From positions 1-64,000 of the forward strand of contig MNXJ01000029.1 in assembly GCA_001872455.1 (NCBI GenBank): 64,000 bases of DNA, written 5' to 3'. Under the pieces are notes generated by a model. It saw only the letters and a program-made list of their open reading frames with translations. It did no database searches and was not told the DNA's origin. This document shows positions 1-64,000 of this stretch, one piece after another (the first letter of the stretch is position 1; each line of letters opens with the position of its first letter). A program made the translations under genes and the position numbers. Source of the stretch: Anaerolineae bacterium CG2_30_57_67 (GTDB lineage: Bacteria > Chloroflexota > Anaerolineae > Anaerolineales > Villigracilaceae).

Positions 1-380
1 TGTCGTGCTGAAATTTGGCTGACGCCAATTTTTAGAGTCTATCCAAAAAACGGGGCAGGTGGGGCAAGGCCCGCGCAAATCGCAGATTTGCGCCACCGTG
101 GCTGCCCATTTTGCCAATCTTTTGGACGGGTTCTTATCTGTTCAGCGCCTATCAAACGGCTCTAAAATTTCAATTTTCCGGTTTCTGTGGTGCAACCGCG
201 ACACAAATGTCGCGCCACAAAGTTCCTGCTGCGTAACATCAGTTACTATGTGACCTTTTGTGGTTAAGAACTTTCGTGTGGGGGTTTTGGCTTTTCCCAG
301 GTTATTGCCAGGCAAATTCGCGTTCTCTGTGACGCAATTTCAGGGGCGCGTTTCCGTGCAAACGGGTTAAAATAACCTCC
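1..380. other. Intergenic region with small hairpins
   Basis: No convincing gene is seen here; the one short open frame has low-complexity composition and no ribosome site. Two inverted repeats are visible: GCGCAAATC-gca-GATTTGCGC (73-93) and GCGACA-caaa-TGTCGC (198-213). The second resembles the GCGACAT-tc-ATGTCGC hairpin at 46470-46485. A -10-like TAAAAT for the following gene lies at 368-373. Confidence 0.6.
368..373 (+). promoter_or_regulatory. -10 box of probable leaderless promoter
   Basis: TAAAAT is followed by only 7 nt (AACCTCC) before the ATG at 381. There is no purine-rich ribosome site, so a transcript starting at the usual distance from the -10 box would begin at or next to the start codon. 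No clear -35 element was identified. Confidence 0.4.
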
Positions 381-1778
381 ATGCCAAACGCCTACGAACA
401 ATTTCTGAAAAATTACCCCGCTTACGCCAGCACGCTGGCGCTGGATGACCTGCGCGCGCGCGATTACAGCCGCATTGACCGCGCCGGGCAAATCTACCTC
501 GATTACACTGGCGGCGGGCTGTACGCCGAAAGCCAGGTGCGCCAGCACCTGCAACTTTTGCTGGATGGCGTTTATGGCAACCCGCATTCTTCCAACCCGT
601 CTTCCATGGCGGCCACCCGCCTGGTCGAAGCGGCGCGCGCGGCGGTTTTGCGCTTTTTCAACGCCGACCCGGCAGAATATGAGGTCATTTTCACGGCCAA
701 CGCCAGCGGAGCGCTCAAACTGGTCGGCGAATCGTACCCGTTTGAGCGCGGCGACCAATATTTGCTGACGTTTGACAATCACAACTCGGTCAATGGCATC
801 CGCGAGTTTGCGCACGGGCGCGGCGCGCAAGTGACCTATATTCCCGTTGGCCTGCCCGATTTGCGCGTAGACGAAAGCTTGCTGGCCGAAGCGCTGGGCA
901 AGGCGCGCCCCGGCGGCAATAATTTATTCGCCTACCCGGCGCAATCCAATTTTTCTGGCGTGCAACACCCGCTGACCTGGGTTGAACAGGCGCATTCGCA
1001 AGGCTGGGCTGTTTTGCTGGATGTTGCCGCCTTTGCGCCAACCAGCCGGCTCGACCTTTCCCTTTACAAACCCGACTTTGTGCCGCTCTCGTTTTACAAA
1101 ATTTTCGGCTACCCCACCGGCCTGGGCGCGCTGATTGCCCGGCGCGACAAATTGCACAAATTACACCGACCCTGGTTCGCGGGCGGAACCATTACCGTCG
1201 CCTCGGTGCAGGGTGATAAATACTACCTGGCTGAAGGCCACGCCGCGTTTGAAGATGGCACGGTAGACTACCTCAACATCCCCGCCATCGAAATTGGTCT
1301 GCGCCACATCGAAGCCATGGGCATGGATAAAATCAAAACCCGCGTCACCTGCCTGACCGGTTGGCTGCTCGACAATCTGACAGCGCTCAAACACAGCAGC
1401 GGTGTTCCGCTGGCGCGCGTCTACGGGCCAACCTCCACCGAGGCGCGCGGCGGCGCGGTGACGGTCAACTTCTTCGACGGGCGCAACCAGCCGCTTGACC
1501 ATCGCGCCATCGAAGCCGCCGCCAACACCCGCAATATCTCCCTGCGCACCGGCTGCTTTTGCAACCCAGGCGCGGGCGAGGTGGCGCTGGGCATTTCACG
1601 GGTGGAATTGGATGTTTGCTTCAAAGGACCGGGACACCAAGACCGGCTGACGCTTGACGACTTCCGCCTGTGTATTGACGGAAAATCAAGCGGCGCAGTG
1701 CGCATATCCGTTGGCATGGTCAGCAACTTTGAAGATATTCAGGCCTTTTTGCGCTTTGCCAGTGAAATGTTGCAGTAG
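381..1778 (+). CDS. Class-V aminotransferase, cysteine desulfurase / MoCo sulfurase type
   Basis: This is a pyridoxal-phosphate enzyme of 465 residues. The predicted Schiff-base lysine is K240 in SFYKIFGYPTG, and D214 in LLDVAAFAPT is the expected pyridine-nitrogen ligand. TANASGAL (about 105-112) fits the PLP-phosphate region. RTGCFCNPGA carries C392 and C394, the arrangement of the sulfur-accepting cysteine in the N-terminal domain of molybdenum cofactor sulfurases. There is no C-terminal MOSC domain. The family moves sulfur from cysteine to an acceptor; the acceptor here is not evident. No iron-sulfur assembly gene adjoins it. A sulfite-oxidase-like molybdoenzyme lies far away at 39.7 kb, so a link is speculative. 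Confidence 0.8.
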   Translation: MPNAYEQFLKNYPAYASTLALDDLRARDYSRIDRAGQIYLDYTGGGLYAESQVRQHLQLLLDGVYGNPHSSNPSSMAATRLVEAARAAVLRFFNADPAEYEVIFTANASGALKLVGESYPFERGDQYLLTFDNHNSVNGIREFAHGRGAQVTYIPVGLPDLRVDESLLAEALGKARPGGNNLFAYPAQSNFSGVQHPLTWVEQAHSQGWAVLLDVAAFAPTSRLDLSLYKPDFVPLSFYKIFGYPTGLGALIARRDKLHKLHRPWFAGGTITVASVQGDKYYLAEGHAAFEDGTVDYLNIPAIEIGLRHIEAMGMDKIKTRVTCLTGWLLDNLTALKHSSGVPLARVYGPTSTEARGGAVTVNFFDGRNQPLDHRAIEAAANTRNISLRTGCFCNPGAGEVALGISRVELDVCFKGPGHQDRLTLDDFRLCIDGKSSGAVRISVGMVSNFEDIQAFLRFASEMLQ

Positions 1779-1798
1779 CCCCCAAAGAACAGGAAAAA

Positions 1799-2383
1799 AT
1801 GACCGCTCAACCCAAATCCATCCCTCTGATTTTAGCGATACTCATTGGAATTCTTTTTCTATTAATCGTCGCCGTTGGCGCCACAGCGCTGATGGTTTCC
1901 GAATCCACCCAATGCGGCACTGGCGGCTCTTCGTTTTTGGATGTCTGGCGGGCGCAGAGTTTTGGCTTGGGCGTTTTTAGCGAAAAGGAATGGCAGAAAT
2001 CCTATTCCGTCAAACCCTACCGCGTGCAAGTGGTGTGGGATTCGCCCGATTTAAGTTCGATTGCCACCCTGGAATATTTGCTCTTCAATTGCGGCACGAC
2101 CAGCGCCGACCTGGATACTTATTACAGCGATGAGAATTTTCACAACATCATCCTGGCTGACTATCAGGACGTGCAAAAAACAAGCGCATGTCGCGCAGGA
2201 GATACGCGCCTGTACCAATTCACCGCCAAATTTGAAAATACAGATTATCTGCTCTGGCAATGGGCCAAACCAGACGGCGACAAGCGCGTTTTTGGCTTTT
2301 TTATGGCCGTCCCCGCCCAGAGCCGTTTAAGCGGGCTGGGCTACGCCGAAAAAGTCTTTCCAGAATTGACGACCTGCCCATAG
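1799..2383 (+). CDS. Hypothetical protein with N-terminal membrane anchor
   Basis: A 194-residue protein that I do not recognise. Residues about 8-31 (LILAILIGILFLLIVAVGAT) form one hydrophobic segment, and the rest is polar with several cysteines (in CGTGG, FNCGTTS, SACRAGD and the C-terminal TTCP), which suggests an exported, disulfide-containing, membrane-anchored domain. The start is preceded by AGGAAAAA. It follows the aminotransferase by 20 bp on the same strand, so they may be cotranscribed. The downstream neighbour is convergent. Confidence 0.6.
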   Translation: MTAQPKSIPLILAILIGILFLLIVAVGATALMVSESTQCGTGGSSFLDVWRAQSFGLGVFSEKEWQKSYSVKPYRVQVVWDSPDLSSIATLEYLLFNCGTTSADLDTYYSDENFHNIILADYQDVQKTSACRAGDTRLYQFTAKFENTDYLLWQWAKPDGDKRVFGFFMAVPAQSRLSGLGYAEKVFPELTTCP

Positions 2384-2387
2384 AAAA

Positions 2388-3233
2388 TTAACCTGGCAAC
2401 CAGCCGGGGGGTTGTATTTTTGAGTCAAACGGCACGCCCAGCAAAACAACGGTGATATTGTCATGCCCGCCGCGCGCGTTGGCTAAATCTACCAGCGTCT
2501 GAGCGGCCTGTTGTAGCGTGCGCCCTTTCAGCGACTGATGAATTTCAGCATTGCCCACCAGGTCAGTCAAACCATCGGTGCAGAGCAAAATCACATCCCC
2601 CGGCTCAAGCAAAAATCCCTGATTGGCCTTGGCTTTTGAGTCGCTGTCATTGGGCGTCAAAAACAGGCGCAAATCGGGTTCGGGCGGCTCGGACGCGCCC
2701 AGATAGCGGCGGATGACATGCAAATTGGGGTGGGTCTGAATTTGCGAATGCTCCAAAATCCCTTTTTCAAGCGCCTCCTGCACCCAGGTATGGTCACGGC
2801 TCAACTGCCGAATTTCATTCTGCCGCAGAAGATAAATGCGTGAATCACCCGCGTAGGCGATGTAAAGCACATCACCCAGCACCCAGGCACAGGCAGCGGT
2901 GGCGCCCATGCCCTTGCGGGTGGCATCCAGCTCAGCCTGACGGAAAATTTCTTCACTGGCATCATAAAAACTTTGCTGAAAAACCCCCAGCGGACTACCG
3001 CCATTGACGGCATCCACCGCCCGGCAGATGAGATTGACCGCCATTTCTGAGGCCACCTCCCCGGCGCGATGGCCGCCGATGCCGTCCGAAACAACAGCAA
3101 ACACCACCGGCACGGGGTTGTACTGGCTGAGGGTATAGGCCATAACAGCGAAGTTATCCTCGTTATTTTTGCCAGATTGGCCGGGGTGCGAAAGCGCTGC
3201 AACATAGAGATGGGCGCGGTTCGAGCGAATCAT
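2388..3233 (-). CDS. PP2C-family serine/threonine protein phosphatase
   Basis: Metal-dependent PP2C phosphatase, 281 residues. The family motifs appear in order: SHPGQSGKNNEDNF, VVSDGIGGHRAGEVAS, YAGDSRIYLL, CTDGLTDLV and GGHDNITVVLL, whose aspartates bind the Mn/Mg pair. The start chosen (MIRSNRAH) is the ATG at 3233, whose ATGA overlaps the stop of the upstream VWA-FHA gene. A longer upstream reading would lie inside that gene. Coupling to an FHA protein suggests it removes phosphates in a Ser/Thr phosphorylation circuit. No kinase gene is present nearby. Confidence 0.9.
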   Translation of the reverse strand: MIRSNRAHLYVAALSHPGQSGKNNEDNFAVMAYTLSQYNPVPVVFAVVSDGIGGHRAGEVASEMAVNLICRAVDAVNGGSPLGVFQQSFYDASEEIFRQAELDATRKGMGATAACAWVLGDVLYIAYAGDSRIYLLRQNEIRQLSRDHTWVQEALEKGILEHSQIQTHPNLHVIRRYLGASEPPEPDLRLFLTPNDSDSKAKANQGFLLEPGDVILLCTDGLTDLVGNAEIHQSLKGRTLQQAAQTLVDLANARGGHDNITVVLLGVPFDSKIQPPGWLPG

Positions 3234-5104
3234 CCGTCTTTTAGCGGGGTCAAAGTAGGTTTGGGCGTCACCGGCGGCTTGCTGGCGACGAAACGATAGG
3301 TGAGAGAGCCAAAGTGTACCACATCGCCATGCCGCAAAAGATGCCCTTCGGCGGGGGCAGGCTGGTAATTCACCCATGTTCCGGCGACGGAGTTTTGGTC
3401 GAAGAGCGTAAATTGACCATCAGACGAATGACGCAGGCGGGCGTGTAGCGCAGAAATGGAGGCGTCGCCGAACAGGTGCGAGGCTTGGGTTGGATCCTGT
3501 CCAAAGGTAGTTTCCCCAAGCGGAAGCGGGATTGGGTCGCCCAATGCGGGCTGTCCCTGCGCTGTCAGTTTGACCAAATAAGCGGCAGGCGGCGTAGGGC
3601 GGCGAATCCAGGCAAACGGCGCCGGGCGCGCGGCGCGGGTTGTTGTGGCATTGACGGGTTGTGTGACCGGGTCAAGACGGCGCGCCCAAGCGGCTCGACG
3701 TTCACGCAGCGCCGCCAGGTTGAGCCGCCCGCCCGCAAAAATGACCCCCAACAGCACCACACCCGCCAGTAGAATCAGAATAATCGTCACGGCCAGGCCA
3801 TTCCGCATCATCAGCCCGGCGATTCCGCCCGGAGGCTGGATAACGTTGACGGTGATGGTGAGTTCAGCGCTGCTGCGCCGCAGGCCGAGGCTGTCTTCGG
3901 CTTCCACCGTCAGGTCATGCGCGCCGCTGACAAGGTAGACGCTCAAATCCCAGGTAAATTTTTCAAAGGGCGGGGCCGTATTTTCATCCGCCAAAACGCC
4001 ATCCACGTAAAGCGCAGTGCGCGTCAGCGGGCGTGGGTGGGCATCGGGAAATTCAATGATGATTTCAAGCGCCTGTTCGCGCGGCTGGCTGTTTGCCAGG
4101 TCAAAGGGGGCCTGCGTATTTTGGCGCGTAATTTGTTCGGGCGGAGAAACTAAAATGGGATTGGGCGCTTCAACGCGGACGGAAAAAGACAGCGCGTTGG
4201 AGGTCAGCGCCAGACCATCGAGCGCGATTTGCGCCGAAAGGCTTGGTTGGCTGCTGGCCGTGACGCGCGAAGCGTAGGTAAGTTGATAGGCGCTACGCAA
4301 AGACGAGAACCATTCTTCGGGGTCAGGCAGGGTTTCTGCACCCGTGAAGTTGATAGCGCGCCCGTTGGTCTGCGCCGCAACTTGACGCAAGGCTTCTGCG
4401 CCAGAATGCGTAAAAAAATCACCGGAATCAATCACCCAAACATAAACACGCACCCCAGCCTGATTGGCGCGAGCGGTCAAGTCAGACAGCCCAGCCGAGG
4501 TCTGGTTATCGAGGTGGGCGCTGATGAGCAGAATGGCCGGTTTAACGCCGGGGGTGATGGGCAATTCCTGAGCGACATCCAGCGCATACGAAAGGGAAGC
4601 CAGCCCGGGTTGAGAGGTGCGCAACTGCGGGTCAAAGATTTCGAGACGATTACGCCAGTTTGACGGCGAAAAATGCGAAGCGACGCCGCCGCCATTCCAA
4701 ACCAGGCTCAAATCATCCGCGCTTTCGGCGGGACGGGCGGCGGCCCAATTGAGCAGAATTTCTTTGGCTTTGTCATAGCGCGAGACGCCAAAAGAATCCC
4801 GCGCGGCCAGGCTGGCGCTGGAATTTATCGCCACAACCAGACGCAGAGGCAAAACGAGCGCATCAACCTGAGCAGGCAGGGTTTGGCCGCCTTCCAGCAG
4901 GCTGACGCTTTGCGAGGTCAGCCCAGAAACAAAATTTCCCTGGTCATCAAAAACATCCAGCAGGGCAGTAACCGTGGGAAACGCATCCTGATTCAGGTTG
5001 TAAAGCGCCGCAAAGGCTTGTCCCTGTGCGCGAGCGGGCGCTGGCGGCAGAAGCAGAGCCAAAATAAGCAAAGTAAAAAAGATTCGGGAAAGGCGCGTAA
5101 ACAT
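3230..5104 (-). CDS. Membrane protein with VWA-like extracellular and FHA cytosolic domains
   Basis: A 624-residue protein. A signal peptide ends near PAPARAQG. An extracytoplasmic region follows with von Willebrand A-like character (LRLVVAINSSASL in place of a classical DxSxS, and AILLISAHLDN). One membrane segment lies near residues 435-460 (LAVTIILILLAGVVLLGV), then a basic linker. The last 100 residues form an FHA domain (TTFGQD, ISALHARLRH, DQNSVAGTWVN) that binds phosphothreonine. The ATG at 5104 was preferred over a GTG 12 codons upstream because it starts the signal peptide. The layout suggests signalling across the membrane, with the coupled PP2C phosphatase acting on the same circuit. 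Confidence 0.8.
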   Translation of the reverse strand: MFTRLSRIFFTLLILALLLPPAPARAQGQAFAALYNLNQDAFPTVTALLDVFDDQGNFVSGLTSQSVSLLEGGQTLPAQVDALVLPLRLVVAINSSASLAARDSFGVSRYDKAKEILLNWAAARPAESADDLSLVWNGGGVASHFSPSNWRNRLEIFDPQLRTSQPGLASLSYALDVAQELPITPGVKPAILLISAHLDNQTSAGLSDLTARANQAGVRVYVWVIDSGDFFTHSGAEALRQVAAQTNGRAINFTGAETLPDPEEWFSSLRSAYQLTYASRVTASSQPSLSAQIALDGLALTSNALSFSVRVEAPNPILVSPPEQITRQNTQAPFDLANSQPREQALEIIIEFPDAHPRPLTRTALYVDGVLADENTAPPFEKFTWDLSVYLVSGAHDLTVEAEDSLGLRRSSAELTITVNVIQPPGGIAGLMMRNGLAVTIILILLAGVVLLGVIFAGGRLNLAALRERRAAWARRLDPVTQPVNATTTRAARPAPFAWIRRPTPPAAYLVKLTAQGQPALGDPIPLPLGETTFGQDPTQASHLFGDASISALHARLRHSSDGQFTLFDQNSVAGTWVNYQPAPAEGHLLRHGDVVHFGSLTYRFVASKPPVTPKPTLTPLKDG

Positions 5105-5205
5105 GTGGGCTGGAATATACCGCAGATGAGGCTTCGTCACAAGGAATGCTGGAAAAAATTTGGGGTAGAATCAAGCGCTTGCAAATATTTTTGAAGGAGA
5201 ATGTC

Positions 5206-5757
5206 ATGCCCGCTTACGAAACCTACCCTGTCGAAATTGCCGGCCTGAAGCGCGAGTTGCGCCTGTTTCAGGTGGCCCCCAATCTAAAAATCGCTATTTT
5301 GAACATTTTAGGCGATACCGAACTAACGCAGGCCGCCGCCAAAGCGCTGGCAAAAAAGTTGGAAGCGCTGGCGTTTGACACACTGGTAACCGCAGAAGCC
5401 AAATCTATCCCGCTGGCGTATGCGCTTTCGGTGGAGATGCGCAAACCGTATGTCGTTTTGCGCAAATCGTACAAGCCTTACATGGGCGACGCGCTCCAGG
5501 CTGACACGCTTTCAATCACCACCGGCAAACCCCAAACGTTGATTTTGGACGAGAAAGACCGCGCGCTGGTGAAGGATAAAAAAGTCGTCATCGTGGACGA
5601 TGTCATCAGCACCGGTTCGACGCTTCAGGGGATACGCATGATTTTGGAAAAAGCCGGAGCGCAGGTTGTTGCCGAAACGGCAATTATGACCGAAGGCGAA
5701 AAATCAAAGTGGCTGCACATCGTTTCGTTGGGACATTTGCCGCTGTTTACCGATTAA
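5206..5757 (+). CDS. Adenine-phosphoribosyltransferase-like protein
   Basis: A 183-residue type-I phosphoribosyltransferase. The PRPP-binding signature is VVIVDDVISTGST (127-139). An N-terminal KPYVVLRKSYKPYMG segment (80-94) resembles the hood of adenine phosphoribosyltransferases. The start at 5206 has the strong site GAAGGAGA 6-13 nt upstream; the in-frame ATG at 5146 has no such site. Expected reaction: purine base plus PRPP to nucleotide. Substrate choice cannot be read from the sequence, and other PRTases (xpt, pyrE) are encoded elsewhere in the window. Confidence 0.8.
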   Translation: MPAYETYPVEIAGLKRELRLFQVAPNLKIAILNILGDTELTQAAAKALAKKLEALAFDTLVTAEAKSIPLAYALSVEMRKPYVVLRKSYKPYMGDALQADTLSITTGKPQTLILDEKDRALVKDKKVVIVDDVISTGSTLQGIRMILEKAGAQVVAETAIMTEGEKSKWLHIVSLGHLPLFTD

Positions 5758-5781
5758 TCGCGCGTTCGCCCCGGCCAGGTA

Positions 5782-6666
5782 CTATTTTTTAAACGTCTGA
5801 AAGCCCTCGCCCATGGCCTCGTGCGCCGCACCGATGACCATAAAGGCGGCGGGGTCGGCCTCGTGAACGATGTCTTTGAGCAATTGCACTTCGGCGCGCG
5901 TGACAACGGTGTACAAAATGGGGCGTTCCTGCCCGGTGTAGGCGCCGGTGCCTTCCAGACAGGTGACGCCGCGCTCCAGCGCGGTCAAAATTTTGGCGGC
6001 GACTTGTTGCGGCGCAACGGTGATAATCAACGCCGTGCGCACCGTGCCGCCGCCTTCCATGGCGGCATCAACTACCAGCCCGCTAACGTAGAGGGTGATG
6101 ACGGCGTAAAGAGCCTTATCCCAGCCGAAGACAAATCCCGCGGCGAGAATGACGATGGTGTCGGTGAGCATGTAACTTTGCGTCATCGAGATACCGCGAT
6201 AATGGTTGAGAATGCGCGCCAAAATGTCAGTGCCGCCGCTGGTACCGCGCCCGTGATAGACCAGGCTGTAGCCAATCCCGGCGACGACCGCGCCGTAAAG
6301 CGAATTTAAAACCATGTCGTGGGTCAAGCCGTCACGAGGGAAAAAAGGCAGCCAGAGCAGGGCATCCGTCAAAAACGAATAAATGACGATGGCAAAACCG
6401 GTCCGCAAGGCAAACCCGCGTCCGCCCAAAAAACGCCAGCCGAGCAAAAACAGCGGCAGATTGCCAAGAAACACCATCAGCCCGACCGGCCAGGTGGTGT
6501 AATGATAAATCAACTGCGCAATGCCGCTCACCCCGCCCGAAGCCAGGTTGGCCGGAATGAAGAAGATGCGCAACGCCATGGCCTGTACCAGCGCCCCCAG
6601 GGCAATCAGCGAGAAGTCGCGCAGGGTCGGCCAGAGTTTCACAAGGGGAACCGTTTTATTCTGCAT
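5782..6666 (-). CDS. YitT-family membrane protein (DUF2179)
   Basis: A 294-residue integral membrane protein. The N-terminal half has about five hydrophobic segments with the family's LASGGVSGIAQLIYH and GRGTSGGTDILARIL patterns. The C-terminal soluble part (RTALIITVAPQQVAAKIL, GVTCLEGTGAYTG, ILYTVVTRAEV) is the DUF2179 domain. The ATG at 6666 (MQNKTVPLV) is chosen; it overlaps the end of the upstream dehydrogenase gene by 11 bp. Function in the family is unknown; a transport role is often assumed. Confidence 0.85.
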   Translation of the reverse strand: MQNKTVPLVKLWPTLRDFSLIALGALVQAMALRIFFIPANLASGGVSGIAQLIYHYTTWPVGLMVFLGNLPLFLLGWRFLGGRGFALRTGFAIVIYSFLTDALLWLPFFPRDGLTHDMVLNSLYGAVVAGIGYSLVYHGRGTSGGTDILARILNHYRGISMTQSYMLTDTIVILAAGFVFGWDKALYAVITLYVSGLVVDAAMEGGGTVRTALIITVAPQQVAAKILTALERGVTCLEGTGAYTGQERPILYTVVTRAEVQLLKDIVHEADPAAFMVIGAAHEAMGEGFQTFKK

Positions 6667-7564
6667 TCTGTCGTCCGCGTTCTTCGCTACCGATCCCTGC
6701 CAACAACTCCAACACGCCCAGCACCGCCGAGTTATCCAACTCACCCATGCCAAGTTGAAGCATGGCATTGAAAAGTTGCGCATGTTCAGCAGTGGCCGGC
6801 AATGGAACGCCGTAAGCGCGGGCGCTTTCCAGCACGATATTCAGGTCTTTGGCCTGCATGTACGCCTTGAACCCTGGGGCGCGGTTGCCCGCAAACAAAC
6901 GCGGGGGTTTGACATCCAACGTCCAGCATTGCGCCGCGCCGCCTTTGATGGCGTCCACAACTTTGCGCGGATCAACCCCGGCTTTTTGCGAGAAAACCAG
7001 CAGTTCACCCAGCGCCACCATTTGGGCGGCGACCATGATTTGGTTGGCGGCTTTAGCAACCTGCCCCGCGCCCGCGTCGCCAACGCGGGTGACGGTTTTG
7101 CCCATTGCCAGAAAAACCGGCATGACCTTTTCGAGCGCGTCCGCGTCACCGCCGACCATAATGGTGAGCGTGCCGTTCTGCGCGCCGATATCGCCGCCGC
7201 TGACAGGCGCATCCAGCGCCAGAACGCCTTTTTCAGCCAAACTGACAGCCAGGCGGCGGGCGCTTTCAGGTTTGATGGTGCTATTATCTACAAAAATCAG
7301 GCCGGGACGGGCGGATGCGAGGATACCGCCAGGCGCGAGAACCACACTCTCGACATCGGGAGAATCTGGCAAATTGGTGAAAACAACATCCACCTGCGCG
7401 GCGACTTCAGCGGGAGAAAAGGCCTCCGCCGCGCCTTCCGCCACCAATTCTTTGACCACTGCGCGGCTACGATTGTGTACCACCAGCGGGAACCCGGCTT
7501 TGAGAATGTTGCGGGCGATGGATTTTCCCATCAGCCCCAGGCCAATGTAGCCAACTTTGAGCAT
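6656..7564 (-). CDS. NAD(P)-dependent beta-hydroxyacid dehydrogenase
   Basis: A 302-residue member of the 3-hydroxyisobutyrate / 6-phosphogluconate dehydrogenase superfamily. The dinucleotide fold is at the N-terminus (GYIGLGLMGKSIARN). The substrate motif DAPVSGGDIGAQNGTL (about 119-134) and the catalytic lysine region GAGQVAKAANQ (about 164-174) are both intact. Candidate substrates are 3-hydroxyisobutyrate, tartronate semialdehyde or succinic semialdehyde; context does not decide. Confidence 0.85.
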   Translation of the reverse strand: MLKVGYIGLGLMGKSIARNILKAGFPLVVHNRSRAVVKELVAEGAAEAFSPAEVAAQVDVVFTNLPDSPDVESVVLAPGGILASARPGLIFVDNSTIKPESARRLAVSLAEKGVLALDAPVSGGDIGAQNGTLTIMVGGDADALEKVMPVFLAMGKTVTRVGDAGAGQVAKAANQIMVAAQMVALGELLVFSQKAGVDPRKVVDAIKGGAAQCWTLDVKPPRLFAGNRAPGFKAYMQAKDLNIVLESARAYGVPLPATAEHAQLFNAMLQLGMGELDNSAVLGVLELLAGIGSEERGRQNAE

Positions 7565-7600
7565 ACCGTCTCCTGATAACGCGCCGTCGTTTTGACAGCG

Positions 7601-7942
7601 CTAATAATCGGTGGTCAATTGCGCCATCTGAATGGGAATCCAGCCCGTGACGTTGGAAAACTCGACCAAAAGCCACTCGCCGCTGGCATCGTAGCCGAGC
7701 AGTGCGCCGCGCGCGCCGGGCAAGACCTGGCCGAGTTCGTCTGCGCCCGAAACGGGGGCGGCCAGAACGCGCACCGATTTAATGCCAGCGTCGGCGACGA
7801 TGGTGACAAGACCCGCACCGGGGGTTGCCCCCGCTTCGCCGGGGATTACTTGCGCACCGGGGTCAGGCGTGGCGCTGACGGCGGGGCCGCAAGCCGTGAG
7901 CAGGAGGGCAAAAAAGAACAGAAGAAGTAGGTTTTTTTTCAT
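7601..7942 (-). CDS. Small lipoprotein with SH3-like domain
   Basis: A 113-residue protein with a lipoprotein signal peptide: a Lys-Lys start, a Leu/Phe-rich core and lipobox LLTAC (C18), followed by an Ala/Pro/Gly linker. The C-terminal 65 residues (SVRVLAAPVSGADELGQVL, EWLLVEFSNVTGWIPIQ) match the pattern of bacterial SH3 domains, which bind cell wall or act as spacers. It is 6 bp from the SDR gene upstream, so cotranscription is likely. Function unknown. Confidence 0.65.
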   Translation of the reverse strand: MKKNLLLLFFFALLLTACGPAVSATPDPGAQVIPGEAGATPGAGLVTIVADAGIKSVRVLAAPVSGADELGQVLPGARGALLGYDASGEWLLVEFSNVTGWIPIQMAQLTTDY

Positions 7943-7948
7943 CGGAGG

Positions 7949-8974
7949 TTAGAAGAGGGCGCGGTTGGCGCTAACCCAGTCAAAAAGTTGTTTGACACCT
8001 GTTTCAACGCTGAATTTTGGCCGCCAGCCCAACACTTCGGCGGCTTTGCGAATGTCGGCCACAAAAACCTTCTGGTCGCCGGGGCGCCAGTCGCCGCGCG
8101 TGATGGGCAGCGCGTGGCCGACCAGATTTTCTAGCAGCGGGGCAAATTCGTTCCAAATGGAAATGGTATTCGATGCGCCGCCGCCCAGGTTGAAAACCTG
8201 GCCCTTGACGCGCTCAATATTGGCAATCGCCAGGTCATAGGCGTCGAGCAAATCATAGACGTGGAGCAGGTCGCGCACCTGTTTGCCGTCGCCGTAAATC
8301 GAAAGCGGGCGGCCAGTGATGGCGGCAATCACAAACCAGGCCACCCAGCCCTGGTCTTCCACGCCGAACTGACGCGGGCCGTAAATGCAGCTCTGGCGCA
8401 AAACCACCGAGGGCAAGCCATAAATGCGGAAATAATCGCGCACATATTGGTCGCCGGTGCCTTTGGAACAGCCGTAGGGCGAATGGAAATCCAGCGGTTG
8501 GGCTTCGGAGGCGCCGAAGGGCAGCGATTCGTATTTCCAGCGGGTCGGGCGCTCAATCACCGCGACATCATCCATGCCGCCATAAACTTTGTTGGTGGAG
8601 GCGTACAGAAAAACCGGATTGCGCTGGTTGAGGCGCGCCGCTTCGAGAACGTTGAACGTGCCGAGGGCATTGATTTCAAAATCTTCGCGCGGATTGACAA
8701 CCGAGGTGGTCACGGCGACCTGCCCGGCCAGGTGAACGATGACATCCGCTTCGCGGGCGCTGACAGCCAGCAGCCCGGCATCGCGCACATCGCCAACGAC
8801 CAGGTTGAAGGCATTGGGGCCGTGGGTTTGTTGCAGCCACTTCAGGTTGCGCGGCGCTCCAGCGCGGGAAAGGTTATCGTAAATGGTGACCTTTTCGCCG
8901 CGTTCCAGCAGGCGGTGAACAAAATTGGAGCCAATGAACCCGGCTCCACCGGTGATGAAATAGTTGCGAGACAT
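7949..8974 (-). CDS. SDR-family nucleotide-sugar epimerase, CDP-paratose 2-epimerase type
   Basis: Extended short-chain dehydrogenase, 341 residues. NAD is bound by FITGGAGFIGSNF. The catalytic segment STNKVYGG and YGCSKGTGDQ supplies Ser/Thr, Tyr and Lys. RQSCIYGPRQFGVEDQGWV and YGDGKQVRDLLHVYD are close to CDP-tyvelose/paratose 2-epimerases, but substrate assignment is by motif memory only. Expected role: a nucleotide-sugar step for surface polysaccharide. A tandem-repeat tract fills the gap to the upstream flippase gene, which might take part in glycolipid export. Confidence 0.8.
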   Translation of the reverse strand: MSRNYFITGGAGFIGSNFVHRLLERGEKVTIYDNLSRAGAPRNLKWLQQTHGPNAFNLVVGDVRDAGLLAVSAREADVIVHLAGQVAVTTSVVNPREDFEINALGTFNVLEAARLNQRNPVFLYASTNKVYGGMDDVAVIERPTRWKYESLPFGASEAQPLDFHSPYGCSKGTGDQYVRDYFRIYGLPSVVLRQSCIYGPRQFGVEDQGWVAWFVIAAITGRPLSIYGDGKQVRDLLHVYDLLDAYDLAIANIERVKGQVFNLGGGASNTISIWNEFAPLLENLVGHALPITRGDWRPGDQKVFVADIRKAAEVLGWRPKFSVETGVKQLFDWVSANRALF

Positions 8975-9002
8975 GAGACTCCGTTTGGGTTTTCGGGTGG
9001 GC

Positions 9003-9080
9003 GGTTTTCCGGTTATCCAGTTTTCCGGTTATCCAGTTATTCGATACCGGCCACTGATTACTGACCACTGATCACTGGCT
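9003..9080. repeat. Degenerate 8-bp then 7-bp tandem repeat
   Basis: Five octamers in order, GGTTTTCC, GGTTATCC, AGTTTTCC, GGTTATCC and AGTTATTC (9003-9042), are followed after 10 bp by four heptamers ACTGATT, ACTGACC, ACTGATC and ACTGGCT (9053-9080). The array fills the gap between two minus-strand genes, and its end covers the stop codon of the flippase gene. It belongs to the dispersed family also seen at 13.9, 18.1, 51.7 and 52.8 kb. Confidence 0.8.
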
Positions 9081-10055
9081 TTTCACTTTCATCAACTCCC
9101 GATACATTCCGCCGATGGTTTGGCCTTCACGGGCGAGGGCGTAAAAGCCGAAGATGCCGGTCGTCAGGTAGTTGAGCGCGCGCCAGGTGAGGGCCACCGC
9201 TAAAGCCGTGTCGGCGTCACCCGAAAGCAGAGTCAACGCTCCGCCGAGTGCGCCTTCCAGCGTGCCAACACCGCCCGGCAGGGAGGGAATCGCTCCGCCG
9301 AAGGCTGTCGCGCCCAGGCCAAACATCCCCCAAAGCAGGCTGGCCTGCGGATAAAAAGCCATCACAAACAGGGTGTACTGAACAATGGCGATGCCCCAGT
9401 CGAGCGTCATCAGCGCCAGAAAGCGCAGAAAAAGCCCGCCATCGGTGAGAATGCCCAGGCCGGAGAGAAAGGCTTCGAGCAGGCTGCCGCCCGCGCGCTG
9501 AATTACCGGCCAGCGCACGCTGAAGCGGTGAAAAACGTCCAGCGCCCAGCGCTGATTGCGCGCCAGAAGATACATGCCGCCCAGCCCAATCACCACCGCC
9601 GCGCCGACGAAAATCGCCACTTGCGCCGCGCCGCCCGCATTGACCACAAACGGAATGGCCGCCAGAAAAATGGCGGCGGTGAAGGCCAAATCGGTGACGC
9701 GCTCAATGACGATGGTTGGCAAAATTTCCGCAAATTTCAGGTCACTTTTGCGGCTGAGCAAAAAAGCGCGCCCAACTTCGCCGAGGCGAAAGGGGAGAAA
9801 ATTGTTGAGCAGGTAGCCTTCGTTCATGCTGGTGAAGACTGCGCCATACGAGGCTTTTTCGCGCAGCAGCGTGCGCCAGACCAGCGCGCGCACAAACAGC
9901 CAGAGAATGCTGAGCGCCACGCCCAGCGCCAGCGGGCGATAATCGGCGCGCTGCATGGCGAGCCAGACGTTTTTTAAATCCACAAAATAGAGAATGGCGG
10001 CCACCAGCGCCAGGCTGACGAGCAGGCCGGGGAGCAGATGGCGAAACTCTTTCAA
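9072..10055 (-). CDS. UPF0104 / LPG-synthase-type flippase-like membrane protein
   Basis: A 327-residue polytopic membrane protein with the family signatures [40 protein letters not shown] and [18 protein letters not shown]. This is the transmembrane domain shared by MprF and AglD-type proteins, linked to lipid or glycolipid flipping. There is no soluble synthase domain. Its ATG overlaps the lepA stop by ATGA at 10052-10055, so it is translated from the lepA message. Confidence 0.8.
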
Positions 10056-11851
10056 TCGGCCCCCAACTTCAGCACAGCCATGAAGGCTTCCTGCGGAATT
10101 TCCACGTTACCGACCATTTTCATGCGGCGTTTGCCTTTTTTCTGTTTTTCCAGTAATTTTTTCTTGCGGCTGATGTCGCCGCCGTAACACTTCGCCAGCA
10201 CATCCTTCCGCATGGCCTTGACGTTGGCGCGGCTGATGATGCGTCCGCCGGAAGAAGCCTGGATGGCAACATCAAACAACTGACGCGGAATCAGGTCTTT
10301 TAATTTTGTAATCAGCGCCTGGCCTTTGTGGTAGGCGTCTTTTTCATGGACAATCGCCGCCAGCGCGTCCACCGGCTCGCCGTTAACCAGAATTTCCAGT
10401 TTTTGCAGCGCATCGGCGCGGTATGCCAAAAATTGGTAATCGAGCGAGGCGTAGCCTTTGGTGCGGCTCTTCAACTCGTCAAAAAAATCCACAATCAGCT
10501 CGGCCAGCGGAATTTCAAAATTCAATTGAACGCGGTGCGGGGCGGGGTATTCCTGGCTTTTAAAAGTTCCCCGGCGCTTGATGACCAAATCCATAATCGT
10601 GCCGTAAAAATCCGTCGGGGTGATGATTTCGATGTTCATCCACGGCTCGCGGATTTCGGTTACTTTGCTCTCGTCGGGCAGCTGCGCCGGAGAATCAATG
10701 CGCAGGGTTTCGCCCGTACTCATGCCCACCTCATATTCCACCGAGGGCGCGGTGAAAAGCACATCCAGGTCATACTCGCGCTCAATGCGCTCCTGAATAA
10801 TTTCCATGTGGAACAGGCCCAAAAATCCGGCGCGAAAGCCAAAACCAATCGCCTGCGAGGTTTCCGGTTCGTAGGTCAGCGAGGCGTCGTTCAACTGTAA
10901 TTTTTCCAGCGATTCGCGCAGGTCGCTGTAATCTTCGGCGTCCACCGGATAAATCCCGGCGAAAACCATCGGCTTGGGATGGAAATAGCCGGGGAGCGGC
11001 TCTGCCGCGGGAGCGTTGGCCTGGGTGATGGTGTCGCCTACGCGGGCGTCGTGAACTGTTTTCAGCCCGGTGGCGACGTAGCCAACTTCCCCAGCCTTTA
11101 ACCGGCTGACGGGTTTCATCGTCGGCGCAAAAATGCCTACTTCGATGGGTTTCACTTCCACCCCGGTCGCCATCAGCCGAATGGTTTCATTGGCCGAAAG
11201 CGTCCCCTCAATCACGCGCACATAGCAGACCACGCCCTTGTAGGAATCGTAATGGGAGTCAAAGACCAGGGCGCGGGCAGGTTTTTGGTCTTCGCCGCTG
11301 GGGGGCGGCACCTTGCGCACAACCGCCTCCAGCACCTGCTCCACGTTCAGCCCCGATTTGGCCGAAATGCGAATCACCTCAGCAGCATTCCCGCCAATCA
11401 GCGCGGCGATATCCTCGGCCACTTCGTCCGGGCGGGCGGAAGGCAGATCAATTTTGTTGATGACGGGGATGATTTCCAGGTCGGCACTCAGCGCCTGATA
11501 GAGATTTGCCAGCGTTTGGGCTTCAATTCCCTGGGTGGCGTCCACCACCAGCACCGCGCCTTCGCAGGCGTTCAGGGCGCGGCTGACCTCGTAGCCAAAA
11601 TCCACATGGCCGGGGGTGTCAATCAGGTTCAGTTCATAGTCCCGGCCGTCAGCGGCGTGATAGTTCATGCGCACCGCCGAAGCCTTGATGGTGACGCCCT
11701 TCTCGCGTTCCAAATCCATCGTATCGAGCACTTGCTCGGTCATATCGCGGTCCGAAATGGTGCCGGTAACTTGCAACAAACGGTCGGCCAGGGTGGATTT
11801 CCCGTGGTCAACGTGGGCAATAATGCAAAAATTGCGAATGTGGTCTGTCAT
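10052..11851 (-). CDS. lepA: Elongation factor 4 (LepA)
   Basis: A 599-residue translational GTPase, the usual family length. G1 is [11 protein letters not shown]2 lies in [10 protein letters not shown]3 is [12 protein letters not shown] and G4 is VINKIDLP. The C-terminal domain unique to LepA ([25 protein letters not shown]) is complete. LepA back-translocates or remodels stalled ribosomes. It is the first gene of a two-gene unit with the flippase and faces the DnaA-box region. Confidence 0.98.
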
Positions 11852-12253
11852 AGGGTTATGTGTGGCGAAGTATACCCGATACTTTCCTCCCTTATCTTTT
11901 TCAATTTATCTTATTCGTAGTCTTTAGTAGGGCCTGTGGATATGTGGATAACCGCCAATTTTCCCCACCCGTGGGGTAAATGCTCCTGAAAAGTCGGCTA
12001 TATGGGGTTTGGGCAGTTACCCCGCTTGTGGAAACGTGGCGGATGCTTTTGTGCCGCCTGGCAGCCTTTTCCACGTCTGGGGCTGGAACAAAAAGACACC
12101 CCCAGATATGGGGTGTCCTTCTTGAACAAAAACGGAACAATTGAGCGGTTTGTCCACAGCGCGCGGGGGTTATCCACAGTTTTGGCGGGGTTATCCACAA
12201 ATTTCATCGGTCAGAACGCCTTGTGCGAAAAATCGCAATGCGTATATGTGGGG
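11852..12253. other. Candidate replication-origin-like region (DnaA-box cluster)
   Basis: A 402-bp gap with no gene. It holds five DnaA-box-like 9-mers. In reverse orientation are TGTGGATAT (11935-11943) and TGTGGATAA (11943-11951). In forward orientation are TTGTCCACA (12150-12158), TTATCCACA (12170-12178) and TTATCCACA (12191-12199). The forward boxes sit 20-21 bp apart, two helical turns. A pyrimidine- and AT-rich strip (11881-11930) adjoins the reverse boxes and could be an unwinding element. Two parS-like sites lie 4-5 kb away. dnaA, dnaN and gidAB are absent, so this may instead be a DnaA-titration site. Confidence 0.55.
12095..12117 (-). terminator. Intrinsic terminator-like hairpin
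   Basis: GACACCCC (12095-12102) pairs perfectly with GGGGTGTC (12110-12117) around a 7-nt loop. Read on the minus strand the stem is followed by TTTTTG, which suits termination of the nucleotidyltransferase transcript. It would insulate the DnaA-box region from the right. Confidence 0.6.
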
Positions 12254-13216
12254 CTACAGGCCGTTGTGGGCGGCGTAGGCTTCCAGCGATTCTTCCAATT
12301 CGTCCAGGTAGGCGTCGAGGCCTTGCAGTCGAAGCGCCAGCCCGGCGGCATCCAGGCCGAGGGCGCGGCGCGTTTCCTGCCAGGCGGGGTCGTTTTCGTC
12401 GGCGAATTGCGCCCACGAGACGAGCAACGGCCACAGTCCGGCGCTGGGCTGAGCACCCATCAGCGGCGTTTGAATGCCTGCTTTGTAATATCCCAGCCGG
12501 GCCGGGTGAAATTCTGGGTTTGCTTGCGCCCGAGAAAAAGCCGTTTCCCAGGCCGGAATCCAGGCGTTGAGCGTTTCGGCGTCGATCGAACGTGCGCCGC
12601 TCAGGGCGAGCAGGGTTTCGTTCCACTCTGGGCGACCGGCGGCCTCGGCGCGGGCGCGGAAGCTGGAAAGAAAAGTGCGCGTGGTCAGCGGCAGCCCGCT
12701 GAGCGCGGCAACCGCGTTGGCGGCATTTTCCAGCGCCTGCAGGTAGTCTTTCAGCGCAGGGGCGCCGCTGAATTGCATGGCCGTCCAGCCTTCGCGGGCG
12801 GGTTCGGCCAGGGCGCGCGCCCGCGCCAGAATGTTGGCCGGGTCGTCAAATTGCGCGCGCAGGATGGCCTGGGTATATTCAAAGAAGCGCCCTTTTTCGT
12901 GCAGTAGCAACGGGTTCCACAACGTCCAGCCGCGCCAGGGGTCGCGGCGCAGTTCGCGCGGCTGGGCGTAGGCGCTGGCCGGTTCGTAGCGGATGTCGAA
13001 GTGGATTTCGTTGGAGAGTTTGTTAATTTCGCGCTCGCGCAGCGGCTCGTCTTGGGTGATGACCAGCAAATCCACGTCGCTGACGGGGGCGATGGTGGCG
13101 TTTTCGGGGCGTACCGAGCCGACGAGAAAAACCGCCGTCACAGCGGGGTCGGGTTTAAAGCGTTTTTCCACCGTTTCACGGCAGAGTTTAAGTAGCAGGT
13201 CGCGGGTGATTCTCAT
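12254..13216 (-). CDS. Nucleotidyltransferase-domain protein
   Basis: A 320-residue protein. The N-terminal 90 residues carry the minimal nucleotidyltransferase signature AVFLVGSVRPEN...SDVDLLVI with a third acidic position in HFDIRYE. The remaining 220 residues are helical and unrecognised, possibly a substrate or HEPN-like partner domain. Its ATG overlaps the stop of the deoxynucleoside kinase gene (13213-13216), so the two are coupled. A nucleotide-linked role is plausible, but the substrate is unknown. Confidence 0.7.
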   Translation of the reverse strand: MRITRDLLLKLCRETVEKRFKPDPAVTAVFLVGSVRPENATIAPVSDVDLLVITQDEPLREREINKLSNEIHFDIRYEPASAYAQPRELRRDPWRGWTLWNPLLLHEKGRFFEYTQAILRAQFDDPANILARARALAEPAREGWTAMQFSGAPALKDYLQALENAANAVAALSGLPLTTRTFLSSFRARAEAAGRPEWNETLLALSGARSIDAETLNAWIPAWETAFSRAQANPEFHPARLGYYKAGIQTPLMGAQPSAGLWPLLVSWAQFADENDPAWQETRRALGLDAAGLALRLQGLDAYLDELEESLEAYAAHNGL

Positions 13217-13851
13217 GAATGGCCTCCCAAAAGACTCGGCTGGTAGGGGCTGATGCCCAGCGCGGCGCGGATTTTATTTTCGATGAGCGTCAGATGTTCC
13301 GGGTAGCGCACAAAGTCGAGCGGGTCGCTGTGCAGGATCAGTTTGGGCGTTGCCGTGTTGGCAAAAAAATCATCATAGGCGGCGGCCAGGTCGGCGATGT
13401 AGCCGCGCTGCATGGTGCGCTCGTAGGGCCGGTCACGCAGGGCAATGCGCGCCATGAGCGTATCCACGCTGGCGGAGAGATAAACCGTCAGGTCGGGGGC
13501 GGGGATTTTCTCGGCCAGGGCTTCGTGAACGCGGTGATACATGGTCATCTCGTCGCCGCGCAGGTTGATTTTGGCGAAAAGCGAATCTTTGGCGAAGATG
13601 TAATCGGCGAGCAGGGTTTTTCCGCGGGCCAGAATGGCCGGAACGGCGCTGTTTTGCTGGCGGTAGCGGCTGAGCAGGAAGAAGGTTTGCGTCTGGAAGG
13701 CGTAGCGTTCCCGGTCGCCGTAGAAATCAGAAAGGAAGGGGTTTTCCTCGAAGACTTCCAGCAAAAGTTCAGAATTTTCAAAACGGGGTTGCAGCAGGCG
13801 CGCCAGGGTGGTTTTTCCGACCCCAATGACGCCTTCAAAAGCGAGGTACAT
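13213..13851 (-). CDS. Deoxynucleoside kinase
   Basis: A 212-residue P-loop kinase of the deoxyadenosine/deoxyguanosine kinase family. The Walker A motif is EGVIGVGKTT (6-15). The specificity region FEENPFLSDFYGD and the lid RDRPYERTM with catalytic arginines are present. The LTVYLSASVDTLMARI strand-helix matches the family. It phosphorylates deoxynucleosides for dNTP salvage. It heads a unit with the nucleotidyltransferase and is divergent from the acetyltransferase gene across a heptamer array. Confidence 0.85.
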   Translation of the reverse strand: MYLAFEGVIGVGKTTLARLLQPRFENSELLLEVFEENPFLSDFYGDRERYAFQTQTFFLLSRYRQQNSAVPAILARGKTLLADYIFAKDSLFAKINLRGDEMTMYHRVHEALAEKIPAPDLTVYLSASVDTLMARIALRDRPYERTMQRGYIADLAAAYDDFFANTATPKLILHSDPLDFVRYPEHLTLIENKIRAALGISPYQPSLLGGHS

Positions 13852-13937
13852 GCGACGGCTCCAGAAAAAGAATGGTTAAGGATACCATAGGAATGAGGAA
13901 CGCTGGATGAAGAATGATGAATGGCAGCAGAGAGGTG

Positions 13938-14049
13938 AACTGATAACTGGCAACCGACAACTAACAACTGGCAACCGACAACTGGCAACCGACAACTGAC
14001 AACTGGCAACCGACAACTGACAACTGGCAACCGACAACTGACAACTGTA
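13938..14049. repeat. Sixteen-unit 7-bp tandem array
   Basis: Sixteen consecutive heptamers of consensus AACYGRC. The order is a near-regular AACTGGC, AACCGAC, AACTGAC triplet (21 bp) repeated three times at the right end (14001-14042) and less regularly at the left. The array lies between divergent genes and its last unit merges into the TATAAT at 14048-14053. A 7-bp period is incompatible with a conserved protein reading; apparent ORFs here encode Ser/Cys/Gln/Leu low complexity and were discarded. Confidence 0.92.
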
Positions 14050-14053
14050 TAAT
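14048..14053 (+). promoter_or_regulatory. -10 box of probable leaderless promoter
   Basis: TATAAT followed by ACCGGC and then the ATG at 14060. The 6-nt gap puts the expected transcription start at the A of the start codon. No Shine-Dalgarno site is present. The upstream -35 zone is made entirely of heptamer repeats. Confidence 0.6.
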
Positions 14054-14059
14054 ACCGGC

Positions 14060-14506
14060 ATGTCTTTCTACGAGCGATTGGTCTATTGGCGCAACAGCCG
14101 AATTTTTGGGCGGCTGGCCTATTTGGCGCTGAAACTGCTGGGAGTGGAAATTCCGCTTTCGGTGGCGATTGGCCCGGGTTTTTTGCTGCATCATGGCGGG
14201 GTGGGTGTGGTGATTCACCCCAAAACGGTGATTGGCGCGCGGGTGGGCATTTACCCGGGCGTAACGTTGGGCCGCGCGGATGTATATCGCCCGGCCAGCG
14301 CCTCGCAGTTCAGCGGAATCGTGGTGGAAGACGACGTCATTTTGGGCGCAGGGGCTAAAATTTTGGGCGCCCGTGGCGTTCTACACCTTGGCCGCGGCGT
14401 GGTAATCGGCGCAAATGCGGTGCTGACCCAGTCCACCGGCGCATGGGAAATCTGGGCTGGCGCCCCGGCCCGGCTGGTTGGCCGGCGGGAAAACGAAGCG
14501 GTATGA
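14060..14506 (+). CDS. Serine-acetyltransferase-like hexapeptide acyltransferase
   Basis: A 148-residue left-handed beta-helix acyltransferase. Hexapeptide-type turns run through VEIPLSVAIGPGFLLHH, GGVGVVIHPKTVIGARVGIYPGVTLG and ILGAGAKILGARGVLHLG. The catalytic His lies in FLLHHGGVGVVI. It ends with the WAGAPARLVGRR signature. It lacks the long N-terminal helical domain of true CysE, and overlap with a glycosyltransferase (ATGA 14503-14506) favours O-acetylation of a sugar over cysteine synthesis. Serine acetyltransferase activity remains possible. Confidence 0.8.
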   Translation: MSFYERLVYWRNSRIFGRLAYLALKLLGVEIPLSVAIGPGFLLHHGGVGVVIHPKTVIGARVGIYPGVTLGRADVYRPASASQFSGIVVEDDVILGAGAKILGARGVLHLGRGVVIGANAVLTQSTGAWEIWAGAPARLVGRRENEAV

Positions 14507-15510
14507 CCACTCTTTGTATTACCCCTCGCGTTCACGGCACCGGCGGCATGGTCTCGTTTTTTTACAAATTTTCGGCGGCGCTGGAACGGCGCGGAATTAC
14601 CGTGACAACCGAGGTGAATGACCCGTCGATTACGGCGGCGCTGATTCTGGGCGGTACGCGCAACCTGGCCGGGTTGTGGCGGCTGAAGCGGCGCGGCGTG
14701 CGGCTGGTTCAGCGCCTGGATGGCATCAACTGGATTCAGCGGGTGAAACCAGCCGGGTGGCGGCACGCCTGGCGCGCAGAATCGGGAAATTTGGCGCTGG
14801 CTTTTATCCGCCGGTTTCTGGCAGACGAGATTATCTATCAGAGTGAATTTTCGCGCCGCTGGTGGAACGGCTGGTATGGTGAATTAAAAACGCCGTTTGC
14901 TGTGCGGCACAACGGCGTAGATTTGAATATTTATCGCCCATCAGAACAGGTTGAAAGCCCGGTCTACCGGCTGTTGGTGGTTGAAGGGGCTTTCGGCGGC
15001 GGCTACGAGGGCGGGCTGGAGAACGCCGTGCGGCTGGCAGAAGCGACTGCGCCGCTGCTGGGGCGTCCGCTGGAACTGGCGGTGGCGGGCGAGGTGGCCG
15101 AGTCGCTGCGGGTGGAATGGAGCGGCAAAAGCGCCGCGCCGATTCGCTGGTTGGGCAAGCTGCCGCGAGAGGCGGTTCCGGCGCTGATGAATTCGGCGCA
15201 CGCGCTTTTTTCGGCAGATGTGCACCCGGCTTGCCCGAATGCGGTGATTGAGGCGCTGGCCTGTGGGCTGCCGGTTGTCGCCTACGATACCGGCTCGCTC
15301 TCGGAACTGGTGCCGGATTCAGCGGGCAGGATTGCTCCGTATGCTGCGAATCCCTGGCGGCTGGAGACTCCCTCGGTCGGGCCGCTGGCGCGCGGGCTGG
15401 CGGTCATTCTGCAAAACCAGGCTGGTTTCCGCGCTGGCGCGCGCGCGCGGGCCGAGGCGGCATTTGGTTTGGATGCGATGACTGAAACATACTTAGAACA
15501 TTTGTTTTAG
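14503..15510 (+). CDS. Glycosyltransferase, GT4-like
   Basis: A 335-residue glycosyltransferase. The N-terminal donor-side fold begins CITPRVHGTGGMVSFFYKF. The C-terminal nucleotide-sugar region contains VRHNGVDLNIYRP, then HPACPNAVIEALACGLPVVAYDTGSLSELV, whose E-x7-E pattern is typical of GT4 retaining enzymes. The start at 14503 is fixed by the ATGA overlap with the acetyltransferase. Likely role: cell-surface polysaccharide. Its end overlaps the convergent CPBP gene by 4 bp. Confidence 0.85.
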   Translation: MTTLCITPRVHGTGGMVSFFYKFSAALERRGITVTTEVNDPSITAALILGGTRNLAGLWRLKRRGVRLVQRLDGINWIQRVKPAGWRHAWRAESGNLALAFIRRFLADEIIYQSEFSRRWWNGWYGELKTPFAVRHNGVDLNIYRPSEQVESPVYRLLVVEGAFGGGYEGGLENAVRLAEATAPLLGRPLELAVAGEVAESLRVEWSGKSAAPIRWLGKLPREAVPALMNSAHALFSADVHPACPNAVIEALACGLPVVAYDTGSLSELVPDSAGRIAPYAANPWRLETPSVGPLARGLAVILQNQAGFRAGARARAEAAFGLDAMTETYLEHLF

Positions 15511-16388
15511 TTTTCCCGTATTTTTGGCAGTTGGCGGAAAAGCGCCAGGGCCGAAAGTACCACCAGCATCGCCAGCCAGCCAGAGACGCCGAGCGGATTG
15601 CCCGCCAGGGCGCTATCCAGATGATCGGGGTTGAGAAACAGAAAACTGATTCCGGCGATGGCGTTGAAAGCGCCATGCGCCAGCGCGGGCGCCCAGGGGC
15701 TTTGGGTTTTGAGATAGAGCCAGCCGAAAATGATTCCGAGCAGCATACAGCCGATGGTCATTACCACTACGCCGAGATAGGGATGCAACGGAAAGTTGTA
15801 GCCGTGGAAAATGGTGGTCGGCGCGTGCCAAAGACCCCAGACAATCCCCGTCAGCAGAATGGCGGGCCATTCTCCGAGCGGTAAAAGTTTGGGAAGCAGA
15901 AATCCGCGCCAGCCGAGTTCCTCGCCCAAGGCGAAGAGCATGTTGATCAGTGGGGCAAAAGTGACCGCAGAAAGAATCTGAATCAGGGCGAGAAGTTCCA
16001 CCGCTGGCAGCGCCTGCCCGGTCGGTGGAGCCTGTGCCAGCAGCTCGCGCAAGAGCGTCAGATTCCCGTCAAATTTTCCCGTGCCGAGCAGCAGGGTGAA
16101 TCCCAGGGTGAGCGTGGCGATGACCAGCGGGAGCAGCCAGGCCCAAAAGTAGAAACGTTTGGGGCCGAGCGTGTTCAGGCGCAGCGTGCTGAAGGGCTGT
16201 TTATCCACCCACAAAGTGACAGCGATGGCGGCAATTCCCGGCCCCCACATGCCGAGCGCAAAGAGAATTTGCAGCGCGACGGGGTAGAGCGTGGAATTGT
16301 TTTTGACGGCCAACGGCGCGATGAATAAGCTCCACGAAATGCCGAAGGCAATCAGTAAAAACGAGGTGAGTGACTTTTTGTTGAGCAT
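15507..16388 (-). CDS. CPBP-family intramembrane metalloprotease
   Basis: A 293-residue membrane protein. Motifs of the CAAX-protease / bacteriocin-processing family are intact: EELGWRGFLLPKLL (motif 1, EExxxR), GLWHAPTTIFHGY (motif 2) and HGAFNAIAGISF (motif 3). About eight hydrophobic segments surround them. The ATG at 16388 (MLNKKSLT) is chosen because longer readings cross the parS-like palindrome. It is the last gene of a GntR-SPFH-SdpI-CPBP series, which suggests envelope protection or bacteriocin self-immunity. Confidence 0.85.
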   Translation of the reverse strand: MLNKKSLTSFLLIAFGISWSLFIAPLAVKNNSTLYPVALQILFALGMWGPGIAAIAVTLWVDKQPFSTLRLNTLGPKRFYFWAWLLPLVIATLTLGFTLLLGTGKFDGNLTLLRELLAQAPPTGQALPAVELLALIQILSAVTFAPLINMLFALGEELGWRGFLLPKLLPLGEWPAILLTGIVWGLWHAPTTIFHGYNFPLHPYLGVVVMTIGCMLLGIIFGWLYLKTQSPWAPALAHGAFNAIAGISFLFLNPDHLDSALAGNPLGVSGWLAMLVVLSALALFRQLPKIREN

Positions 16389-16402
16389 GAGATTTCTCAG
16401 GG

Positions 16403-16434
16403 GCGCGGCAGGTTTCACGTGAAACCTGCCGCGC
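16403..16434. other. parS-like site inside a 32-bp perfect palindrome
   Basis: The core GTTTCACGTGAAAC (16412-16425) matches the inner 14 bp of the widely conserved ParB-binding parS consensus TGTTTCACGTGAAACA. Perfect symmetry continues outward to a total of 32 bp (16403-16434) through GCGCGGCAG arms. No T-run follows on either strand, so it is not an ordinary terminator. It lies between the SdpI-like and CPBP genes. Confidence 0.75.
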
Positions 16435-16444
16435 ACAAGTTGGT

Positions 16445-17056
16445 TTATTTTTTTTCCTGCCGGGCGAACAGGATGTAGGAATAGACGGTGGGAACGAAGA
16501 CGGCAATCAGCAGGGCTGCGGTCATCAGCCAAATGCCGTTTTCACCCAGAAAGGCGCTGATGAGAATGACGACGCCGCTCGCCATGAAGGTTTTTGCGCC
16601 GAGTTTGTGAGTCTCGTCCCAGACATAATCGCTGGACAGCGTCCAGGGGGTGCGGATGCCGATGAAGAAATTACGCTTGGCGCTTTTCATCAGGTAGCCA
16701 ATGCCGATAAATAGCAGTCCCATCGCAGGCAGCAGCGTGAGCGTCATGTTGAAGTTGTAGCCCAGCGCAGCGGCCAACGTCAGCCCGTAGACATAGAGCA
16801 TGTAGACCACGAAACCAACGATGAAGGCGTTGTACAGCCCGCGGAATTGGGCGATGTTGGCTTTCAGCGGGTCAAGGCCCGGAACCACCATCAGCAGCAG
16901 CGTTAACCCGGCGGTCATCAGCGGCAGGAGAAATATGCCCCAAAACTTGGGCATGGTGCCGTCCACCTGCCCCGCGGCGTTCCAATGCGAGGGCATCGGG
17001 TCGGGCAGTTGAGCGTAAAGCGCCAGGCCAATGATGGTGGCAACGAGAATGAGCAC
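16445..17056 (-). CDS. SdpI / DUF1648-family membrane protein
   Basis: A 203-residue polytopic protein. The N-terminal segment has the DUF1648 pattern LPDPMPSHWNAAGQVDG. The C-terminal half has the SdpI signature RNFFIGIRTPWTLSSDYVWDETH between membrane segments. In Bacillus subtilis, SdpI gives immunity to the SdpC toxin. The GTG at 17056 is the first start codon; the frame stays open upstream through residues KISNKQTIILSF without an ATG, so a non-standard start or frame error is possible. No toxin gene is visible nearby. Confidence 0.8.
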   Translation of the reverse strand: MLILVATIIGLALYAQLPDPMPSHWNAAGQVDGTMPKFWGIFLLPLMTAGLTLLLMVVPGLDPLKANIAQFRGLYNAFIVGFVVYMLYVYGLTLAAALGYNFNMTLTLLPAMGLLFIGIGYLMKSAKRNFFIGIRTPWTLSSDYVWDETHKLGAKTFMASGVVILISAFLGENGIWLMTAALLIAVFVPTVYSYILFARQEKK

Positions 17057-17101
17057 GAACGAAAGGATGATGGTCTGTTTGTTTGATATTTTTAGTTCCT
17101 T

Positions 17102-17117
17102 TGTTTCACGTGAAACG
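17102..17117. other. parS-like site
   Basis: TGTTTCACGTGAAACG matches 15 of the 16 positions of the parS consensus. It is 691 bp from the first site and also intergenic (between the SPFH and SdpI-like genes). Two such 14-bp cores this close are very unlikely by chance. Confidence 0.8.
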
Positions 17118-17150
17118 GATTGATTTGAGCACAGCCGGTTTCGGTATTTT

Positions 17151-18086
17151 TTATTTTTCTTTTGGCAGGTTGTTTTGCGCCAGCGAAACCATGCCGCTCA
17201 GGCCGCCCAGGTTCATGGTGTCGACGGCAGAACTGGGGACGATGACCAGCGCGCCTTTTTCCTTCAGCCCTTCAAAGAGCATATTCATGGCGCGCAGGTG
17301 CAGGGCGGTTGGGTTGTTGATGTAGGATTTTGACGCGTCGGCAAACGACTCGGCAATTTGGCGTTCCGACTCGCCCAGGATGACGCGCGCCTGGCGTTCG
17401 CGCTCGGCCTGCGCCTGACGGCTCATCGCGTCTTCCAAATCCTGCGGAATGACGATGTCGCGGATTTCCACCGATTGCACGGTGACGTCCCAGGGCGTGG
17501 TGCGCTCGTCAATCACCTGCTGTAACTGTTGGTCAATCACACTGCGCCCAACGAGAAGGTCGGCCAGCATCATGCGCCCGGTGATGTCGCGCAGGGCGGT
17601 TTGCGCTGCCCAGTCCACCGCGGCGTGATAATCTTCCACTTCCAGCGCGGCTTTTTCGGCATCCCAAACCAGCCAGAAAAGCACCGCGTCCACGTCAACG
17701 GGAACAGTATCCTTGGTGAGGGTCTTTTGCGCGGCGAAAGGCGTCACCATCACGCGGTGATCCACCCAGGTGGGAATGGCGTCCATCAGGGGCACGATCC
17801 AAAACGGGCCCGGCCCCTTCAGCCCGTGGAACTTTCCCAGCCGCAAAACGACGGCTTTTTCCCATTGATTGGCAATCTTCAACGCAAAGAGAATGTACAT
17901 GCCAACCAACATCCAGCCGATAACCCAGGTGGCGATGACGGTGTCTGATTGTTTGCCGTCCATAAAAATGGCGCCGAGGATTGCCACCGTCAGCAGTACC
18001 CCAAAAATTGTCCCGGCGACGGGCGGAATGCGCTGATCGAGTTTGGCGCGGCTCAGAGCGACATTGGCAAAAAGTTTTGTGTTCAT
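17151..18086 (-). CDS. SPFH / band-7 (stomatin-like) membrane protein
   Basis: A 311-residue protein with two N-terminal membrane segments (PPVAGTIFGVLLTVAILGAIF and a second around VIGWMLVGMYILFAL). The SPFH domain follows: EKAVVLRLGKFHGLKGPGPFWIVPLMD, then VPVDVDAVLFWLVWDAEKAALEV and WDVTVQSVEIRDIVIPQDLEDAMSRQAQAERERQARVI. This is the slipin type that organises membrane microdomains. There is no NfeD partner next door. It follows a GntR regulator across an octamer array. Confidence 0.88.
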   Translation of the reverse strand: MNTKLFANVALSRAKLDQRIPPVAGTIFGVLLTVAILGAIFMDGKQSDTVIATWVIGWMLVGMYILFALKIANQWEKAVVLRLGKFHGLKGPGPFWIVPLMDAIPTWVDHRVMVTPFAAQKTLTKDTVPVDVDAVLFWLVWDAEKAALEVEDYHAAVDWAAQTALRDITGRMMLADLLVGRSVIDQQLQQVIDERTTPWDVTVQSVEIRDIVIPQDLEDAMSRQAQAERERQARVILGESERQIAESFADASKSYINNPTALHLRAMNMLFEGLKEKGALVIVPSSAVDTMNLGGLSGMVSLAQNNLPKEK

Positions 18087-18102
18087 CGGGTTCTCCTTGT
18101 AA

Positions 18103-18198
18103 CGTTATCCGGTTGTCCAGTTGTCCAGTTGTTCGGTTGTCCAGTTGTTCGGTTGTCCAGTTTGCCGGTTATTCAGTTTTCCAGTTGTCCGGTTTACT
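18103..18198. repeat. Twelve-unit 8-bp tandem array
   Basis: Octamers of consensus RGTTNTYC run without a break: CGTTATCC, GGTTGTCC, AGTTGTCC, AGTTGTTC and so on to GGTTTACT. On the other strand the unit reads GGACAACT, the same word as in the arrays at 51.7 and 52.8 kb. It fills the gap between the GntR gene and the SPFH gene that it precedes. Confidence 0.9.
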
Positions 18199-18216
18199 TC
18201 TTATCTCATCATCTCA

Positions 18217-18594
18217 TCATTTCTTTTCCATCTCATCTTCCAGCGCCTGCGCACTTTCTTCTGCGTTAAATCCCAATCGTTGAGATTCTTCCAGATAGCG
18301 CCGCGCCAGCGTCGAAAGCGCCTCGCGCCGCAGGGCAGAACTCGCCTCGGGTGGCGGCTGTTCCATGATGAAGGTGCCGCGTCCCTGCTGGGTGGAAATG
18401 ATGCCGCATTCATCCAGCACGCGATAGGCGCGCGCAACGGTGTTGAAGTTGACGCGCAGTTCAGTTGCCAGCGCGCGCACGGTCGGCATCTGGTCGCCGG
18501 GTTTCAGCGTGCCCGTAGACAGCGACTGCTGAATTTGCGTCACAATCTGGCTGGTGACGGGGATATCGGAACGGAGGTCAATTTGAATTTTCAT
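18217..18594 (-). CDS. GntR-family transcriptional regulator, YtrA type
   Basis: A 125-residue regulator. The winged helix is at the N-terminus: IVTQIQQSLSTGTLKPGDQMPTVRALATELRVNFNTVARAYRVLDECGIISTQQGRGTF, the GntR signature. The short helical C-terminal tail (about 45 residues) fits the YtrA subfamily, which has no metabolite-binding domain. It heads the minus-strand SPFH-SdpI-CPBP series and likely represses itself through the repeats at 18605-18635. Confidence 0.88.
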   Translation of the reverse strand: MKIQIDLRSDIPVTSQIVTQIQQSLSTGTLKPGDQMPTVRALATELRVNFNTVARAYRVLDECGIISTQQGRGTFIMEQPPPEASSALRREALSTLARRYLEESQRLGFNAEESAQALEDEMEKK

Positions 18595-18604
18595 ACGTTA
18601 ATTA

Positions 18605-18635
18605 TTGTATCATTGTATACTTGTATCATTGTATA
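18605..18635. promoter_or_regulatory. Direct repeat operator/promoter upstream of gntR
   Basis: TTGTATCATTGTATA occurs twice, at 18605-18619 and 18621-18635, 16 bp apart. The tract is 7-37 bp upstream of the gntR start codon at 18594. YtrA-type GntR repressors usually bind such promoter-proximal repeats, so this is a good candidate autoregulatory operator and may also affect the divergent pdxS promoter. Confidence 0.6.
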
Positions 18636-18732
18636 TTCGGCGGTGGTGTTTGTCAAGAGGCTGGCGTTAATGGCCTTCTTATGGCGGCGTGGTAGAATCT
18701 TTGCGTCATCTTAAATTAAGGAGAGTGTAAAA

Positions 18733-19620
18733 ATGGAAACAACCAAAGGTTCTTTCGCCGTCAAAAAAGGGCTGGCGCAAATGCTCAAAGGCGGTGTGAT
18801 TATGGACGTGGTGACGCCCGAACAGGCGCGCATCGCCGAAGATGCGGGCGCCTGCGCCGTCATGGCGCTGGAGCGCGTCCCGGCCGATATCCGCGCGGAT
18901 GGCGGCGTAGCGCGCATGAGCGACCCGGAGCTGATTCTCAAAATCAAAGAAACAGTTTCCATCCCGGTCATGGCCAAATGCCGCATCGGTCATTTTGTCG
19001 AGGCCCAAATTTTGCAGGCCCTCAAAGTTGACTACATTGACGAATCCGAAGTGCTGACCCCCGCCGATGAAGAACACCACATTCTCAAACACAACTTCAC
19101 CGTGCCGTTTGTCTGTGGCTGCCGCAATCTGGGCGAAGCCCTGCGCCGCATTGGCGAAGGCGCGGCGATGATGCGTACCAAAGGCGAAGCCGGCACCGGT
19201 GACGTGGTCGAAGCTGTCCGCCACGCCCGCACCGTCCTCGGCGAAATCCGCCGCATTCAGGGCATGCCCGAAGAAGAACTGATGGCCTACGCCAAAACCA
19301 TCGGCGCGCCCTATGAACTGGTCAAGGAAACCGCCGCGTTGGGTCGCCTGCCCGTCGTCAACTTTGCCGCCGGTGGAATCGCCACCCCAGCCGATGCCGC
19401 GCTGATGATGCAACTCGGCGTGGACGGTGTTTTCGTCGGCTCTGGCATCTTCAAAAGCGGCGACCCGGCCAAACGCGCCGCCGCCATCGTCAAAGCGACG
19501 ACCCACTTCCGTGATGCGGGTATCCTGGCCGAAGTCAGCAAAAACCTGGGCGAACCGATGGTTGGTCGTAACATCTCCCAAATGCCCGAAGGCGAAAAAA
19601 TCGCCGGGCGGGGTTGGTAG
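18733..19620 (+). CDS. pdxS: Pyridoxal 5'-phosphate synthase subunit PdxS
   Basis: A 295-residue (beta/alpha)8 synthase. The active-site lysine is K82 in [14 protein letters not shown], and D25 is in [12 protein letters not shown]. The phosphate-binding loop is in [30 protein letters not shown]. It joins ribose 5-phosphate, glyceraldehyde 3-phosphate and ammonia to make PLP. Ribosome site AAGGAGAG at 18719-18726. PdxT follows 84 bp downstream and supplies ammonia. Confidence 0.97.
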
Positions 19621-19704
19621 TTCAGTTATCCGTTGACAGGGGTCGGTTGTCAGAAGTAGCATGAATCTCACTGACAACTGGCCACTACCTACTCCCCACT
19701 GATT
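19621..19704. repeat. pdxS-pdxT spacer with decayed repeat words
   Basis: The gap contains GTTGTCAG (19646-19653) and its inverse CTGACAAC (19671-19678) with a 17-nt loop, plus isolated AGTTATCC, ACTGACAACTGG and CCCACTGATT words typical of the dispersed arrays but without regular period. It looks like a degenerate member of that family. No ribosome site precedes pdxT. Confidence 0.5.
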
Positions 19705-20274
19705 ATGAAAATCGGCGTCCTCGCCCTGCAGGGCGATTTTGCAGAACACCTGACCACCCTCCACCGCCTCGGCGTGGAGACGGCGGAAGTGCGCCTGCCC
19801 GAACACCTGACCGGCCTCGACGGGCTGATTCTCCCCGGCGGCGAATCGACCACCATCGGCAAATTAGCCGTCGCCTACGGGCTGATGGAACCCTTGCGCC
19901 AGTTTGGCCGCCAAAAAGCGATTTGGGGCACCTGCGCCGGGGCCATTTTCCTTTCCAAAGACGCCCAGCGCGACCAGCCTTTGCTTGGGCTGATGGACAT
20001 CACCGTCGAGCGCAACGCCTTTGGCGCTCAGGTTGATTCCTTTGAAGCCGATTTGCAAATTTCGATCCTTCAGCCAGCCGCCCCGTACCGCGCCGTCTTC
20101 ATCCGCGCCCCGATTATCGCCACCGTCAGCGGCGCAGCCCACATCCTTGCCAGCCTGCCCGACGGCCGCATTGTTGCCGCGCAGGAAGGCAAACTGCTCG
20201 CCACCTCTTTCCACCCCGAGCTGACCGGCGACACGCGCTTTCACCAGTATTTTCTTTCTCTCGCACAAAATTGA
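19705..20274 (+). CDS. pdxT: Pyridoxal 5'-phosphate synthase glutaminase subunit PdxT
   Basis: A 189-residue class-I glutaminase. The nucleophile is C77 in IWGTCAGAIFL. LILPGGESTTIGKL is the glutamine-binding loop, and the His/Glu pair is in TSFHPELTGD near the C-terminus. It delivers ammonia to PdxS within the PLP synthase dodecamer. Its stop overlaps the TTG start of the next gene (20271-20274). Confidence 0.97.
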   Translation: MKIGVLALQGDFAEHLTTLHRLGVETAEVRLPEHLTGLDGLILPGGESTTIGKLAVAYGLMEPLRQFGRQKAIWGTCAGAIFLSKDAQRDQPLLGLMDITVERNAFGAQVDSFEADLQISILQPAAPYRAVFIRAPIIATVSGAAHILASLPDGRIVAAQEGKLLATSFHPELTGDTRFHQYFLSLAQN

Positions 20275-21206
20275 CCACCCGCCCGCTCGACCTGCTCGAC
20301 CTGCCCGCTCTTTATCGCCACCGCGACGAGGCCATCTGCCTCGACACGGCGCGCCTGTTAACGCGCGGCGCTCCGCTCGGCGCGATGGGATTCCTCTCCT
20401 ATTTCAACCCGGCTCGCCACCTGTACGCCGCCGTCGCCGAAGAAAATGAAAATCTCCTGCTGGGAGGCATCAGCCAGTCTTCGGGCGACGACTTTGCTCG
20501 GCTGCTTTATCTCACCCCACAGGCGAATCTGACTCACCCGAGCCTGCCCGCCTTGCTGGAAATGCTCTCTGCCGAGGCCGGTTTGTGGGGCGCCTTCCAC
20601 GTCCTGGCCGAAGTGGACGAAGAATCTCCCGCCATCCCGGCCCTGCGCCGCGCCGGTTTTTCCGTCTACGCCTGGCAGCGCGTCTGGGATTTGAGCGAAA
20701 TCAGCTCGCCCGAGGCCGTCTCCAGCTGGCAGAAAATCCGGCCCATCCAGATTCCCGCCTTGCAAAATTTATTTCATCAAATTGTCCCGCCTCTGCTCCA
20801 CCCCATCGAATCACTGCCGCGCCGCGCCGAGGGCCTGATTTGCAGCGAAAATGAAAAATGTTACGTCGGCATCAACCAGGGCGCGCGCGGCCTGTGGCTG
20901 ATGCCCCTGATTCACCCCGAAGCCTCCGCCGTCGCTGAAAAATTGGCCTCGCTGCTGGCTTTTTTGCCCCAACGGCGCAGCCGACCGGTATACTTATGCG
21001 TGCGCTCCTACCAGGCCTGGCTGGAATCGACCCTGCAAGACCTGGGCGCAAAACCCGGCCCGCGTCAGGCAGTCATGGTCAAACACCTGGCGCGGAAAAT
21101 AACGATGGGGGAAATCAGGCTAGTGCCGGAACTTTATAAAGATGTGGGTAAAAACGGCGCAATTCAGCCGTTTTTACCCTACAAAATCGGAAAGTTCCGG
21201 TACTAG
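20271..21206 (+). CDS. GNAT-like hypothetical protein
   Basis: A 311-residue protein starting with TTG that overlaps the pdxT stop. It is not clearly recognised. The spacing of LLGGISQSSGDDFARLLYLTP and FHVLAEVDEESPAIPALRRAGFSVYAWQRVWDL recalls the acceptor-CoA region of GNAT acetyltransferases (VDEESPAIPALRRAGF resembles the motif-B helix). The C-terminal 30 residues are encoded by a nested inverted repeat, so the natural end of the protein may have been altered. A substrate cannot be assigned. Confidence 0.55.
   Translation: MTTRPLDLLDLPALYRHRDEAICLDTARLLTRGAPLGAMGFLSYFNPARHLYAAVAEENENLLLGGISQSSGDDFARLLYLTPQANLTHPSLPALLEMLSAEAGLWGAFHVLAEVDEESPAIPALRRAGFSVYAWQRVWDLSEISSPEAVSSWQKIRPIQIPALQNLFHQIVPPLLHPIESLPRRAEGLICSENEKCYVGINQGARGLWLMPLIHPEASAVAEKLASLLAFLPQRRSRPVYLCVRSYQAWLESTLQDLGAKPGPRQAVMVKHLARKITMGEIRLVPELYKDVGKNGAIQPFLPYKIGKFRY
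21120..21206. repeat. Nested inverted repeat, 87 bp
   Basis: The outer arms at 21120-21135 and 21191-21206 (CTAGTGCCGGAACTTT against its complement) pair at 15 of 16 positions, with one G-T. The inner arms, 21146-21158 (GGGTAAAAACGGC) and 21167-21179, pair perfectly over 13 bp around an 8-nt loop. The element contains the stop codons of both convergent genes. It could act as a two-way terminator, but its mirror structure also resembles a small palindromic insertion. Confidence 0.75.
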
Positions 21207-22130
21207 CGGCGTTATTTCTATGCTGATGGGCGGTTTTGCCAGCTGACGGAACGTCAACGCCCAGACTGTCTGTGTGTACGCGGTCAAGGCGCCGCGAGCG
21301 GTAATTCCAACGGGAAGATAAATCACCAGGCAAATGCCCGAAATCCACCACAACAAGGTTTGTTGTGCGCTCAACACGGTGAAGGAAAGAAAAACGGGCA
21401 GGGCAATCAAGAAAATCGGCAGGGCAATGACAATCCCGGCCAGCAGGCGAATGCCGAATAAAATCAGCGCGGTCAGCGCGTACTGGCTCCAATTGGCGCG
21501 GAACAGCCCCCAGGCGCGCTGCACCGCTTCGGTGAGGCCGCGGCCTTCATCCACCATGCTGAGGGTGGCCTGTTCCACCAAAATCCCCAGCAGCCAAAAA
21601 ACAGGAACGAGCAAACAAATCAGCGGGATGAGACAAAGCAGGCCGATACCCAGCGTGACCGCCGCGGTAAGCGCGGCGGCGGCGATCAACCCCACCACAA
21701 AGACAAAAACAATTAGCCCGGAAGCCAGCGTCAGCCCCAAAACGCGCCAGAAGAGCGGCAGACTTTCGGCCCACAACTCGCCAAAGCGCAGACTTTCAGC
21801 GCCATCTTCGGCCCGGAGCGCGCCCTTAATCAGCCCGATGCGGCCCAGCGTGCCAACCGTCAGCGCCACCAGCCAAAACAGGCAGACAAACGCCATCAGC
21901 GCGGCAAACAGGCCAATGTACTGCTGCGGGTGAATGACCAGGTTGTCAAAAAAACGCTGCACTTGCGGCGGCAGCGCGATATTCGGGCGGCTGCCAGATT
22001 CTTGAAAATTAAATGAACTGGAAAAATTGGCGCCGCCTTCCATAAAACCCGCCAGAACGCCGAAAATCCACAGCACTTTGAATTTCCAGACGATTTTCCA
22101 GGCTTTGGTTAAAATTTCTCCGAGGTTCAT
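21174..22130 (-). CDS. Polytopic membrane protein, unknown function
   Basis: A 318-residue protein with about six hydrophobic blocks (for example FGVLAGFMEGG, LFAALMAFVCLFWLVALTVGTLG and LIVFVFVVGLIAAAALTAAVTLGIG). The internal LSMVDEGRGLTEAVQRAWGLFRANW segment is typical of the membrane domain beside glycerophosphodiester phosphodiesterases and of DUF7544-like proteins. Start at 22130 with AAAGGAG 10 nt upstream. It overlaps the convergent GNAT-like gene by 33 bp. Function unknown. Confidence 0.65.
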   Translation of the reverse strand: MNLGEILTKAWKIVWKFKVLWIFGVLAGFMEGGANFSSSFNFQESGSRPNIALPPQVQRFFDNLVIHPQQYIGLFAALMAFVCLFWLVALTVGTLGRIGLIKGALRAEDGAESLRFGELWAESLPLFWRVLGLTLASGLIVFVFVVGLIAAAALTAAVTLGIGLLCLIPLICLLVPVFWLLGILVEQATLSMVDEGRGLTEAVQRAWGLFRANWSQYALTALILFGIRLLAGIVIALPIFLIALPVFLSFTVLSAQQTLLWWISGICLVIYLPVGITARGALTAYTQTVWALTFRQLAKPPISIEITPLVPELSDFVG

Positions 22131-22187
22131 GGGGCAATTCTCCTTTTGATGCCGGTACATACGGCCTGAGGGCGGCGGAGTTGCGTC

Positions 22188-22580
22188 TTATTTATCTCCG
22201 TCGCCGAGACGCGGCGTATGGGCGGCTTCATCCACAATCTGATTGTTGCCGCTGCCGGGCAGTTTGAGCAGTTGATGCAGGCCCGACCAGGCCAGCAGCG
22301 GCGCGCCGATGGCGGTTCCCGCAATTGGGTAGGGGACGCCGGCCACGATGCCGAGCGCCAGCCCTTTGGCGATGGCGGCGCCCCAACTATCATCCGCCAA
22401 AAAGCGTTGAATCAGGCTGATGGAAATTCCGCCCAAAAAGCCCACTCCCAGACTGGTGAAAATCAAAAGAAACGGGTCTAAAATTTCGACGACGCCGAAC
22501 ACGCCGTCCAGGGCAATCGTCACCAGCGCAGCCAGCGGGTGAATCGGCGAATCGGGAATCCGGCTTATTTTTTCAGACAT
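22188..22580 (-). CDS. Small membrane protein, unknown
   Basis: A 130-residue protein with two or three hydrophobic stretches (LAALVTIALDGVFGVVEIL, LLIFTSLGVGFLGGISISLI and GLALGIVAGVPYPIAGTAIGAPLLAW). AAGGAG precedes the ATG. It sits between guaA and the larger membrane protein on the same strand, 15 bp after guaA. No family recognised. Confidence 0.6.
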   Translation of the reverse strand: MSEKISRIPDSPIHPLAALVTIALDGVFGVVEILDPFLLIFTSLGVGFLGGISISLIQRFLADDSWGAAIAKGLALGIVAGVPYPIAGTAIGAPLLAWSGLHQLLKLPGSGNNQIVDEAAHTPRLGDGDK

Positions 22581-22595
22581 GGCACTCCTTATTCA

Positions 22596-24137
22596 TTATT
22601 CCCACTCAATGGTGGCGGGCGGTTTGCTGGTGATGTCGTAGACCACGCGGTTGATGCCGCGCACTTCGTTGACGATGCGCGTGGAAACTTTCGCCAGCAC
22701 TTCGTAGGGGATGCGCGCCCAGTCGGCGGTCATAAAATCGTCGGTGACGACGGCGCGGATGGCGCAGGCTTCCTGGTAGGTGCGCTGGTCGCCCATCACG
22801 CCCACCGATTTGACCGGCAGCAGTACGGCAAAAGCCTGACTGGTTCCAGCGCCTTTACCCAACAGCCCGGCGGCGGCCAATTCCTCGGTCAGCACCGCGT
22901 CGGCCTGACGCAATTTTTTGGCGCGTTCCGGCGTCACCTCGCCTAAAATGCGCACCGTTAGCCCCGGGCCGGGGAAAGGCTGCCGCCAAACCATTTCAGT
23001 CGGCAGGCCGAGCGCCTCGCCCACCGCGCGCACTTCGTCTTTGAACAGGTAGCGCAGCGGCTCTACCAGGTCAAATTGCATATCTTTGGGCAGGCCGCCG
23101 ACGTTGTGATGGGTTTTGATTTTGTCGGCCTTGTTGCGGTCGGGGGCCGAGGATTCCACCACGTCTGGATAAATCGTTCCCTGCACCAAAAATTTGGGCA
23201 GGCCGAGCGATTTGGCTTCGCGCTCAAAAATGCGGATGAATTTCTCGCCGACAATTTTACGCTTTTTCTCCGGGTCGGTTTCGCCCTGCAGCGCGGCGAA
23301 ATATTCATCGGTGGCATTCACCGCCACCAGTTCGACGCCCAGCATTTCGCGGAAGGCTTTGGCGACCTGCTCTGGTTCGTTTTTGCGCAGCAGACCGGTA
23401 TTGACGAAAACCGCCACCAGCTGGTCGCCGATGGCCTTGTGGACGAGGGCGGCAGCGACGGAGGAATCGACTCCGCCGGAAACTGCCGCCAGCACCCGCG
23501 CCGCGCCCACCTGCTGACGGATGCGCGCCACCGCGTCTTCGATGATGGAATTCGGCGTCCAGTTGGGCGTCACCTCGGCGATTTCGGTCACAAACCGGCG
23601 GATAATTTCGCGCCCGCCGACGGTGTGATTGACTTCCGGATGAAATTGCAGGCCGTAATAGCGGCGCGCCGGGTCGCCCATCGCGGCGAAGGGGCTGTTG
23701 CCACTTTGGGCCAGCGCCGAAAAACCTGGCGGCAGGGCGGTAACTTTGTCGCCGTGCGACATCCAAACCTGTGTGGGCGCATCTGCCAGCAGCGGCGCGC
23801 CGGGAGCCGGTTCGAGCCGGGCAAAGCCATATTCGCGCGCGGCGGAGGCGTCCACCTTGCCGCCCAGAGCGTGCGTCAGCGCCTGCATTCCGTAGCAAAT
23901 TCCCAAAATGGGCAGGCCGCTGTCCAAAATAAATTGCTGAATGAAGGGCGCGCCCGGCGCATAGACGGAATTTGGTCCGCCGGAAAGGATAAAAGCCTGT
24001 GGCTGAATGGCGAGAATTTTTTCCTGCGGCGCGTCCCAGGGGAAGAGTTCGCAGTAGACGTTAGCCTCGCGCACGCGGCGGGCAATCAGTTGGGCAAATT
24101 GTGAACCAAAGTCGAGAATGGCAACGGAATTGGGCAT
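22596..24137 (-). CDS. guaA: GMP synthase (glutamine-hydrolysing)
   Basis: A 513-residue enzyme of standard length. The N-terminal glutaminase has C81 in ILGICYGMQ and the His/Glu in [10 protein letters not shown]. The ATP pyrophosphatase P-loop is [15 protein letters not shown] (about 217-231). The dimerisation domain ends in the conserved [19 protein letters not shown]. It converts XMP to GMP. The xpt gene ends 3 bp upstream, making a guanine-nucleotide salvage unit. Confidence 0.98.
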
Positions 24138-24140
24138 TTG

Positions 24141-24716
24141 TCAGTCTTCTTCAAAGGTGATTTTGTCGTCATCGAGCGCGGAAATCCGCGCCAGCGCTTC
24201 GACCGGGACATTCAGTTTTTGCAGGGCGGCGCGCCCGCCTTCAAAGGTTTTTTCGATGAGCGCGCCCACCCCGACAATGTCGGCTCCGGCGGTTTGCGCC
24301 AGGCGCACCAGGCCGAGGATGGTGGCGCCGGTTGCGAGAAAATCATCAATAATCAGCACTTTTTCACCGGGGCGCAGATGTTCGGGCGAAATAATCAGTT
24401 CAACCATGCGGCCCTTGGTGTGCGAGGGCGCCAACGTCAGGTAAACCTGGTCGGGCATGGTGATGGGTTTGGTTTTTCGCGCGTAGACCACCGGCAGACC
24501 GAGGGCAATGGCCGTGGTCAGCGCCGGGGCGATGCCCGAAATTTCGGCGGTGAGGATTTTCGTCGCGCCAATTTTGGCAAAACGGCGGGCAAATTCCTGG
24601 CCGCAGGCGTTCATCAGCTGCGCGTCCACCTGGTGGTTGATGAAACTATCCACCTTGAGAATGCCGCCGCCCAAGATTTGCCCGTCACGCAAAATGCGCT
24701 CTTTCAATGCTTTCAT
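24141..24716 (-). CDS. xpt: Xanthine phosphoribosyltransferase
   Basis: A 191-residue purine PRTase of Bacillus Xpt type. MKALKERILRDGQILGGGILKVDSFINHQVD is the characteristic N-terminus, and the PRPP loop is VLIIDDFLATGATI (about 126-139). It converts xanthine and PRPP to XMP, which the adjoining guaA uses. GGAGG lies just upstream of the ATG. I looked for a purine riboswitch in the leader to 24904 and saw none of its conserved loop words. Confidence 0.93.
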   Translation of the reverse strand: MKALKERILRDGQILGGGILKVDSFINHQVDAQLMNACGQEFARRFAKIGATKILTAEISGIAPALTTAIALGLPVVYARKTKPITMPDQVYLTLAPSHTKGRMVELIISPEHLRPGEKVLIIDDFLATGATILGLVRLAQTAGADIVGVGALIEKTFEGGRAALQKLNVPVEALARISALDDDKITFEED

Positions 24717-24904
24717 GATACCTCCGTGACCGTCGTCTCATGTAGAATCTCCCGGATTTTCCGTGAAGAGTGCGGGATCTTACCATGGGAATTTTCAAAG
24801 AACCTTGTTAATTTTACAACGATTGGAAAAGCGCTGCCAGAGCCCGCCCCAATTCTCAAAAATGCCTCGCGCGCTGGGCTGTGTTAGAATCCGGCACTAG
24901 ACCT

Positions 24905-25579
24905 ATGACAACCGAACTTTCCATTCTCTTGCTTGCTTCCAACTCGCCGCGCCGCCGTGAACTGCTGGCGTTGGGCGGCTGGATGTTTCACATCGAAGTC
25001 GCCGACCTGGATGAAAGCCAGCGTCCCGGCGAAACGCCCGCTGATTATGTCACCCGTCTGGCAGGCGAAAAGGCCCGCGCTGTTTTGCCGCGCGCCCGCG
25101 TTGAACACGTCATCATCGGTGCGGATACTTCCGTCGTGGTGGACGGCGAAATTTTGGGGAAACCCGTAGACGAAGCCGAAGCGCGTTCCATGCTGCACCG
25201 ATTGCGCGGGCGTACGCATCAAGTGTACACCGGCATCGCCATTCTGCGCGTCGAAACTGGCGAATTGTTGTATGACGTATGCGTCACCGATGTTCCCATG
25301 CGCGCCTACAGCGACGACGAAATTGAGCGCTACCTTGCCAGTGGCGACCCGATGGATAAAGCCGGCGCGTACGGCATCCAAAACCCCGATTTTCAGCCCG
25401 TGGCGCGGATGGAAGGTTGTTATGCTGGTGTGATGGGGTTGCCGCTCTGCCACCTGACGCGCCTGCTGCGCCGGGTGGGTGTCACCCCTCGCGCCGATAG
25501 CGCTCGCAATTGTCAGGCGATGCTGAAATACCCCTGCCCGGTCTCGCGCGCCATTTTGCGTCGCGAAGATGAACGTTAG
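24905..25579 (+). CDS. maf: Maf-family nucleotide pyrophosphatase
   Basis: A 224-residue Maf/YhdE-like protein. Signatures: LLASNSPRRRELL, IGADTSVVVDGEILGKP, MLHRLRGRTHQVYTGI and DKAGAYGIQNPDF. The family hydrolyses non-canonical or bulk NTPs (dTTP/UTP type) to monophosphates and is linked to septation. A -10-like TAGAAT at 24885-24890 leaves a short leader without a ribosome site. The extreme C-terminus (after residue 200) is longer than usual and overlaps the start region of the PBP gene. Confidence 0.88.
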   Translation: MTTELSILLLASNSPRRRELLALGGWMFHIEVADLDESQRPGETPADYVTRLAGEKARAVLPRARVEHVIIGADTSVVVDGEILGKPVDEAEARSMLHRLRGRTHQVYTGIAILRVETGELLYDVCVTDVPMRAYSDDEIERYLASGDPMDKAGAYGIQNPDFQPVARMEGCYAGVMGLPLCHLTRLLRRVGVTPRADSARNCQAMLKYPCPVSRAILRREDER

Positions 25580-25589
25580 GATACTTCTT

Positions 25590-27812
25590 ATGCGTAAAAG
25601 CTGGATTCAACTGCTCCTGATATTTTCCCTGCTGACAGCCTGCGCCGTCCCCGCCGGTAACGCTACCGGCACGCAGGTTACTTTGCCCACCCCGGTGGTG
25701 CGCGTTACCCGCACGCCAGATTCCACCAGTAGCGTTGCCCATTATCTTCAAGCCTGGTCTGATAGTGATTATGCTGGCATGTACGCCATGTTGACCGAAA
25801 CCAGCCGCGCTAAAATTAATGAAGAAGATTTCACCAAACGCTATCGCGGCGCGATGAACGCCATGGCGCTCCAGAAACTAACCTACAGTCTTGGCGCGCC
25901 CACCACCAGCCCCGAAAATGCCAGCATCATCGTCAGCGTGATCTATACCAGCGCCATCATCGGTGACTTTCAGCGTGACCTGGTTTTTCCGCTAACCCTG
26001 GAAAACGGCAACTGGCGCATTGATTGGGAAGAAGGTTTGATTCTGCCCGAACTGCGCGGCGGAAACAGCCTCAGTATGGATTACAGCGTTCCCGCGCGCG
26101 GCAACATCAACGACCGCAACGGCCTGCCCTTTGTCGAACAAGCCGACGCTGTCGCTTTTGGTATGAATCCGGCGCTGATTGTTCCCGAGGCGGCGGGCAA
26201 CGTTTTTTACGAACTCTCCAAAGTGACCGGCGTTTTACCCGGTGAGTTGGAAACCAAGTACAACCAGTTTTTTGGGCAAGATTGGTATGTGCCGGTTGGT
26301 GAAGCCAGCCTGGATGCCACCAACCGCAGTTACGGAATGCTCTCTGGCATGAGCGGTATTATCATGACCGATTACTCCTCGCGCTTTTATGACAAAGGCG
26401 GCACGGCCTCACAAACCATTGGCTATGTCTCTGCGGTCACCAAAGAGGGCCTCGACGAATATCTGCGTAACGGCTACTCGCCCGAAGCGCTGGTGGGTCA
26501 AATGGGCATTGAAAAATGGGGTGAGGAGTACCTGGCCGGGAAGACCGGTGGCACGCTCTACGTTCTCGGCCCGGATGGAATCATCTTGTCCTTCATCGGC
26601 AAGAGCGATTCTCAACCCGCCAGCGCCATTCAACTGACCCTCGATGAAGATTTGCAGCTTCAGGCCGAAAAAGCCATGGGCGGCATGCGCGGCGCGGCCA
26701 TTGTCATGGAACGCGACACCGGGCGCATTCTGGCGATGGTTTCCAACCCAAAATTTGATGCCAACCTTTTCAGCCCCGGCAACTACAACGGTCAATCGGG
26801 TCTGAATGACCTTTTCAATAATTCCAACCAGCCGCTGGTCAACCGCGCCACACAGGGACAATACCCGCTTGGCTCTGTTTTCAAAGTCATCACCATGTCT
26901 GCCGCGCTGGAAAGCGGCACCTACACAGCAGCCAATACCTATGACTGCCAATATGAATTTACCGAATTGCCTGGCCGCACGCTCTACGACTGGACATGGG
27001 AACGCACGCAGGCTGGTTTTACTACCGCGCCCAGCGGCATTTTGACTTTGCCGGAAGGTCTAATGCGCTCTTGCAACCCATGGTTCTACCATATCGGCTA
27101 CGATCTTTATCGTCAGGGGCGAGTTACTGCCGTCGCTGATATGGCGCGCGGCTTCGGGCTGGGAAGCCCAACCGGTATCGGCACGATTCCCGAAGAAGCG
27201 GGCAACGTCGTCAACCCGCCGGAAATTACCGAAGCGGTCTTCCAGGCGATTGGTCAGGGACAATTGACGGTCACGCCGCTCCAGGTTGTCACTTTTATCG
27301 CTGCGATGGGCAACGGCGGCACGCTCTACCGCCCGCAATTGGTGGAAAAAATCATCGCTCCGGATGGCAGTGAAAACCAAGTTTTCAAACCCGAAGCGCG
27401 TGGCACCCTGCCGATCAAACCTGAAACCATGAAAACCATTCAAGACGCCATGCGCTCGGTCATTGCCAACCCGCGCGGGACGGCCTCGCATCGTTTTCGC
27501 GGCATGAAAACCATCATCTACGGCAAAACGGGCACCGCTGAAGGCGGCATCCCTGGCTCGCCGCATTCCTGGTTCGTCGCCTATACCGATTCAGCCGAAA
27601 CCAGCGGCCAGCCCGATATCGCCGTCGTCGTTCTGGCCGAGAATCTCGGCGAAGGCTCCGAATACGCCGCGCCCATCACCCGCCGCCTGATTGAGTTGTA
27701 CTACACTGGCCGCCCGCAATCGCTCTACTGGTGGGAAAGCGCCTTCGACATCACGCGCACGCCCACGCCCTTTGGCTTTGACGGTACGCTGACCGCTCAG
27801 CCGCAGCCATGA
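25590..27812 (+). CDS. Penicillin-binding protein lipoprotein (transpeptidase)
   Basis: A 740-residue PBP. The chosen start (25590) gives a lipoprotein signal peptide with lipobox LLTAC; an ATG at 25569 lies inside maf. An NTF2-like N-terminal domain of MecA_N type (about 50-155) and a PBP dimer domain (RGNINDRNGLPFVEQ) precede the transpeptidase. The active-site motifs are SVFK (S about 429), SCN (about 494) and KTG (about 644). It crosslinks peptidoglycan outside the membrane. A class-B, PBP2a-like layout; low beta-lactam affinity is possible but not shown. Confidence 0.9.
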   Translation: MRKSWIQLLLIFSLLTACAVPAGNATGTQVTLPTPVVRVTRTPDSTSSVAHYLQAWSDSDYAGMYAMLTETSRAKINEEDFTKRYRGAMNAMALQKLTYSLGAPTTSPENASIIVSVIYTSAIIGDFQRDLVFPLTLENGNWRIDWEEGLILPELRGGNSLSMDYSVPARGNINDRNGLPFVEQADAVAFGMNPALIVPEAAGNVFYELSKVTGVLPGELETKYNQFFGQDWYVPVGEASLDATNRSYGMLSGMSGIIMTDYSSRFYDKGGTASQTIGYVSAVTKEGLDEYLRNGYSPEALVGQMGIEKWGEEYLAGKTGGTLYVLGPDGIILSFIGKSDSQPASAIQLTLDEDLQLQAEKAMGGMRGAAIVMERDTGRILAMVSNPKFDANLFSPGNYNGQSGLNDLFNNSNQPLVNRATQGQYPLGSVFKVITMSAALESGTYTAANTYDCQYEFTELPGRTLYDWTWERTQAGFTTAPSGILTLPEGLMRSCNPWFYHIGYDLYRQGRVTAVADMARGFGLGSPTGIGTIPEEAGNVVNPPEITEAVFQAIGQGQLTVTPLQVVTFIAAMGNGGTLYRPQLVEKIIAPDGSENQVFKPEARGTLPIKPETMKTIQDAMRSVIANPRGTASHRFRGMKTIIYGKTGTAEGGIPGSPHSWFVAYTDSAETSGQPDIAVVVLAENLGEGSEYAAPITRRLIELYYTGRPQSLYWWESAFDITRTPTPFGFDGTLTAQPQP

Positions 27813-28729
27813 TGACAACGTCCGAAGCGCTGACTGGTCTGATCATTCGCGCCCAATCCGGCTTTTTTACCGTGCTGGCAAGTGAGCAGTCCATTGTTGT
27901 CACTTGCCAATTGCGCGGAAAATTAAAACAAGGCCCCCGGCTGGGCGACCTCGCCGCTGTCGGCGATACCGTTAAATTCAGCCTGCTCAGCGATGGTAGC
28001 GGCGCCATCGAAGAGATTTTGCCGCGCAAAAGCGCCATCACCCGCATCGACCCGCGTCCGCAGGGCGACTACCGCCAAATTTTGCTGGCGAACCCCGACC
28101 AGGCGGTCTTTGTCTTTGCCTGCGCCAACCCCGAACCGAAATTACGGATGCTTGACCGGTTTTTGGTGATTGCCGAGAAGCAAAAAATTCCCGCCGTCAT
28201 TGTCGCCAACAAGGTGGAATTGATTGGGTTGCAAGCCGCCCGTGAAAAATTTGGCTTTTATCCGGCGCTGGGCTACGCGGTAATTTACACCTCGGCCAAA
28301 GAGCAAACCGGCGTTGATGATCTGCGTCAAACACTGGCGGGAAAACTCTCCGCGCTGGCCGGGCCGAGCGGCGTGGGCAAATCCAGCTTGCTGAATCTTG
28401 TTCAGCCCGGGCTGGGAATCGCCGTTGGCGAAATTAGCCACGCGCTCAACAAGGGCAAGCACACCACCAACTTCCGCCAATTGCATCCGCTCCTCGGCGG
28501 CGGTTGGGTGGCCGATTCCCCCGGTTGGAAATCACTGGCGCTGTGGGATACTGAACCCGAAGAGTTGGACGCTTATTTTCCTGAGCTTGCTCCGTTGGTG
28601 GAAAATTGCCAGTTTAGCGACTGCGGTCACACGCACGAACCCGGTTGCGCCGTGCTTGCGGCCATTCAAACCGGCCAGGTGCGCCCCGAACGTTATGATT
28701 CGTATTTGAAATTAAAAGGCAGTGGATAG
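27809..28729 (+). CDS. rsgA: Ribosome small-subunit GTPase RsgA
   Basis: A 306-residue circularly permuted GTPase. An N-terminal OB fold is followed by G4 (VIVANKVEL), then G1 (AGPSGVGKSSLLN) and the switch HTTNFRQLHPL, and DSPGWKSL as G3. The C-terminal zinc finger has Cys/His in ENCQFSDCGHTHEPGCAV. It matures the 30S subunit. Its ATG overlaps the PBP stop as ATGA (27809-27812). Confidence 0.95.
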   Translation: MMTTSEALTGLIIRAQSGFFTVLASEQSIVVTCQLRGKLKQGPRLGDLAAVGDTVKFSLLSDGSGAIEEILPRKSAITRIDPRPQGDYRQILLANPDQAVFVFACANPEPKLRMLDRFLVIAEKQKIPAVIVANKVELIGLQAAREKFGFYPALGYAVIYTSAKEQTGVDDLRQTLAGKLSALAGPSGVGKSSLLNLVQPGLGIAVGEISHALNKGKHTTNFRQLHPLLGGGWVADSPGWKSLALWDTEPEELDAYFPELAPLVENCQFSDCGHTHEPGCAVLAAIQTGQVRPERYDSYLKLKGSG

Positions 28730-28771
28730 TGGTTCGTTGGTAGCGGAACCCATTCTGCATTTTCTTTCCCC

Positions 28772-29761
28772 ATGAACTCTTGGAATATCTTTGGTCACGA
28801 CTGGGCAGTTGATATGCTCATCAACCACATCGCTCATCAGGGCTTGCGGCATGCTTACCTTTTGACCGGGCCTGCCGGGGTGGGGCGGCGCGCGCTGGCA
28901 ACGCGCCTGGCGCAGGCACTCAACTGTCCGACGCCGGTTGCGCCGGGGGTGGCGTGCGGCGTTTGCCGGACGTGCAAACAGGTCGATGCCGGGCAACAGG
29001 CCGATTTAATGGTCATCCAGGCCGAGGCGGAGGGGGGCATCCTCAAGGTGGAGCAAGTGCGCGAGGTGCAGAAATTCCTTTCCTTGCGCCCGTATCAATC
29101 GCCCTTCAAAGTTGTAATTTTCTTGCGCTTTCAAGAAGCCAATGCCAGCGCTCAAAACGCCTTGCTGAAGACGCTTGAGGAAGCCCCCGCTTATGCGCTG
29201 TTGCTGTTGACGGCTGACAACGCTGAACAACTTTTGCCGACGATTGTCTCGCGCTGTGAAGTGATGCGCCTGCGTCCGCTGACTGTCGCCGGGGTGACGG
29301 AGTTTTTGGCGGCCAAAGGCGTGCCGCCGGAAAAAGCCGCGTTGTTGGGGCATCTCTCTGGCGGACGGCCGGGTTATGCGCTGCGGCTTTCTGCCGATGA
29401 AAAGGCGCTGGCCTTCCGCGCGGATAAACTAGACGATTTACGGCATCTGCTGGGCGCGAAACGGCGCGAGCGCTTTGCTTACGCGGAGAAGCTGGCGAAA
29501 GACAAAGACGCTTTTCGAAAAATGTTGTTTTTGTGGCTGGCCTACTGGCGCGATGTGATGTTGTGTTCTTCAGGCGCGCAGGCTGAATTGACCAACAGCG
29601 ACCGCGCCGAAGAAATTGAGTCATTGGCCTACGCGTTGGGGCTGGCGCAAGCCCGCGCGCAAACCCGCGCGATGGAACTTGCGCTGGAGCGGATGGGAAA
29701 AAATGTTAACCTGCGCCTGTTGGCCGAGGTGACTCTGATGGATTTGCCGCAAGTGCGTTAG
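28772..29761 (+). CDS. holB: DNA polymerase III subunit delta-prime
   Basis: A 329-residue clamp-loader subunit. The Walker A region is degenerate (TGPAGVGRRALATRL, Lys replaced by Arg), as usual in delta-prime. A zinc module (CPTPVAPGVACGVCRTC) and the sensor-type NALLKTLEEAPAYALLLLTADN and PTIVSRCE motifs are present. It opens the beta clamp with delta and gamma/tau. It overlaps the convergent phosphoesterase stop. Confidence 0.93.
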   Translation: MNSWNIFGHDWAVDMLINHIAHQGLRHAYLLTGPAGVGRRALATRLAQALNCPTPVAPGVACGVCRTCKQVDAGQQADLMVIQAEAEGGILKVEQVREVQKFLSLRPYQSPFKVVIFLRFQEANASAQNALLKTLEEAPAYALLLLTADNAEQLLPTIVSRCEVMRLRPLTVAGVTEFLAAKGVPPEKAALLGHLSGGRPGYALRLSADEKALAFRADKLDDLRHLLGAKRRERFAYAEKLAKDKDAFRKMLFLWLAYWRDVMLCSSGAQAELTNSDRAEEIESLAYALGLAQARAQTRAMELALERMGKNVNLRLLAEVTLMDLPQVR

Positions 29762-31128
29762 GCAAACGCGCCCGACCAGGCTTCAAAATGCCGTCCACCG
29801 CGCTGGTCGCCGCGATAAACAATCAGGTAGGTCAGCATCTGATAGGGAACAAATTTTTGGGCTTTTGGGTCTTTGGCCGTCAGCGTGTAATACGAATGCC
29901 AGGTGCCGGAGTTCATGTAAAGTTCGTAGGAGCGCGTTGGCGGCAGGCCGTCACTATCGAGTGGGATGACTTCGTGATGGTGGGTGTGTCCGTAGGCGAT
30001 GTAGCGCGCGCTTCCGTTGAGTAGGGTGGGTTCTTTCAGCGCAAAATTGGTGTAAGAAAGTTCGCCGTTCCACATTTTTTGGCGTACCCAGGTGACCACC
30101 TCGTTGATGGTTTTGAACGAGGTGCGCCGCGAGATGCTTAGGAGCAGTTCCAGCGCGTCAACCGCGTCGAACTGGAAGGCTTTATCGGCTTCGCGCACCA
30201 CGTCCAGCGCCAATAGTTCGTGCCCCAGGTTATCCCAAATTTTTTTCAATTCACTTTCCAGCGATTTGCTGGTTGAATGCTGGCGAATTTGCCCGCTAAT
30301 CCACAACGGGGTTGCCAGCGCCGGACGGACGTTGGTCAGTTTGCGCAGGCTGTCCACAATGGCTGGGGGCAGGTCGCCGCTTAGTTTGCGTTCCACTTCC
30401 AGCGGGTAACGGTTGAGCATTTCCATGGCGAAGACATCACCGATGGTGGCGGCATTGCGTCCCTTTTCGCGGTCAAAATTGAATTTGTCGTACACGTCGC
30501 CATGCCGCCCGTAGGCCTGGTAACGGCTGAAGAGGTCTTTGAGGGGTTCGCTCTCTTCAATTTCCCAGGGGAAAGGCGTGGGTGCATTGTTGAACAGCCC
30601 AATGGTCTCAATGATTTCCTGACGGATGGCGTCAAAGGCCGCACCGGGCAGGCGGTAGTGCCAGTCGTGGTTGCCGACCATGTAGTGAATCCGCACCGGC
30701 AGGTTGATCTGCTCTTCGGAAGCGTAATCGGGCCGCCCGCGTGCATCGGCGGGGGGGATGTGAATCGTTTTTCCCTGAGCGCATTGGCGCAAAACAGAGA
30801 GACCTTCGGCGTTGTGGTCGAGGATGGCGTGGGTGACTTGCGCCAATTTTTTGGCATAACGTGGATTTTGTGGGTCGCTCCACGGGCGGATGTAGTCTGG
30901 GGCGCCGGGAGTAGTATCCAGCCAGAGGGCGGAGTGCTGTGGGTCGAGGATGTCGCCCATCAGCACCAGGTCAATGCTTTCAATCGGGCGATAGACGTTA
31001 TCAGCCCGCCACGAGGTGTGGTAGGCGGCTTCACGCAGCCGGTCGGCAAACAGGTAAAATGCGCCCGGCGAAATGGATTTTCCGCAGGTACCATCGCCCA
31101 GATGCAAGTCACTGATGATGATAAGCAT
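29758..31128 (-). CDS. Calcineurin-like metallophosphoesterase
   Basis: A 456-residue metallophosphoesterase with the five-part metal site: SDLHLGD (6-12), LMGDILDP, VGNHDWHY and, near the C-terminus, YGHTHHHEVIP. The region between GNHD and GHTH is long (about 250 residues) and helical, unusual for simple family members. The substrate is unknown. It lies 15 bp after the UPF0173 gene on the same strand. Confidence 0.85.
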   Translation of the reverse strand: MLIIISDLHLGDGTCGKSISPGAFYLFADRLREAAYHTSWRADNVYRPIESIDLVLMGDILDPQHSALWLDTTPGAPDYIRPWSDPQNPRYAKKLAQVTHAILDHNAEGLSVLRQCAQGKTIHIPPADARGRPDYASEEQINLPVRIHYMVGNHDWHYRLPGAAFDAIRQEIIETIGLFNNAPTPFPWEIEESEPLKDLFSRYQAYGRHGDVYDKFNFDREKGRNAATIGDVFAMEMLNRYPLEVERKLSGDLPPAIVDSLRKLTNVRPALATPLWISGQIRQHSTSKSLESELKKIWDNLGHELLALDVVREADKAFQFDAVDALELLLSISRRTSFKTINEVVTWVRQKMWNGELSYTNFALKEPTLLNGSARYIAYGHTHHHEVIPLDSDGLPPTRSYELYMNSGTWHSYYTLTAKDPKAQKFVPYQMLTYLIVYRGDQRGGRHFEAWSGAFA

Positions 31129-31142
31129 GGCTGGTTTTGTTC

Positions 31143-31829
31143 CTAAAACGCAAAAGTTTGGCCGGGGGAGAGTACATGCGCCTGTGCGCCAGTTTCACGC
31201 ATGACTTGCGCCGCCCAAGCGTTGGCGTCTTGGGTAATGATATCCCAAGTGGAAAAATGAATCGGGATGACGTGTTTGGGCGCCAGCAGTTTCACCGCGC
31301 GCAGGGCATCTTGCGGCCCCATGGTGAAGTTGTCGCCGATGGGCAGTACAGCCACATCCAGACCTTCCTCGTTGATGAGTTTCATATCGCCAAACAGGCC
31401 GGTATCGCCCGCGAAGTAGACTTTCTTGCCATCGTTGGTTGTCAGTAAAAACCCTGCCGGATTGCCGCCGTATGAGCCGTCTGGCATGGCCGAGCCATGC
31501 AGCGCCAGCGTCAGCTTGAGATAGCCAAACGGGTGCTGAAAGCCGCCGCCCAGGTGTTGGGCGTGCGTATGGTCAACCCCCTGCGCTGAAAGCCAGTTGC
31601 AGATTTCAAAATTAGCGATGACTGTCGCGCCTGTGCGCGCGGCTATGGTTACCGTGTCGCCAATATGGTCGCCGTGACCGTGCGTCACCAGCAAGTAATC
31701 TGCCTGCATATCGGCGGCGCTGACCTGCGCCGATGGGTTGCCGCTGAAAAATGGGTCAATCAGCAGGCGTTTTCCGCCTGTCTCCAGTCCCAGCGCGGAG
31801 TGACCGTACCAGGTAAGTGAGTTGGCCAT
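31143..31829 (-). CDS. UPF0173-family metal-dependent hydrolase (MBL fold)
   Basis: A 228-residue metallo-beta-lactamase-fold hydrolase. MANSLTWYGHSALGLETGGKRLLIDPFFSGNP is the characteristic UPF0173 N-terminus. LVTHGHGDHIGDT gives the HxHxDH zinc site, FAGDTGLFGDM the Asp ligand and KHVIPIHFSTWD the last His. A strong AAGGAGG and a -10 TATACT precede it. Substrate unknown. Confidence 0.9.
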   Translation of the reverse strand: MANSLTWYGHSALGLETGGKRLLIDPFFSGNPSAQVSAADMQADYLLVTHGHGDHIGDTVTIAARTGATVIANFEICNWLSAQGVDHTHAQHLGGGFQHPFGYLKLTLALHGSAMPDGSYGGNPAGFLLTTNDGKKVYFAGDTGLFGDMKLINEEGLDVAVLPIGDNFTMGPQDALRAVKLLAPKHVIPIHFSTWDIITQDANAWAAQVMRETGAQAHVLSPGQTFAF

Positions 31830-32092
31830 AAGAACCTCCTTTTGGATAAGTATACTCTGGATTTAAAGCATTATTTTGGGGTCCTTTGGAAGTGTGTTCG
31901 CAAATCATGTCAGGGATGGAGTCGAAAGTCTCCCGACTTTCGACTCCATCAAAAAGTTGGACACGGGGCATGGCGCTGCTACCCTTCTTTGGTAACTACC
32001 CAGTGCAACGCAAGACACCGTCCCTGCAGGGGATGTGAGGCGCGTTGCAGTAGAAAGCGCTAAAAGCCAATTACTTGAATTCTTAAACGCTT
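31830..32092. repeat. Intergenic gap with 36-bp perfect hairpin
   Basis: The arms at 31915-31930 (GATGGAGTCGAAAGTC) and 31935-31950 are perfectly complementary over 16 bp with loop TCCC. The only A/T run (AAAAAG) is on the wrong side for a terminator on either strand. A weaker CTAAAAGC/GCTTTTAG pair lies close to the end of the following minus-strand gene. No gene is seen in this gap. Confidence 0.8.
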
Positions 32093-32596
32093 TTAGAGTT
32101 TGCCAAAAGCCACGCCTTTGTACTCCCAGCCGCAGGCGGTTACGACTTCTTGAATTGGTTTTTTGATTTCGCCGGTGCTGAAGCGATAGTTGTAAACCAC
32201 GCCGGGCTTGAGTTCCTCAGTGAAGGCGTAGGCTGCGCCGAATTCGACCGAAGTCATCTGCCCCTGAAATTTATTAACCGCCAGCGAAAGCGACGGCACG
32301 CCCGCGCGCCATTCGACGGTAAATTCCTCGTCCTTGGCGCGCACCTGATTTTTGGCGGGGTCAAACTTCATGTAAATGCGGAAAACTTTGGTCAGGTTTG
32401 CTTTTGCAAAGAGTTCAAACCATTTTGCATCTACAATCTTCCACTCGGCGATTAAATCCACGCCCTGTGCAGCGCCGTCAATCAGCTGATACGGGGCAGT
32501 TTCACGATTCAGAGCCAGCAGGCGCCGACGCACTTCATCCGCAGCAAGCGCGGGAACATTTTTATCCGTTTTTTTGCCAAAGCCAAAAAAGCCCAT
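32093..32596 (-). CDS. Conserved-looking hypothetical protein
   Basis: A 167-residue soluble protein with no signal peptide. MGFFGFGKKTDKN begins a basic, flexible start, and the rest alternates strands (AEWKIVDAKWFELFAKANLTKVFRIYMKFDP, RAKDEEFTVEWRAG). AAGGAG precedes the ATG. No family recognised; composition is normal for the window, so it is likely a real gene. Confidence 0.6.
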   Translation of the reverse strand: MGFFGFGKKTDKNVPALAADEVRRRLLALNRETAPYQLIDGAAQGVDLIAEWKIVDAKWFELFAKANLTKVFRIYMKFDPAKNQVRAKDEEFTVEWRAGVPSLSLAVNKFQGQMTSVEFGAAYAFTEELKPGVVYNYRFSTGEIKKPIQEVVTACGWEYKGVAFGKL

Positions 32597-32636
32597 GTTA
32601 TTTTCTCCTTGTGATCAAAACGTTAAGTGGATAAGT

Positions 32637-33674
32637 CTACTTTGATTTTACCCCGTAAATCTTTGCTAGTAGCGGATTGGGGCGGATGAATACTTCGGCA
32701 ATGATGACGGGGACGAGAATGGCAAAAGGATAGGCCAGCAGCGCGTTGAGCGGGTGAACGCCGAACATCGCATCGAATTTGGGGGTCAGGTAGGATTGCA
32801 CCGGATTGTGGAAAATGAGCAGGATGATGGAGATGCGCCCCATGTAGCGGAAAAAATTTCCCAGCCAGGCCGGGGCGCGTTCCATCTGGCTGGAAAGCGC
32901 CAGCACAAAGACAATCCCGGCCAGGGCTTCGATGGTGTTAATCAGCGGCGATTCCCATAAGCGGGTGTTCAGGTCTATCGTAGCGGGCGAAAGAATCAGC
33001 AGGGTCAGTGCCAATGCCGCTGTGGCCAGCAAGACCCAGGGCGAAGCGTAAAACTTTTCCGGCAGGGTTGCGTTGGCTTCACGTCCCAAAATGAAGAAGA
33101 AACCGGCTACCAGCGCCAGGTCGATGCTCCAGGGCAGGCCGTTCAGCGTCAGGGTTTTGCCAAAAACTGGCAGGGTGAAGGGCATGAAGGCGCTGAGTGT
33201 CAGCAGGCCGATTATCAGCATGGCTGTCAGCGCCAGCCAGCGCGCCCAGGCCGGGGCAGTGCTCAGAAAACGGTAGAAGACGAAGGCAACCAGGTTCATG
33301 GTGAAGAGCGCGGGTAAAAACCACATTGCCACCCAGTCAATGGTGAAGCCGTTGGCGTAGAATGATTTTTCTATGCGCAGTAATGCGGTAGAAAAGCCCA
33401 TCGTTTTCCCAAAAAAGATTTCGGCAAAATAGATAAAAAAGAGGGTAAAGAAATAGGGCTTGAGCAGGCTGTCGAAGCGTTTGCGAATCAGTTGCCAAAA
33501 AGGGGTTTCGGGGCGGAAAAACATGCCGGAGAGAAAGAAAAAGAGCGGCATGTGAAATGAGTAAATCACTTTGTGCAGAAACGGCGCGTAGGCTTCCAGA
33601 TCATTGTGCGCCAGCACAACCAGCAAAATGCCAATGCCTTTGGCGATGTCAATAAATCCGATGCGTTTGTTCAT
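32637..33674 (-). CDS. Acyltransferase-3 family membrane protein
   Basis: A 345-residue integral membrane acyltransferase. The family start MNKRIGFIDIAKGIGILLVVLAHND carries the conserved His, followed by FHMPLFFFLSGMFF and about ten hydrophobic segments. Such proteins acylate sugars of exported polysaccharides or lipids. The ATG at 33674 is chosen; the frame upstream encodes a low-complexity Ser/Pro stretch. Confidence 0.85.
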   Translation of the reverse strand: MNKRIGFIDIAKGIGILLVVLAHNDLEAYAPFLHKVIYSFHMPLFFFLSGMFFRPETPFWQLIRKRFDSLLKPYFFTLFFIYFAEIFFGKTMGFSTALLRIEKSFYANGFTIDWVAMWFLPALFTMNLVAFVFYRFLSTAPAWARWLALTAMLIIGLLTLSAFMPFTLPVFGKTLTLNGLPWSIDLALVAGFFFILGREANATLPEKFYASPWVLLATAALALTLLILSPATIDLNTRLWESPLINTIEALAGIVFVLALSSQMERAPAWLGNFFRYMGRISIILLIFHNPVQSYLTPKFDAMFGVHPLNALLAYPFAILVPVIIAEVFIRPNPLLAKIYGVKSK

Positions 33675-33720
33675 GGGAAAACCTGGACAGGATGAAGGAG
33701 ATGAATGGGATGGGATGGAT

Positions 33721-34620
33721 TCAGACGCGGCCAAACTCCCAGGTGGGCGCGCCCTCGACGGCGGTTTTCAGGCGAAATAATCCGCCAGAGAGCGGGTAGG
33801 CGTTCAATTCAACGGGCGAAAGGCCCTGGCGCGCGCTGGTGATGTAGAGTTCATTGAGCGAGTCGCCGCCGAAGGCGCAGGAGGTGACGTTTTTGGCGGG
33901 CAGCGCAACGCTTTTGAGCAGTTTGCCGCTGATGGGATTCCAGACGGTGAGCGCCGCGCCGCCCCACATGCCAACCCACAGGTTGCCGCGGTTGTCGCTG
34001 GTCATGCCGTCCGGCCAGCCGAGCGCGGCGGGGACGCGGATGACGATGCGCGGCGCGCCAATCTGCCCGCGGACGGGGTCGTAGTCATGGGCGACAATTT
34101 GACGGGTGGGGGTGTCAATGTGGTAGAGCGTGCGCCCGTCGGCGCTCCAGGCCAGGCCGTTGGAGATTTTCAGGCCGGTTTTCAGGGTTTGCAGGCGGCC
34201 ATCGGGGGCGAGGCTGTACAGTGTGCCGCTGGCGTCTTGTTCGCGGGTGTCCATCGTCCCGGCCAAAAAGCGGCCTTCGGGGGCGCATTTGCCGTCGTTG
34301 AAGCGGTTGTGGGGCAGATGCGCTTCGGGTTGGGCCAGCCAGGTGAGATTTTCAGCCGGGAGCGCGCCGTCGGCGACGGCGGGCAGGCGCAGGCGGGCGA
34401 AGCCGTGTTCCACGCCCAGGAGCAGGTCATTGCTTGGGGCGGGGACGAGGCAGCCGGGGCGCATCCCAACTTCCAGCGTGGACCCCTCCCCGTTTTTTGG
34501 GGTATAAAAATGAATTTTCCCGGCCAGAATATCGAGCCAGAGCAGTTGTTTGCGGCGGGCGTGCCAGGCCGGGCCTTCGCCGAGGCTGGCGCGGGCGTCC
34601 AGCAGAAGTTCGGGCTGCAT
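33721..34620 (-). CDS. SMP-30 / gluconolactonase family protein
   Basis: A 299-residue six-bladed propeller. Metal-site motifs in order: LGEGPAWHARRKQLLWLDI (Glu), RFNDGKCAPEGRFLAGTMD (Asn), ISNGLAWSADGRTLYHIDT (Asn) and GWPDGMTSDNRGNLWVGMWGG (Asp). Expected activity: Ca- or Zn-dependent hydrolysis of sugar lactones. The start is 2 nt after the cysS stop, so it is cotranslated with cysS. Confidence 0.88.
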   Translation of the reverse strand: MQPELLLDARASLGEGPAWHARRKQLLWLDILAGKIHFYTPKNGEGSTLEVGMRPGCLVPAPSNDLLLGVEHGFARLRLPAVADGALPAENLTWLAQPEAHLPHNRFNDGKCAPEGRFLAGTMDTREQDASGTLYSLAPDGRLQTLKTGLKISNGLAWSADGRTLYHIDTPTRQIVAHDYDPVRGQIGAPRIVIRVPAALGWPDGMTSDNRGNLWVGMWGGAALTVWNPISGKLLKSVALPAKNVTSCAFGGDSLNELYITSARQGLSPVELNAYPLSGGLFRLKTAVEGAPTWEFGRV

Positions 34621-34622
34621 TT

Positions 34623-36014
34623 TTAGAGGTAACGCCAGGTGGCGCTGGTTTTCCCGTCTTCGACGGTGACGCCCAGCTCTTTCAGGCGGTCCCGAATCAG
34701 GTCGGAGAGCGCCCATTGTTTTTGGCGGCGGGCTTCGGCGCGGACTTCGAGCAAAAGTTCGATGAATTTTTCGGCGCCGGTCTGGCCTTGTTTTTCGCTC
34801 AGGCGCAGGCCGAAGACGCCGGTCAGTTCGCGCAGCAGGGCTTGCGCCGGGGTGAGCTGCGCCGCGCTGGCGCCGGAATCGCGCGCGGTGTTGAGGACGC
34901 GCACGAAGTCGAAGAGGACGCCCAACGCTCCGGCGGAATTGAAGTCGTCGTCCATGGCGGCTAGGTAGGCGGATTTGACGGCTGCGCTGGCGGCGGGCAG
35001 GGCGGCGACGGCTTCGGCGCTGGAGTCGGCGCTGGCGCTGGCCGGGCGCAGGGCGCTTTTCAGGCGTTCGAGGCCTTTTTCGGCGGCGTCGAGGGTTTCT
35101 TCGTTGAACATGAGCGGGGCGCGGTAACTGCCGTTGAGCACCAACATGCGCATCACGTCGGCGTCGCGTTTGGCGAGGAAGTCTTTGATGCTGATGATGT
35201 TGCCCAGGCTTTTCGACATTTTTTCGCCGCCGAGTTGCAACATGCCATTGTGCATCCAGTAGCGGGCGAAGGGTTTGCCGGTGAATGATTCGGTTTGGGC
35301 AATTTCATTTTCGTGGTGCGGGAAAATCAGGTCGTTGCCGCCGCCGTGAATGTCAATTTGTTCGCCCAGTTCGGCCAGGTTCATGGCCGAGCATTCGATG
35401 TGCCAGCCGGGGCGGCCTTTGCCCCAGGGCGAGTCCCAGGCGGGTTCGCCGGGTTTGGCGGCTTTCCACAGGGCGAAATCCATCGGGTGTTCTTTTTGTT
35501 CTTCGACTTCGATGCGCGCGCCGGCCTGCATGTCGTCCAGCTTGCGGGCGGAAAGTTTGCCGTAGTCGTCGTCGCGGGTGACGCGGAAGTAGACATCGCC
35601 GTTGGCGGCGGGGTAGGCGCAGGCTTTGTCCACCAATCCCTGCACCAGGGCGATGATTTGCGGGATGGTTTTGCTGACGCGCGGTTTGGCCGTGGCGGGC
35701 AGGATGTTCAGGTCGGCCAGGTTTTGGTCGAAATCGTCAATGTATTTTTGGGAAAGCGCAAACGGGTCAACGCCCATCTGGTTGGCGCGGTTGATGATTT
35801 TGTCGTCCACGTCGGTGTAGTTCATGACGTGGCGCACGTTGAAACCGCGAAATTCCAGGTAGCGGCGGACAATGTCAAAAACCAGCGCCGACATGGCGTG
35901 GCCGACGTGCGCGTCATTGTAGACGGTGGGGCCGCAGACGTACATTTTCACAACGCCCGCTTCGAGCGTTTCAAAATCTTCTTTTTTGCGGGTGAGGGTG
36001 TTGTAAAGGCGCAT
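34623..36014 (-). CDS. cysS: Cysteinyl-tRNA synthetase
   Basis: A 463-residue class-I synthetase. The HIGH-type motif is AHVGHAMS, the KMSKS motif is GEKMSKSLGN, and the zinc ligands include Cys in YVCGPTVYNDAH and WHIECSAMN plus GGNDLIFPHHENE. The C-terminal helical domain ends at TSATWRYL. The ATG at 36014 with GGAG upstream is chosen; a longer upstream reading is antisense-type junk. It charges tRNA-Cys. Confidence 0.97.
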   Translation of the reverse strand: MRLYNTLTRKKEDFETLEAGVVKMYVCGPTVYNDAHVGHAMSALVFDIVRRYLEFRGFNVRHVMNYTDVDDKIINRANQMGVDPFALSQKYIDDFDQNLADLNILPATAKPRVSKTIPQIIALVQGLVDKACAYPAANGDVYFRVTRDDDYGKLSARKLDDMQAGARIEVEEQKEHPMDFALWKAAKPGEPAWDSPWGKGRPGWHIECSAMNLAELGEQIDIHGGGNDLIFPHHENEIAQTESFTGKPFARYWMHNGMLQLGGEKMSKSLGNIISIKDFLAKRDADVMRMLVLNGSYRAPLMFNEETLDAAEKGLERLKSALRPASASADSSAEAVAALPAASAAVKSAYLAAMDDDFNSAGALGVLFDFVRVLNTARDSGASAAQLTPAQALLRELTGVFGLRLSEKQGQTGAEKFIELLLEVRAEARRQKQWALSDLIRDRLKELGVTVEDGKTSATWRYL

Positions 36015-36082
36015 GGTGATAACTCCTAAAATCAAAAAGATGTTTGTGTCGCAGCAAGGGCTTTTCTGCAAAGGCCAGAAAT

Positions 36083-36640
36083 TTACCAGAGGGCAACCGG
36101 GCTGAAGGATGCGAAAAATGCGAACAGCCCCGGCGAAACCTGCCAGGCCAGCCAGCCAATCAGCCAGCCGACCAGCGCCCCGGCAATCACATCTGAAAGG
36201 TAATGCACACCCATGGCGACGCGCGCCAGCGAAACCAGCGGCGCCCAAATCCACAGCGCCAGCGCCAGCCCGCCGGGGCCAAGTGCGCCCGCCAAAAAAG
36301 CAATCAAAAAAGCGCGCGCGGCATGGCCGGAGGGGAAGGAATGCGGGTCAGTGTTGCGGTAAATTTTGCCCCATTCGCCTTCCGGGCGGCGGCGGCGAAT
36401 GCTAAATTTGAGCGCCATGACCAGCGCGGCCAGCGCCGAGATCCAAAACAGTTCGTAGAACGCCCAGCGCTTCCAAAACGAGTCGCCCAACAACCAGAGA
36501 ATGATCAGCGCGGCGCCCCAAAACCACGAGTCGCCGGAGTGGGCAAAGAGCACGGCAACCGTGCGCAACCGGCCGGGTTTTTCGGCCACGCGCAAACGAT
36601 ACGAGGCGTCCGCATCGGCTTTCAGCAGGCGAGCCATCAT
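36083..36640 (-). CDS. PAP2-family membrane phosphatase
   Basis: A 185-residue membrane phosphatase. The acid-phosphatase motifs are KFSIRRRRPEG (KxxxxxxRP), SFPSGHAAR (PSGH) and RVAMGVHYLSDVIAG (RxxxxxHxxxD), all intact. Substrates in the family include phosphatidate, undecaprenyl diphosphate and polyprenyl phosphates. Its ATG overlaps the stop of the NTP-transferase gene, so it belongs to a three-gene coupled cassette. Confidence 0.88.
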   Translation of the reverse strand: MMARLLKADADASYRLRVAEKPGRLRTVAVLFAHSGDSWFWGAALIILWLLGDSFWKRWAFYELFWISALAALVMALKFSIRRRRPEGEWGKIYRNTDPHSFPSGHAARAFLIAFLAGALGPGGLALALWIWAPLVSLARVAMGVHYLSDVIAGALVGWLIGWLAWQVSPGLFAFFASFSPVALW

Positions 36641-37401
36641 TTCGACAAGTCCTCGCGCATCATTTCGAGTTGGTGGGGTTTGTCCACGTCCATGCCCGCC
36701 TCGGCATACGGCCAGAGAATGGCGCGTCCGCGCACGTTGATGCGCTCCATCACGCGCTTGACCACGTCTTCGATGGTCAATTGACGGAAGAGAAGCATCA
36801 GCAAGGTGTCGAAGCCCATGACGGAAGCCTGTTTCAGCGGGCTTTTGCGCTTTCCAAGCAGGTTTTCCCAGGTGTCGAGATGTTCCGTCGCCATGCTGAC
36901 GTGGATGACGTTGATATCTGCGCCGCAGACTTCCATGTTTTTCAGGCGCGTCCAGGTGCGTTTGGAGTCGGGATAGCGTTTTTCCATCGTCTCGCGGGTG
37001 ACAACGCCGTAGTACAGGTCATCCTTGGTTTCCATACTGGTTTTTGCCAGCCAGTCTACCATTTCAGCGCGCAAGGCGGGGATGTCGGAGGAGACAATCA
37101 GCACATAGTTACCCGCCGGGGTGATTTTTTGTGATTCGGCCACCCCAGCAACAACATTTGCCAACATGCGCCCCTGGTTGGGTAGAAACGTGGTCGGTTT
37201 GCGGCAGGTGACGCCGCTTTTTTCGGTCAGGCCGATGATGATGACGTTATCCACGCTTTTGGCGTCGCTGAGCGCGTCCAGCACCCACTGAATCATGGGC
37301 TTCCCGGCCACGTCAATCATGGCTTTGGAGCGGCCTTCGGTGTAAGCGTAGAGCGGGTCATCGGGCAGGGGAATGCCGCCCGCGGTGACAATCGCGTTCA
37401 T
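36637..37401 (-). CDS. NTP-transferase (MobA/GlmU-like) domain protein
   Basis: A 254-residue Rossmann-like nucleotidyltransferase. The N-terminal signature is AIVTAGGIPLPDDPLYAYTEGRSKAMIDVAGKPMIQWVLDAL, with the glycine loop and acceptor Lys. LIVSSDIPALRAEMV is the metal-binding Asp region. It should couple an NTP to a phosphorylated substrate, such as a sugar or alcohol. The partner genes on both sides overlap by ATGA, suggesting one pathway. Confidence 0.8.
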   Translation of the reverse strand: MNAIVTAGGIPLPDDPLYAYTEGRSKAMIDVAGKPMIQWVLDALSDAKSVDNVIIIGLTEKSGVTCRKPTTFLPNQGRMLANVVAGVAESQKITPAGNYVLIVSSDIPALRAEMVDWLAKTSMETKDDLYYGVVTRETMEKRYPDSKRTWTRLKNMEVCGADINVIHVSMATEHLDTWENLLGKRKSPLKQASVMGFDTLLMLLFRQLTIEDVVKRVMERINVRGRAILWPYAEAGMDVDKPHQLEMMREDLSK

Positions 37402-38306
37402 GGATTTAATTCCTGCAGCTGCGGTTCAAAGTGGAGTTGTTCGAGCATCTCGCTGTATTCGGGCAAGGTCAGCGGGCGATTTTTGCCGGAAATGGCGACC
37501 AGCGCGGCTTCCATCATGTTGGTGCCAAAGGAACGCCCCTCCAGCACTGGAGTGGTGGTAACCAGATATTTGACGCCCGTTTGGCGGAAAAGCGCCACGT
37601 CTTCAGGGGTGGTGGTGTTGGTGACGACAATTTTTCCGCGCATATCGTCCGGCATGTAGCGTTTGATGTAGTGACAATCTCCGGCGACGACGGTGGCCTC
37701 GGCGAAATAGCGGGTAAATTTTGGCTTGCGCTCTTCCTGTTTTTCGCCGACCGGGTAAATCCACTCAAAGGGCAGGCGGGTGGCAATTGGCAAAAGCAGG
37801 GCGGCGATGATTTTGATTTGCTTGTCAGTGTGCAGGGCGATGGGAATGTCCAGTGAAAAAAGCATGTCGCCAAAGGTGCAGTCAAACCCGGCATCCAAAA
37901 ACGAGCGAGTCAGACCCCAGCGGTCAGCGCCGGTCATCACCAGCGCTTTTTTGCCTTTTTCCTGAATGTAACCGCCCAGTTTTTCGAGAATGAACGGCGC
38001 GGCTTTGTTTTCGAGCGTGTTACGCAAACCGGAGCCATCTACCACGGGCGTTTTTTTGATGAAGCGTACCATCGGTTTGACGGAATGGAATTCGTACCAT
38101 TTGCCGTCCACGAGGATGCCCAAATCGCCGCCGCCAACGCCGAAGGCATCCACTTTGCCATCCAGTTCCTTGTATTTGAGCGCGGCGGCTTCCATATCGC
38201 CATCCGTGCCAATCCGCTCAATGCCAATTTTCTGGCCCAGCAAGGTCACTTCCACGGCCTTGTCGCGTTTGGATGAACCAATGCTGATGCTGACTGCTTT
38301 TTTCAT
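37398..38306 (-). CDS. Dehydrogenase-like protein of uncertain function
   Basis: A 302-residue soluble protein. VSISIGSSKRDKAVEVTLLG, ERIGTDGDMEAAALKYKELDGKVDAFGVGG and KKTPVVDGSGLRNTLE recall a Firmicutes/Chloroflexi family that databases often label quinate 5-dehydrogenase; this is from memory, with no biochemical support that I know of. A Rossmann-like GKKALVMTGADRWGLTRSFLDAG follows. It is the first gene of the three-gene cassette with the NTP transferase and PAP2 phosphatase. Confidence 0.5.
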   Translation of the reverse strand: MKKAVSISIGSSKRDKAVEVTLLGQKIGIERIGTDGDMEAAALKYKELDGKVDAFGVGGGDLGILVDGKWYEFHSVKPMVRFIKKTPVVDGSGLRNTLENKAAPFILEKLGGYIQEKGKKALVMTGADRWGLTRSFLDAGFDCTFGDMLFSLDIPIALHTDKQIKIIAALLLPIATRLPFEWIYPVGEKQEERKPKFTRYFAEATVVAGDCHYIKRYMPDDMRGKIVVTNTTTPEDVALFRQTGVKYLVTTTPVLEGRSFGTNMMEAALVAISGKNRPLTLPEYSEMLEQLHFEPQLQELNP

Positions 38307-38329
38307 GGGAGGCTCCTGAAAAAAAATAC

Positions 38330-38393
38330 GGAATGGAAAATGGAGAATGAAGAACGGGAAAAGTATACACCGATTTTGTCACGGCGATATAAT
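38330..38393 (+). promoter_or_regulatory. Leaderless hutI promoter beside a heptamer run
   Basis: TATAAT (38388-38393) is followed by ACCTTC and then the ATG at 38400, the same 6-nt geometry as at 14060. Four imperfect heptamers GGAATGG, AAAATGG, AGAATGA and AGAACGG (38330-38357) lie just upstream. Confidence 0.5.
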
Positions 38394-38399
38394 ACCTTC

Positions 38400-39674
38400 A
38401 TGCTCATTCACTCTGCCTCCCAATTGCTTACCCTGGCGGGCGGCCCCCAGCGCGGAAAAGCGCTTGGCGCGCTCGGAATCATCGAAGATGGCGCTGTTCT
38501 TATCCGCGATGAAAAAATCGTTGCTGTTGGAAAAACTGATGAACTGCGCGCCGCCTACCCGCATGAACCGCGCCTCGATGCCGATGGCTGTGTGGTCATG
38601 CCTGGCTTCGTAGACCCGCACACGCATCTCATTTGGGGCGGAGACCGCGCCGCCGAATTTGAGATGAAAATGAGCGGCGCGCGCTATCTCGACATCCTCG
38701 CCGCGGGCGGCGGAATTCTCTCCACCGTGCGCGCCACCCGCACCGCTTCGATTGAGGCGCTGGTGGCGCAAGCGCGCTCGCGGTTGTTACGCATGTTCTC
38801 GCACGGCACGACCACCGTCGAAGCCAAAACCGGCTATGGCCTGCAAACTGCCACCGAGTTGCGCCTGCTCAAAGCCCTGCTGGCGCTGGAAGAAGACAGC
38901 CGCATTGACCTTGCCATCACCTTCCTCGGCGCGCACGCCATCGCCCCCGAATTCAAGGGCGACCCGCAGGGCTACACCGACCTGGTCAGCGAAACCATGC
39001 TTCCGATTGTGCGCCAGTGGTGGGAAACTCACGCCCCGGGACGCGCCCTGCCGTTTGTGGATGTTTTCTGCGAAACCGGCGCCTTCGACCTGGCGCAATC
39101 CCGTCAGATTTTGGAAAAAGCCAAAAACCTGGGCTTCCCGCTCAAAATTCACGCCGACGAATTTGACAACCTGGGAGGCGCTTCGCTGGCGGTTGAGCTG
39201 GGCGCCGCCTCCGCTGACCACTTGGTGCGGACTTCGGACGCCGACATCGTCGCCCTGGCCGCCTCCGACACGGTTGCCGTTTCGCTGCCTTGTACGCCCT
39301 TTGGCCTGGCCGAACACGACTATACCCCCGCGCAGAAAATCATTGCGGCGGGCGGAATGCTAGCGCTGGCAACCGACTGCAACCCCGGCACCACCTGGAA
39401 CGAGTCGATGCAATTTGTGATTGCTTTGGCCTGCCGCATGATGAAACTTACCCCCGCTCAAGCCATCGCCGCAGCCACCATCAACGCCGCCCACGCCATC
39501 CGCCGCGCCGATAGGGTTGGCTCGCTGGAAGAGGGCAAACAGGCCGATGTGCTGGTTTTATCGGTCCCGGATTACCGCCATCTGGGCTATCGTTACGGCA
39601 CCAATCTCGTCCGGCAGGTGATTAAATCCGGGCGGGTGTATTCGATGGATGTCGGTTACTACCGCAGCGCGTAA
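38400..39674 (+). CDS. hutI: Imidazolonepropionase
   Basis: A 424-residue amidohydrolase. VMPGFVDPHTHLIWGGDRAAEFEMKMSGA has the HxH zinc pair and family loop. TFLGAHAIAPEF, LKIHADEFDNLGGASLAVELGAASADHL and LATDCNPGTTWNESM supply the remaining metal and substrate residues. It opens 4-imidazolone-5-propionate in histidine degradation. No hutH, hutU or hutG lies in the window, so the pathway must be encoded elsewhere. The 38400 start is preferred to one 20 codons upstream, which lies in repeat-like sequence. Confidence 0.95.
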   Translation: MLIHSASQLLTLAGGPQRGKALGALGIIEDGAVLIRDEKIVAVGKTDELRAAYPHEPRLDADGCVVMPGFVDPHTHLIWGGDRAAEFEMKMSGARYLDILAAGGGILSTVRATRTASIEALVAQARSRLLRMFSHGTTTVEAKTGYGLQTATELRLLKALLALEEDSRIDLAITFLGAHAIAPEFKGDPQGYTDLVSETMLPIVRQWWETHAPGRALPFVDVFCETGAFDLAQSRQILEKAKNLGFPLKIHADEFDNLGGASLAVELGAASADHLVRTSDADIVALAASDTVAVSLPCTPFGLAEHDYTPAQKIIAAGGMLALATDCNPGTTWNESMQFVIALACRMMKLTPAQAIAAATINAAHAIRRADRVGSLEEGKQADVLVLSVPDYRHLGYRYGTNLVRQVIKSGRVYSMDVGYYRSA

Positions 39675-39682
39675 ATAAAAAA

Positions 39683-39707
39683 GACGGGCGATTGCCCGTC
39701 TTTTTTT
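39683..39707. terminator. Bidirectional intrinsic terminator
   Basis: GACGGGC-GATT-GCCCGTC (39683-39700) is followed by seven T on the plus strand and preceded by AAAAAA, giving a U-tract on the minus strand. It serves hutI and the convergent molybdoenzyme gene, whose stop lies inside the T-run. Confidence 0.9.
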
Positions 39708-40347
39708 ACCCAAAACGCTCTTCTTTCCACACGTCAGCGCGATTGTGATACCCGGCCTGCTCCCAAAAGCCACGCCGGTCAGCGGTCATAAACTCCAGGC
39801 CGCGCAGCCATTTGGCGCCCTTCCAAAAATAGGGTGTCTCTAATTCCGGGCTGGCGGAGAGCGCGCCCACCATGCCCCGTAGCGGGTAGCCGTGGTCAGG
39901 GGTCAGCGGCTGGCCGTCGAAATGCGTCGCCAGTAAAAAATTCTCCTGCAAGACCACATTCAGCGGCAGATTGGCCGTAAAACCATACTCGGCATGTTGC
40001 ATCACATACGCCGCCGTCGGCTTTAATTTGATGAACCCTTGCGCCACCAGCGTCTGCACCGAGACGCCTTCCCAGCGCGTATCAAATTTGCTCCAGTGGG
40101 TGACGCAGTGAATATCCATCACCAGGTTGGTGCGCGGCAGTTGATTGAACTCGTCCCACGTCCAGCGTTGTTCCTGCTCCACTTCACCAGAAATGCGCAA
40201 ATCCCAGGTCGCCGGGTTGAACGCTGGCACCGCGCCATAATGCAAAACTGGAAATTTCACCGTCAGCGCCTGGCCGGGCGGCAGACGGCCTTCACTGCGA
40301 ATACGTTCTTCTTCTTTTTTACGGTCAGAACCTTCAAAGAGAAACAT
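39706..40347 (-). CDS. Sulfite-oxidase-like molybdopterin oxidoreductase
   Basis: A 213-residue molybdopterin-domain protein. The molybdenum-coordinating cysteine is C81 in VMDIHCVTHWSKFDTRWEGV. HGYPLRGMVG and the final aromatic-rich block (KWLRGLEFM, GFWEQAGYHN) fit the short cytosolic sulfite-oxidase-like family. It has no Tat signal, unlike MsrP/YedY, and no heme domain. The electron acceptor is unknown. AAAGGAG precedes the start and TATAAT lies further upstream. Confidence 0.88.
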   Translation of the reverse strand: MFLFEGSDRKKEEERIRSEGRLPPGQALTVKFPVLHYGAVPAFNPATWDLRISGEVEQEQRWTWDEFNQLPRTNLVMDIHCVTHWSKFDTRWEGVSVQTLVAQGFIKLKPTAAYVMQHAEYGFTANLPLNVVLQENFLLATHFDGQPLTPDHGYPLRGMVGALSASPELETPYFWKGAKWLRGLEFMTADRRGFWEQAGYHNRADVWKEERFG

Positions 40348-40398
40348 TCTGGACTCCTTTTGTCGGGATTATACCGAAAAAATACGCGCGCCGCAAAA

Positions 40399-41739
40399 CT
40401 ATTCGGCCTGAGTCGCCGCAGCCAGGGTTTCGTGGTCGGGTAGCAAATCTTCCGCGTTGCGAATGACCGGGACAAAGTAGCCGCCGATACCAACCAGGAT
40501 GGAGAAAATGCCGCAGATGAAAATCAGCAGGCCCATGCCCGCGCCGGGGCCGGTGCCCACCACGGTACCGAACGCAGCCGGAAGCAATCCGCCGCCGCGC
40601 ATGGCCGGTTCCAGCACGAAATCGGCCAGCGTGCCGCCGATGAGCGGCGTAATCGGGTTGGTGAACCAGGCAATCAGCCGCCGCGCCGAAAAAACGCGCC
40701 CCTGCACATCCGGCGCGACTTTGGCCTGCCAGATGGCCTGATTGGAACCATTGACCAGCGGTGAGAAAAGTTGGGTGAAAACGGCGGCAATCATCCAAAC
40801 CAGCAATCCCTGCCCGACGCCGAGCGCCAGCATTCCGAGGCCGAAGGTCATCCAGCCGAGTAAAACGCCATGCACGCGGCGCTTGAACCCGCCCCAGGCG
40901 GTCATCAGCAGGCCGCCGAGAATTTCGCCCACGGCAAACATGGTCTGAACGGTGCCGAAGATGACGCTGTTTTGGGCGGTGCGCGCCAAAATCATCGGCG
41001 CAAAAACCGTAAAGCCGATGCCGGTGAACAGATTTCCGAAGAAGAAAATCATTTGCAGGCCGAGCAGGCTGGGGCGGGCGAAAATGTAGCGGAAGCCGTA
41101 AGCCGCCTCGTGCCACAGATTGCCTTTGGCCGCCGCGCCTTCCTGCGTCTGACGCGGCGCGGGGATGTGAACCAACGTCAGCGCGCCAACCGCCAGCAGG
41201 AAAGTCGCCACGTCGAAGAACAAAATCCCCTCAATTCTCAAGACCGGCAGCAGCGCGCCCGCCAGCAGCGGCGCAATCACGCCCGGCCCGGCCTCCATCA
41301 GCGACATCAGGCCATTGACGCGCCCCAGCTGTTCCTTGGGAATCATCGCGCCGATGGCGGCGGAATAGGCCGGCCACTGAAAGGTGTTGCCAATGCCGCC
41401 CAGCGCCGCCGTCAGATACAGGTGCCAAAATTCCAGCCGCCCGCTGGCGAACATCACCAGCAAAAAAACCGTCCCCAGCCCTCCGGCCAGGTCGCTGACC
41501 ATCATCATCAACTTGCGGCTGTAACGGTCCACCCACACCCCGGCGATGGGCGAAAACAACAAAAACGGGGTGATGTAAAAAACCTGCACCAACCCCATGG
41601 CGGTGGCGCTTTCGGTTTTCTGGTACATCCAAATGGAAAGCGCAAAGCCGGTCATGCCGGAGGCCAAAATGGAAATAATTTGTCCCAGCCAGATGACGAT
41701 GAAAGCGCGAAAACCGGTTGGTGGGTGGAGAGCGTTCAT
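40399..41739 (-). CDS. Major facilitator superfamily transporter
   Basis: A 446-residue polytopic carrier with the MFS loop motif VWVDRYSRKLMMMVSDLAGG after TM2-3, and a typical split into two six-helix halves around a central cytoplasmic stretch (PAPRQTQEGAAAKGN). It resembles multidrug or macrolide-efflux-type MFS proteins (FSPIAGVWVDRYSRK, AYGFRYIFARPSLL). Start ATG 41739. Substrate not determinable. Confidence 0.9.
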   Translation of the reverse strand: MNALHPPTGFRAFIVIWLGQIISILASGMTGFALSIWMYQKTESATAMGLVQVFYITPFLLFSPIAGVWVDRYSRKLMMMVSDLAGGLGTVFLLVMFASGRLEFWHLYLTAALGGIGNTFQWPAYSAAIGAMIPKEQLGRVNGLMSLMEAGPGVIAPLLAGALLPVLRIEGILFFDVATFLLAVGALTLVHIPAPRQTQEGAAAKGNLWHEAAYGFRYIFARPSLLGLQMIFFFGNLFTGIGFTVFAPMILARTAQNSVIFGTVQTMFAVGEILGGLLMTAWGGFKRRVHGVLLGWMTFGLGMLALGVGQGLLVWMIAAVFTQLFSPLVNGSNQAIWQAKVAPDVQGRVFSARRLIAWFTNPITPLIGGTLADFVLEPAMRGGGLLPAAFGTVVGTGPGAGMGLLIFICGIFSILVGIGGYFVPVIRNAEDLLPDHETLAAATQAE

Positions 41740-41778
41740 TTTCAATCCTTTTCAGGTTTCTTCAGGCGCCACTGATTT

Positions 41779-42600
41779 TTACACCTGCGGGCTTTGCCAG
41801 ACCAGCCAGCCGCGATTGAGCCAGCGTTTTTGCAGGCAAATTTGATAGCCGCGCCCGGCCAATCTGCGCGCGCTGGCGGCAAACCAGGGACGCAGGCCAA
41901 AGGCTTTTTGATGAGCGCTTTCGGCGCAGGCGGTTTTCCAGTCGTCAAAAAAGCGGAAGATGGCCTCGCCGGGAATGACGCGGTGAATCAGATTTTTCGG
42001 TAAAATAGTTTGGAACTCCGCTGGGTCGAATCCCAGCCGGAAGTTGGTGTAAAAAACCAGGGCTTCCAGCCGCCACGAAAAGTTTTCCCCGGCCACGCGG
42101 CGCAGGATGTTGGCGGTCAGGATACTGCCAAACGGGTTGGAAGTGCCTTCCACCAGCAAGCCGCCGGGCAGCACGCCGCGCGCCATTTGCTCCCAGGCGG
42201 GCAGCACATCTTTTTCTTCGTACTGGCGCAGCACATTGAAGGCGCGAATGGCGCGGACGGTTTCGCCGGGGCGCAGCGGCAGGTTGAAGCCGCCCAGACG
42301 AAAATCGGTCAGGTCGTCGGCCAAGGGCAGGGCGCGCGCCACGCGCTCCGGCTCAATTTCCACGCCGAGAATTTTCAGGGTGGGCGCAATCTGCCGGAAG
42401 CGCGCGGCGGTTTCCAGCGTGGTGAAAGGTTCGTCCCCGTAGCCCAGGTCAACGAACCGGGCGCGGGAAAATTCTCCATCGGCGCGAGTCAGTAGGCCGG
42501 GGTCGTACATCAAGAAGAAGCGGTCCACCGGGCGCAGGCGATTGCGGGCGGTTTTTCCGCGCGTCACCTGGCCTTGCGGCTTTTTGGGTGGGTGCGGCAT
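41779..42600 (-). CDS. SAM-dependent methyltransferase-like protein
   Basis: A 273-residue protein. ARFVDLGYGDEPFTTLETAARFR is close to the methyltransferase motif I (VDLGxGxxP), followed by LGVEIEPERV (acidic end of strand 2) and FNVLRQYEEKDVLPAWEQMARGVLPGGLLVEGT, a post-I/motif-IV-like stretch. The N-terminus is basic (PKKPQGQVTRGKTARNRLRP), which may suit RNA or ribosome binding. Substrate unknown. A 29-codon ORF ends directly before its start. Confidence 0.65.
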   Translation of the reverse strand: MPHPPKKPQGQVTRGKTARNRLRPVDRFFLMYDPGLLTRADGEFSRARFVDLGYGDEPFTTLETAARFRQIAPTLKILGVEIEPERVARALPLADDLTDFRLGGFNLPLRPGETVRAIRAFNVLRQYEEKDVLPAWEQMARGVLPGGLLVEGTSNPFGSILTANILRRVAGENFSWRLEALVFYTNFRLGFDPAEFQTILPKNLIHRVIPGEAIFRFFDDWKTACAESAHQKAFGLRPWFAASARRLAGRGYQICLQKRWLNRGWLVWQSPQV

Positions 42601-42690
42601 TTACGAAAACCCCAAAATGAAGCGCAAAATGGCGGGCGCGCCCTCGCCCCAGGTCAGGCTGTAGAGTTGAAGATAATCCGGTTCATTCAT
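42601..42690 (-). CDS. 29-codon small ORF upstream of methyltransferase-like gene
   Basis: ATG at 42690, TAA at 42601-42603, immediately before the ATG at 42600. The predicted peptide is MNEPDYLQLYSLTWGEGAPA plus nine residues ending LGFS, with a hydrophobic C-terminal third. A TATAAT box on the minus strand (42700-42705) lies 9 nt upstream, so the mRNA would have almost no leader. It could be a genuine microprotein, a leader peptide coupling translation to the next gene, or chance. Confidence 0.4.
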   Translation of the reverse strand: MNEPDYLQLYSLTWGEGAPAILRFILGFS

Positions 42691-42801
42691 GCGCGGCGGA
42701 TTATACCAACGCCAAAAGGCATATCTGTTCTGTAATGTATTTCACAGGGTTCAACTGTATAATTTTAGACAAGGTTGTTTTTGAAATCCGAAAGGATCGC
42801 C

Positions 42802-45477
42802 ATGAACATATTCCGCGAGCACAAGGTGATTTGGTTGTACACCGTTGGGGGATTTTTCTTCGGCCTGTTATTTCTGCTGGTGGGGACAATTTTCGTGCTG
42901 TTTTCGCACGATATGATCATCACGGTGGAAAATCTTTTTTACATTCAGCGCTGGAATACGCTCTTATGGGTGGTGGACACCGTGCCGCTGGTGATGGCCT
43001 CCGTTTTCTACATGATCGGCCTGCGCCAGCATCGCCTGTTGCTGATGGCCGGACGCATGGAAAAAATTATTGCCGAGCGCACAGGCGAATTAACCCAATC
43101 CAACGCCAGCCTGGTGGATGAAAATGTCCGCCGCCGAAGAATTGAAGAGGAGTTGAAGGAACAGCGTGATTTTGCCATGCAGGTCATGTTTACCATGGGT
43201 CAGGGTCTGGTAGTCACAGATGACGATGGACGATTTACCTTTGTCAACCCGGCCTACGCCCGCCTGGTAGGCGGCACGCCGGATGAATTGAAGGGGCGTT
43301 CTTTTTTTGACTTTATTTCGCCGGAAGCCAAAAATACCGGAATGCCACAGGATGGAAAGTGGCTGGTTGGAAAGACCAACACATCTGAAACGTTGTTGCG
43401 TCACCACGACGGACATGACTCACCTGTTCTGGTGACAGGTGTGCCCATTTGGAAAGATGATCACCTGACTGGCACGATTGCCGTCTTCACCGACTTGACC
43501 GAACGCAAGCAGGCGGAAGCCGAAATTTTGCGCCAAAAGAAATATTTTGAGACGCTTTTCAAGCATAATCCCAGCGCCATTCTCACGCTCGACACCCAGG
43601 AGCGGGTGGTCAACTGCAACCCGGCCTTCGAGCGTTTGTTCGGCTACTCGCGTCAGGAATTGCTTGGAAAGCCGATTGACCCCTTCATCGTGCCAGAAAA
43701 CGCCAATGAACAGGCCAATGAGTACACCCGCCAGGTGACCAGCGGCAAGGAGATTTACGACATTATAGAACGCCGCCGCAAAGACGGCAGCCTGCTCAAC
43801 GTGCAGTTATTCGGCGTCCCGGTCAAGGTCAACGGTCAGCAAACGGGCATTCTGGCGCTGTACCACGACATCACTGAATTAATTCAGGCGCGCCAGGCCG
43901 CCGAGGAAGCCGCCAAAGCCAAGGCCGAATTCCTCGCTAACATGAGCCACGAAATCCGCACCCCGCTGAATGCCATTATCGGCATGACCGGCCTGCTGTT
44001 GGATACCCCGCTAACGATGGAACAGCGCGACTTCGCCAACACCGTCCGCAACAGTGGCGATACGCTGCTGACGTTGATTAACGACATTCTCGACTTTTCC
44101 AAAATTGAAGCCGGAAAAATGCTGCTGGAAAGCCAGCCCTTCTATCTGGCGACCTGCGTCGAATCGGCGCTCGACCTGGTTGCCAGCAAAGCCGCCGACA
44201 AAGGGCTGGAATTGGCTTTCATTCCACAGGAAAACCTGCCGACACGTTGGGCTGGTGACGTGACCCGCCTGCGTCAGGTGTTGGTTAATCTATTGGGCAA
44301 CGCTGTAAAATTTACCGATAAAGGTGAAGTGGTGGTATTGGTCTCCGCCGAACACAAACAAGCCAATCAATACGACCTGCATTTTGTCGTGCGCGATACG
44401 GGCATTGGCATTCCACCCGACAAAGTCAACAACCTGTTTCAGGCTTTTACGCAAGTAGACGCCTCAACCACCCGAAAATATGGCGGCACCGGCCTGGGAT
44501 TAGCCATCAGCAAACACCTGGTTCACCTGATGGGCGGAAAAATTTGGGTGGAAAGCGAAATGGGCAAAGGCTCCCGCTTTCAATTTGTCATTCCATCCGA
44601 TACGGTGCCAGTCACCGGTAAAATGGGAACCAACGTCGCCCAGCCATCGCTATCCGGGCGGAAATTGCTCATCGTTGATGATAACGCCACCAATCGGTTG
44701 ATTCTCTCACGCCAAAGCCAGTCGTGGGGGATGTTACCCACCGCAGTCGCCTCCGGGCCGGAAGCCTTGCAACTCATCCGCCAGCAGAGCGGCTTCGACC
44801 TGATGATTCTTGATATGCAGATGCCGGAAATGGACGGACTGACTTTGGCGCAGGAAATCCGCAAATCAAAGGCGCTGGAAAAATTACCGCTGGTGATGCT
44901 TACCTCGCTGGGACACCGCCCCGAAGACGCTCAAAAGATCAACTTCGCCGCTTATCTGACCAAGCCAATCAAATCTTCAATGCTGTACGATACACTGATC
45001 ACTATCTTTGAAGACCTGCCCGTCAAAAAACAGAGCAGCACCCGCCCATTGTTTGACCCGCAAATGGGCGAGCGCCATCCCCTGCACATTTTGCTGGCCG
45101 AAGATAACGCCGTCAACCAAAAAGTTGCCCTTTCTATTCTCGACCGAATGGGCTACCGCGCTGATGTGGCCGCCAACGGGCTGGAAGCGCTGGACGCCCT
45201 GCGCCGCCAGCCGTATGACGTCATTTTGATGGATATGCAAATGCCTGAAATGGACGGCGAAGAAGCCACCCAACATGTTCGCGCCGATTGGCCGCCGGAA
45301 CACCAGCCGCACGTCATCGCCATGACCGCCAACGCGCTAGAAGGCGACCGCGAACATTACCTTCAGACCGGAATGGACGACTATATTAGTAAGCCGGTGC
45401 GCGTCGAGGAACTCATTCGCGCTCTGCTCAACGCCCAGCCTCGCACTGATAAGGAGAACCCGCATGAATCACATTGA
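42802..45477 (+). CDS. Hybrid sensor histidine kinase
   Basis: An 891-residue kinase. Two N-terminal membrane segments (about 12-36 and 60-80) are joined by a coiled linker. Two PAS domains follow (around 135-245 and 250-365). HisKA has the phospho-His near 382 in NMSHEIRTPLNAI. HATPase_c has GGTGLGLAISKHLV. Two receiver domains have aspartates near 671 (LMILDMQMPEMDG) and 811 (VILMDMQMPEMDG). AAAGGA precedes the ATG at 42802. The adjoining Hpt gene probably continues the phosphorelay. No DNA-binding output regulator is near. Confidence 0.95.
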   Translation: MNIFREHKVIWLYTVGGFFFGLLFLLVGTIFVLFSHDMIITVENLFYIQRWNTLLWVVDTVPLVMASVFYMIGLRQHRLLLMAGRMEKIIAERTGELTQSNASLVDENVRRRRIEEELKEQRDFAMQVMFTMGQGLVVTDDDGRFTFVNPAYARLVGGTPDELKGRSFFDFISPEAKNTGMPQDGKWLVGKTNTSETLLRHHDGHDSPVLVTGVPIWKDDHLTGTIAVFTDLTERKQAEAEILRQKKYFETLFKHNPSAILTLDTQERVVNCNPAFERLFGYSRQELLGKPIDPFIVPENANEQANEYTRQVTSGKEIYDIIERRRKDGSLLNVQLFGVPVKVNGQQTGILALYHDITELIQARQAAEEAAKAKAEFLANMSHEIRTPLNAIIGMTGLLLDTPLTMEQRDFANTVRNSGDTLLTLINDILDFSKIEAGKMLLESQPFYLATCVESALDLVASKAADKGLELAFIPQENLPTRWAGDVTRLRQVLVNLLGNAVKFTDKGEVVVLVSAEHKQANQYDLHFVVRDTGIGIPPDKVNNLFQAFTQVDASTTRKYGGTGLGLAISKHLVHLMGGKIWVESEMGKGSRFQFVIPSDTVPVTGKMGTNVAQPSLSGRKLLIVDDNATNRLILSRQSQSWGMLPTAVASGPEALQLIRQQSGFDLMILDMQMPEMDGLTLAQEIRKSKALEKLPLVMLTSLGHRPEDAQKINFAAYLTKPIKSSMLYDTLITIFEDLPVKKQSSTRPLFDPQMGERHPLHILLAEDNAVNQKVALSILDRMGYRADVAANGLEALDALRRQPYDVILMDMQMPEMDGEEATQHVRADWPPEHQPHVIAMTANALEGDREHYLQTGMDDYISKPVRVEELIRALLNAQPRTDKENPHESH

Positions 45478-45823
45478 CCCCAACGCGCTTGACCCCTACC
45501 GTGAAATGATGGGCGACGAAGCCGACGCCTTCGTCGCCGATATTCTCAACACCTATCTATCCAACTCCAACCAGCTGGTCAACAGCATCGAAACCTGCTT
45601 CGCCAGCGGCGACATTGCCACCTTTACGCGCGCCGCGCATACGCTCAAAGGCAACAGTGCCATGTTCGGCGCACAAACCCTGACCGGTCTGGCGTTACAA
45701 CTCGAACAAGCAGGCAAAACCAACCATCTGGAGAACCTGCAACCTATCATCGCCCAACTCAAGGTAGAATACGAGATTGTTCGTCAGGAACTAACCGAAC
45801 TGCGCCGCACTTTACCCGGATGA
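45464..45823 (+). CDS. Hpt-domain phosphotransfer protein
   Basis: A 119-residue single-domain Hpt. The phosphoacceptor is H59 in AAHTLKGNSAMFG, and the C-terminal helix QLEQAGKTNHLENL is typical. It overlaps the kinase end by 14 bp and the HAD gene by ATGA. It should carry phosphate from the second receiver domain of the kinase to an unlinked response regulator. Confidence 0.9.
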   Translation: MNHIDPNALDPYREMMGDEADAFVADILNTYLSNSNQLVNSIETCFASGDIATFTRAAHTLKGNSAMFGAQTLTGLALQLEQAGKTNHLENLQPIIAQLKVEYEIVRQELTELRRTLPG

Positions 45824-46455
45824 AATTCAACACCCTTTTCTTCGACGTAGACGACACCCTCTACCCCGCTGACTGCGGCCTGTGGCAGGCCATCAAGGCC
45901 CGCATCGGCCAGTACATGCAGGAATGCCTGCACATTCCCGCCGAACAAGTTCCAGTTTTGCGCCAGCAATATTATGAAAAATATGGCACGGCGCTGAAAG
46001 GGCTGGAATTTAATTACCCGGTGGACATCAAGAAGTATCTTGACTACGTGCATGATGTTCCGCTGGAGCGTTATTTCAGCCCCCAGCCGAAACTTGCCTC
46101 CGTTTTGCAAGCAATTCCTGCCCGAAAAATTCTATTCACCAACGCAAATGCGAATCATGCCAGCCGCATCGTCCACGCACTCGGGCTGGAAACCTGCTTC
46201 GATGGCGTGATTGATGTAGAAGCCATGTCGCCCTACTGCAAGCCCATGCCCGAATCTTTTGAGATTGCCTTGCACCTGGCGGGTGACCCCGCCCCGGCGC
46301 AATGTGCACTCTTCGACGACTTACCCCGCACCACCCGCGCCGCCCACGCCCGGGGCATATTCAGCGTACTGATCAGCGCCGCGCTGCCCGAAGACGCCTC
46401 CTGCGCCGACGCCTGGCTCAGCGACTGGTCACAATTGCCTGGTCTGCTGGGCTGA
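45820..46455 (+). CDS. HAD-family hydrolase, pyrimidine 5'-nucleotidase type
   Basis: A 211-residue HAD phosphatase. Motif I is FFDVDDTLYPAD, motif II FTNANANHASR, motif III the Lys in YCKPMPESFEIAL, and motif IV CALFDDLPRTTRAA. The DVDDTLYP form and small helical cap are those of SDT1/pyrimidine 5'-nucleotidases. Coupling to a phosphorelay gene is unusual; it may reflect cotranscription only. Confidence 0.85.
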   Translation: MKFNTLFFDVDDTLYPADCGLWQAIKARIGQYMQECLHIPAEQVPVLRQQYYEKYGTALKGLEFNYPVDIKKYLDYVHDVPLERYFSPQPKLASVLQAIPARKILFTNANANHASRIVHALGLETCFDGVIDVEAMSPYCKPMPESFEIALHLAGDPAPAQCALFDDLPRTTRAAHARGIFSVLISAALPEDASCADAWLSDWSQLPGLLG

Positions 46456-46469
46456 TGTAATGCGACATT

Positions 46470-46516
46470 GCGACATTCATGTCGCCCGTAGCGTGAGATT
46501 TATCTCGCGCTACGGG
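46470..46516. repeat. Two adjoining hairpins
   Basis: GCGACAT-TC-ATGTCGC (46470-46485) is followed at once by CCCGTAGCGTGAG (46485-46497) pairing with 46504-46516 over 13 positions (one G-T). No T-run follows, so simple termination is doubtful. The first hairpin resembles 198-213. Confidence 0.7.
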
Positions 46517-46542
46517 TTGTGCCTCACGCGAAAGGGTTTTCC

Positions 46543-46782
46543 ATGCAAACTGAAAACATGGGGCTGGTCATCATTCTTCTCGTTGTCATTCTGGTCGGCT
46601 CCAACCTGCTGATGTTGGGCATGGCGCGCGGCTCGCGCGGCGGTTTTTTGGGCAACTCCAAATCTACCGACGCGCTCAGCAACCCGTGGAAAAAACAAAA
46701 CGACAACTTTGGCGAACTCAGCCGCCGCGTGCGCGACCTGAAATCACACGCTGAAGAAGATGAAGATACGTCAGAACTTTAA
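46543..46782 (+). CDS. Small single-pass membrane protein, unknown
   Basis: A 79-residue protein. Residues 6-27 (MGLVIILLVVILVGSNLLMLGM) form one membrane helix, followed by a basic ARGSRGGF and an acidic, charged tail ending EEDEDTSEL. AAAGGG lies 6 nt before the ATG at 46543. Probably real; no family recognised. A run of 14 T (46783-46796) starts directly after the stop codon. Confidence 0.6.
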   Translation: MQTENMGLVIILLVVILVGSNLLMLGMARGSRGGFLGNSKSTDALSNPWKKQNDNFGELSRRVRDLKSHAEEDEDTSEL

Positions 46783-47000
46783 TTTTTTTTTTTTTTGCGC
46801 CTTTGCGTCCTAGCGTTAAGGCTTTATGCTTTTGCAGGCATCAGCAGTTAGTATCTTATCTGTGAAATTCTTGCACAAAAAGCAAGGAAATTAACCACAA
46901 AGAATCACGAAGTTTTTTGGTTTTCCTTTGTGTTGCCTCGTGGCCTTCGTGGTCAAATCTCTTTCGGCTTGTCCGAGTTAGGTTCTTTGGAAATCTTGCC
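46783..47000. other. Intergenic region with T14 run and loose repeats
   Basis: It contains the T14 run and words TTTGCGCC, TTTGCGTC and CTAGCGTT (8-bp spacing, 46791-46820). A further ACCACAAAGAATCACGAAG ... CTTCGTGGTC stretch (about 46893-46964) has imperfect inverted symmetry. No gene is seen. Confidence 0.55.
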
Positions 47001-47564
47001 ATGAACACAGCCTTGCTGGTGATTGATATTCAAAATGATTATTTTCCCGGCGGAAAAATGGAGCTGGAAGGCGCGCTGGCCGCCGGTCAAAAAGCCGGGC
47101 AGTTGCTACAGTGCTTCCGCGAACACGGCGGGCGGCACATTCACATTCAGCACGAGTCGCTGCGCCCCGGCGCGACCTTTTTCATCCCCGGCACAGAAGG
47201 TATTCGCATTCACGACTCCGTGCCGCATTATGTCGGCGAACCGATTGTTTACAAACATTTTCCCAACGCTTTCCGCGAAACCAATTTGCTGGAGATTCTG
47301 CGCGGCTGGCAGACCGAGCGCCTGGTGATTTGCGGCATGATGACGCATATGTGCGTGGATGCCACCGTCCGCGCCGCCGCAGATTTGGGATTCACCGTCT
47401 GGCTGGCGGCGGATGCCTGCGCGACGCGCGCCCTCCGTCACGAGGATGTTTCCGTCACCGCGGGGCAGGTTCAGGCGGCGTTTTTGGCCGCGCTGACCTC
47501 CTACGCGCGCGTAATGACGGCAGAGCAAACGATCACCCTGCTGGCGCAAGAATCTGCCCCTTGA
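47001..47564 (+). CDS. Isochorismatase-family cysteine hydrolase
   Basis: A 187-residue hydrolase. D9 in LLVIDIQNDYFPGG, a mid-protein Lys (PIVYKHFPNAF) and the nucleophilic Cys in VICGMMTHMCVDATVRAA form the family triad. Related enzymes act on nicotinamide, isochorismate, N-carbamoyl amides or peroxyureidoacrylate. A permease for nucleobases follows, so an amide or ureide product of base breakdown is possible. Start ATG 47001. Confidence 0.88.
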   Translation: MNTALLVIDIQNDYFPGGKMELEGALAAGQKAGQLLQCFREHGGRHIHIQHESLRPGATFFIPGTEGIRIHDSVPHYVGEPIVYKHFPNAFRETNLLEILRGWQTERLVICGMMTHMCVDATVRAAADLGFTVWLAADACATRALRHEDVSVTAGQVQAAFLAALTSYARVMTAEQTITLLAQESAP

Positions 47565-47588
47565 CATAATTTTCGATTGGCATAGAAT
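47561..47588 (+). promoter_or_regulatory. Promoter of the permease leader
   Basis: TTGACA (47561-47566), 16 bp, TAGAAT (47583-47588). The -35 box overlaps the stop codon of the preceding gene. Expected transcription start is near 47595, giving a leader of about 135 nt. Confidence 0.75.
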
Positions 47589-47606
47589 CGGGCGCAATGT
47601 CTACAC

Positions 47607-47704
47607 AACACTTGCTCCGGCGTTTGCTCAAACATCACTTCTTCGGGACAAGTGTTTCTACTTTTTGGAACGTGGAGAGTCGCTTTTAGCGGCTCTCTTT
47701 TTTT
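47607..47704 (+). promoter_or_regulatory. Candidate riboswitch/attenuator in permease leader
   Basis: A first stem pairs AACACTTG (47607-47614) with CAAGTGTT (47649-47656), extended by TCC/GGA across a bulged C. Its loop encloses GTTT-GCTC-AAAC (47622-47633). A second structure is an intrinsic terminator (47675-47704). An alternative pairing of CTCC/CGTT (47615-47624) with AACG/GGAG (47669-47677) would break both. The layout fits ligand-controlled termination. It does not match purine, preQ1 or PyrR-loop patterns that I know. Confidence 0.6.
47675..47704 (+). terminator. Intrinsic terminator inside permease leader
   Basis: GAGAGTCGC (47675-47683) and GCGGCTCTC (47689-47697) pair over 9 bp (one G-T) around TTTTA, followed by seven T. 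It lies 24 bp before the permease start codon and after a promoter, so it must be conditional for the gene to be expressed. Confidence 0.85.
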
Positions 47705-47728
47705 GTACCCACCCAAAGGAGAAAGAGA

Positions 47729-49090
47729 ATGTCCAAGAAAATCGCAGTTGCTCCAAAACGAAATGTCTTCGGCTATTTGCCCGATGACACCCCGCCCATC
47801 GGGGCCATGCTCAGCCTGGGCCTGCAGCAAGTGCTGACCATGTTCCCGGCCACGGTGCTGGTGGCCATCCTCACCAAATTTGACATTGGCGTCACCCTGC
47901 TCGCTTCGGGTTTGGGAACGATTATCGCACTGCTGGTTGCCAACCGCAAAATCCCGATGTATTATGGCTCGTCCTTTTCCTATATCGCCGTGGTGCAAAC
48001 GGCCATGACACTCTACGCCAAAGACTGCTTCACTGACCCGGCTACTTTTTACTGCCCTGACGGCGTGCGCATCGTGCAAGTGGGCATCATCGGCACGGCG
48101 GTGGTCGAAATTTTGATCGGCCTGCTGATTATGCGCGTCGGAAAAGCGCGGCTTGATACGGTACTGCCGCCCATCGTCACCGGCTCGATGGCAATGGTGA
48201 TTGGTGTGGCGCTTTCCGGCGCGGCGCTGAATATGGCCTCGGCCAACTGGGGCGTGGCGCTGCTGACACTTTTCGCCACCGTCATGTTCTCGGTGTATTT
48301 GCGCGGCAAAGGGCTGTTGGGCATGTTGCCCATCCTTTTCGGCGCCATCACCGGCTACGTCATTTCGGCGATTTTTGGGCTGGTGGATTACAGCGTGATT
48401 GCCAACGCCCAGTGGCTGCGCATTCCGGCCTTCACCCTGCCAGCCTTCACCGACCCACGCGCGCTGGAACTGGTGGTCAGCATTTCGCTGATTGCGATTG
48501 CGACTGTGCCTGAAAGCACCGCTCATCTGTACCAGATGAGCCTCTACATTGACGAACTGGCCGACGAATTGGGCCGCAAGCCCTTCAACATCAAAGAATT
48601 AATTGGTCTCAATCTGGTGGCCGATGGCGCCGATGACGTTATCGTCGGTCTGTTGGGCGGCGCGGCGGGCACTAACTACGGCGAAAACAACTCGCTGATG
48701 GCAATTACCCGCAACTATTCCGTTCCTGTGCTGATGACGGCGGGCGGCATGGCCGTTTTGCTCGGCTTTATCGGCAAACTGGCGGCGATTGTCAACTCCA
48801 TCCCCGTGGCAGTCACCGGCGGCCTGGCGATTTATCTCTTCGGCGTGATTGGTATGCAGGGCGTGGCGCTCATTCAGAGCGAAAAGGTCAACCTGTTCAG
48901 CCCGAAAAACCTGGCAGTCGGCGCGACCATCATCGTCTGCGGCATCGGCGGCAACCTGGGCCTGCCCAATGGCCTGTTCCCCTTCCAAATTCCGGTACTT
49001 TTCCCCAGCGGCATCCCCGCCATCGTTTTTGCAGCCATTGCCGGTATCCTGATGAATCTGGTCTTTGTCCTCTTCAAAACCGAGGAATAA
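47729..49090 (+). CDS. Uracil-xanthine permease (NCS2 family)
   Basis: A 453-residue transporter with about 14 hydrophobic segments. LPDDTPPIGAMLSLGLQQVLTMFPATVLVAIL is the typical N-terminus of UraA/PyrP-like carriers. The signature helix region IATVPESTAHLYQMSLYIDELADELGRKP and the TNYGENNSLMAITRNYS motif are complete. GPxGxxG-like substrate residues cannot separate uracil from xanthine. AAAGGAG precedes the ATG. Control through the leader attenuator is likely. Confidence 0.9.
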   Translation: MSKKIAVAPKRNVFGYLPDDTPPIGAMLSLGLQQVLTMFPATVLVAILTKFDIGVTLLASGLGTIIALLVANRKIPMYYGSSFSYIAVVQTAMTLYAKDCFTDPATFYCPDGVRIVQVGIIGTAVVEILIGLLIMRVGKARLDTVLPPIVTGSMAMVIGVALSGAALNMASANWGVALLTLFATVMFSVYLRGKGLLGMLPILFGAITGYVISAIFGLVDYSVIANAQWLRIPAFTLPAFTDPRALELVVSISLIAIATVPESTAHLYQMSLYIDELADELGRKPFNIKELIGLNLVADGADDVIVGLLGGAAGTNYGENNSLMAITRNYSVPVLMTAGGMAVLLGFIGKLAAIVNSIPVAVTGGLAIYLFGVIGMQGVALIQSEKVNLFSPKNLAVGATIIVCGIGGNLGLPNGLFPFQIPVLFPSGIPAIVFAAIAGILMNLVFVLFKTEE

Positions 49091-49095
49091 AACAA

Positions 49096-49129
49096 AAGAG
49101 GCTGGTCGGAGCACCCCGGCCAGCCTCTT
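49096..49129. terminator. Terminator-like hairpin after permease
   Basis: AAGAGGCTGG (49096-49105) pairs with CCAGCCTCTT (49120-49129), extended inward by four further pairs. No T-run follows on the plus strand; on the minus strand it is followed by TTGTTTTA. It separates the permease from the convergent toxin-antitoxin pair. Confidence 0.6.
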
Positions 49130-49143
49130 CGCTTGCCCAAAAA

Positions 49144-49425
49144 TCACTTCTCGGAAAGTAATCCGTTGACATATTTATGCAGTACACCGGAGATAAGGGT
49201 CTGATACGGAATTCCTTCAAGAAGCGCGTGTTTTTGCAAGTCGCGTAAATCTTTTTCAGAGATGCGAATATTGACGCGCTTGTCTTTGCGCAGGGTTGCC
49301 CGCGCGTAGGCACGATACTGCGCCGCTTGTTCTTGAACATTTTTGACGGATTGCCAGGCTTCATTTTCGTAGGCGGCCAGCAGCGCCAATTCATCGTCAT
49401 CGAAGTTGAGTTGAGTTTCGCTCAT
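49144..49425 (-). CDS. CopG/BrnA-like antitoxin
   Basis: A 93-residue acidic-then-basic protein. The C-terminal half KRVNIRISEKDLRDLQKHALLEGIPYQTLISGVLHKYVNG is a ribbon-helix-helix pattern (RINIRI strand, two helices). The N-terminal acidic region should contact the toxin. Its ATG overlaps the toxin stop (49422-49425). The toxin-first order matches BrnT-BrnA modules. Confidence 0.8.
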   Translation of the reverse strand: MSETQLNFDDDELALLAAYENEAWQSVKNVQEQAAQYRAYARATLRKDKRVNIRISEKDLRDLQKHALLEGIPYQTLISGVLHKYVNGLLSEK

Positions 49426-49703
49426 TTTTGACTACCTTTCAAATGCTTTTGAACCGCTTTTCGGCTGGGAATGATGGTTTTCAAAAATACTTCCGAGTCT
49501 GTTTCTACAAATGGGATAAGATATACATATTGATTGATTTCCACAACAAAAATTTTTTGTCCCTGGTACTTTTCTTGATTGGGATTTTCCAGAACATCCA
49601 ATAAAAAACCAAAGTCAATGGCAAGGACGACCTCTTCAAAACAAATTTGCCGCGTGCGTTTTAGCAGTTCATTTTTTTCGATGTTCCAGGCAAAGAGCTT
49701 CAT
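49422..49703 (-). CDS. BrnT-like toxin
   Basis: A 93-residue basic protein. WNIEKNELLKRTRQICFEEVVLAIDFGFLLDV, FVVEINQYVYLIPFVE and FLKTIIPSRKAV follow the pattern of small RelE/BrnT-fold toxins that cut mRNA. The first gene of a coupled pair with a ribbon-helix-helix antitoxin. The start codon is 6 nt from a TATAAT box. Catalytic residues cannot be assigned with confidence. Confidence 0.75.
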   Translation of the reverse strand: MKLFAWNIEKNELLKRTRQICFEEVVLAIDFGFLLDVLENPNQEKYQGQKIFVVEINQYVYLIPFVETDSEVFLKTIIPSRKAVQKHLKGSQK

Positions 49704-49709
49704 GACCAG

Positions 49710-49715
49710 ATTATA
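49710..49715 (-). promoter_or_regulatory. -10 box of leaderless toxin-antitoxin promoter
   Basis: TATAAT on the minus strand, 6 nt from the ATG at 49703, without a ribosome site: the same geometry as at 14060 and 38400. It lies in the 50-bp gap shared with the divergent pyrC gene. Confidence 0.55.
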
Positions 49716-49753
49716 TTCTTTTGTGTGCCTTTTGGCAACAACCTTGGCGGCCC

Positions 49754-50803
49754 ATGCTCAAACTTCCCGGTCTGATTGACCCGCACGTCCACGTCCGCGA
49801 ACCCGGCCAAACCCACAAAGAAGATTGGGATACCGTCACCCAATCCGCGCTGGCGGGCGGTGTGACGATGATTTTGGCGATGCCCAACACCAAACCGCCA
49901 ATTTTTGATGAAGCCACGCTGAATTTGGCGCTTGCTTCGGCCCACAGCAAAGCGCGCTGCGACTACGCCCAATTCCTCGGCGCTGGGCCAGAAAACGCCG
50001 CTGAAGCCGCCCGCCTGGCCCCGCGCGCCGCCGGGCTGAAAATGTACCTCGACTCCACCTTTGGCGAATTGCGCCTTGACGACATGACCATCTGGCTGGA
50101 GCATTTTCGCCAGTGGCCCGGCCCCGCGCCGATGGTTGTTCACGCCGAAAGCCGCAGCATGGCCGCCGCCCTGGCCTTCTCGCAGCTGTTCAACCAGCCG
50201 ATTCACATCGCGCACATTTCTCTCAAGGAAGAAATTCTGCTCATTCGCGCGGCCAAAGAGCGCGGCGTCCGCGTCACCTGCGAGGTGGCGCCGCATCATT
50301 TGCTGCTCACCGCGCCTGCCCGCGCCGATGGTCGCTTGGAAGTCCGCCCGCGCCTGGCCAGCCAGGCCGATGTGGACGCGCTCTGGCAAAATCTGGCCGT
50401 GATTGACTGCTTTGCCACCGACCATGCGCCGCACACCGCCGCCGAAAAGGACGGCGAAAACCCGCCGCCCGGTTTCCCCGGCCTGGAAACCATGCTGCCG
50501 CTGCTGCTGACGGCAGTTTCGGAATCCCGCCTGACACTGGACGACCTGATTGAAAAATCCGTTACCAACCCTCGCAAAATTTTTGGCCTGCCCGAACAGC
50601 CCGAAACCTGGGTCGAAGTGGACGAAACCGCCCGCTGGGAAATCCACGCCGCCGACCTGCACTCGCGCTGCGGCTGGACGCCCTTCGATGGCTGGAAAGT
50701 CACCGGCCAGGTGCAAAAAGTCGTTCTGCGCGGCAAAACGGTCTGCGAAAACGGGAAAATCCTGGCGCAGCCGGGCTATGGCAGAAATGTGAGGGCCGGA
50801 TGA
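49754..50803 (+). CDS. pyrC: Dihydroorotase
   Basis: A 349-residue amidohydrolase. LPGLIDPHVHVREPGQTHKEDW has the HxH metal pair and substrate Arg. GLKMYLDSTFG is the lysine region. VVHAESRS, IHIAHIS and DCFATDHAPHTAAEK supply further metal and catalytic residues. It closes carbamoyl aspartate to dihydroorotate. The ATG at 49754 is chosen; 11 upstream codons in frame lie near the toxin promoter. It heads the pyr operon. Confidence 0.92.
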   Translation: MLKLPGLIDPHVHVREPGQTHKEDWDTVTQSALAGGVTMILAMPNTKPPIFDEATLNLALASAHSKARCDYAQFLGAGPENAAEAARLAPRAAGLKMYLDSTFGELRLDDMTIWLEHFRQWPGPAPMVVHAESRSMAAALAFSQLFNQPIHIAHISLKEEILLIRAAKERGVRVTCEVAPHHLLLTAPARADGRLEVRPRLASQADVDALWQNLAVIDCFATDHAPHTAAEKDGENPPPGFPGLETMLPLLLTAVSESRLTLDDLIEKSVTNPRKIFGLPEQPETWVEVDETARWEIHAADLHSRCGWTPFDGWKVTGQVQKVVLRGKTVCENGKILAQPGYGRNVRAG

Positions 50804-51702
50804 CACTCAGCCTGCGCGCCCGCTTTTGGCGTTTTGTGTTGCGCCAAACCGTCAAAAAACGCCGCCTGACCATTGAGCAGCATCGTATCAGCGGGGCGCA
50901 GATGGCGGCATTTTTTCGCCTGCCTCCACAGGTGCAGGTGGAAAAAACCGTTGTCGCCGGGCTGCCCGCCGCCTGGATTCGCCCAAACGCGGCAGACCCG
51001 CGCCGCGTCCTGCTCCACCTGCACGGCGGCGGCTATGTCACCGGCTCGATTGACTCGCACCTGATGCTGTGCGCGCCGCTGGCGCAAACGCTGGAGATGA
51101 ACCTGCTGCTGCCCGAATACCGCCTCGCGCCGGAAAATCCCTTCCCGGCGGCGCTGGAAGATGCGCTGACGGCCTATCGCTGGCTGCTGGCGCAGGGCGC
51201 GGAGAGCATCGTCGTCAGTGGCGACTCGGCGGGCGGCGGGCTGGCGCTCGCGCTGACGCTGGCCCTGCGCGAGGCGGGCGACCCGCTTCCAGCGGCGGTC
51301 ATCTGCCTTTCGCCCTGGGCCGACCTGACCCATCAGGGCCAGAGTCATGTCACCCGGCTGGAATCCGAGGTCGTGTTGACGACGGAGACGCTGGAAGAAT
51401 GGGCGGCATGCTATGCTGGCGCGGCGAACCTGACCAACCCACTGATTTCGCCGGTCTATGCCGATTTTCACGGCTTTCCGCCGCTACTGATTCAGGTCGG
51501 CAGCGAGGAAATTTTATTGGACGACGCCCGCGCGCTGGCCGAAAAAGCCCGCGCGGCAGGCGTCTGCGTGGAACTGCGCATTTGGGATGGCCTCTGGCAC
51601 GTCTGGCCGGCGCTGGGAGCGCTCATCCCCGAAAGCGGCCAGGCCTTCAATGAAATCAAAGAATTCCTCCACGCCCAACCGCCCAACCGCATAACCGCAT
51701 AA
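50800..51702 (+). CDS. Alpha/beta hydrolase, hormone-sensitive-lipase type
   Basis: A 300-residue esterase-like protein. The oxyanion motif is LLHLHGGGYVTGS, the nucleophile is in VSGDSAGGGLAL, and the acid and His lie in LLIQVGSEEILLDDA and WDGLWHVWPALG. Coupled to pyrC by ATGA and followed by pyrB, so it is translated within the pyrimidine operon, but no step of the pathway needs such an enzyme. Its last codons and stop are part of an 8-bp repeat array. Confidence 0.85.
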   Translation: MTLSLRARFWRFVLRQTVKKRRLTIEQHRISGAQMAAFFRLPPQVQVEKTVVAGLPAAWIRPNAADPRRVLLHLHGGGYVTGSIDSHLMLCAPLAQTLEMNLLLPEYRLAPENPFPAALEDALTAYRWLLAQGAESIVVSGDSAGGGLALALTLALREAGDPLPAAVICLSPWADLTHQGQSHVTRLESEVVLTTETLEEWAACYAGAANLTNPLISPVYADFHGFPPLLIQVGSEEILLDDARALAEKARAAGVCVELRIWDGLWHVWPALGALIPESGQAFNEIKEFLHAQPPNRITA

Positions 51703-51772
51703 CCGCATAACTGAGCAACCGGATAACCGGATAACTGAACAACCGGATAACTGAACAACCGTCTAACGAATT
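51677..51772. repeat. Twelve-unit 8-bp tandem array
   Basis: AACCGCCC, AACCGCAT (three times), AACTGAGC, AACCGGAT (twice), AACTGAAC, AACCGGAT, AACTGAAC, AACCGTCT and AACGAATT run without interruption. The first three units encode the last residues of the hydrolase, and the array supplies its stop. It reaches to 19 bp before the pyrB ATG. Confidence 0.9.
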
Positions 51773-51791
51773 CACCGACAAGGAGTAAAAC

Positions 51792-52775
51792 ATGCCCACT
51801 CAATCGCAATCCCCGCACCTGCCTTTTGGCGAAAATAAACAAGCCGACTGGTACGGCAAAGACATTTTATCGGTCAAACAATTCAGCCGCGAGGACCTGG
51901 AATACGTCTTTGGCGTCGCCCACGAAATGCGCGGCATGGTCGAGCGCGTTGGCACGTTTGACCTGCTGAAAGGAAAAATTCTTGCCAATTTGTTTTACGA
52001 ACCATCCACTCGCACCTCGTCCAGTTTTACCGCGGCGATGGAACGTCTGGGCGGCAGCGTCATCCCGATTAACGAGGTCAAATATTCCTCTGTCTCGAAA
52101 GGCGAAAGCCTGGCCGATACCGTCCGCACGCTGGAATGTTACGCTGATGTGATTGTGCTGCGCCATCCCGAAACCGGCGCGGCGGCGATTGCGGCCAAAG
52201 CCGCCAAAAAACCTGTGCTGAACGCGGGCGACGGCGTGGGCGAACATCCCACCCAGGCCCTGCTGGACGCTTTTACCATTTTTGAAGAACTCGGCGTCGG
52301 CCAGATTGACGGCATGACTGTCACCATGCTCGGCGATTTGAAATATGGCCGCACGGTGCATTCGCTGGCGCGCCTGCTTTCGCTCTACAAGGTCAAACTC
52401 AACTACGTTTCGCCCGAAATTTTGCGTATGCCCAAAGAAGTGATGGAAGAAGTCGCCGCCAAGGGCATTCCGCAGGCCGAGTACACGGCGCTCGAAAAAG
52501 TTCTGCCCGAAACTGACGTGTTGTACGTCACTCGCGTTCAAAAAGAACGCTTTGAAAACCTGGAAGATTATGAGAAAGTGCGCGGCGCCTATGTGATTGA
52601 CCCCGAAATCATGAAAGCCGCCAAACAGGAGATGATTGTCATGCACCCCCTGCCGCGCGTCGGCGAAATCAGCCCCGACTTTGACGACGACCCGCGCGCC
52701 GCCTATTTCCGCCAAATGGAATACGGCCTCTACGTGCGCATGGCGCTGTTGGCGATGGTGCTGGGAAAAGCCTGA
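51792..52775 (+). CDS. pyrB: Aspartate carbamoyltransferase, catalytic chain
   Basis: A 327-residue transcarbamylase. The carbamoyl-phosphate motif is [29 protein letters not shown] and the aspartate-side [26 protein letters not shown] are complete. AAGGAG precedes the ATG. No pyrI regulatory chain is seen. The N-terminus is about 20 residues longer than in the E. coli enzyme. Confidence 0.96.
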
Positions 52776-52787
52776 AAGCGGTAAATC

Positions 52788-52944
52788 GGTTATCCAGTTA
52801 TCTGGTTTACGCGGTTGTCCAGTTACCCGGTTGAACTGGATAACTGGACAACTGAATAACCGGACAACTGGATAACTGAATAACTGGACAACTGAATAAC
52901 CGGACAACTGGATAACTGAATAACTGAATAACTGGACAACTTGC
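52788..52944. repeat. Long 8-bp array with inverted head and 40-bp superrepeat
   Basis: The left part (52788-52832) has octamers GGTTATCC, AGTTATCT, GGTTGTCC and AGTTACCC. The right part (52833-52944) is in the opposite orientation: fourteen units YAACYGRA. The five-unit block TAACTGGA, CAACTGAA, TAACCGGA, CAACTGGA, TAACTGAA (40 bp) occurs twice, at 52841-52880 and 52881-52920. GTTGTCCAGTTA (52814-52825) and TAACTGGACAAC (52841-52852) form a 12-bp hairpin. The array ends 3 bp before the pyrF ATG and leaves no ribosome site. Confidence 0.93.
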
Positions 52945-52947
52945 CTT

Positions 52948-53775
52948 ATGGAATCTTTCTTCTCCCTCCTCAAACGCCGCGTGGACGACTGCTCCTCCCT
53001 CCTCTGCGTGGGACTCGACCCGCACGTTGCCGACCTGCCCGAACCAACCGCCGAGGCGGCCCTGCGCTTTTGCCTGACGCTCGTTCAGCAGACGGCGTCC
53101 TATGCGGCGGCCTTCAAACCCAACGCCGCCTTCTTCGAGGTCTTCGGCGCCGAGGGCTGGAACGCGCTTCGACAGGTGATTCAGGCCATCGGCGAGGAAT
53201 CTGCCCGGACGGGTTCGAGGATACCGGTCATCCTCGACGCCAAACGCGGCGACATCGCCTCCACCGCCGCAGCCTACGCCCAATCGGCGTTTGAGATGCT
53301 CGGCGCAGACTGCATCACCCTCAGCCCCTACCTCGGCCAGGATTCGCTCGCCCCGTTTCTGAGAAATCCCCAAAAGGGTGTTTTCCTGCTTTGCAAAACC
53401 TCCAACCCCGGCGCGGGCGATTTACAGGATTTGGAAATCGTCAGCGGCCCGTGGGCAGATGACCGCCAGCCGCTCTACCTGCACGTCGCCCGCCTGGCGC
53501 AAGACTGGAATACGCGCAACAACCTCGGCCTGGTGGTTGGCGCGACTCAACCCGCAGCCCTGGCCCGCGTCCGCGCCGCCGCGCCGAATGTGTGGATTCT
53601 CGCCCCCGGCGTCGGCGCACAGGGCGGCGACCTGTCGGCGGCGCTCCAGGCCGGTTTACGCGCCGATGGCAAGGGCCTGCTGCTCCCCATTTCGCGCGGC
53701 ATCTCCCGCGCCGAAAATCCCGCCCGCGCCGCCGCCGAACTGCGCGACCGAATGCTGGAAAGCAGAAACCCATGA
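52948..53775 (+). CDS. pyrF: Orotidine 5'-phosphate decarboxylase, type 2
   Basis: A 275-residue decarboxylase of the long bacterial (Mycobacterium/Chloroflexus) type. LLCVGLDPHV begins the barrel, FKPNAAFFE carries a substrate Lys, and VILDAKRGDIASTAAAYA is the catalytic DxKxxD-type motif. LAPGVGAQGGDLSAAL binds phosphate. It makes UMP. The start is directly after the repeat array, with no Shine-Dalgarno. Confidence 0.95.
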   Translation: MESFFSLLKRRVDDCSSLLCVGLDPHVADLPEPTAEAALRFCLTLVQQTASYAAAFKPNAAFFEVFGAEGWNALRQVIQAIGEESARTGSRIPVILDAKRGDIASTAAAYAQSAFEMLGADCITLSPYLGQDSLAPFLRNPQKGVFLLCKTSNPGAGDLQDLEIVSGPWADDRQPLYLHVARLAQDWNTRNNLGLVVGATQPAALARVRAAAPNVWILAPGVGAQGGDLSAALQAGLRADGKGLLLPISRGISRAENPARAAAELRDRMLESRNP

Positions 53776-54377
53776 ACAAAATCAAAATTGCATTAACCGA
53801 CGCCCTGCTCCAAGCGGGCTGTATCAAATTTGGCGAATTTACCCTCAAATCGGGCCTAATTTCGCCCATCTACATTGACCTGCGCCGCATCATCTCTTTC
53901 CCCAAACTACTGGCGCAACTTGGCGAAGCCTACCTGCCCCTGCTCGTTCCGCTGCGTTTCGACCGGCTGGCGGGCCTGCCCTACGCCGCCATCCCGATTG
54001 CCACCGCCATCAGCCTGGCGGGCGGTTACCCGATGATTTATCCGCGCAAGGAAGCCAAAACCTACGGCACCAAAGCCGAAATTGAAGGCGATTTTCACCC
54101 CGGCGAAACCGCCCTCATCATTGACGACCTCGCCACCACCGGCGGCAGCAAATTTGAAGCCATCGAAAAACTGACCGGCGCCGGGCTGAAGGTCACAGAT
54201 GTCGCCGTGCTGATTGACCGTCAATCTGGCGCGCGCGAAGCGCTCGAACAGGCCGGTTTCCGCCTGCACGCCGTCCTGACCATCGGCGAAATGCTCGACC
54301 ACTGGCAGGAAACCGGCGCGGTTGCCGAGGCGCAAATCGCCGCCGCCCGCAGCTTTCTTGCCGCCAGCCGCGTCTGA
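53772..54377 (+). CDS. pyrE: Orotate phosphoribosyltransferase
   Basis: A 201-residue PRTase. ALLQAGCIKFGEFTLKSGLISPIYIDLRRI is the orotate-binding start. RKEAKTYGTKAEIEGDFHPGE is the catalytic loop, and ALIIDDLATTGGSK is the PRPP signature. The start is fixed by ATGA overlap with pyrF (53772-53775); a 60-codon upstream extension lies inside pyrF and is wrong. It converts orotate to OMP, which pyrF uses. The final gene of the operon. Confidence 0.95.
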   Translation: MNKIKIALTDALLQAGCIKFGEFTLKSGLISPIYIDLRRIISFPKLLAQLGEAYLPLLVPLRFDRLAGLPYAAIPIATAISLAGGYPMIYPRKEAKTYGTKAEIEGDFHPGETALIIDDLATTGGSKFEAIEKLTGAGLKVTDVAVLIDRQSGAREALEQAGFRLHAVLTIGEMLDHWQETGAVAEAQIAAARSFLAASRV

Positions 54378-54389
54378 CGCTGCGCCGCA

Positions 54390-54433
54390 AAGGTAGAAGT
54401 CAGAATGATGTTCATCATTTTGACTTCTACCTT
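54390..54433. repeat. Long hairpin between pyrE and pepF
   Basis: Arms at 54390-54410 and 54413-54433 pair at 21 positions, one of them G-T, around a 2-nt loop. The word is AAGGTAGAAGTCAGAATGAT. On the plus strand it is followed by CATCATTCCTATTTTA. It may end both convergent transcripts, but it lacks a tight T-run and its TGATG words resemble other gaps in the window. Confidence 0.75.
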
Positions 54434-54441
54434 CATCATTC

Positions 54442-56205
54442 CTATTTTATTATTTCCAGTTGGTCCACCAGCCCGGCCAACACATCGAAGCCGCCCTGCC
54501 AGAAATCGGCGGAGTGCATGTCAATTCCGGCTTTGCGTAAGACGTTTTCGGGCGATTCGGAACCGCCCGCGGCGAGAATTTGAATGTATTTGGGCTTGAA
54601 GGATTCGCCCTCGGCTTTAAATTGTTTGTAGAGCGCCAGCACCAGCAATTGTCCAAACGAGTAGGCGTAGACGTAGAACGGGGTGTGATAGATGTGCGGA
54701 ATGCTGACCCATTCCCATTTGAATTCGTCGCTGAGTTCGACCGAGTCGCTAAACTGGGTTTTGAGATTTTCGAGGTAGGCCGCCGCCAGTTCGTCCACCG
54801 AGGCGTTGTTTTGCACCATTTCGTGCGCGGTTTTTTCAAAGAGGGCGAAGAAGGATTGGCGCAAAATGGTGGCGTAGTTGTCGTCAATTTGGCGGAAGAG
54901 CATATCGCGGCGCACGGCGGGGGCCTTTTCTTCGGCCAGCAGGCGGTCAACCAGCATCATTTCGCCAAAGGTGGAGGCGGTTTCGGCCAGCGGCAGGCAG
55001 GCGTGTTGGGTGAAGGCGGTGTGATGTTCGGCCAGCATGGAGTGAATGGCGTGGCCGAGTTCGTGCGCCAGCGTGGCGACATCTTCACCGCGCCCCTGGT
55101 AGTTAACCAGCACCCAGGGCGTCAGCGCCGGTTCAACCGTCCAGCAGAAGGCGCCGCCGCGTTTGCCTTTGCGGACTTCGCTGTCGAGGTGATTCTGGTC
55201 AAACACGCGCCGGGCGTGGTTGGAGAAGCGGTGGTCAAACTGATTGAACGAATCCAACACCATCAGCGCGGCTTGCTGAAAGTCGTAGGTTTTATCGCTT
55301 TTGCTGACCGGGGCGTAAATATCGTAGCGGCGCAATTTTTCCATGCCCAGCAGTTTGGCTTTAATTTTGAAGAAGCGTTGAAAGATGCCGGCGTTTTTGC
55401 GGGCGACTTCCAGCAGGGTGTCCACCACGTCGTCGGGGATGTCGTTTTCGAGGTTGCGCGCCGCCAGCGGGGTGGTGTGTTTGCGCAGGGCGACATGCTC
55501 GTTGTGCCAGTCGCGCGCTACGGTCTGATACATTTGGCCGAGGATGGCGCCGTCCTGCCCGTAAACGCGGTAGAGTTCCTGATAGGCGCGGGCGCGCAGG
55601 TCGGGGTCGCTGCTGCGGGCGTAGGTCATCAGCTCGCCGCGCGTCAGTTCTTTGGTTTCGCCGTCCACTTCCAGGCGGAAGGTGTAGCGGTTGGTGATGG
55701 AATCATACAGTTGAGTCAACGCCCCGGCGCCGGTGACATTTTTCAGGTTGATGATTTTTTCTTCCGGCTCGCTCAGGGTGTGCGGTTTTTGCAGGCGCAG
55801 CGCTTCGAGGTAGTAGCGGTAATCGCCGGAAATGTCGAGATAGCGCCCGGCGCTGGCCGCGTCGAGATTTTTCCACCACAGGCTGAAGAACAGGCTGCGG
55901 TTTTCCAGCTCGGCGAAGAATTGCTGCACGCGCCCCATCAGCGCCATGGCGGCCTGGTCTTGGGTATCTGCCGAAAAAAGCAGACCGGCGAAGCCATACA
56001 CACGCACTGCCAGGCGCGTGGTTTGCTCGGAATGCGCCAGAATATCCATGAAATGTTCGGGGTCGAGGCTGGGGGTTAAATCGGCGCGGAAGGATTCGAA
56101 CTCGCTGATGCGTTTTTCCAGCGCGCTGAAAGCGGATTCAAGTTCGGCGGCGTCGGTGGCGGGGAAGAGGTCGGTCAGTTGCCAGGGGGATTGGGTGTAG
56201 GTCAT
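54442..56205 (-). CDS. pepF: M3-family oligoendopeptidase
   Basis: A 587-residue zinc peptidase of PepF type. The active site ATLAHELGHAIHSM lies near residue 380, followed downstream by ETASTFGEMM with the third zinc-ligand Glu. The N-terminal helical region (FSALEKRISEFESFR) and C-terminal SADFWQGGFDVLAG fit. It degrades oligopeptides in the cytoplasm. No regulatory element seen other than the short leader. Confidence 0.95.
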   Translation of the reverse strand: MTYTQSPWQLTDLFPATDAAELESAFSALEKRISEFESFRADLTPSLDPEHFMDILAHSEQTTRLAVRVYGFAGLLFSADTQDQAAMALMGRVQQFFAELENRSLFFSLWWKNLDAASAGRYLDISGDYRYYLEALRLQKPHTLSEPEEKIINLKNVTGAGALTQLYDSITNRYTFRLEVDGETKELTRGELMTYARSSDPDLRARAYQELYRVYGQDGAILGQMYQTVARDWHNEHVALRKHTTPLAARNLENDIPDDVVDTLLEVARKNAGIFQRFFKIKAKLLGMEKLRRYDIYAPVSKSDKTYDFQQAALMVLDSFNQFDHRFSNHARRVFDQNHLDSEVRKGKRGGAFCWTVEPALTPWVLVNYQGRGEDVATLAHELGHAIHSMLAEHHTAFTQHACLPLAETASTFGEMMLVDRLLAEEKAPAVRRDMLFRQIDDNYATILRQSFFALFEKTAHEMVQNNASVDELAAAYLENLKTQFSDSVELSDEFKWEWVSIPHIYHTPFYVYAYSFGQLLVLALYKQFKAEGESFKPKYIQILAAGGSESPENVLRKAGIDMHSADFWQGGFDVLAGLVDQLEIIK

Positions 56206-56241
56206 GGTGGTTTCCTGTGGAGTGGGCAGGGAAAAACTTTA

Positions 56242-57228
56242 TCAGGGAAGCGTGGCAAAACGATTTTTTAGCGTGTTGTAAACGTAATTTTGCCACAACA
56301 GCATGATTTCGTCACGGCGGTAGTCGTGGTTGGAGAAGGTTTGCAGGATGACGCGCCCATCGTAGCAGGTCGCCAGCACGCCGTAGTCGGATTTTTGCTT
56401 TTGAAAAATCCCGGCCAGCAGGGTGGCGTTACTGCCCGGGGCGAGTTTAATTAAATCCCCGGCCTGAGCGCTCCAGTAGATATTGTAATGAATCAGCGGC
56501 ATGGAGGTATTGGGCGCATTGAAAACAGGCTGGTCGGGTTGCAGCCAGTAGATGGATTCTGCCAGCGGCCAATCGCGTTGGAAGCGCACGCCGCAGCCTG
56601 TCAACAAGGGTTTGATGCGGCCTTCGCCCAGCAAGTCGAGGTACCAGACTTCGGCAATCAGGGCAGTGTTCTTGCGTGAAACGCGCTCGCTGATTACATC
56701 CCAAAATTCGCCCTGCACGCTGGTTTTGGATTCGGCACCAACAATAATCAAATCCCACTGAATGCCGGAGTTGAGATTCTCCATGAAGGTGCCCAGCGCG
56801 TCGCCAACGTGGGTATATTTGACGTTCATGCCGTCCAGCGCATCCCGAATCCACAGGCCGATATTTTGGGTATCTTCGTAGACCAAAATTCTGGCGTCGT
56901 CTTTCATCCAGGCGTCAAAATCTGCTGTCGGCGCAGCGGGGATTTCGGTTGCAGTTGGCGCTTCCACCTGGGCGGGCAGATTGGTGGGCGCGGGCAGGCT
57001 GGTGATTTCGACCGTGACTTGAATCGGCGCGGGCGTGGCGGCGGGCGATTGCGCCATTTGAGTTATCTGCGCTGCCAGCGCAGTGGCCTGAACTTCGAGA
57101 ACGATTTTTGTGCCGTCGGCGGCGGTGGCGGCTGGCGGCGCAACGGGCGTGCTGTCGGGCAGGCTGCACGCCAGTATGGAGAAAATCAAAACAGAAACAG
57201 CAAGGGATGTTGATTTGTGGAGAGACAT
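56242..57228 (-). CDS. Lipoprotein with Pro/Ala/Thr linker and unknown domain
   Basis: A 328-residue lipoprotein: signal peptide with lipobox SILAC (C22), then a linker of about 80 residues rich in Ala, Pro and Thr. The soluble domain begins DARILVYEDTQNIGLWIRDAL and continues WDLIIVGAESK and ALIAEVWYLDLLGEG, an alternating alpha/beta pattern that recalls glutamine-amidotransferase-like (ThuA) folds, without a visible Cys nucleophile. Function unknown. Confidence 0.65.
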   Translation of the reverse strand: MSLHKSTSLAVSVLIFSILACSLPDSTPVAPPAATAADGTKIVLEVQATALAAQITQMAQSPAATPAPIQVTVEITSLPAPTNLPAQVEAPTATEIPAAPTADFDAWMKDDARILVYEDTQNIGLWIRDALDGMNVKYTHVGDALGTFMENLNSGIQWDLIIVGAESKTSVQGEFWDVISERVSRKNTALIAEVWYLDLLGEGRIKPLLTGCGVRFQRDWPLAESIYWLQPDQPVFNAPNTSMPLIHYNIYWSAQAGDLIKLAPGSNATLLAGIFQKQKSDYGVLATCYDGRVILQTFSNHDYRRDEIMLLWQNYVYNTLKNRFATLP

Positions 57229-57362
57229 ACGATTCTCCTTTCTTTCCTAAAGATTATTGCACAAAAACGCTTCTGCGCACCACTGAGCTTTTGGGCAATG
57301 CGTCATTTTACACCCCAGCAGCAAACGCCAGTTTTGAAAATCGCCAAAAAAAGTTAACTGCC

Positions 57363-57419
57363 TACCTACCCTCACCCAACCCATCTCCCACAGGGAGATG
57401 GGTTGGGTGAGGGTAGGTA
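57363..57419. repeat. 27-bp perfect hairpin (GGGTTGGG-type)
   Basis: The arms at 57363-57389 and 57393-57419 are perfectly complementary over 27 bp with a 3-nt loop ACA. One arm is wholly C/T/A and the other G/A/T, and the loop-proximal word is ATCTCCC-aca-GGGAGAT. Similar CCCTCACCC...CTCCC hairpins are scattered in many bacterial genomes. It lies in the gap between ychF and the lipoprotein gene. Confidence 0.9.
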
Positions 57420-57430
57420 ATTACACAAAA

Positions 57431-57456
57431 GAACGTTGGTCTTTTGACCAGCGTTC
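57431..57456 (-). terminator. Intrinsic terminator of ychF
   Basis: GAACGTTGGTC (57431-57441) and GACCAGCGTTC (57446-57456) pair over 11 bp with one G-T around TTTT. On the minus strand the stem is followed by TTTTGTG. It lies 26 bp after the ychF stop. Confidence 0.75.
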
Positions 57457-57481
57457 GAAGAAAATATTTTGGCGTTTTTTA

Positions 57482-58537
57482 TCATAGGCTGGAGCGAATG
57501 TGGACAATATCGCCATCTTTGACGATGTATTCTTTGCCTTCCAACCGAAATTTTCCCTTGGCTTTACACTCAACCATGCTGCCGAGGGTAATCAGGTCAT
57601 CGTAGGCCACCACTTCGGCGCGGACGAATCCGCGCGCGATATCGGTGTGAATTTCACCTGCCGATTCGACGGCGGTGGCGTTGCGGCGGGTGGTCCAGGC
57701 GCGGACTTCGTCTTCGCCGACGGTGAAGAAGGATTGCTGGTTGAGCAGGTCATACGACAGGCGAATCATGCGGTTGAGCGCCGGTTCGCTGATGCCATAT
57801 TCAGTCATGAACAGGGCGGCATCCTCTGCCGGGAGTTGGGAAATTTCCATCTCCAATTTGCCAGGCAGGGCCACCGATGGGTGGTCGAGTTCCATCTTCG
57901 GCGCGGATTGGGTCTCGCCGGTGTTGAAAACTGTCAGGATGGGCTTGCGCGAAATCAGGCCAAAGCTGGCGAGTTCTCTCTGCTCATCGGGGCTGTATTC
58001 CAACTTTCGCAAGGGCGAGCCGCTATTCAGCGCTTCCAACAGGCGGGTGAACAAAATTGTCTGGCGCTCGTTGATGGCCTTGTCGGTGCCGCCTTTGCGG
58101 CGTTCATCTACCAGCCGTTCCAATTTGCGTTCCACGGCAATCAGGTCGTTGAGCAGAAGTTCGGTCAGCATGGCGTCAGCGTCGCGCGCCGGGTTGATGG
58201 AACCTGACGGGTGCGGCACGTTATCATCATCGAAAGCGCGCACGACATGAATAAAAGCGTCCATCTGCCCGAGGCTGTTGAGCAGTACGCCAGAGATATT
58301 GCCATTGGCGTTGCCTTCCAGCCCGGCGATGTCGGCGTAGGTCACTTTGGCATAAATCGTTTTTCTCGGCTTGAACATAGCCGAAAGTTTGTCAATACGC
58401 GGGTCGGGAACATCCACCACGCCGGTATGCGTTTCGATACGTCCGGCAGAGGCTGTGGTGGGTGTGTTACTGCGCGTCAGCGCATTATAAACAGTGGTTT
58501 TCCCCGCTTGGGGCAGTCCAATAATTCCTAGTTTCAT
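57482..58537 (-). CDS. ychF: Redox-regulated ATPase YchF (OLA1 type)
   Basis: A 351-residue Obg-family P-loop protein. G1 is GLPQAGKTT (7-15). G3 is YADIAGLEGNANG. The C-terminal TGS domain ends REVVA-like: RGFVRAEVVAYDDLITLGS and YIVKDGDIVHIR. NTGETQ, in place of the usual G4 NKxD, fits the ATP preference of YchF. The ATG at 58537 is chosen; 25 upstream codons overlap the tRNA promoter. Confidence 0.95.
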   Translation of the reverse strand: MKLGIIGLPQAGKTTVYNALTRSNTPTTASAGRIETHTGVVDVPDPRIDKLSAMFKPRKTIYAKVTYADIAGLEGNANGNISGVLLNSLGQMDAFIHVVRAFDDDNVPHPSGSINPARDADAMLTELLLNDLIAVERKLERLVDERRKGGTDKAINERQTILFTRLLEALNSGSPLRKLEYSPDEQRELASFGLISRKPILTVFNTGETQSAPKMELDHPSVALPGKLEMEISQLPAEDAALFMTEYGISEPALNRMIRLSYDLLNQQSFFTVGEDEVRAWTTRRNATAVESAGEIHTDIARGFVRAEVVAYDDLITLGSMVECKAKGKFRLEGKEYIVKDGDIVHIRSSL

Positions 58538-58538
58538 C

Positions 58539-58566
58539 TTGACCTTATCAGTGAGAGTGGTATACT
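58539..58566 (+). promoter_or_regulatory. Promoter of tRNA-Leu
   Basis: TTGACC (58539-58544), 16 bp, TATACT (58561-58566). The tRNA begins 17 nt after the -10 box. The -35 box lies just outside the divergent ychF start codon. Confidence 0.7.
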
Positions 58567-58582
58567 TTGGCGCTGAAAGCAA

Positions 58583-58667
58583 GCCGGAGTGGCGGAATTG
58601 GCAGACGCGCACGACTCAAAATCGTGTTCCGTAAGGAATGTGGGTTCGATTCCCACCTTCGGCACCA
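58583..58667 (+). tRNA. tRNA-Leu (CAA)
   Basis: 85 nt with encoded CCA. The acceptor GCCGGAG pairs with CTTCGGC (one G-U). The anticodon stem CACGA/TCGTG holds the loop CTCAAAA, with anticodon CAA at 58617-58619, which reads UUG. A long variable arm (TTCCGTAAGGAA) and T-loop GGTTCGATTCC mark a class-II leucine tRNA. An antisense ORF over it was rejected. Confidence 0.97.
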
Positions 58668-58695
58668 GATTATACCCCAAAGGATTTTTTCTCCA

Positions 58696-58720
58696 AAAAC
58701 GCCCAAGCGGCGTTTTTTTT
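58696..58720 (+). terminator. Terminator after tRNA-Leu
   Basis: AAAACGCC (58696-58703) and GGCGTTTT (58709-58716) pair around CAAGC, followed by a T-run to 58720. It ends the tRNA transcript before the glgC promoter. Confidence 0.85.
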
Positions 58721-58723
58721 GTT

Positions 58724-58751
58724 TTGGGGACGATGAAGAACAAGATATAAT
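58724..58751 (+). promoter_or_regulatory. Promoter of glgC
   Basis: TATAAT (58746-58751) with a weak -35-like TTGGGG (58724-58729), 16-bp spacing. The leader is about 40 nt and has the ribosome site AGGAGGC before the ATG at 58798. Confidence 0.55.
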
Positions 58752-58797
58752 CCAAGCCAGTGATATTTTTGGTTTTCCAAATTAACAGGAGGCAAAT

Positions 58798-60060
58798 ATG
58801 TCTGCGACAGAAGATATTTTAGCGGTCATACTGGGGGGAGGCCGCGGCGCGCGTCTGTATCCGCTGACCAAACTGCGCGCCAAACCAGCGGTGCCGATTG
58901 CCGGAAAATATCGTCTCATTGATGTTCCCATCAGCAACTGCATTAACTCGCGGATTTTCCGTATCGCTGTGTTGACGCAATTCCATTCGGTGTCGCTCAA
59001 CCGCCATATTACCCGCACATATAACTTTGATGGCTTTCACGGTGGCTGGGTGCAGATTTTGGCCGCCGAACAAACTCTGCAAAGCGATGATTGGTATCAG
59101 GGCACTGCCGATGCGGTGCGCAAGCAATTGCGCGAAATTCAGGCGGCAGATGTCTCACACGTTCTTATTTTGGCAGGCGACCATCTCTACCGCATGGATT
59201 ACGCCGCCATGGCCGATTTTCACATCGCCAACCAGGCAGACATCACCGTTGCAGTACAGCCGGTGCGAAAAAAAGAAGCCAGCCGTTTCGGCATTCTCAA
59301 AGTCGCTGAAGATGGGCGCATCGCCGCTTTTGTGGAAAAACCCAAAGACCCGGCAGTCCTGGCGCAATTCGTCAGCCGCGATGACGTCGAACGCCCCTTC
59401 CTCGGCTCGATGGGTATTTACATGTTCAAAACCAATGTGCTGATTGATTTGCTTTCCAACTTTCCCGATCACGATGATTTCGGCCATGATGTCATTCCGC
59501 ACGCCATTGGCAAAAGCGCTGTCTACGGGTATAACTTTGAAGGCTACTGGCAGGATATTGGAACAATTCGCTCTTTTTACGAAACCAACCTGGAACTGGC
59601 TACGCCGAATTCGCCTTTCAACTTTTACGACCCGGAACGTCCCATCTACACCAACCCGCGTACATTGCCTGGCTCGCTGATTGATGACAGCAAACTGAAG
59701 GATGCGTTGGTATCGGAAGGTTGCCGTATTCAAAAGGCCCAAATCACGCACTCGTTGATTGGTCTGCGGAGTGTCATCGGCCCCGGCTCCAAAGTGATTG
59801 ATAGCATCGTCATGGGCGCAGATTACTACGACGGAGCAACTCTGCGCCGCGGTGATATTCCGTTGGGCGTTGGCCCGGATTGCCACATCGAAGGTGCCAT
59901 CCTCGATAAAAACGTGCGCATTGGCGCAGGCACAACCATCAAACCCTTCCCGCGCGGCACCGATATGGATGCCGGAACCTGGGTCGTCCAAGATGGCATT
60001 GTCGTCATCCCCAAAGACACCGCTATTTTACCCAACACACGCATTGCGCCTGACGTGTAA
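58798..60060 (+). CDS. glgC: Glucose-1-phosphate adenylyltransferase
   Basis: A 420-residue ADP-glucose synthase. ILGGGRGARLYPLTKLRAKPAVPIAGKYRLIDVPISNC is the catalytic N-terminus. The catalytic Asp is in LILAGDHLYRMDY, and FVEKP and GSMGIYMF are substrate regions. The C-terminal left-handed beta-helix includes GPGSKVIDSIVMGADYY and GPDCHIEGAILDKNVRIGAGTTI. It makes ADP-glucose for glycogen. No glgA is in the window. Confidence 0.96.
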   Translation: MSATEDILAVILGGGRGARLYPLTKLRAKPAVPIAGKYRLIDVPISNCINSRIFRIAVLTQFHSVSLNRHITRTYNFDGFHGGWVQILAAEQTLQSDDWYQGTADAVRKQLREIQAADVSHVLILAGDHLYRMDYAAMADFHIANQADITVAVQPVRKKEASRFGILKVAEDGRIAAFVEKPKDPAVLAQFVSRDDVERPFLGSMGIYMFKTNVLIDLLSNFPDHDDFGHDVIPHAIGKSAVYGYNFEGYWQDIGTIRSFYETNLELATPNSPFNFYDPERPIYTNPRTLPGSLIDDSKLKDALVSEGCRIQKAQITHSLIGLRSVIGPGSKVIDSIVMGADYYDGATLRRGDIPLGVGPDCHIEGAILDKNVRIGAGTTIKPFPRGTDMDAGTWVVQDGIVVIPKDTAILPNTRIAPDV

Positions 60061-60084
60061 TCACTTCATACCAGCAATCTATTG

Positions 60085-60141
60085 AAAAGCCGCTGGCGGT
60101 GAGGGGATGTTGGCTGTATCCCACACAGGCTGGCGGCTTTT
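60085..60141 (+). terminator. Terminator-like inverted repeat after glgC
   Basis: AAAAGCCGC (60085-60093) pairs with GCGGCTTTT (60133-60141), extended by TGGC/GGCTG pairs; the loop is about 31 nt. TAATTT follows. It lies between glgC and the ATPase gene. Confidence 0.6.
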
Positions 60142-60164
60142 AATTTCATCGCAGGAGAATTCGT

Positions 60165-63092
<2,928 letters not shown>

Positions 63093-63113
63093 AAAAGAAA
63101 CTATTTCGGATGA

Positions 63114-63266
63114 GCAGTTGCCAATTGTGTCTTCACCCGCTATCGGTGGAACCATTGAATTGGTCGTAGAGTCGCGTTTGACGTGATACTGTTTGACGAA
63201 GCATCACAGATTACCCTGCCACTGGCAAGTATGGGCATGTTGGCCGGGAGCAAGTATATTTTTTGA
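63114..63266 (+). pseudogene. Remnant of a DNA2/NAM7-type superfamily-1 helicase
   Basis: One frame reads VANCVFTRYRWNH, a TGA stop, IGRRVAFDVILFDEASQIT, LPLASMGMLAGSKYIF, then TGA. FDVILFDEASQ is the Walker B signature of Upf1/DNA2-like helicases, normally followed by a GDxxQLPP motif, which is missing here. Both flanks stop in frame, so about 50 codons of a protein usually exceeding 500 residues survive. Confidence 0.75.
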
Positions 63267-63274
63267 CGCGCATA

Positions 63275-63323
63275 AAACAGTTCGCTCCCGGCTTCTTGAT
63301 AAAGGGCCAGGAGCGAACTGTTT
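63275..63323. repeat. 14-bp perfect inverted repeat
   Basis: AAACAGTTCGCTCC (63275-63288) and GGAGCGAACTGTTT (63310-63323), 21 nt apart. It directly follows the helicase remnant. It could be a terminator without T-run or the footprint of a mobile element. Confidence 0.75.
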
Positions 63324-63374
63324 GGCTAGCGGGTTGAACAAGCTGAGGAGAGATGGTGATGCAAAACAGATCGG

Positions 63375-64000
63375 CTACCGAACCACCAATGGCAGGAAAA
63401 TCTGGTAGGTCGTGCTGATCACAATCGCCTTATTAAATCCAAGCGAGCCGGTTGCTCCTGGAGTCGGAAGGGTCAACGCGGCATCGTTGGCCGTTGCGTC
63501 TTTGATCGTACCGCCGTTCAAGGTCAGTGACGCCGAGTCAACATAATCCAGATCGCTGGACGCGTCACCCGCCTGCACCGTGTACTCGAAGGTCAGGGTG
63601 CCTGTGCCACTGCCGCTGACATAACTTGCGGTCCGGTCTGTTGCGCCAGTCTCAAGCATCAATGTCGGCGTGCCGGTAACGTTAACTGGTTCGCTGAAGG
63701 TCACTGTGATCACTATCGTATTTCCTGTTGTGTATGAGCCATCCAGGGTGGTCGAGGTTACATTAGTGACCCCCGGGATGGTCGTGTCAATCACAATTGC
63801 CTTATTAATTCCAAGCGAGCCGGTTGCTCCTGGAGTCGGAAGGGTCAACGCGGCATCGTTGGCCGTTGCGTCTTTGATCGTACCGCCGTTCAAGGTCAGT
63901 GACGCCGAGTCAACATAATCCAGATCGCTGGACGCGTCACCCGCCTGCACCGTGTACTCGAAGGTCAGGGTGCCTGTGCCACTGCCGCTGACATAACTTG
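63375..64000 (-). CDS. Secreted tandem-repeat protein, C-terminal part
   Basis: The minus-strand frame stays open to the window edge, so the gene is truncated at its 5' end (at least 208 residues visible). It consists of near-identical 124-residue repeats with bacterial Ig-like / cadherin-type wording: [40 protein letters not shown] and [17 protein letters not shown]. The apparent Met at 63950 is an internal GTG in the conserved repeat, not a start. The protein ends [13 protein letters not shown], a short aromatic-LPLV-R tail. Confidence 0.85.
63421..64000. repeat. 372-bp nearly identical direct repeat
   Basis: The sequence from 63421 recurs at 63793 with a period of 372 bp (124 codons). The differences seen in the overlap are few, for example CGCC against TGCC and AAATCC against ATTCC near the left ends. 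The repeat continues off the right edge. Near identity at DNA level suggests recent duplication or gene conversion. Confidence 0.9.

Follow-up and report, generated by a model that had tools for sequence, protein, structure and literature searches.

A near-leaderless leader peptide in a probable pyrBI-type attenuator before pyrimidine genes of Anaerolineae

The leader of an NCS2 nucleobase permease gene in the window (the whole stretch of 64,000 nucleotides of contig MNXJ01000029.1 that was analysed) most probably acts as a translation-coupled transcription attenuator of the kind found at Escherichia coli pyrBI (pyrL), with a near-leaderless leader peptide; the probability of this reading is put at roughly 0.8. 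Its anatomy is well supported: an open reading frame (ORF) that runs to an intrinsic terminator in all 68 leaders pooled from positions before permease, pyrC or pyrB, the position of the stop codon, an enriched U-rich tract and the association with pyrimidine genes, which at the sequence level are the features of a pyrBI-type attenuator. The ORF is probably translated, and the transcription start is predicted from the −10 box.

The elements of the leader and the genes behind it are listed in Table 1. The start codon of the ORF lies 8 nt past the −10 box and its stop codon (TAG, 47687–47689) falls inside the terminator loop, with 77 nt between the ATG and the terminator arm (61–98 nt in relatives). 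The terminator stem pairs 47674–47684 with 47688–47698 (11 pairs including G–U) and is followed by seven T residues (47698–47704). A preliminary description of this DNA had proposed an attenuator whose intrinsic terminator lies ahead of the permease gene; this proposal is borne out and the arrangement is conserved in homologous leaders. Both the promoter and the terminator that it named are present, and it overlooked the main feature of the leader, the ORF.

Table 1. Features of the permease leader and of the downstream genes, in window coordinates
Feature	Position	Strand	Basis or remark
σ70-type promoter, TTGACA-N16-TAGAAT	47561–47588	+	−35 box 47561–47566, −10 box 47583–47588; 11 of 12 consensus bases
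Predicted transcription start	47595–47597	+	Placed from the −10 box; 5′ UTR of about 0–3 nt
Near-leaderless leader ORF, MSTQHLLRRLLKHHFFGTSVSTFWNVESRF	47597–47689	+	30 codons and TAG; frame open in all homologous leaders examined
First stem of the preliminary description, at most a candidate RNA polymerase pause hairpin	47607–47656	+	Minimum-energy fold
U-rich tract TTTCTACTTTTT, candidate UTP-sensitive pause	47655–47666	+	Conserved in leader alignment
Intrinsic terminator	47674–47704	+	Sole consensus helix of 41 leaders
Permease Shine–Dalgarno, AAAGGAG	47715–47721	+	Sequence
NCS2 nucleobase permease	47729–49090	+	Pfam Xan_ur_permease
Dihydroorotase (pyrC), next pyrimidine gene on the strand	49733–50803	+	NCBIfam TIGR00857 pyrC_multi, 270.7 bits (cut-off 279)
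Aspartate carbamoyltransferase (pyrB)	51792–52775	+	
Orotidine-5′-phosphate decarboxylase (pyrF)	52948–53775	+	

Orthologues of the permease were collected in 100 genomes of the family to which the source genome belongs and, in addition, in the GTDB contig collection; they yielded 41 distinct permease leaders with the promoter–terminator layout. A TTGACA-like box and a TAnAAT box are present in all of them, as is the 16-nt spacer, which was a filter criterion. The distance from the −10 box to the ATG is 8 nt in 24 leaders and 10 nt in 15, with 9 and 11 nt occurring once each. Two further candidates have no such ATG; in one the ATG lies 14 nt from the −10 box and the other is an unrelated promoter-like site. 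Since the ORF sits between a conserved promoter and a conserved terminator, conservation of these flanks alone is uninformative about translation. The frame itself was compared with the other two frames and with shuffled sequences. In all 41 permease leaders, frame 0 stays open from the ATG as far as the terminator; this holds for 22 and 18 leaders in the +1 and +2 frames and is expected for 14.2 from shuffles. The first stop lies between −12 and +16 nt from the terminator 5′ arm in 37 of the 41 (other frames, 12 and 3; shuffles, 7.4), and in the remaining four it lies farther on, past the start of the terminator.

The leaders of pyrC behave similarly: all 21 are open in frame 0, compared with 4 and 14 in the +1 and +2 frames and 9.7 expected from shuffles. 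The stop lies at the terminator in 12 of them, and in the other nine the frame reads on through it. In distant families, six of six leaders taken from weaker model matches are open, with the stop 1–9 nt before the arm. Naive probabilities overstate the significance of such counts because the leaders share descent; a set of 20 representatives of the permease and pyrC leaders was therefore selected by clustering the variable parts greedily, such that the similarity among those kept does not exceed that of random pairs. All 20 are open where 7.8 are expected (log10 P = −8.7). The frame continues through the terminator in 13 of the 62 permease and pyrC leaders, as it does in pyrL, although the position of the stop is less uniform as a result.

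Between the ATG and the U-rich tract the sequence varies freely while the reading frame stays open. The encoded peptides likewise vary freely; the conserved elements of the leader alignment are promoter, start, a TGTTTTTGTTTTT-like tract and terminator. A search of 298 genomes of the class with the leader peptide returned, besides the window itself, only weak matches (best E-value 0.03) because the peptide sequence is not conserved, and the leader DNA gave no match to phage records. The U fraction is 0.57–0.66 at 18–6 nt before the terminator, compared with 0.21–0.34 farther upstream. A run of at least four U residues occurs within 30 nt before the terminator in 35/41 permease leaders and 18/21 pyrC leaders, compared with 21–25% of shuffles.

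This arrangement parallels E. coli pyrBI/PyrL (and also pyrE), in which a short leader ORF likewise reaches the terminator of a pyrimidine operon and a U-rich tract precedes that terminator. The same measurement on pyrL gives 88 nt from the ATG to the terminator arm, with a U-rich stretch upstream. The pyrBI and pyrE operons respond to UTP through pausing and attenuation (PMC7818426), the role of coupling across pyrL has been described (PMC5021804) and experiments have shown that a terminator is repressed by a ribosome positioned at a stop codon no more than a few nucleotides away (PMC4824070). There are also differences. PyrL has a longer 5′ UTR and a Shine–Dalgarno sequence of its own (GGGAGG), whereas the Anaerolineae ORF is near-leaderless; pyrL reads through the terminator, with its stop 44 nt past the start of the arm, whereas the Anaerolineae stop usually lies at the terminator; and the Anaerolineae leader heads a permease or pyrC gene in another phylum. 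The start-site slippage (reiterative transcription) of pyrBI (PMC7818426) has no visible counterpart here, where the predicted start lacks a homopolymer.

On the pyrBI-type reading, transcription would start 0–3 nt before the AUG, so that a ribosome could engage the 5′ end of the RNA immediately. When UTP is scarce, RNA polymerase would slow in the U-rich tract that immediately precedes the terminator. The ribosome would then catch up and, translating as far as a stop codon within or next to the terminator, would cover the terminator's 5′ arm, allowing the polymerase to read into the permease gene and, in relatives, also into pyrC–pyrB–pyrF. When UTP is plentiful, the polymerase would run ahead, the hairpin would form and transcription would stop. 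The attenuator is probably sensitive to UTP; this signal and pausing in the U-rich tract are suggested by the tract itself, the pyrimidine genes downstream and the absence of PyrR.

The gene context is consistent with a pyrimidine function. Among NCBIfam models the permease scores best with the uracil permease model PRK10720 (215.7 bits; xanthine model pbuX, 128.7 bits), with no score above the curated cut-off. A covariance model built from the leader and used to scan genomes matches 78 of the 100 genomes sampled from the family, the weakest few matches being other leaders, and 28 of 396 genomes in a sample of the class. The genes behind the strong matches are the permease or pyrC itself, and one weaker, partial match precedes pyrB–pyrF. 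In three genomes the leader occurs in tandem, with separate copies heading the permease and pyrC. At 16 of 24 permease loci bearing the leader pyrC follows the permease, compared with none of 42 loci lacking it (p = 9 × 10−10, uncorrected for phylogeny). In the window, a weak BrnT-like toxin/CopG-like antitoxin pair lies on the minus strand between the permease and pyrC (49144–49703), both members scoring below the Pfam cut-offs. Permease and pyrC are adjacent in many relatives, and the pair has probably been inserted into the pyr operon. Permease orthologues without the leader often have, in addition to the gene's own Shine–Dalgarno sequence, a perfect Shine–Dalgarno-like AAGGAGGTG about 80–110 nt upstream of the permease, frequently with no ATG after it (seven loci noted individually, among others).

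The U-rich tract could also mark pausing that is independent of UTP. A translation-coupled attenuator in which the tract is a constitutive pause and the signal is ribosome availability, the rate of leaderless initiation or growth state would have an anatomy identical to that of the pyrBI-type reading, and the sensor is putative in either case. Such a general sensor would, however, be expected before unrelated genes too, whereas the strong model matches precede pyrimidine genes only and the leader tracks linkage to pyrC; this alternative is therefore considered unlikely.

PyrR-dependent pyr attenuators, known from Bacillus and also from Thermus (with a proposed leader ORF in the latter), share terminator-type control of pyrimidine genes with the present leader. 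Unlike the organisms that use them, these Anaerolineae have no PyrR match above the NF003549 cut-off in 21 genomes (the source genome, which is 98% complete, and 20 relatives), so that the pyrR gene expected alongside a PyrR-regulated leader was not found there, and an Rfam scan of the leader detected no PyrR-type RNA.

The preliminary description had considered the leader a possible ligand-binding riboswitch with two mutually exclusive stems and had suggested an Rfam scan and a search for covariation in homologous leaders. A riboswitch or protein-binding RNA of this design, with a nucleobase, UMP or PRPP as ligand, is very improbable. No Rfam family reaches its gathering score with the leader, and relaxed thresholds give only weak matches at chance level, none of them credible. 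With the terminator included, the leader folds more stably than a set of 200 shuffles (z = −2.78), but once the terminator is left out the upstream region shows no more structure than its shuffled versions (z = −0.76 for this leader and −0.07 on average over 41 homologues). The RNAalifold consensus of the 41 leaders consists of the terminator alone, with compensatory changes at three of ten pairs, and no loop sequence is conserved across the alignment. The first stem does occur in the minimum-energy fold of this leader (47607–47614 with 47649–47656 and 47616–47620 with 47643–47647), and in the 14 nearest leaders its helix 1 is paired in 62.7% of alignment cells with some two-sided changes. This weak, partial signal in near relatives is the extent of its conservation; the stem is missing from the 41-leader consensus, and a conserved structured aptamer with covariation was not found. 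The alternative pairing (47615–47624 with 47669–47677), on which the switch model depends, is feasible by complementarity but is no commoner in relatives than in shuffles (42.2% and 43.5% paired, respectively). Of the earlier interpretation, the pyrimidine link drawn from the gene is upheld, through the permease–pyrC–pyrB–pyrF operon and the proposed ORF mechanism, and the ligand-binding RNA is not.

A pause hairpin before the U-rich tract was also considered. It is feasible in single leaders, but the stability of the segment exceeds that of shuffles only marginally and, overall, not significantly (mean z = −0.18, standard error 0.14), and such a hairpin is not claimed.

An amino-acid-specific attenuator of the trp/his type, sensing for example the Phe codons of the U-rich tract, is the least credible alternative: although Phe is the commonest residue in the peptides (13.5%), owing to the tract, they contain hardly any single-residue runs, their stops lie at the terminator and not 26–40 nt upstream, where these organisms have the stops of their hisG leaders, and the genes downstream are those of pyrimidine metabolism. 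The combination of a regulatory codon run with a stop well upstream of the terminator was accordingly not found in the pyr leaders.

Leaders that do have this combination occur in the same genome, where near-leaderless leader ORFs with terminators precede hisG (HHH), aroH (FYFAFYFY) and argG (Arg-rich). Leaderless starts in this genome were judged from the promoter–ATG pattern only, which gives 11 matches compared with none for the reversed pattern. Near-leaderless ORFs with His runs are found before hisG at about two thirds of 30 hisG loci examined. In the hisG, argG and aroH leaders the stop precedes the terminator by about 26–40 nt, which is the geometry expected of a classical amino-acid attenuator; in the pyr leaders the ORF extends to the terminator or past it. 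These amino-acid leaders support the view that near-leaderless ORFs are likely to be translated in these organisms, and leaderless genes have been predicted at about 4–6% in some Chloroflexi (PMC3160421). A further near-leaderless leader ORF with a terminator precedes a phosphoglycerate-dehydrogenase-like gene in this genome.

It seems somewhat favoured that Anaerolineae run a set of attenuators (pyrimidine, His, Arg and aromatic) on leaderless leader peptides, the pyrimidine member of which would sense UTP through a race between ribosome and RNA polymerase from the first nucleotides of the transcript, as an independently evolved leaderless counterpart of pyrBI. The kind of mechanism is known from pyrBI, and the leaderless variant before pyrimidine genes across Anaerolineae may be new; no earlier report of leader-peptide attenuation in Chloroflexota was found in a literature search that covered few subscription papers and is thus no proof of novelty. 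A parallel to its leaderless start exists in mycobacteria, where leaderless polycysteine uORF attenuators have been described (Canestrari et al., 2020, as cited in PMC9031893). According to that citing account, these are also short leaderless ORFs that steer a downstream operon by ribosome position, but their signal is cysteine, read through Cys codons, and they act on translation downstream, whereas the Anaerolineae leader has no codon bias and control through an intrinsic terminator with a pyrimidine signal is proposed for it.

If this is correct, translation-coupled attenuation sensing UTP would not be limited to enterobacterial examples but would have arisen in a distant phylum too, with leaderless initiation replacing the Shine–Dalgarno start. 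The leader would then offer a compact natural system (about 140 bp) for testing transcription–translation coupling on leaderless mRNA, and would caution against taking short leaders that look structured for orphan riboswitches when they may be leader-peptide attenuators. Among the weaker matches of the leader model, one is an Arg-rich near-leaderless leader before argG, like the peptide of the source genome (PRTRRPKPTS), and another is a near-leaderless leader before an isopropylmalate- or homocitrate-synthase-like gene.
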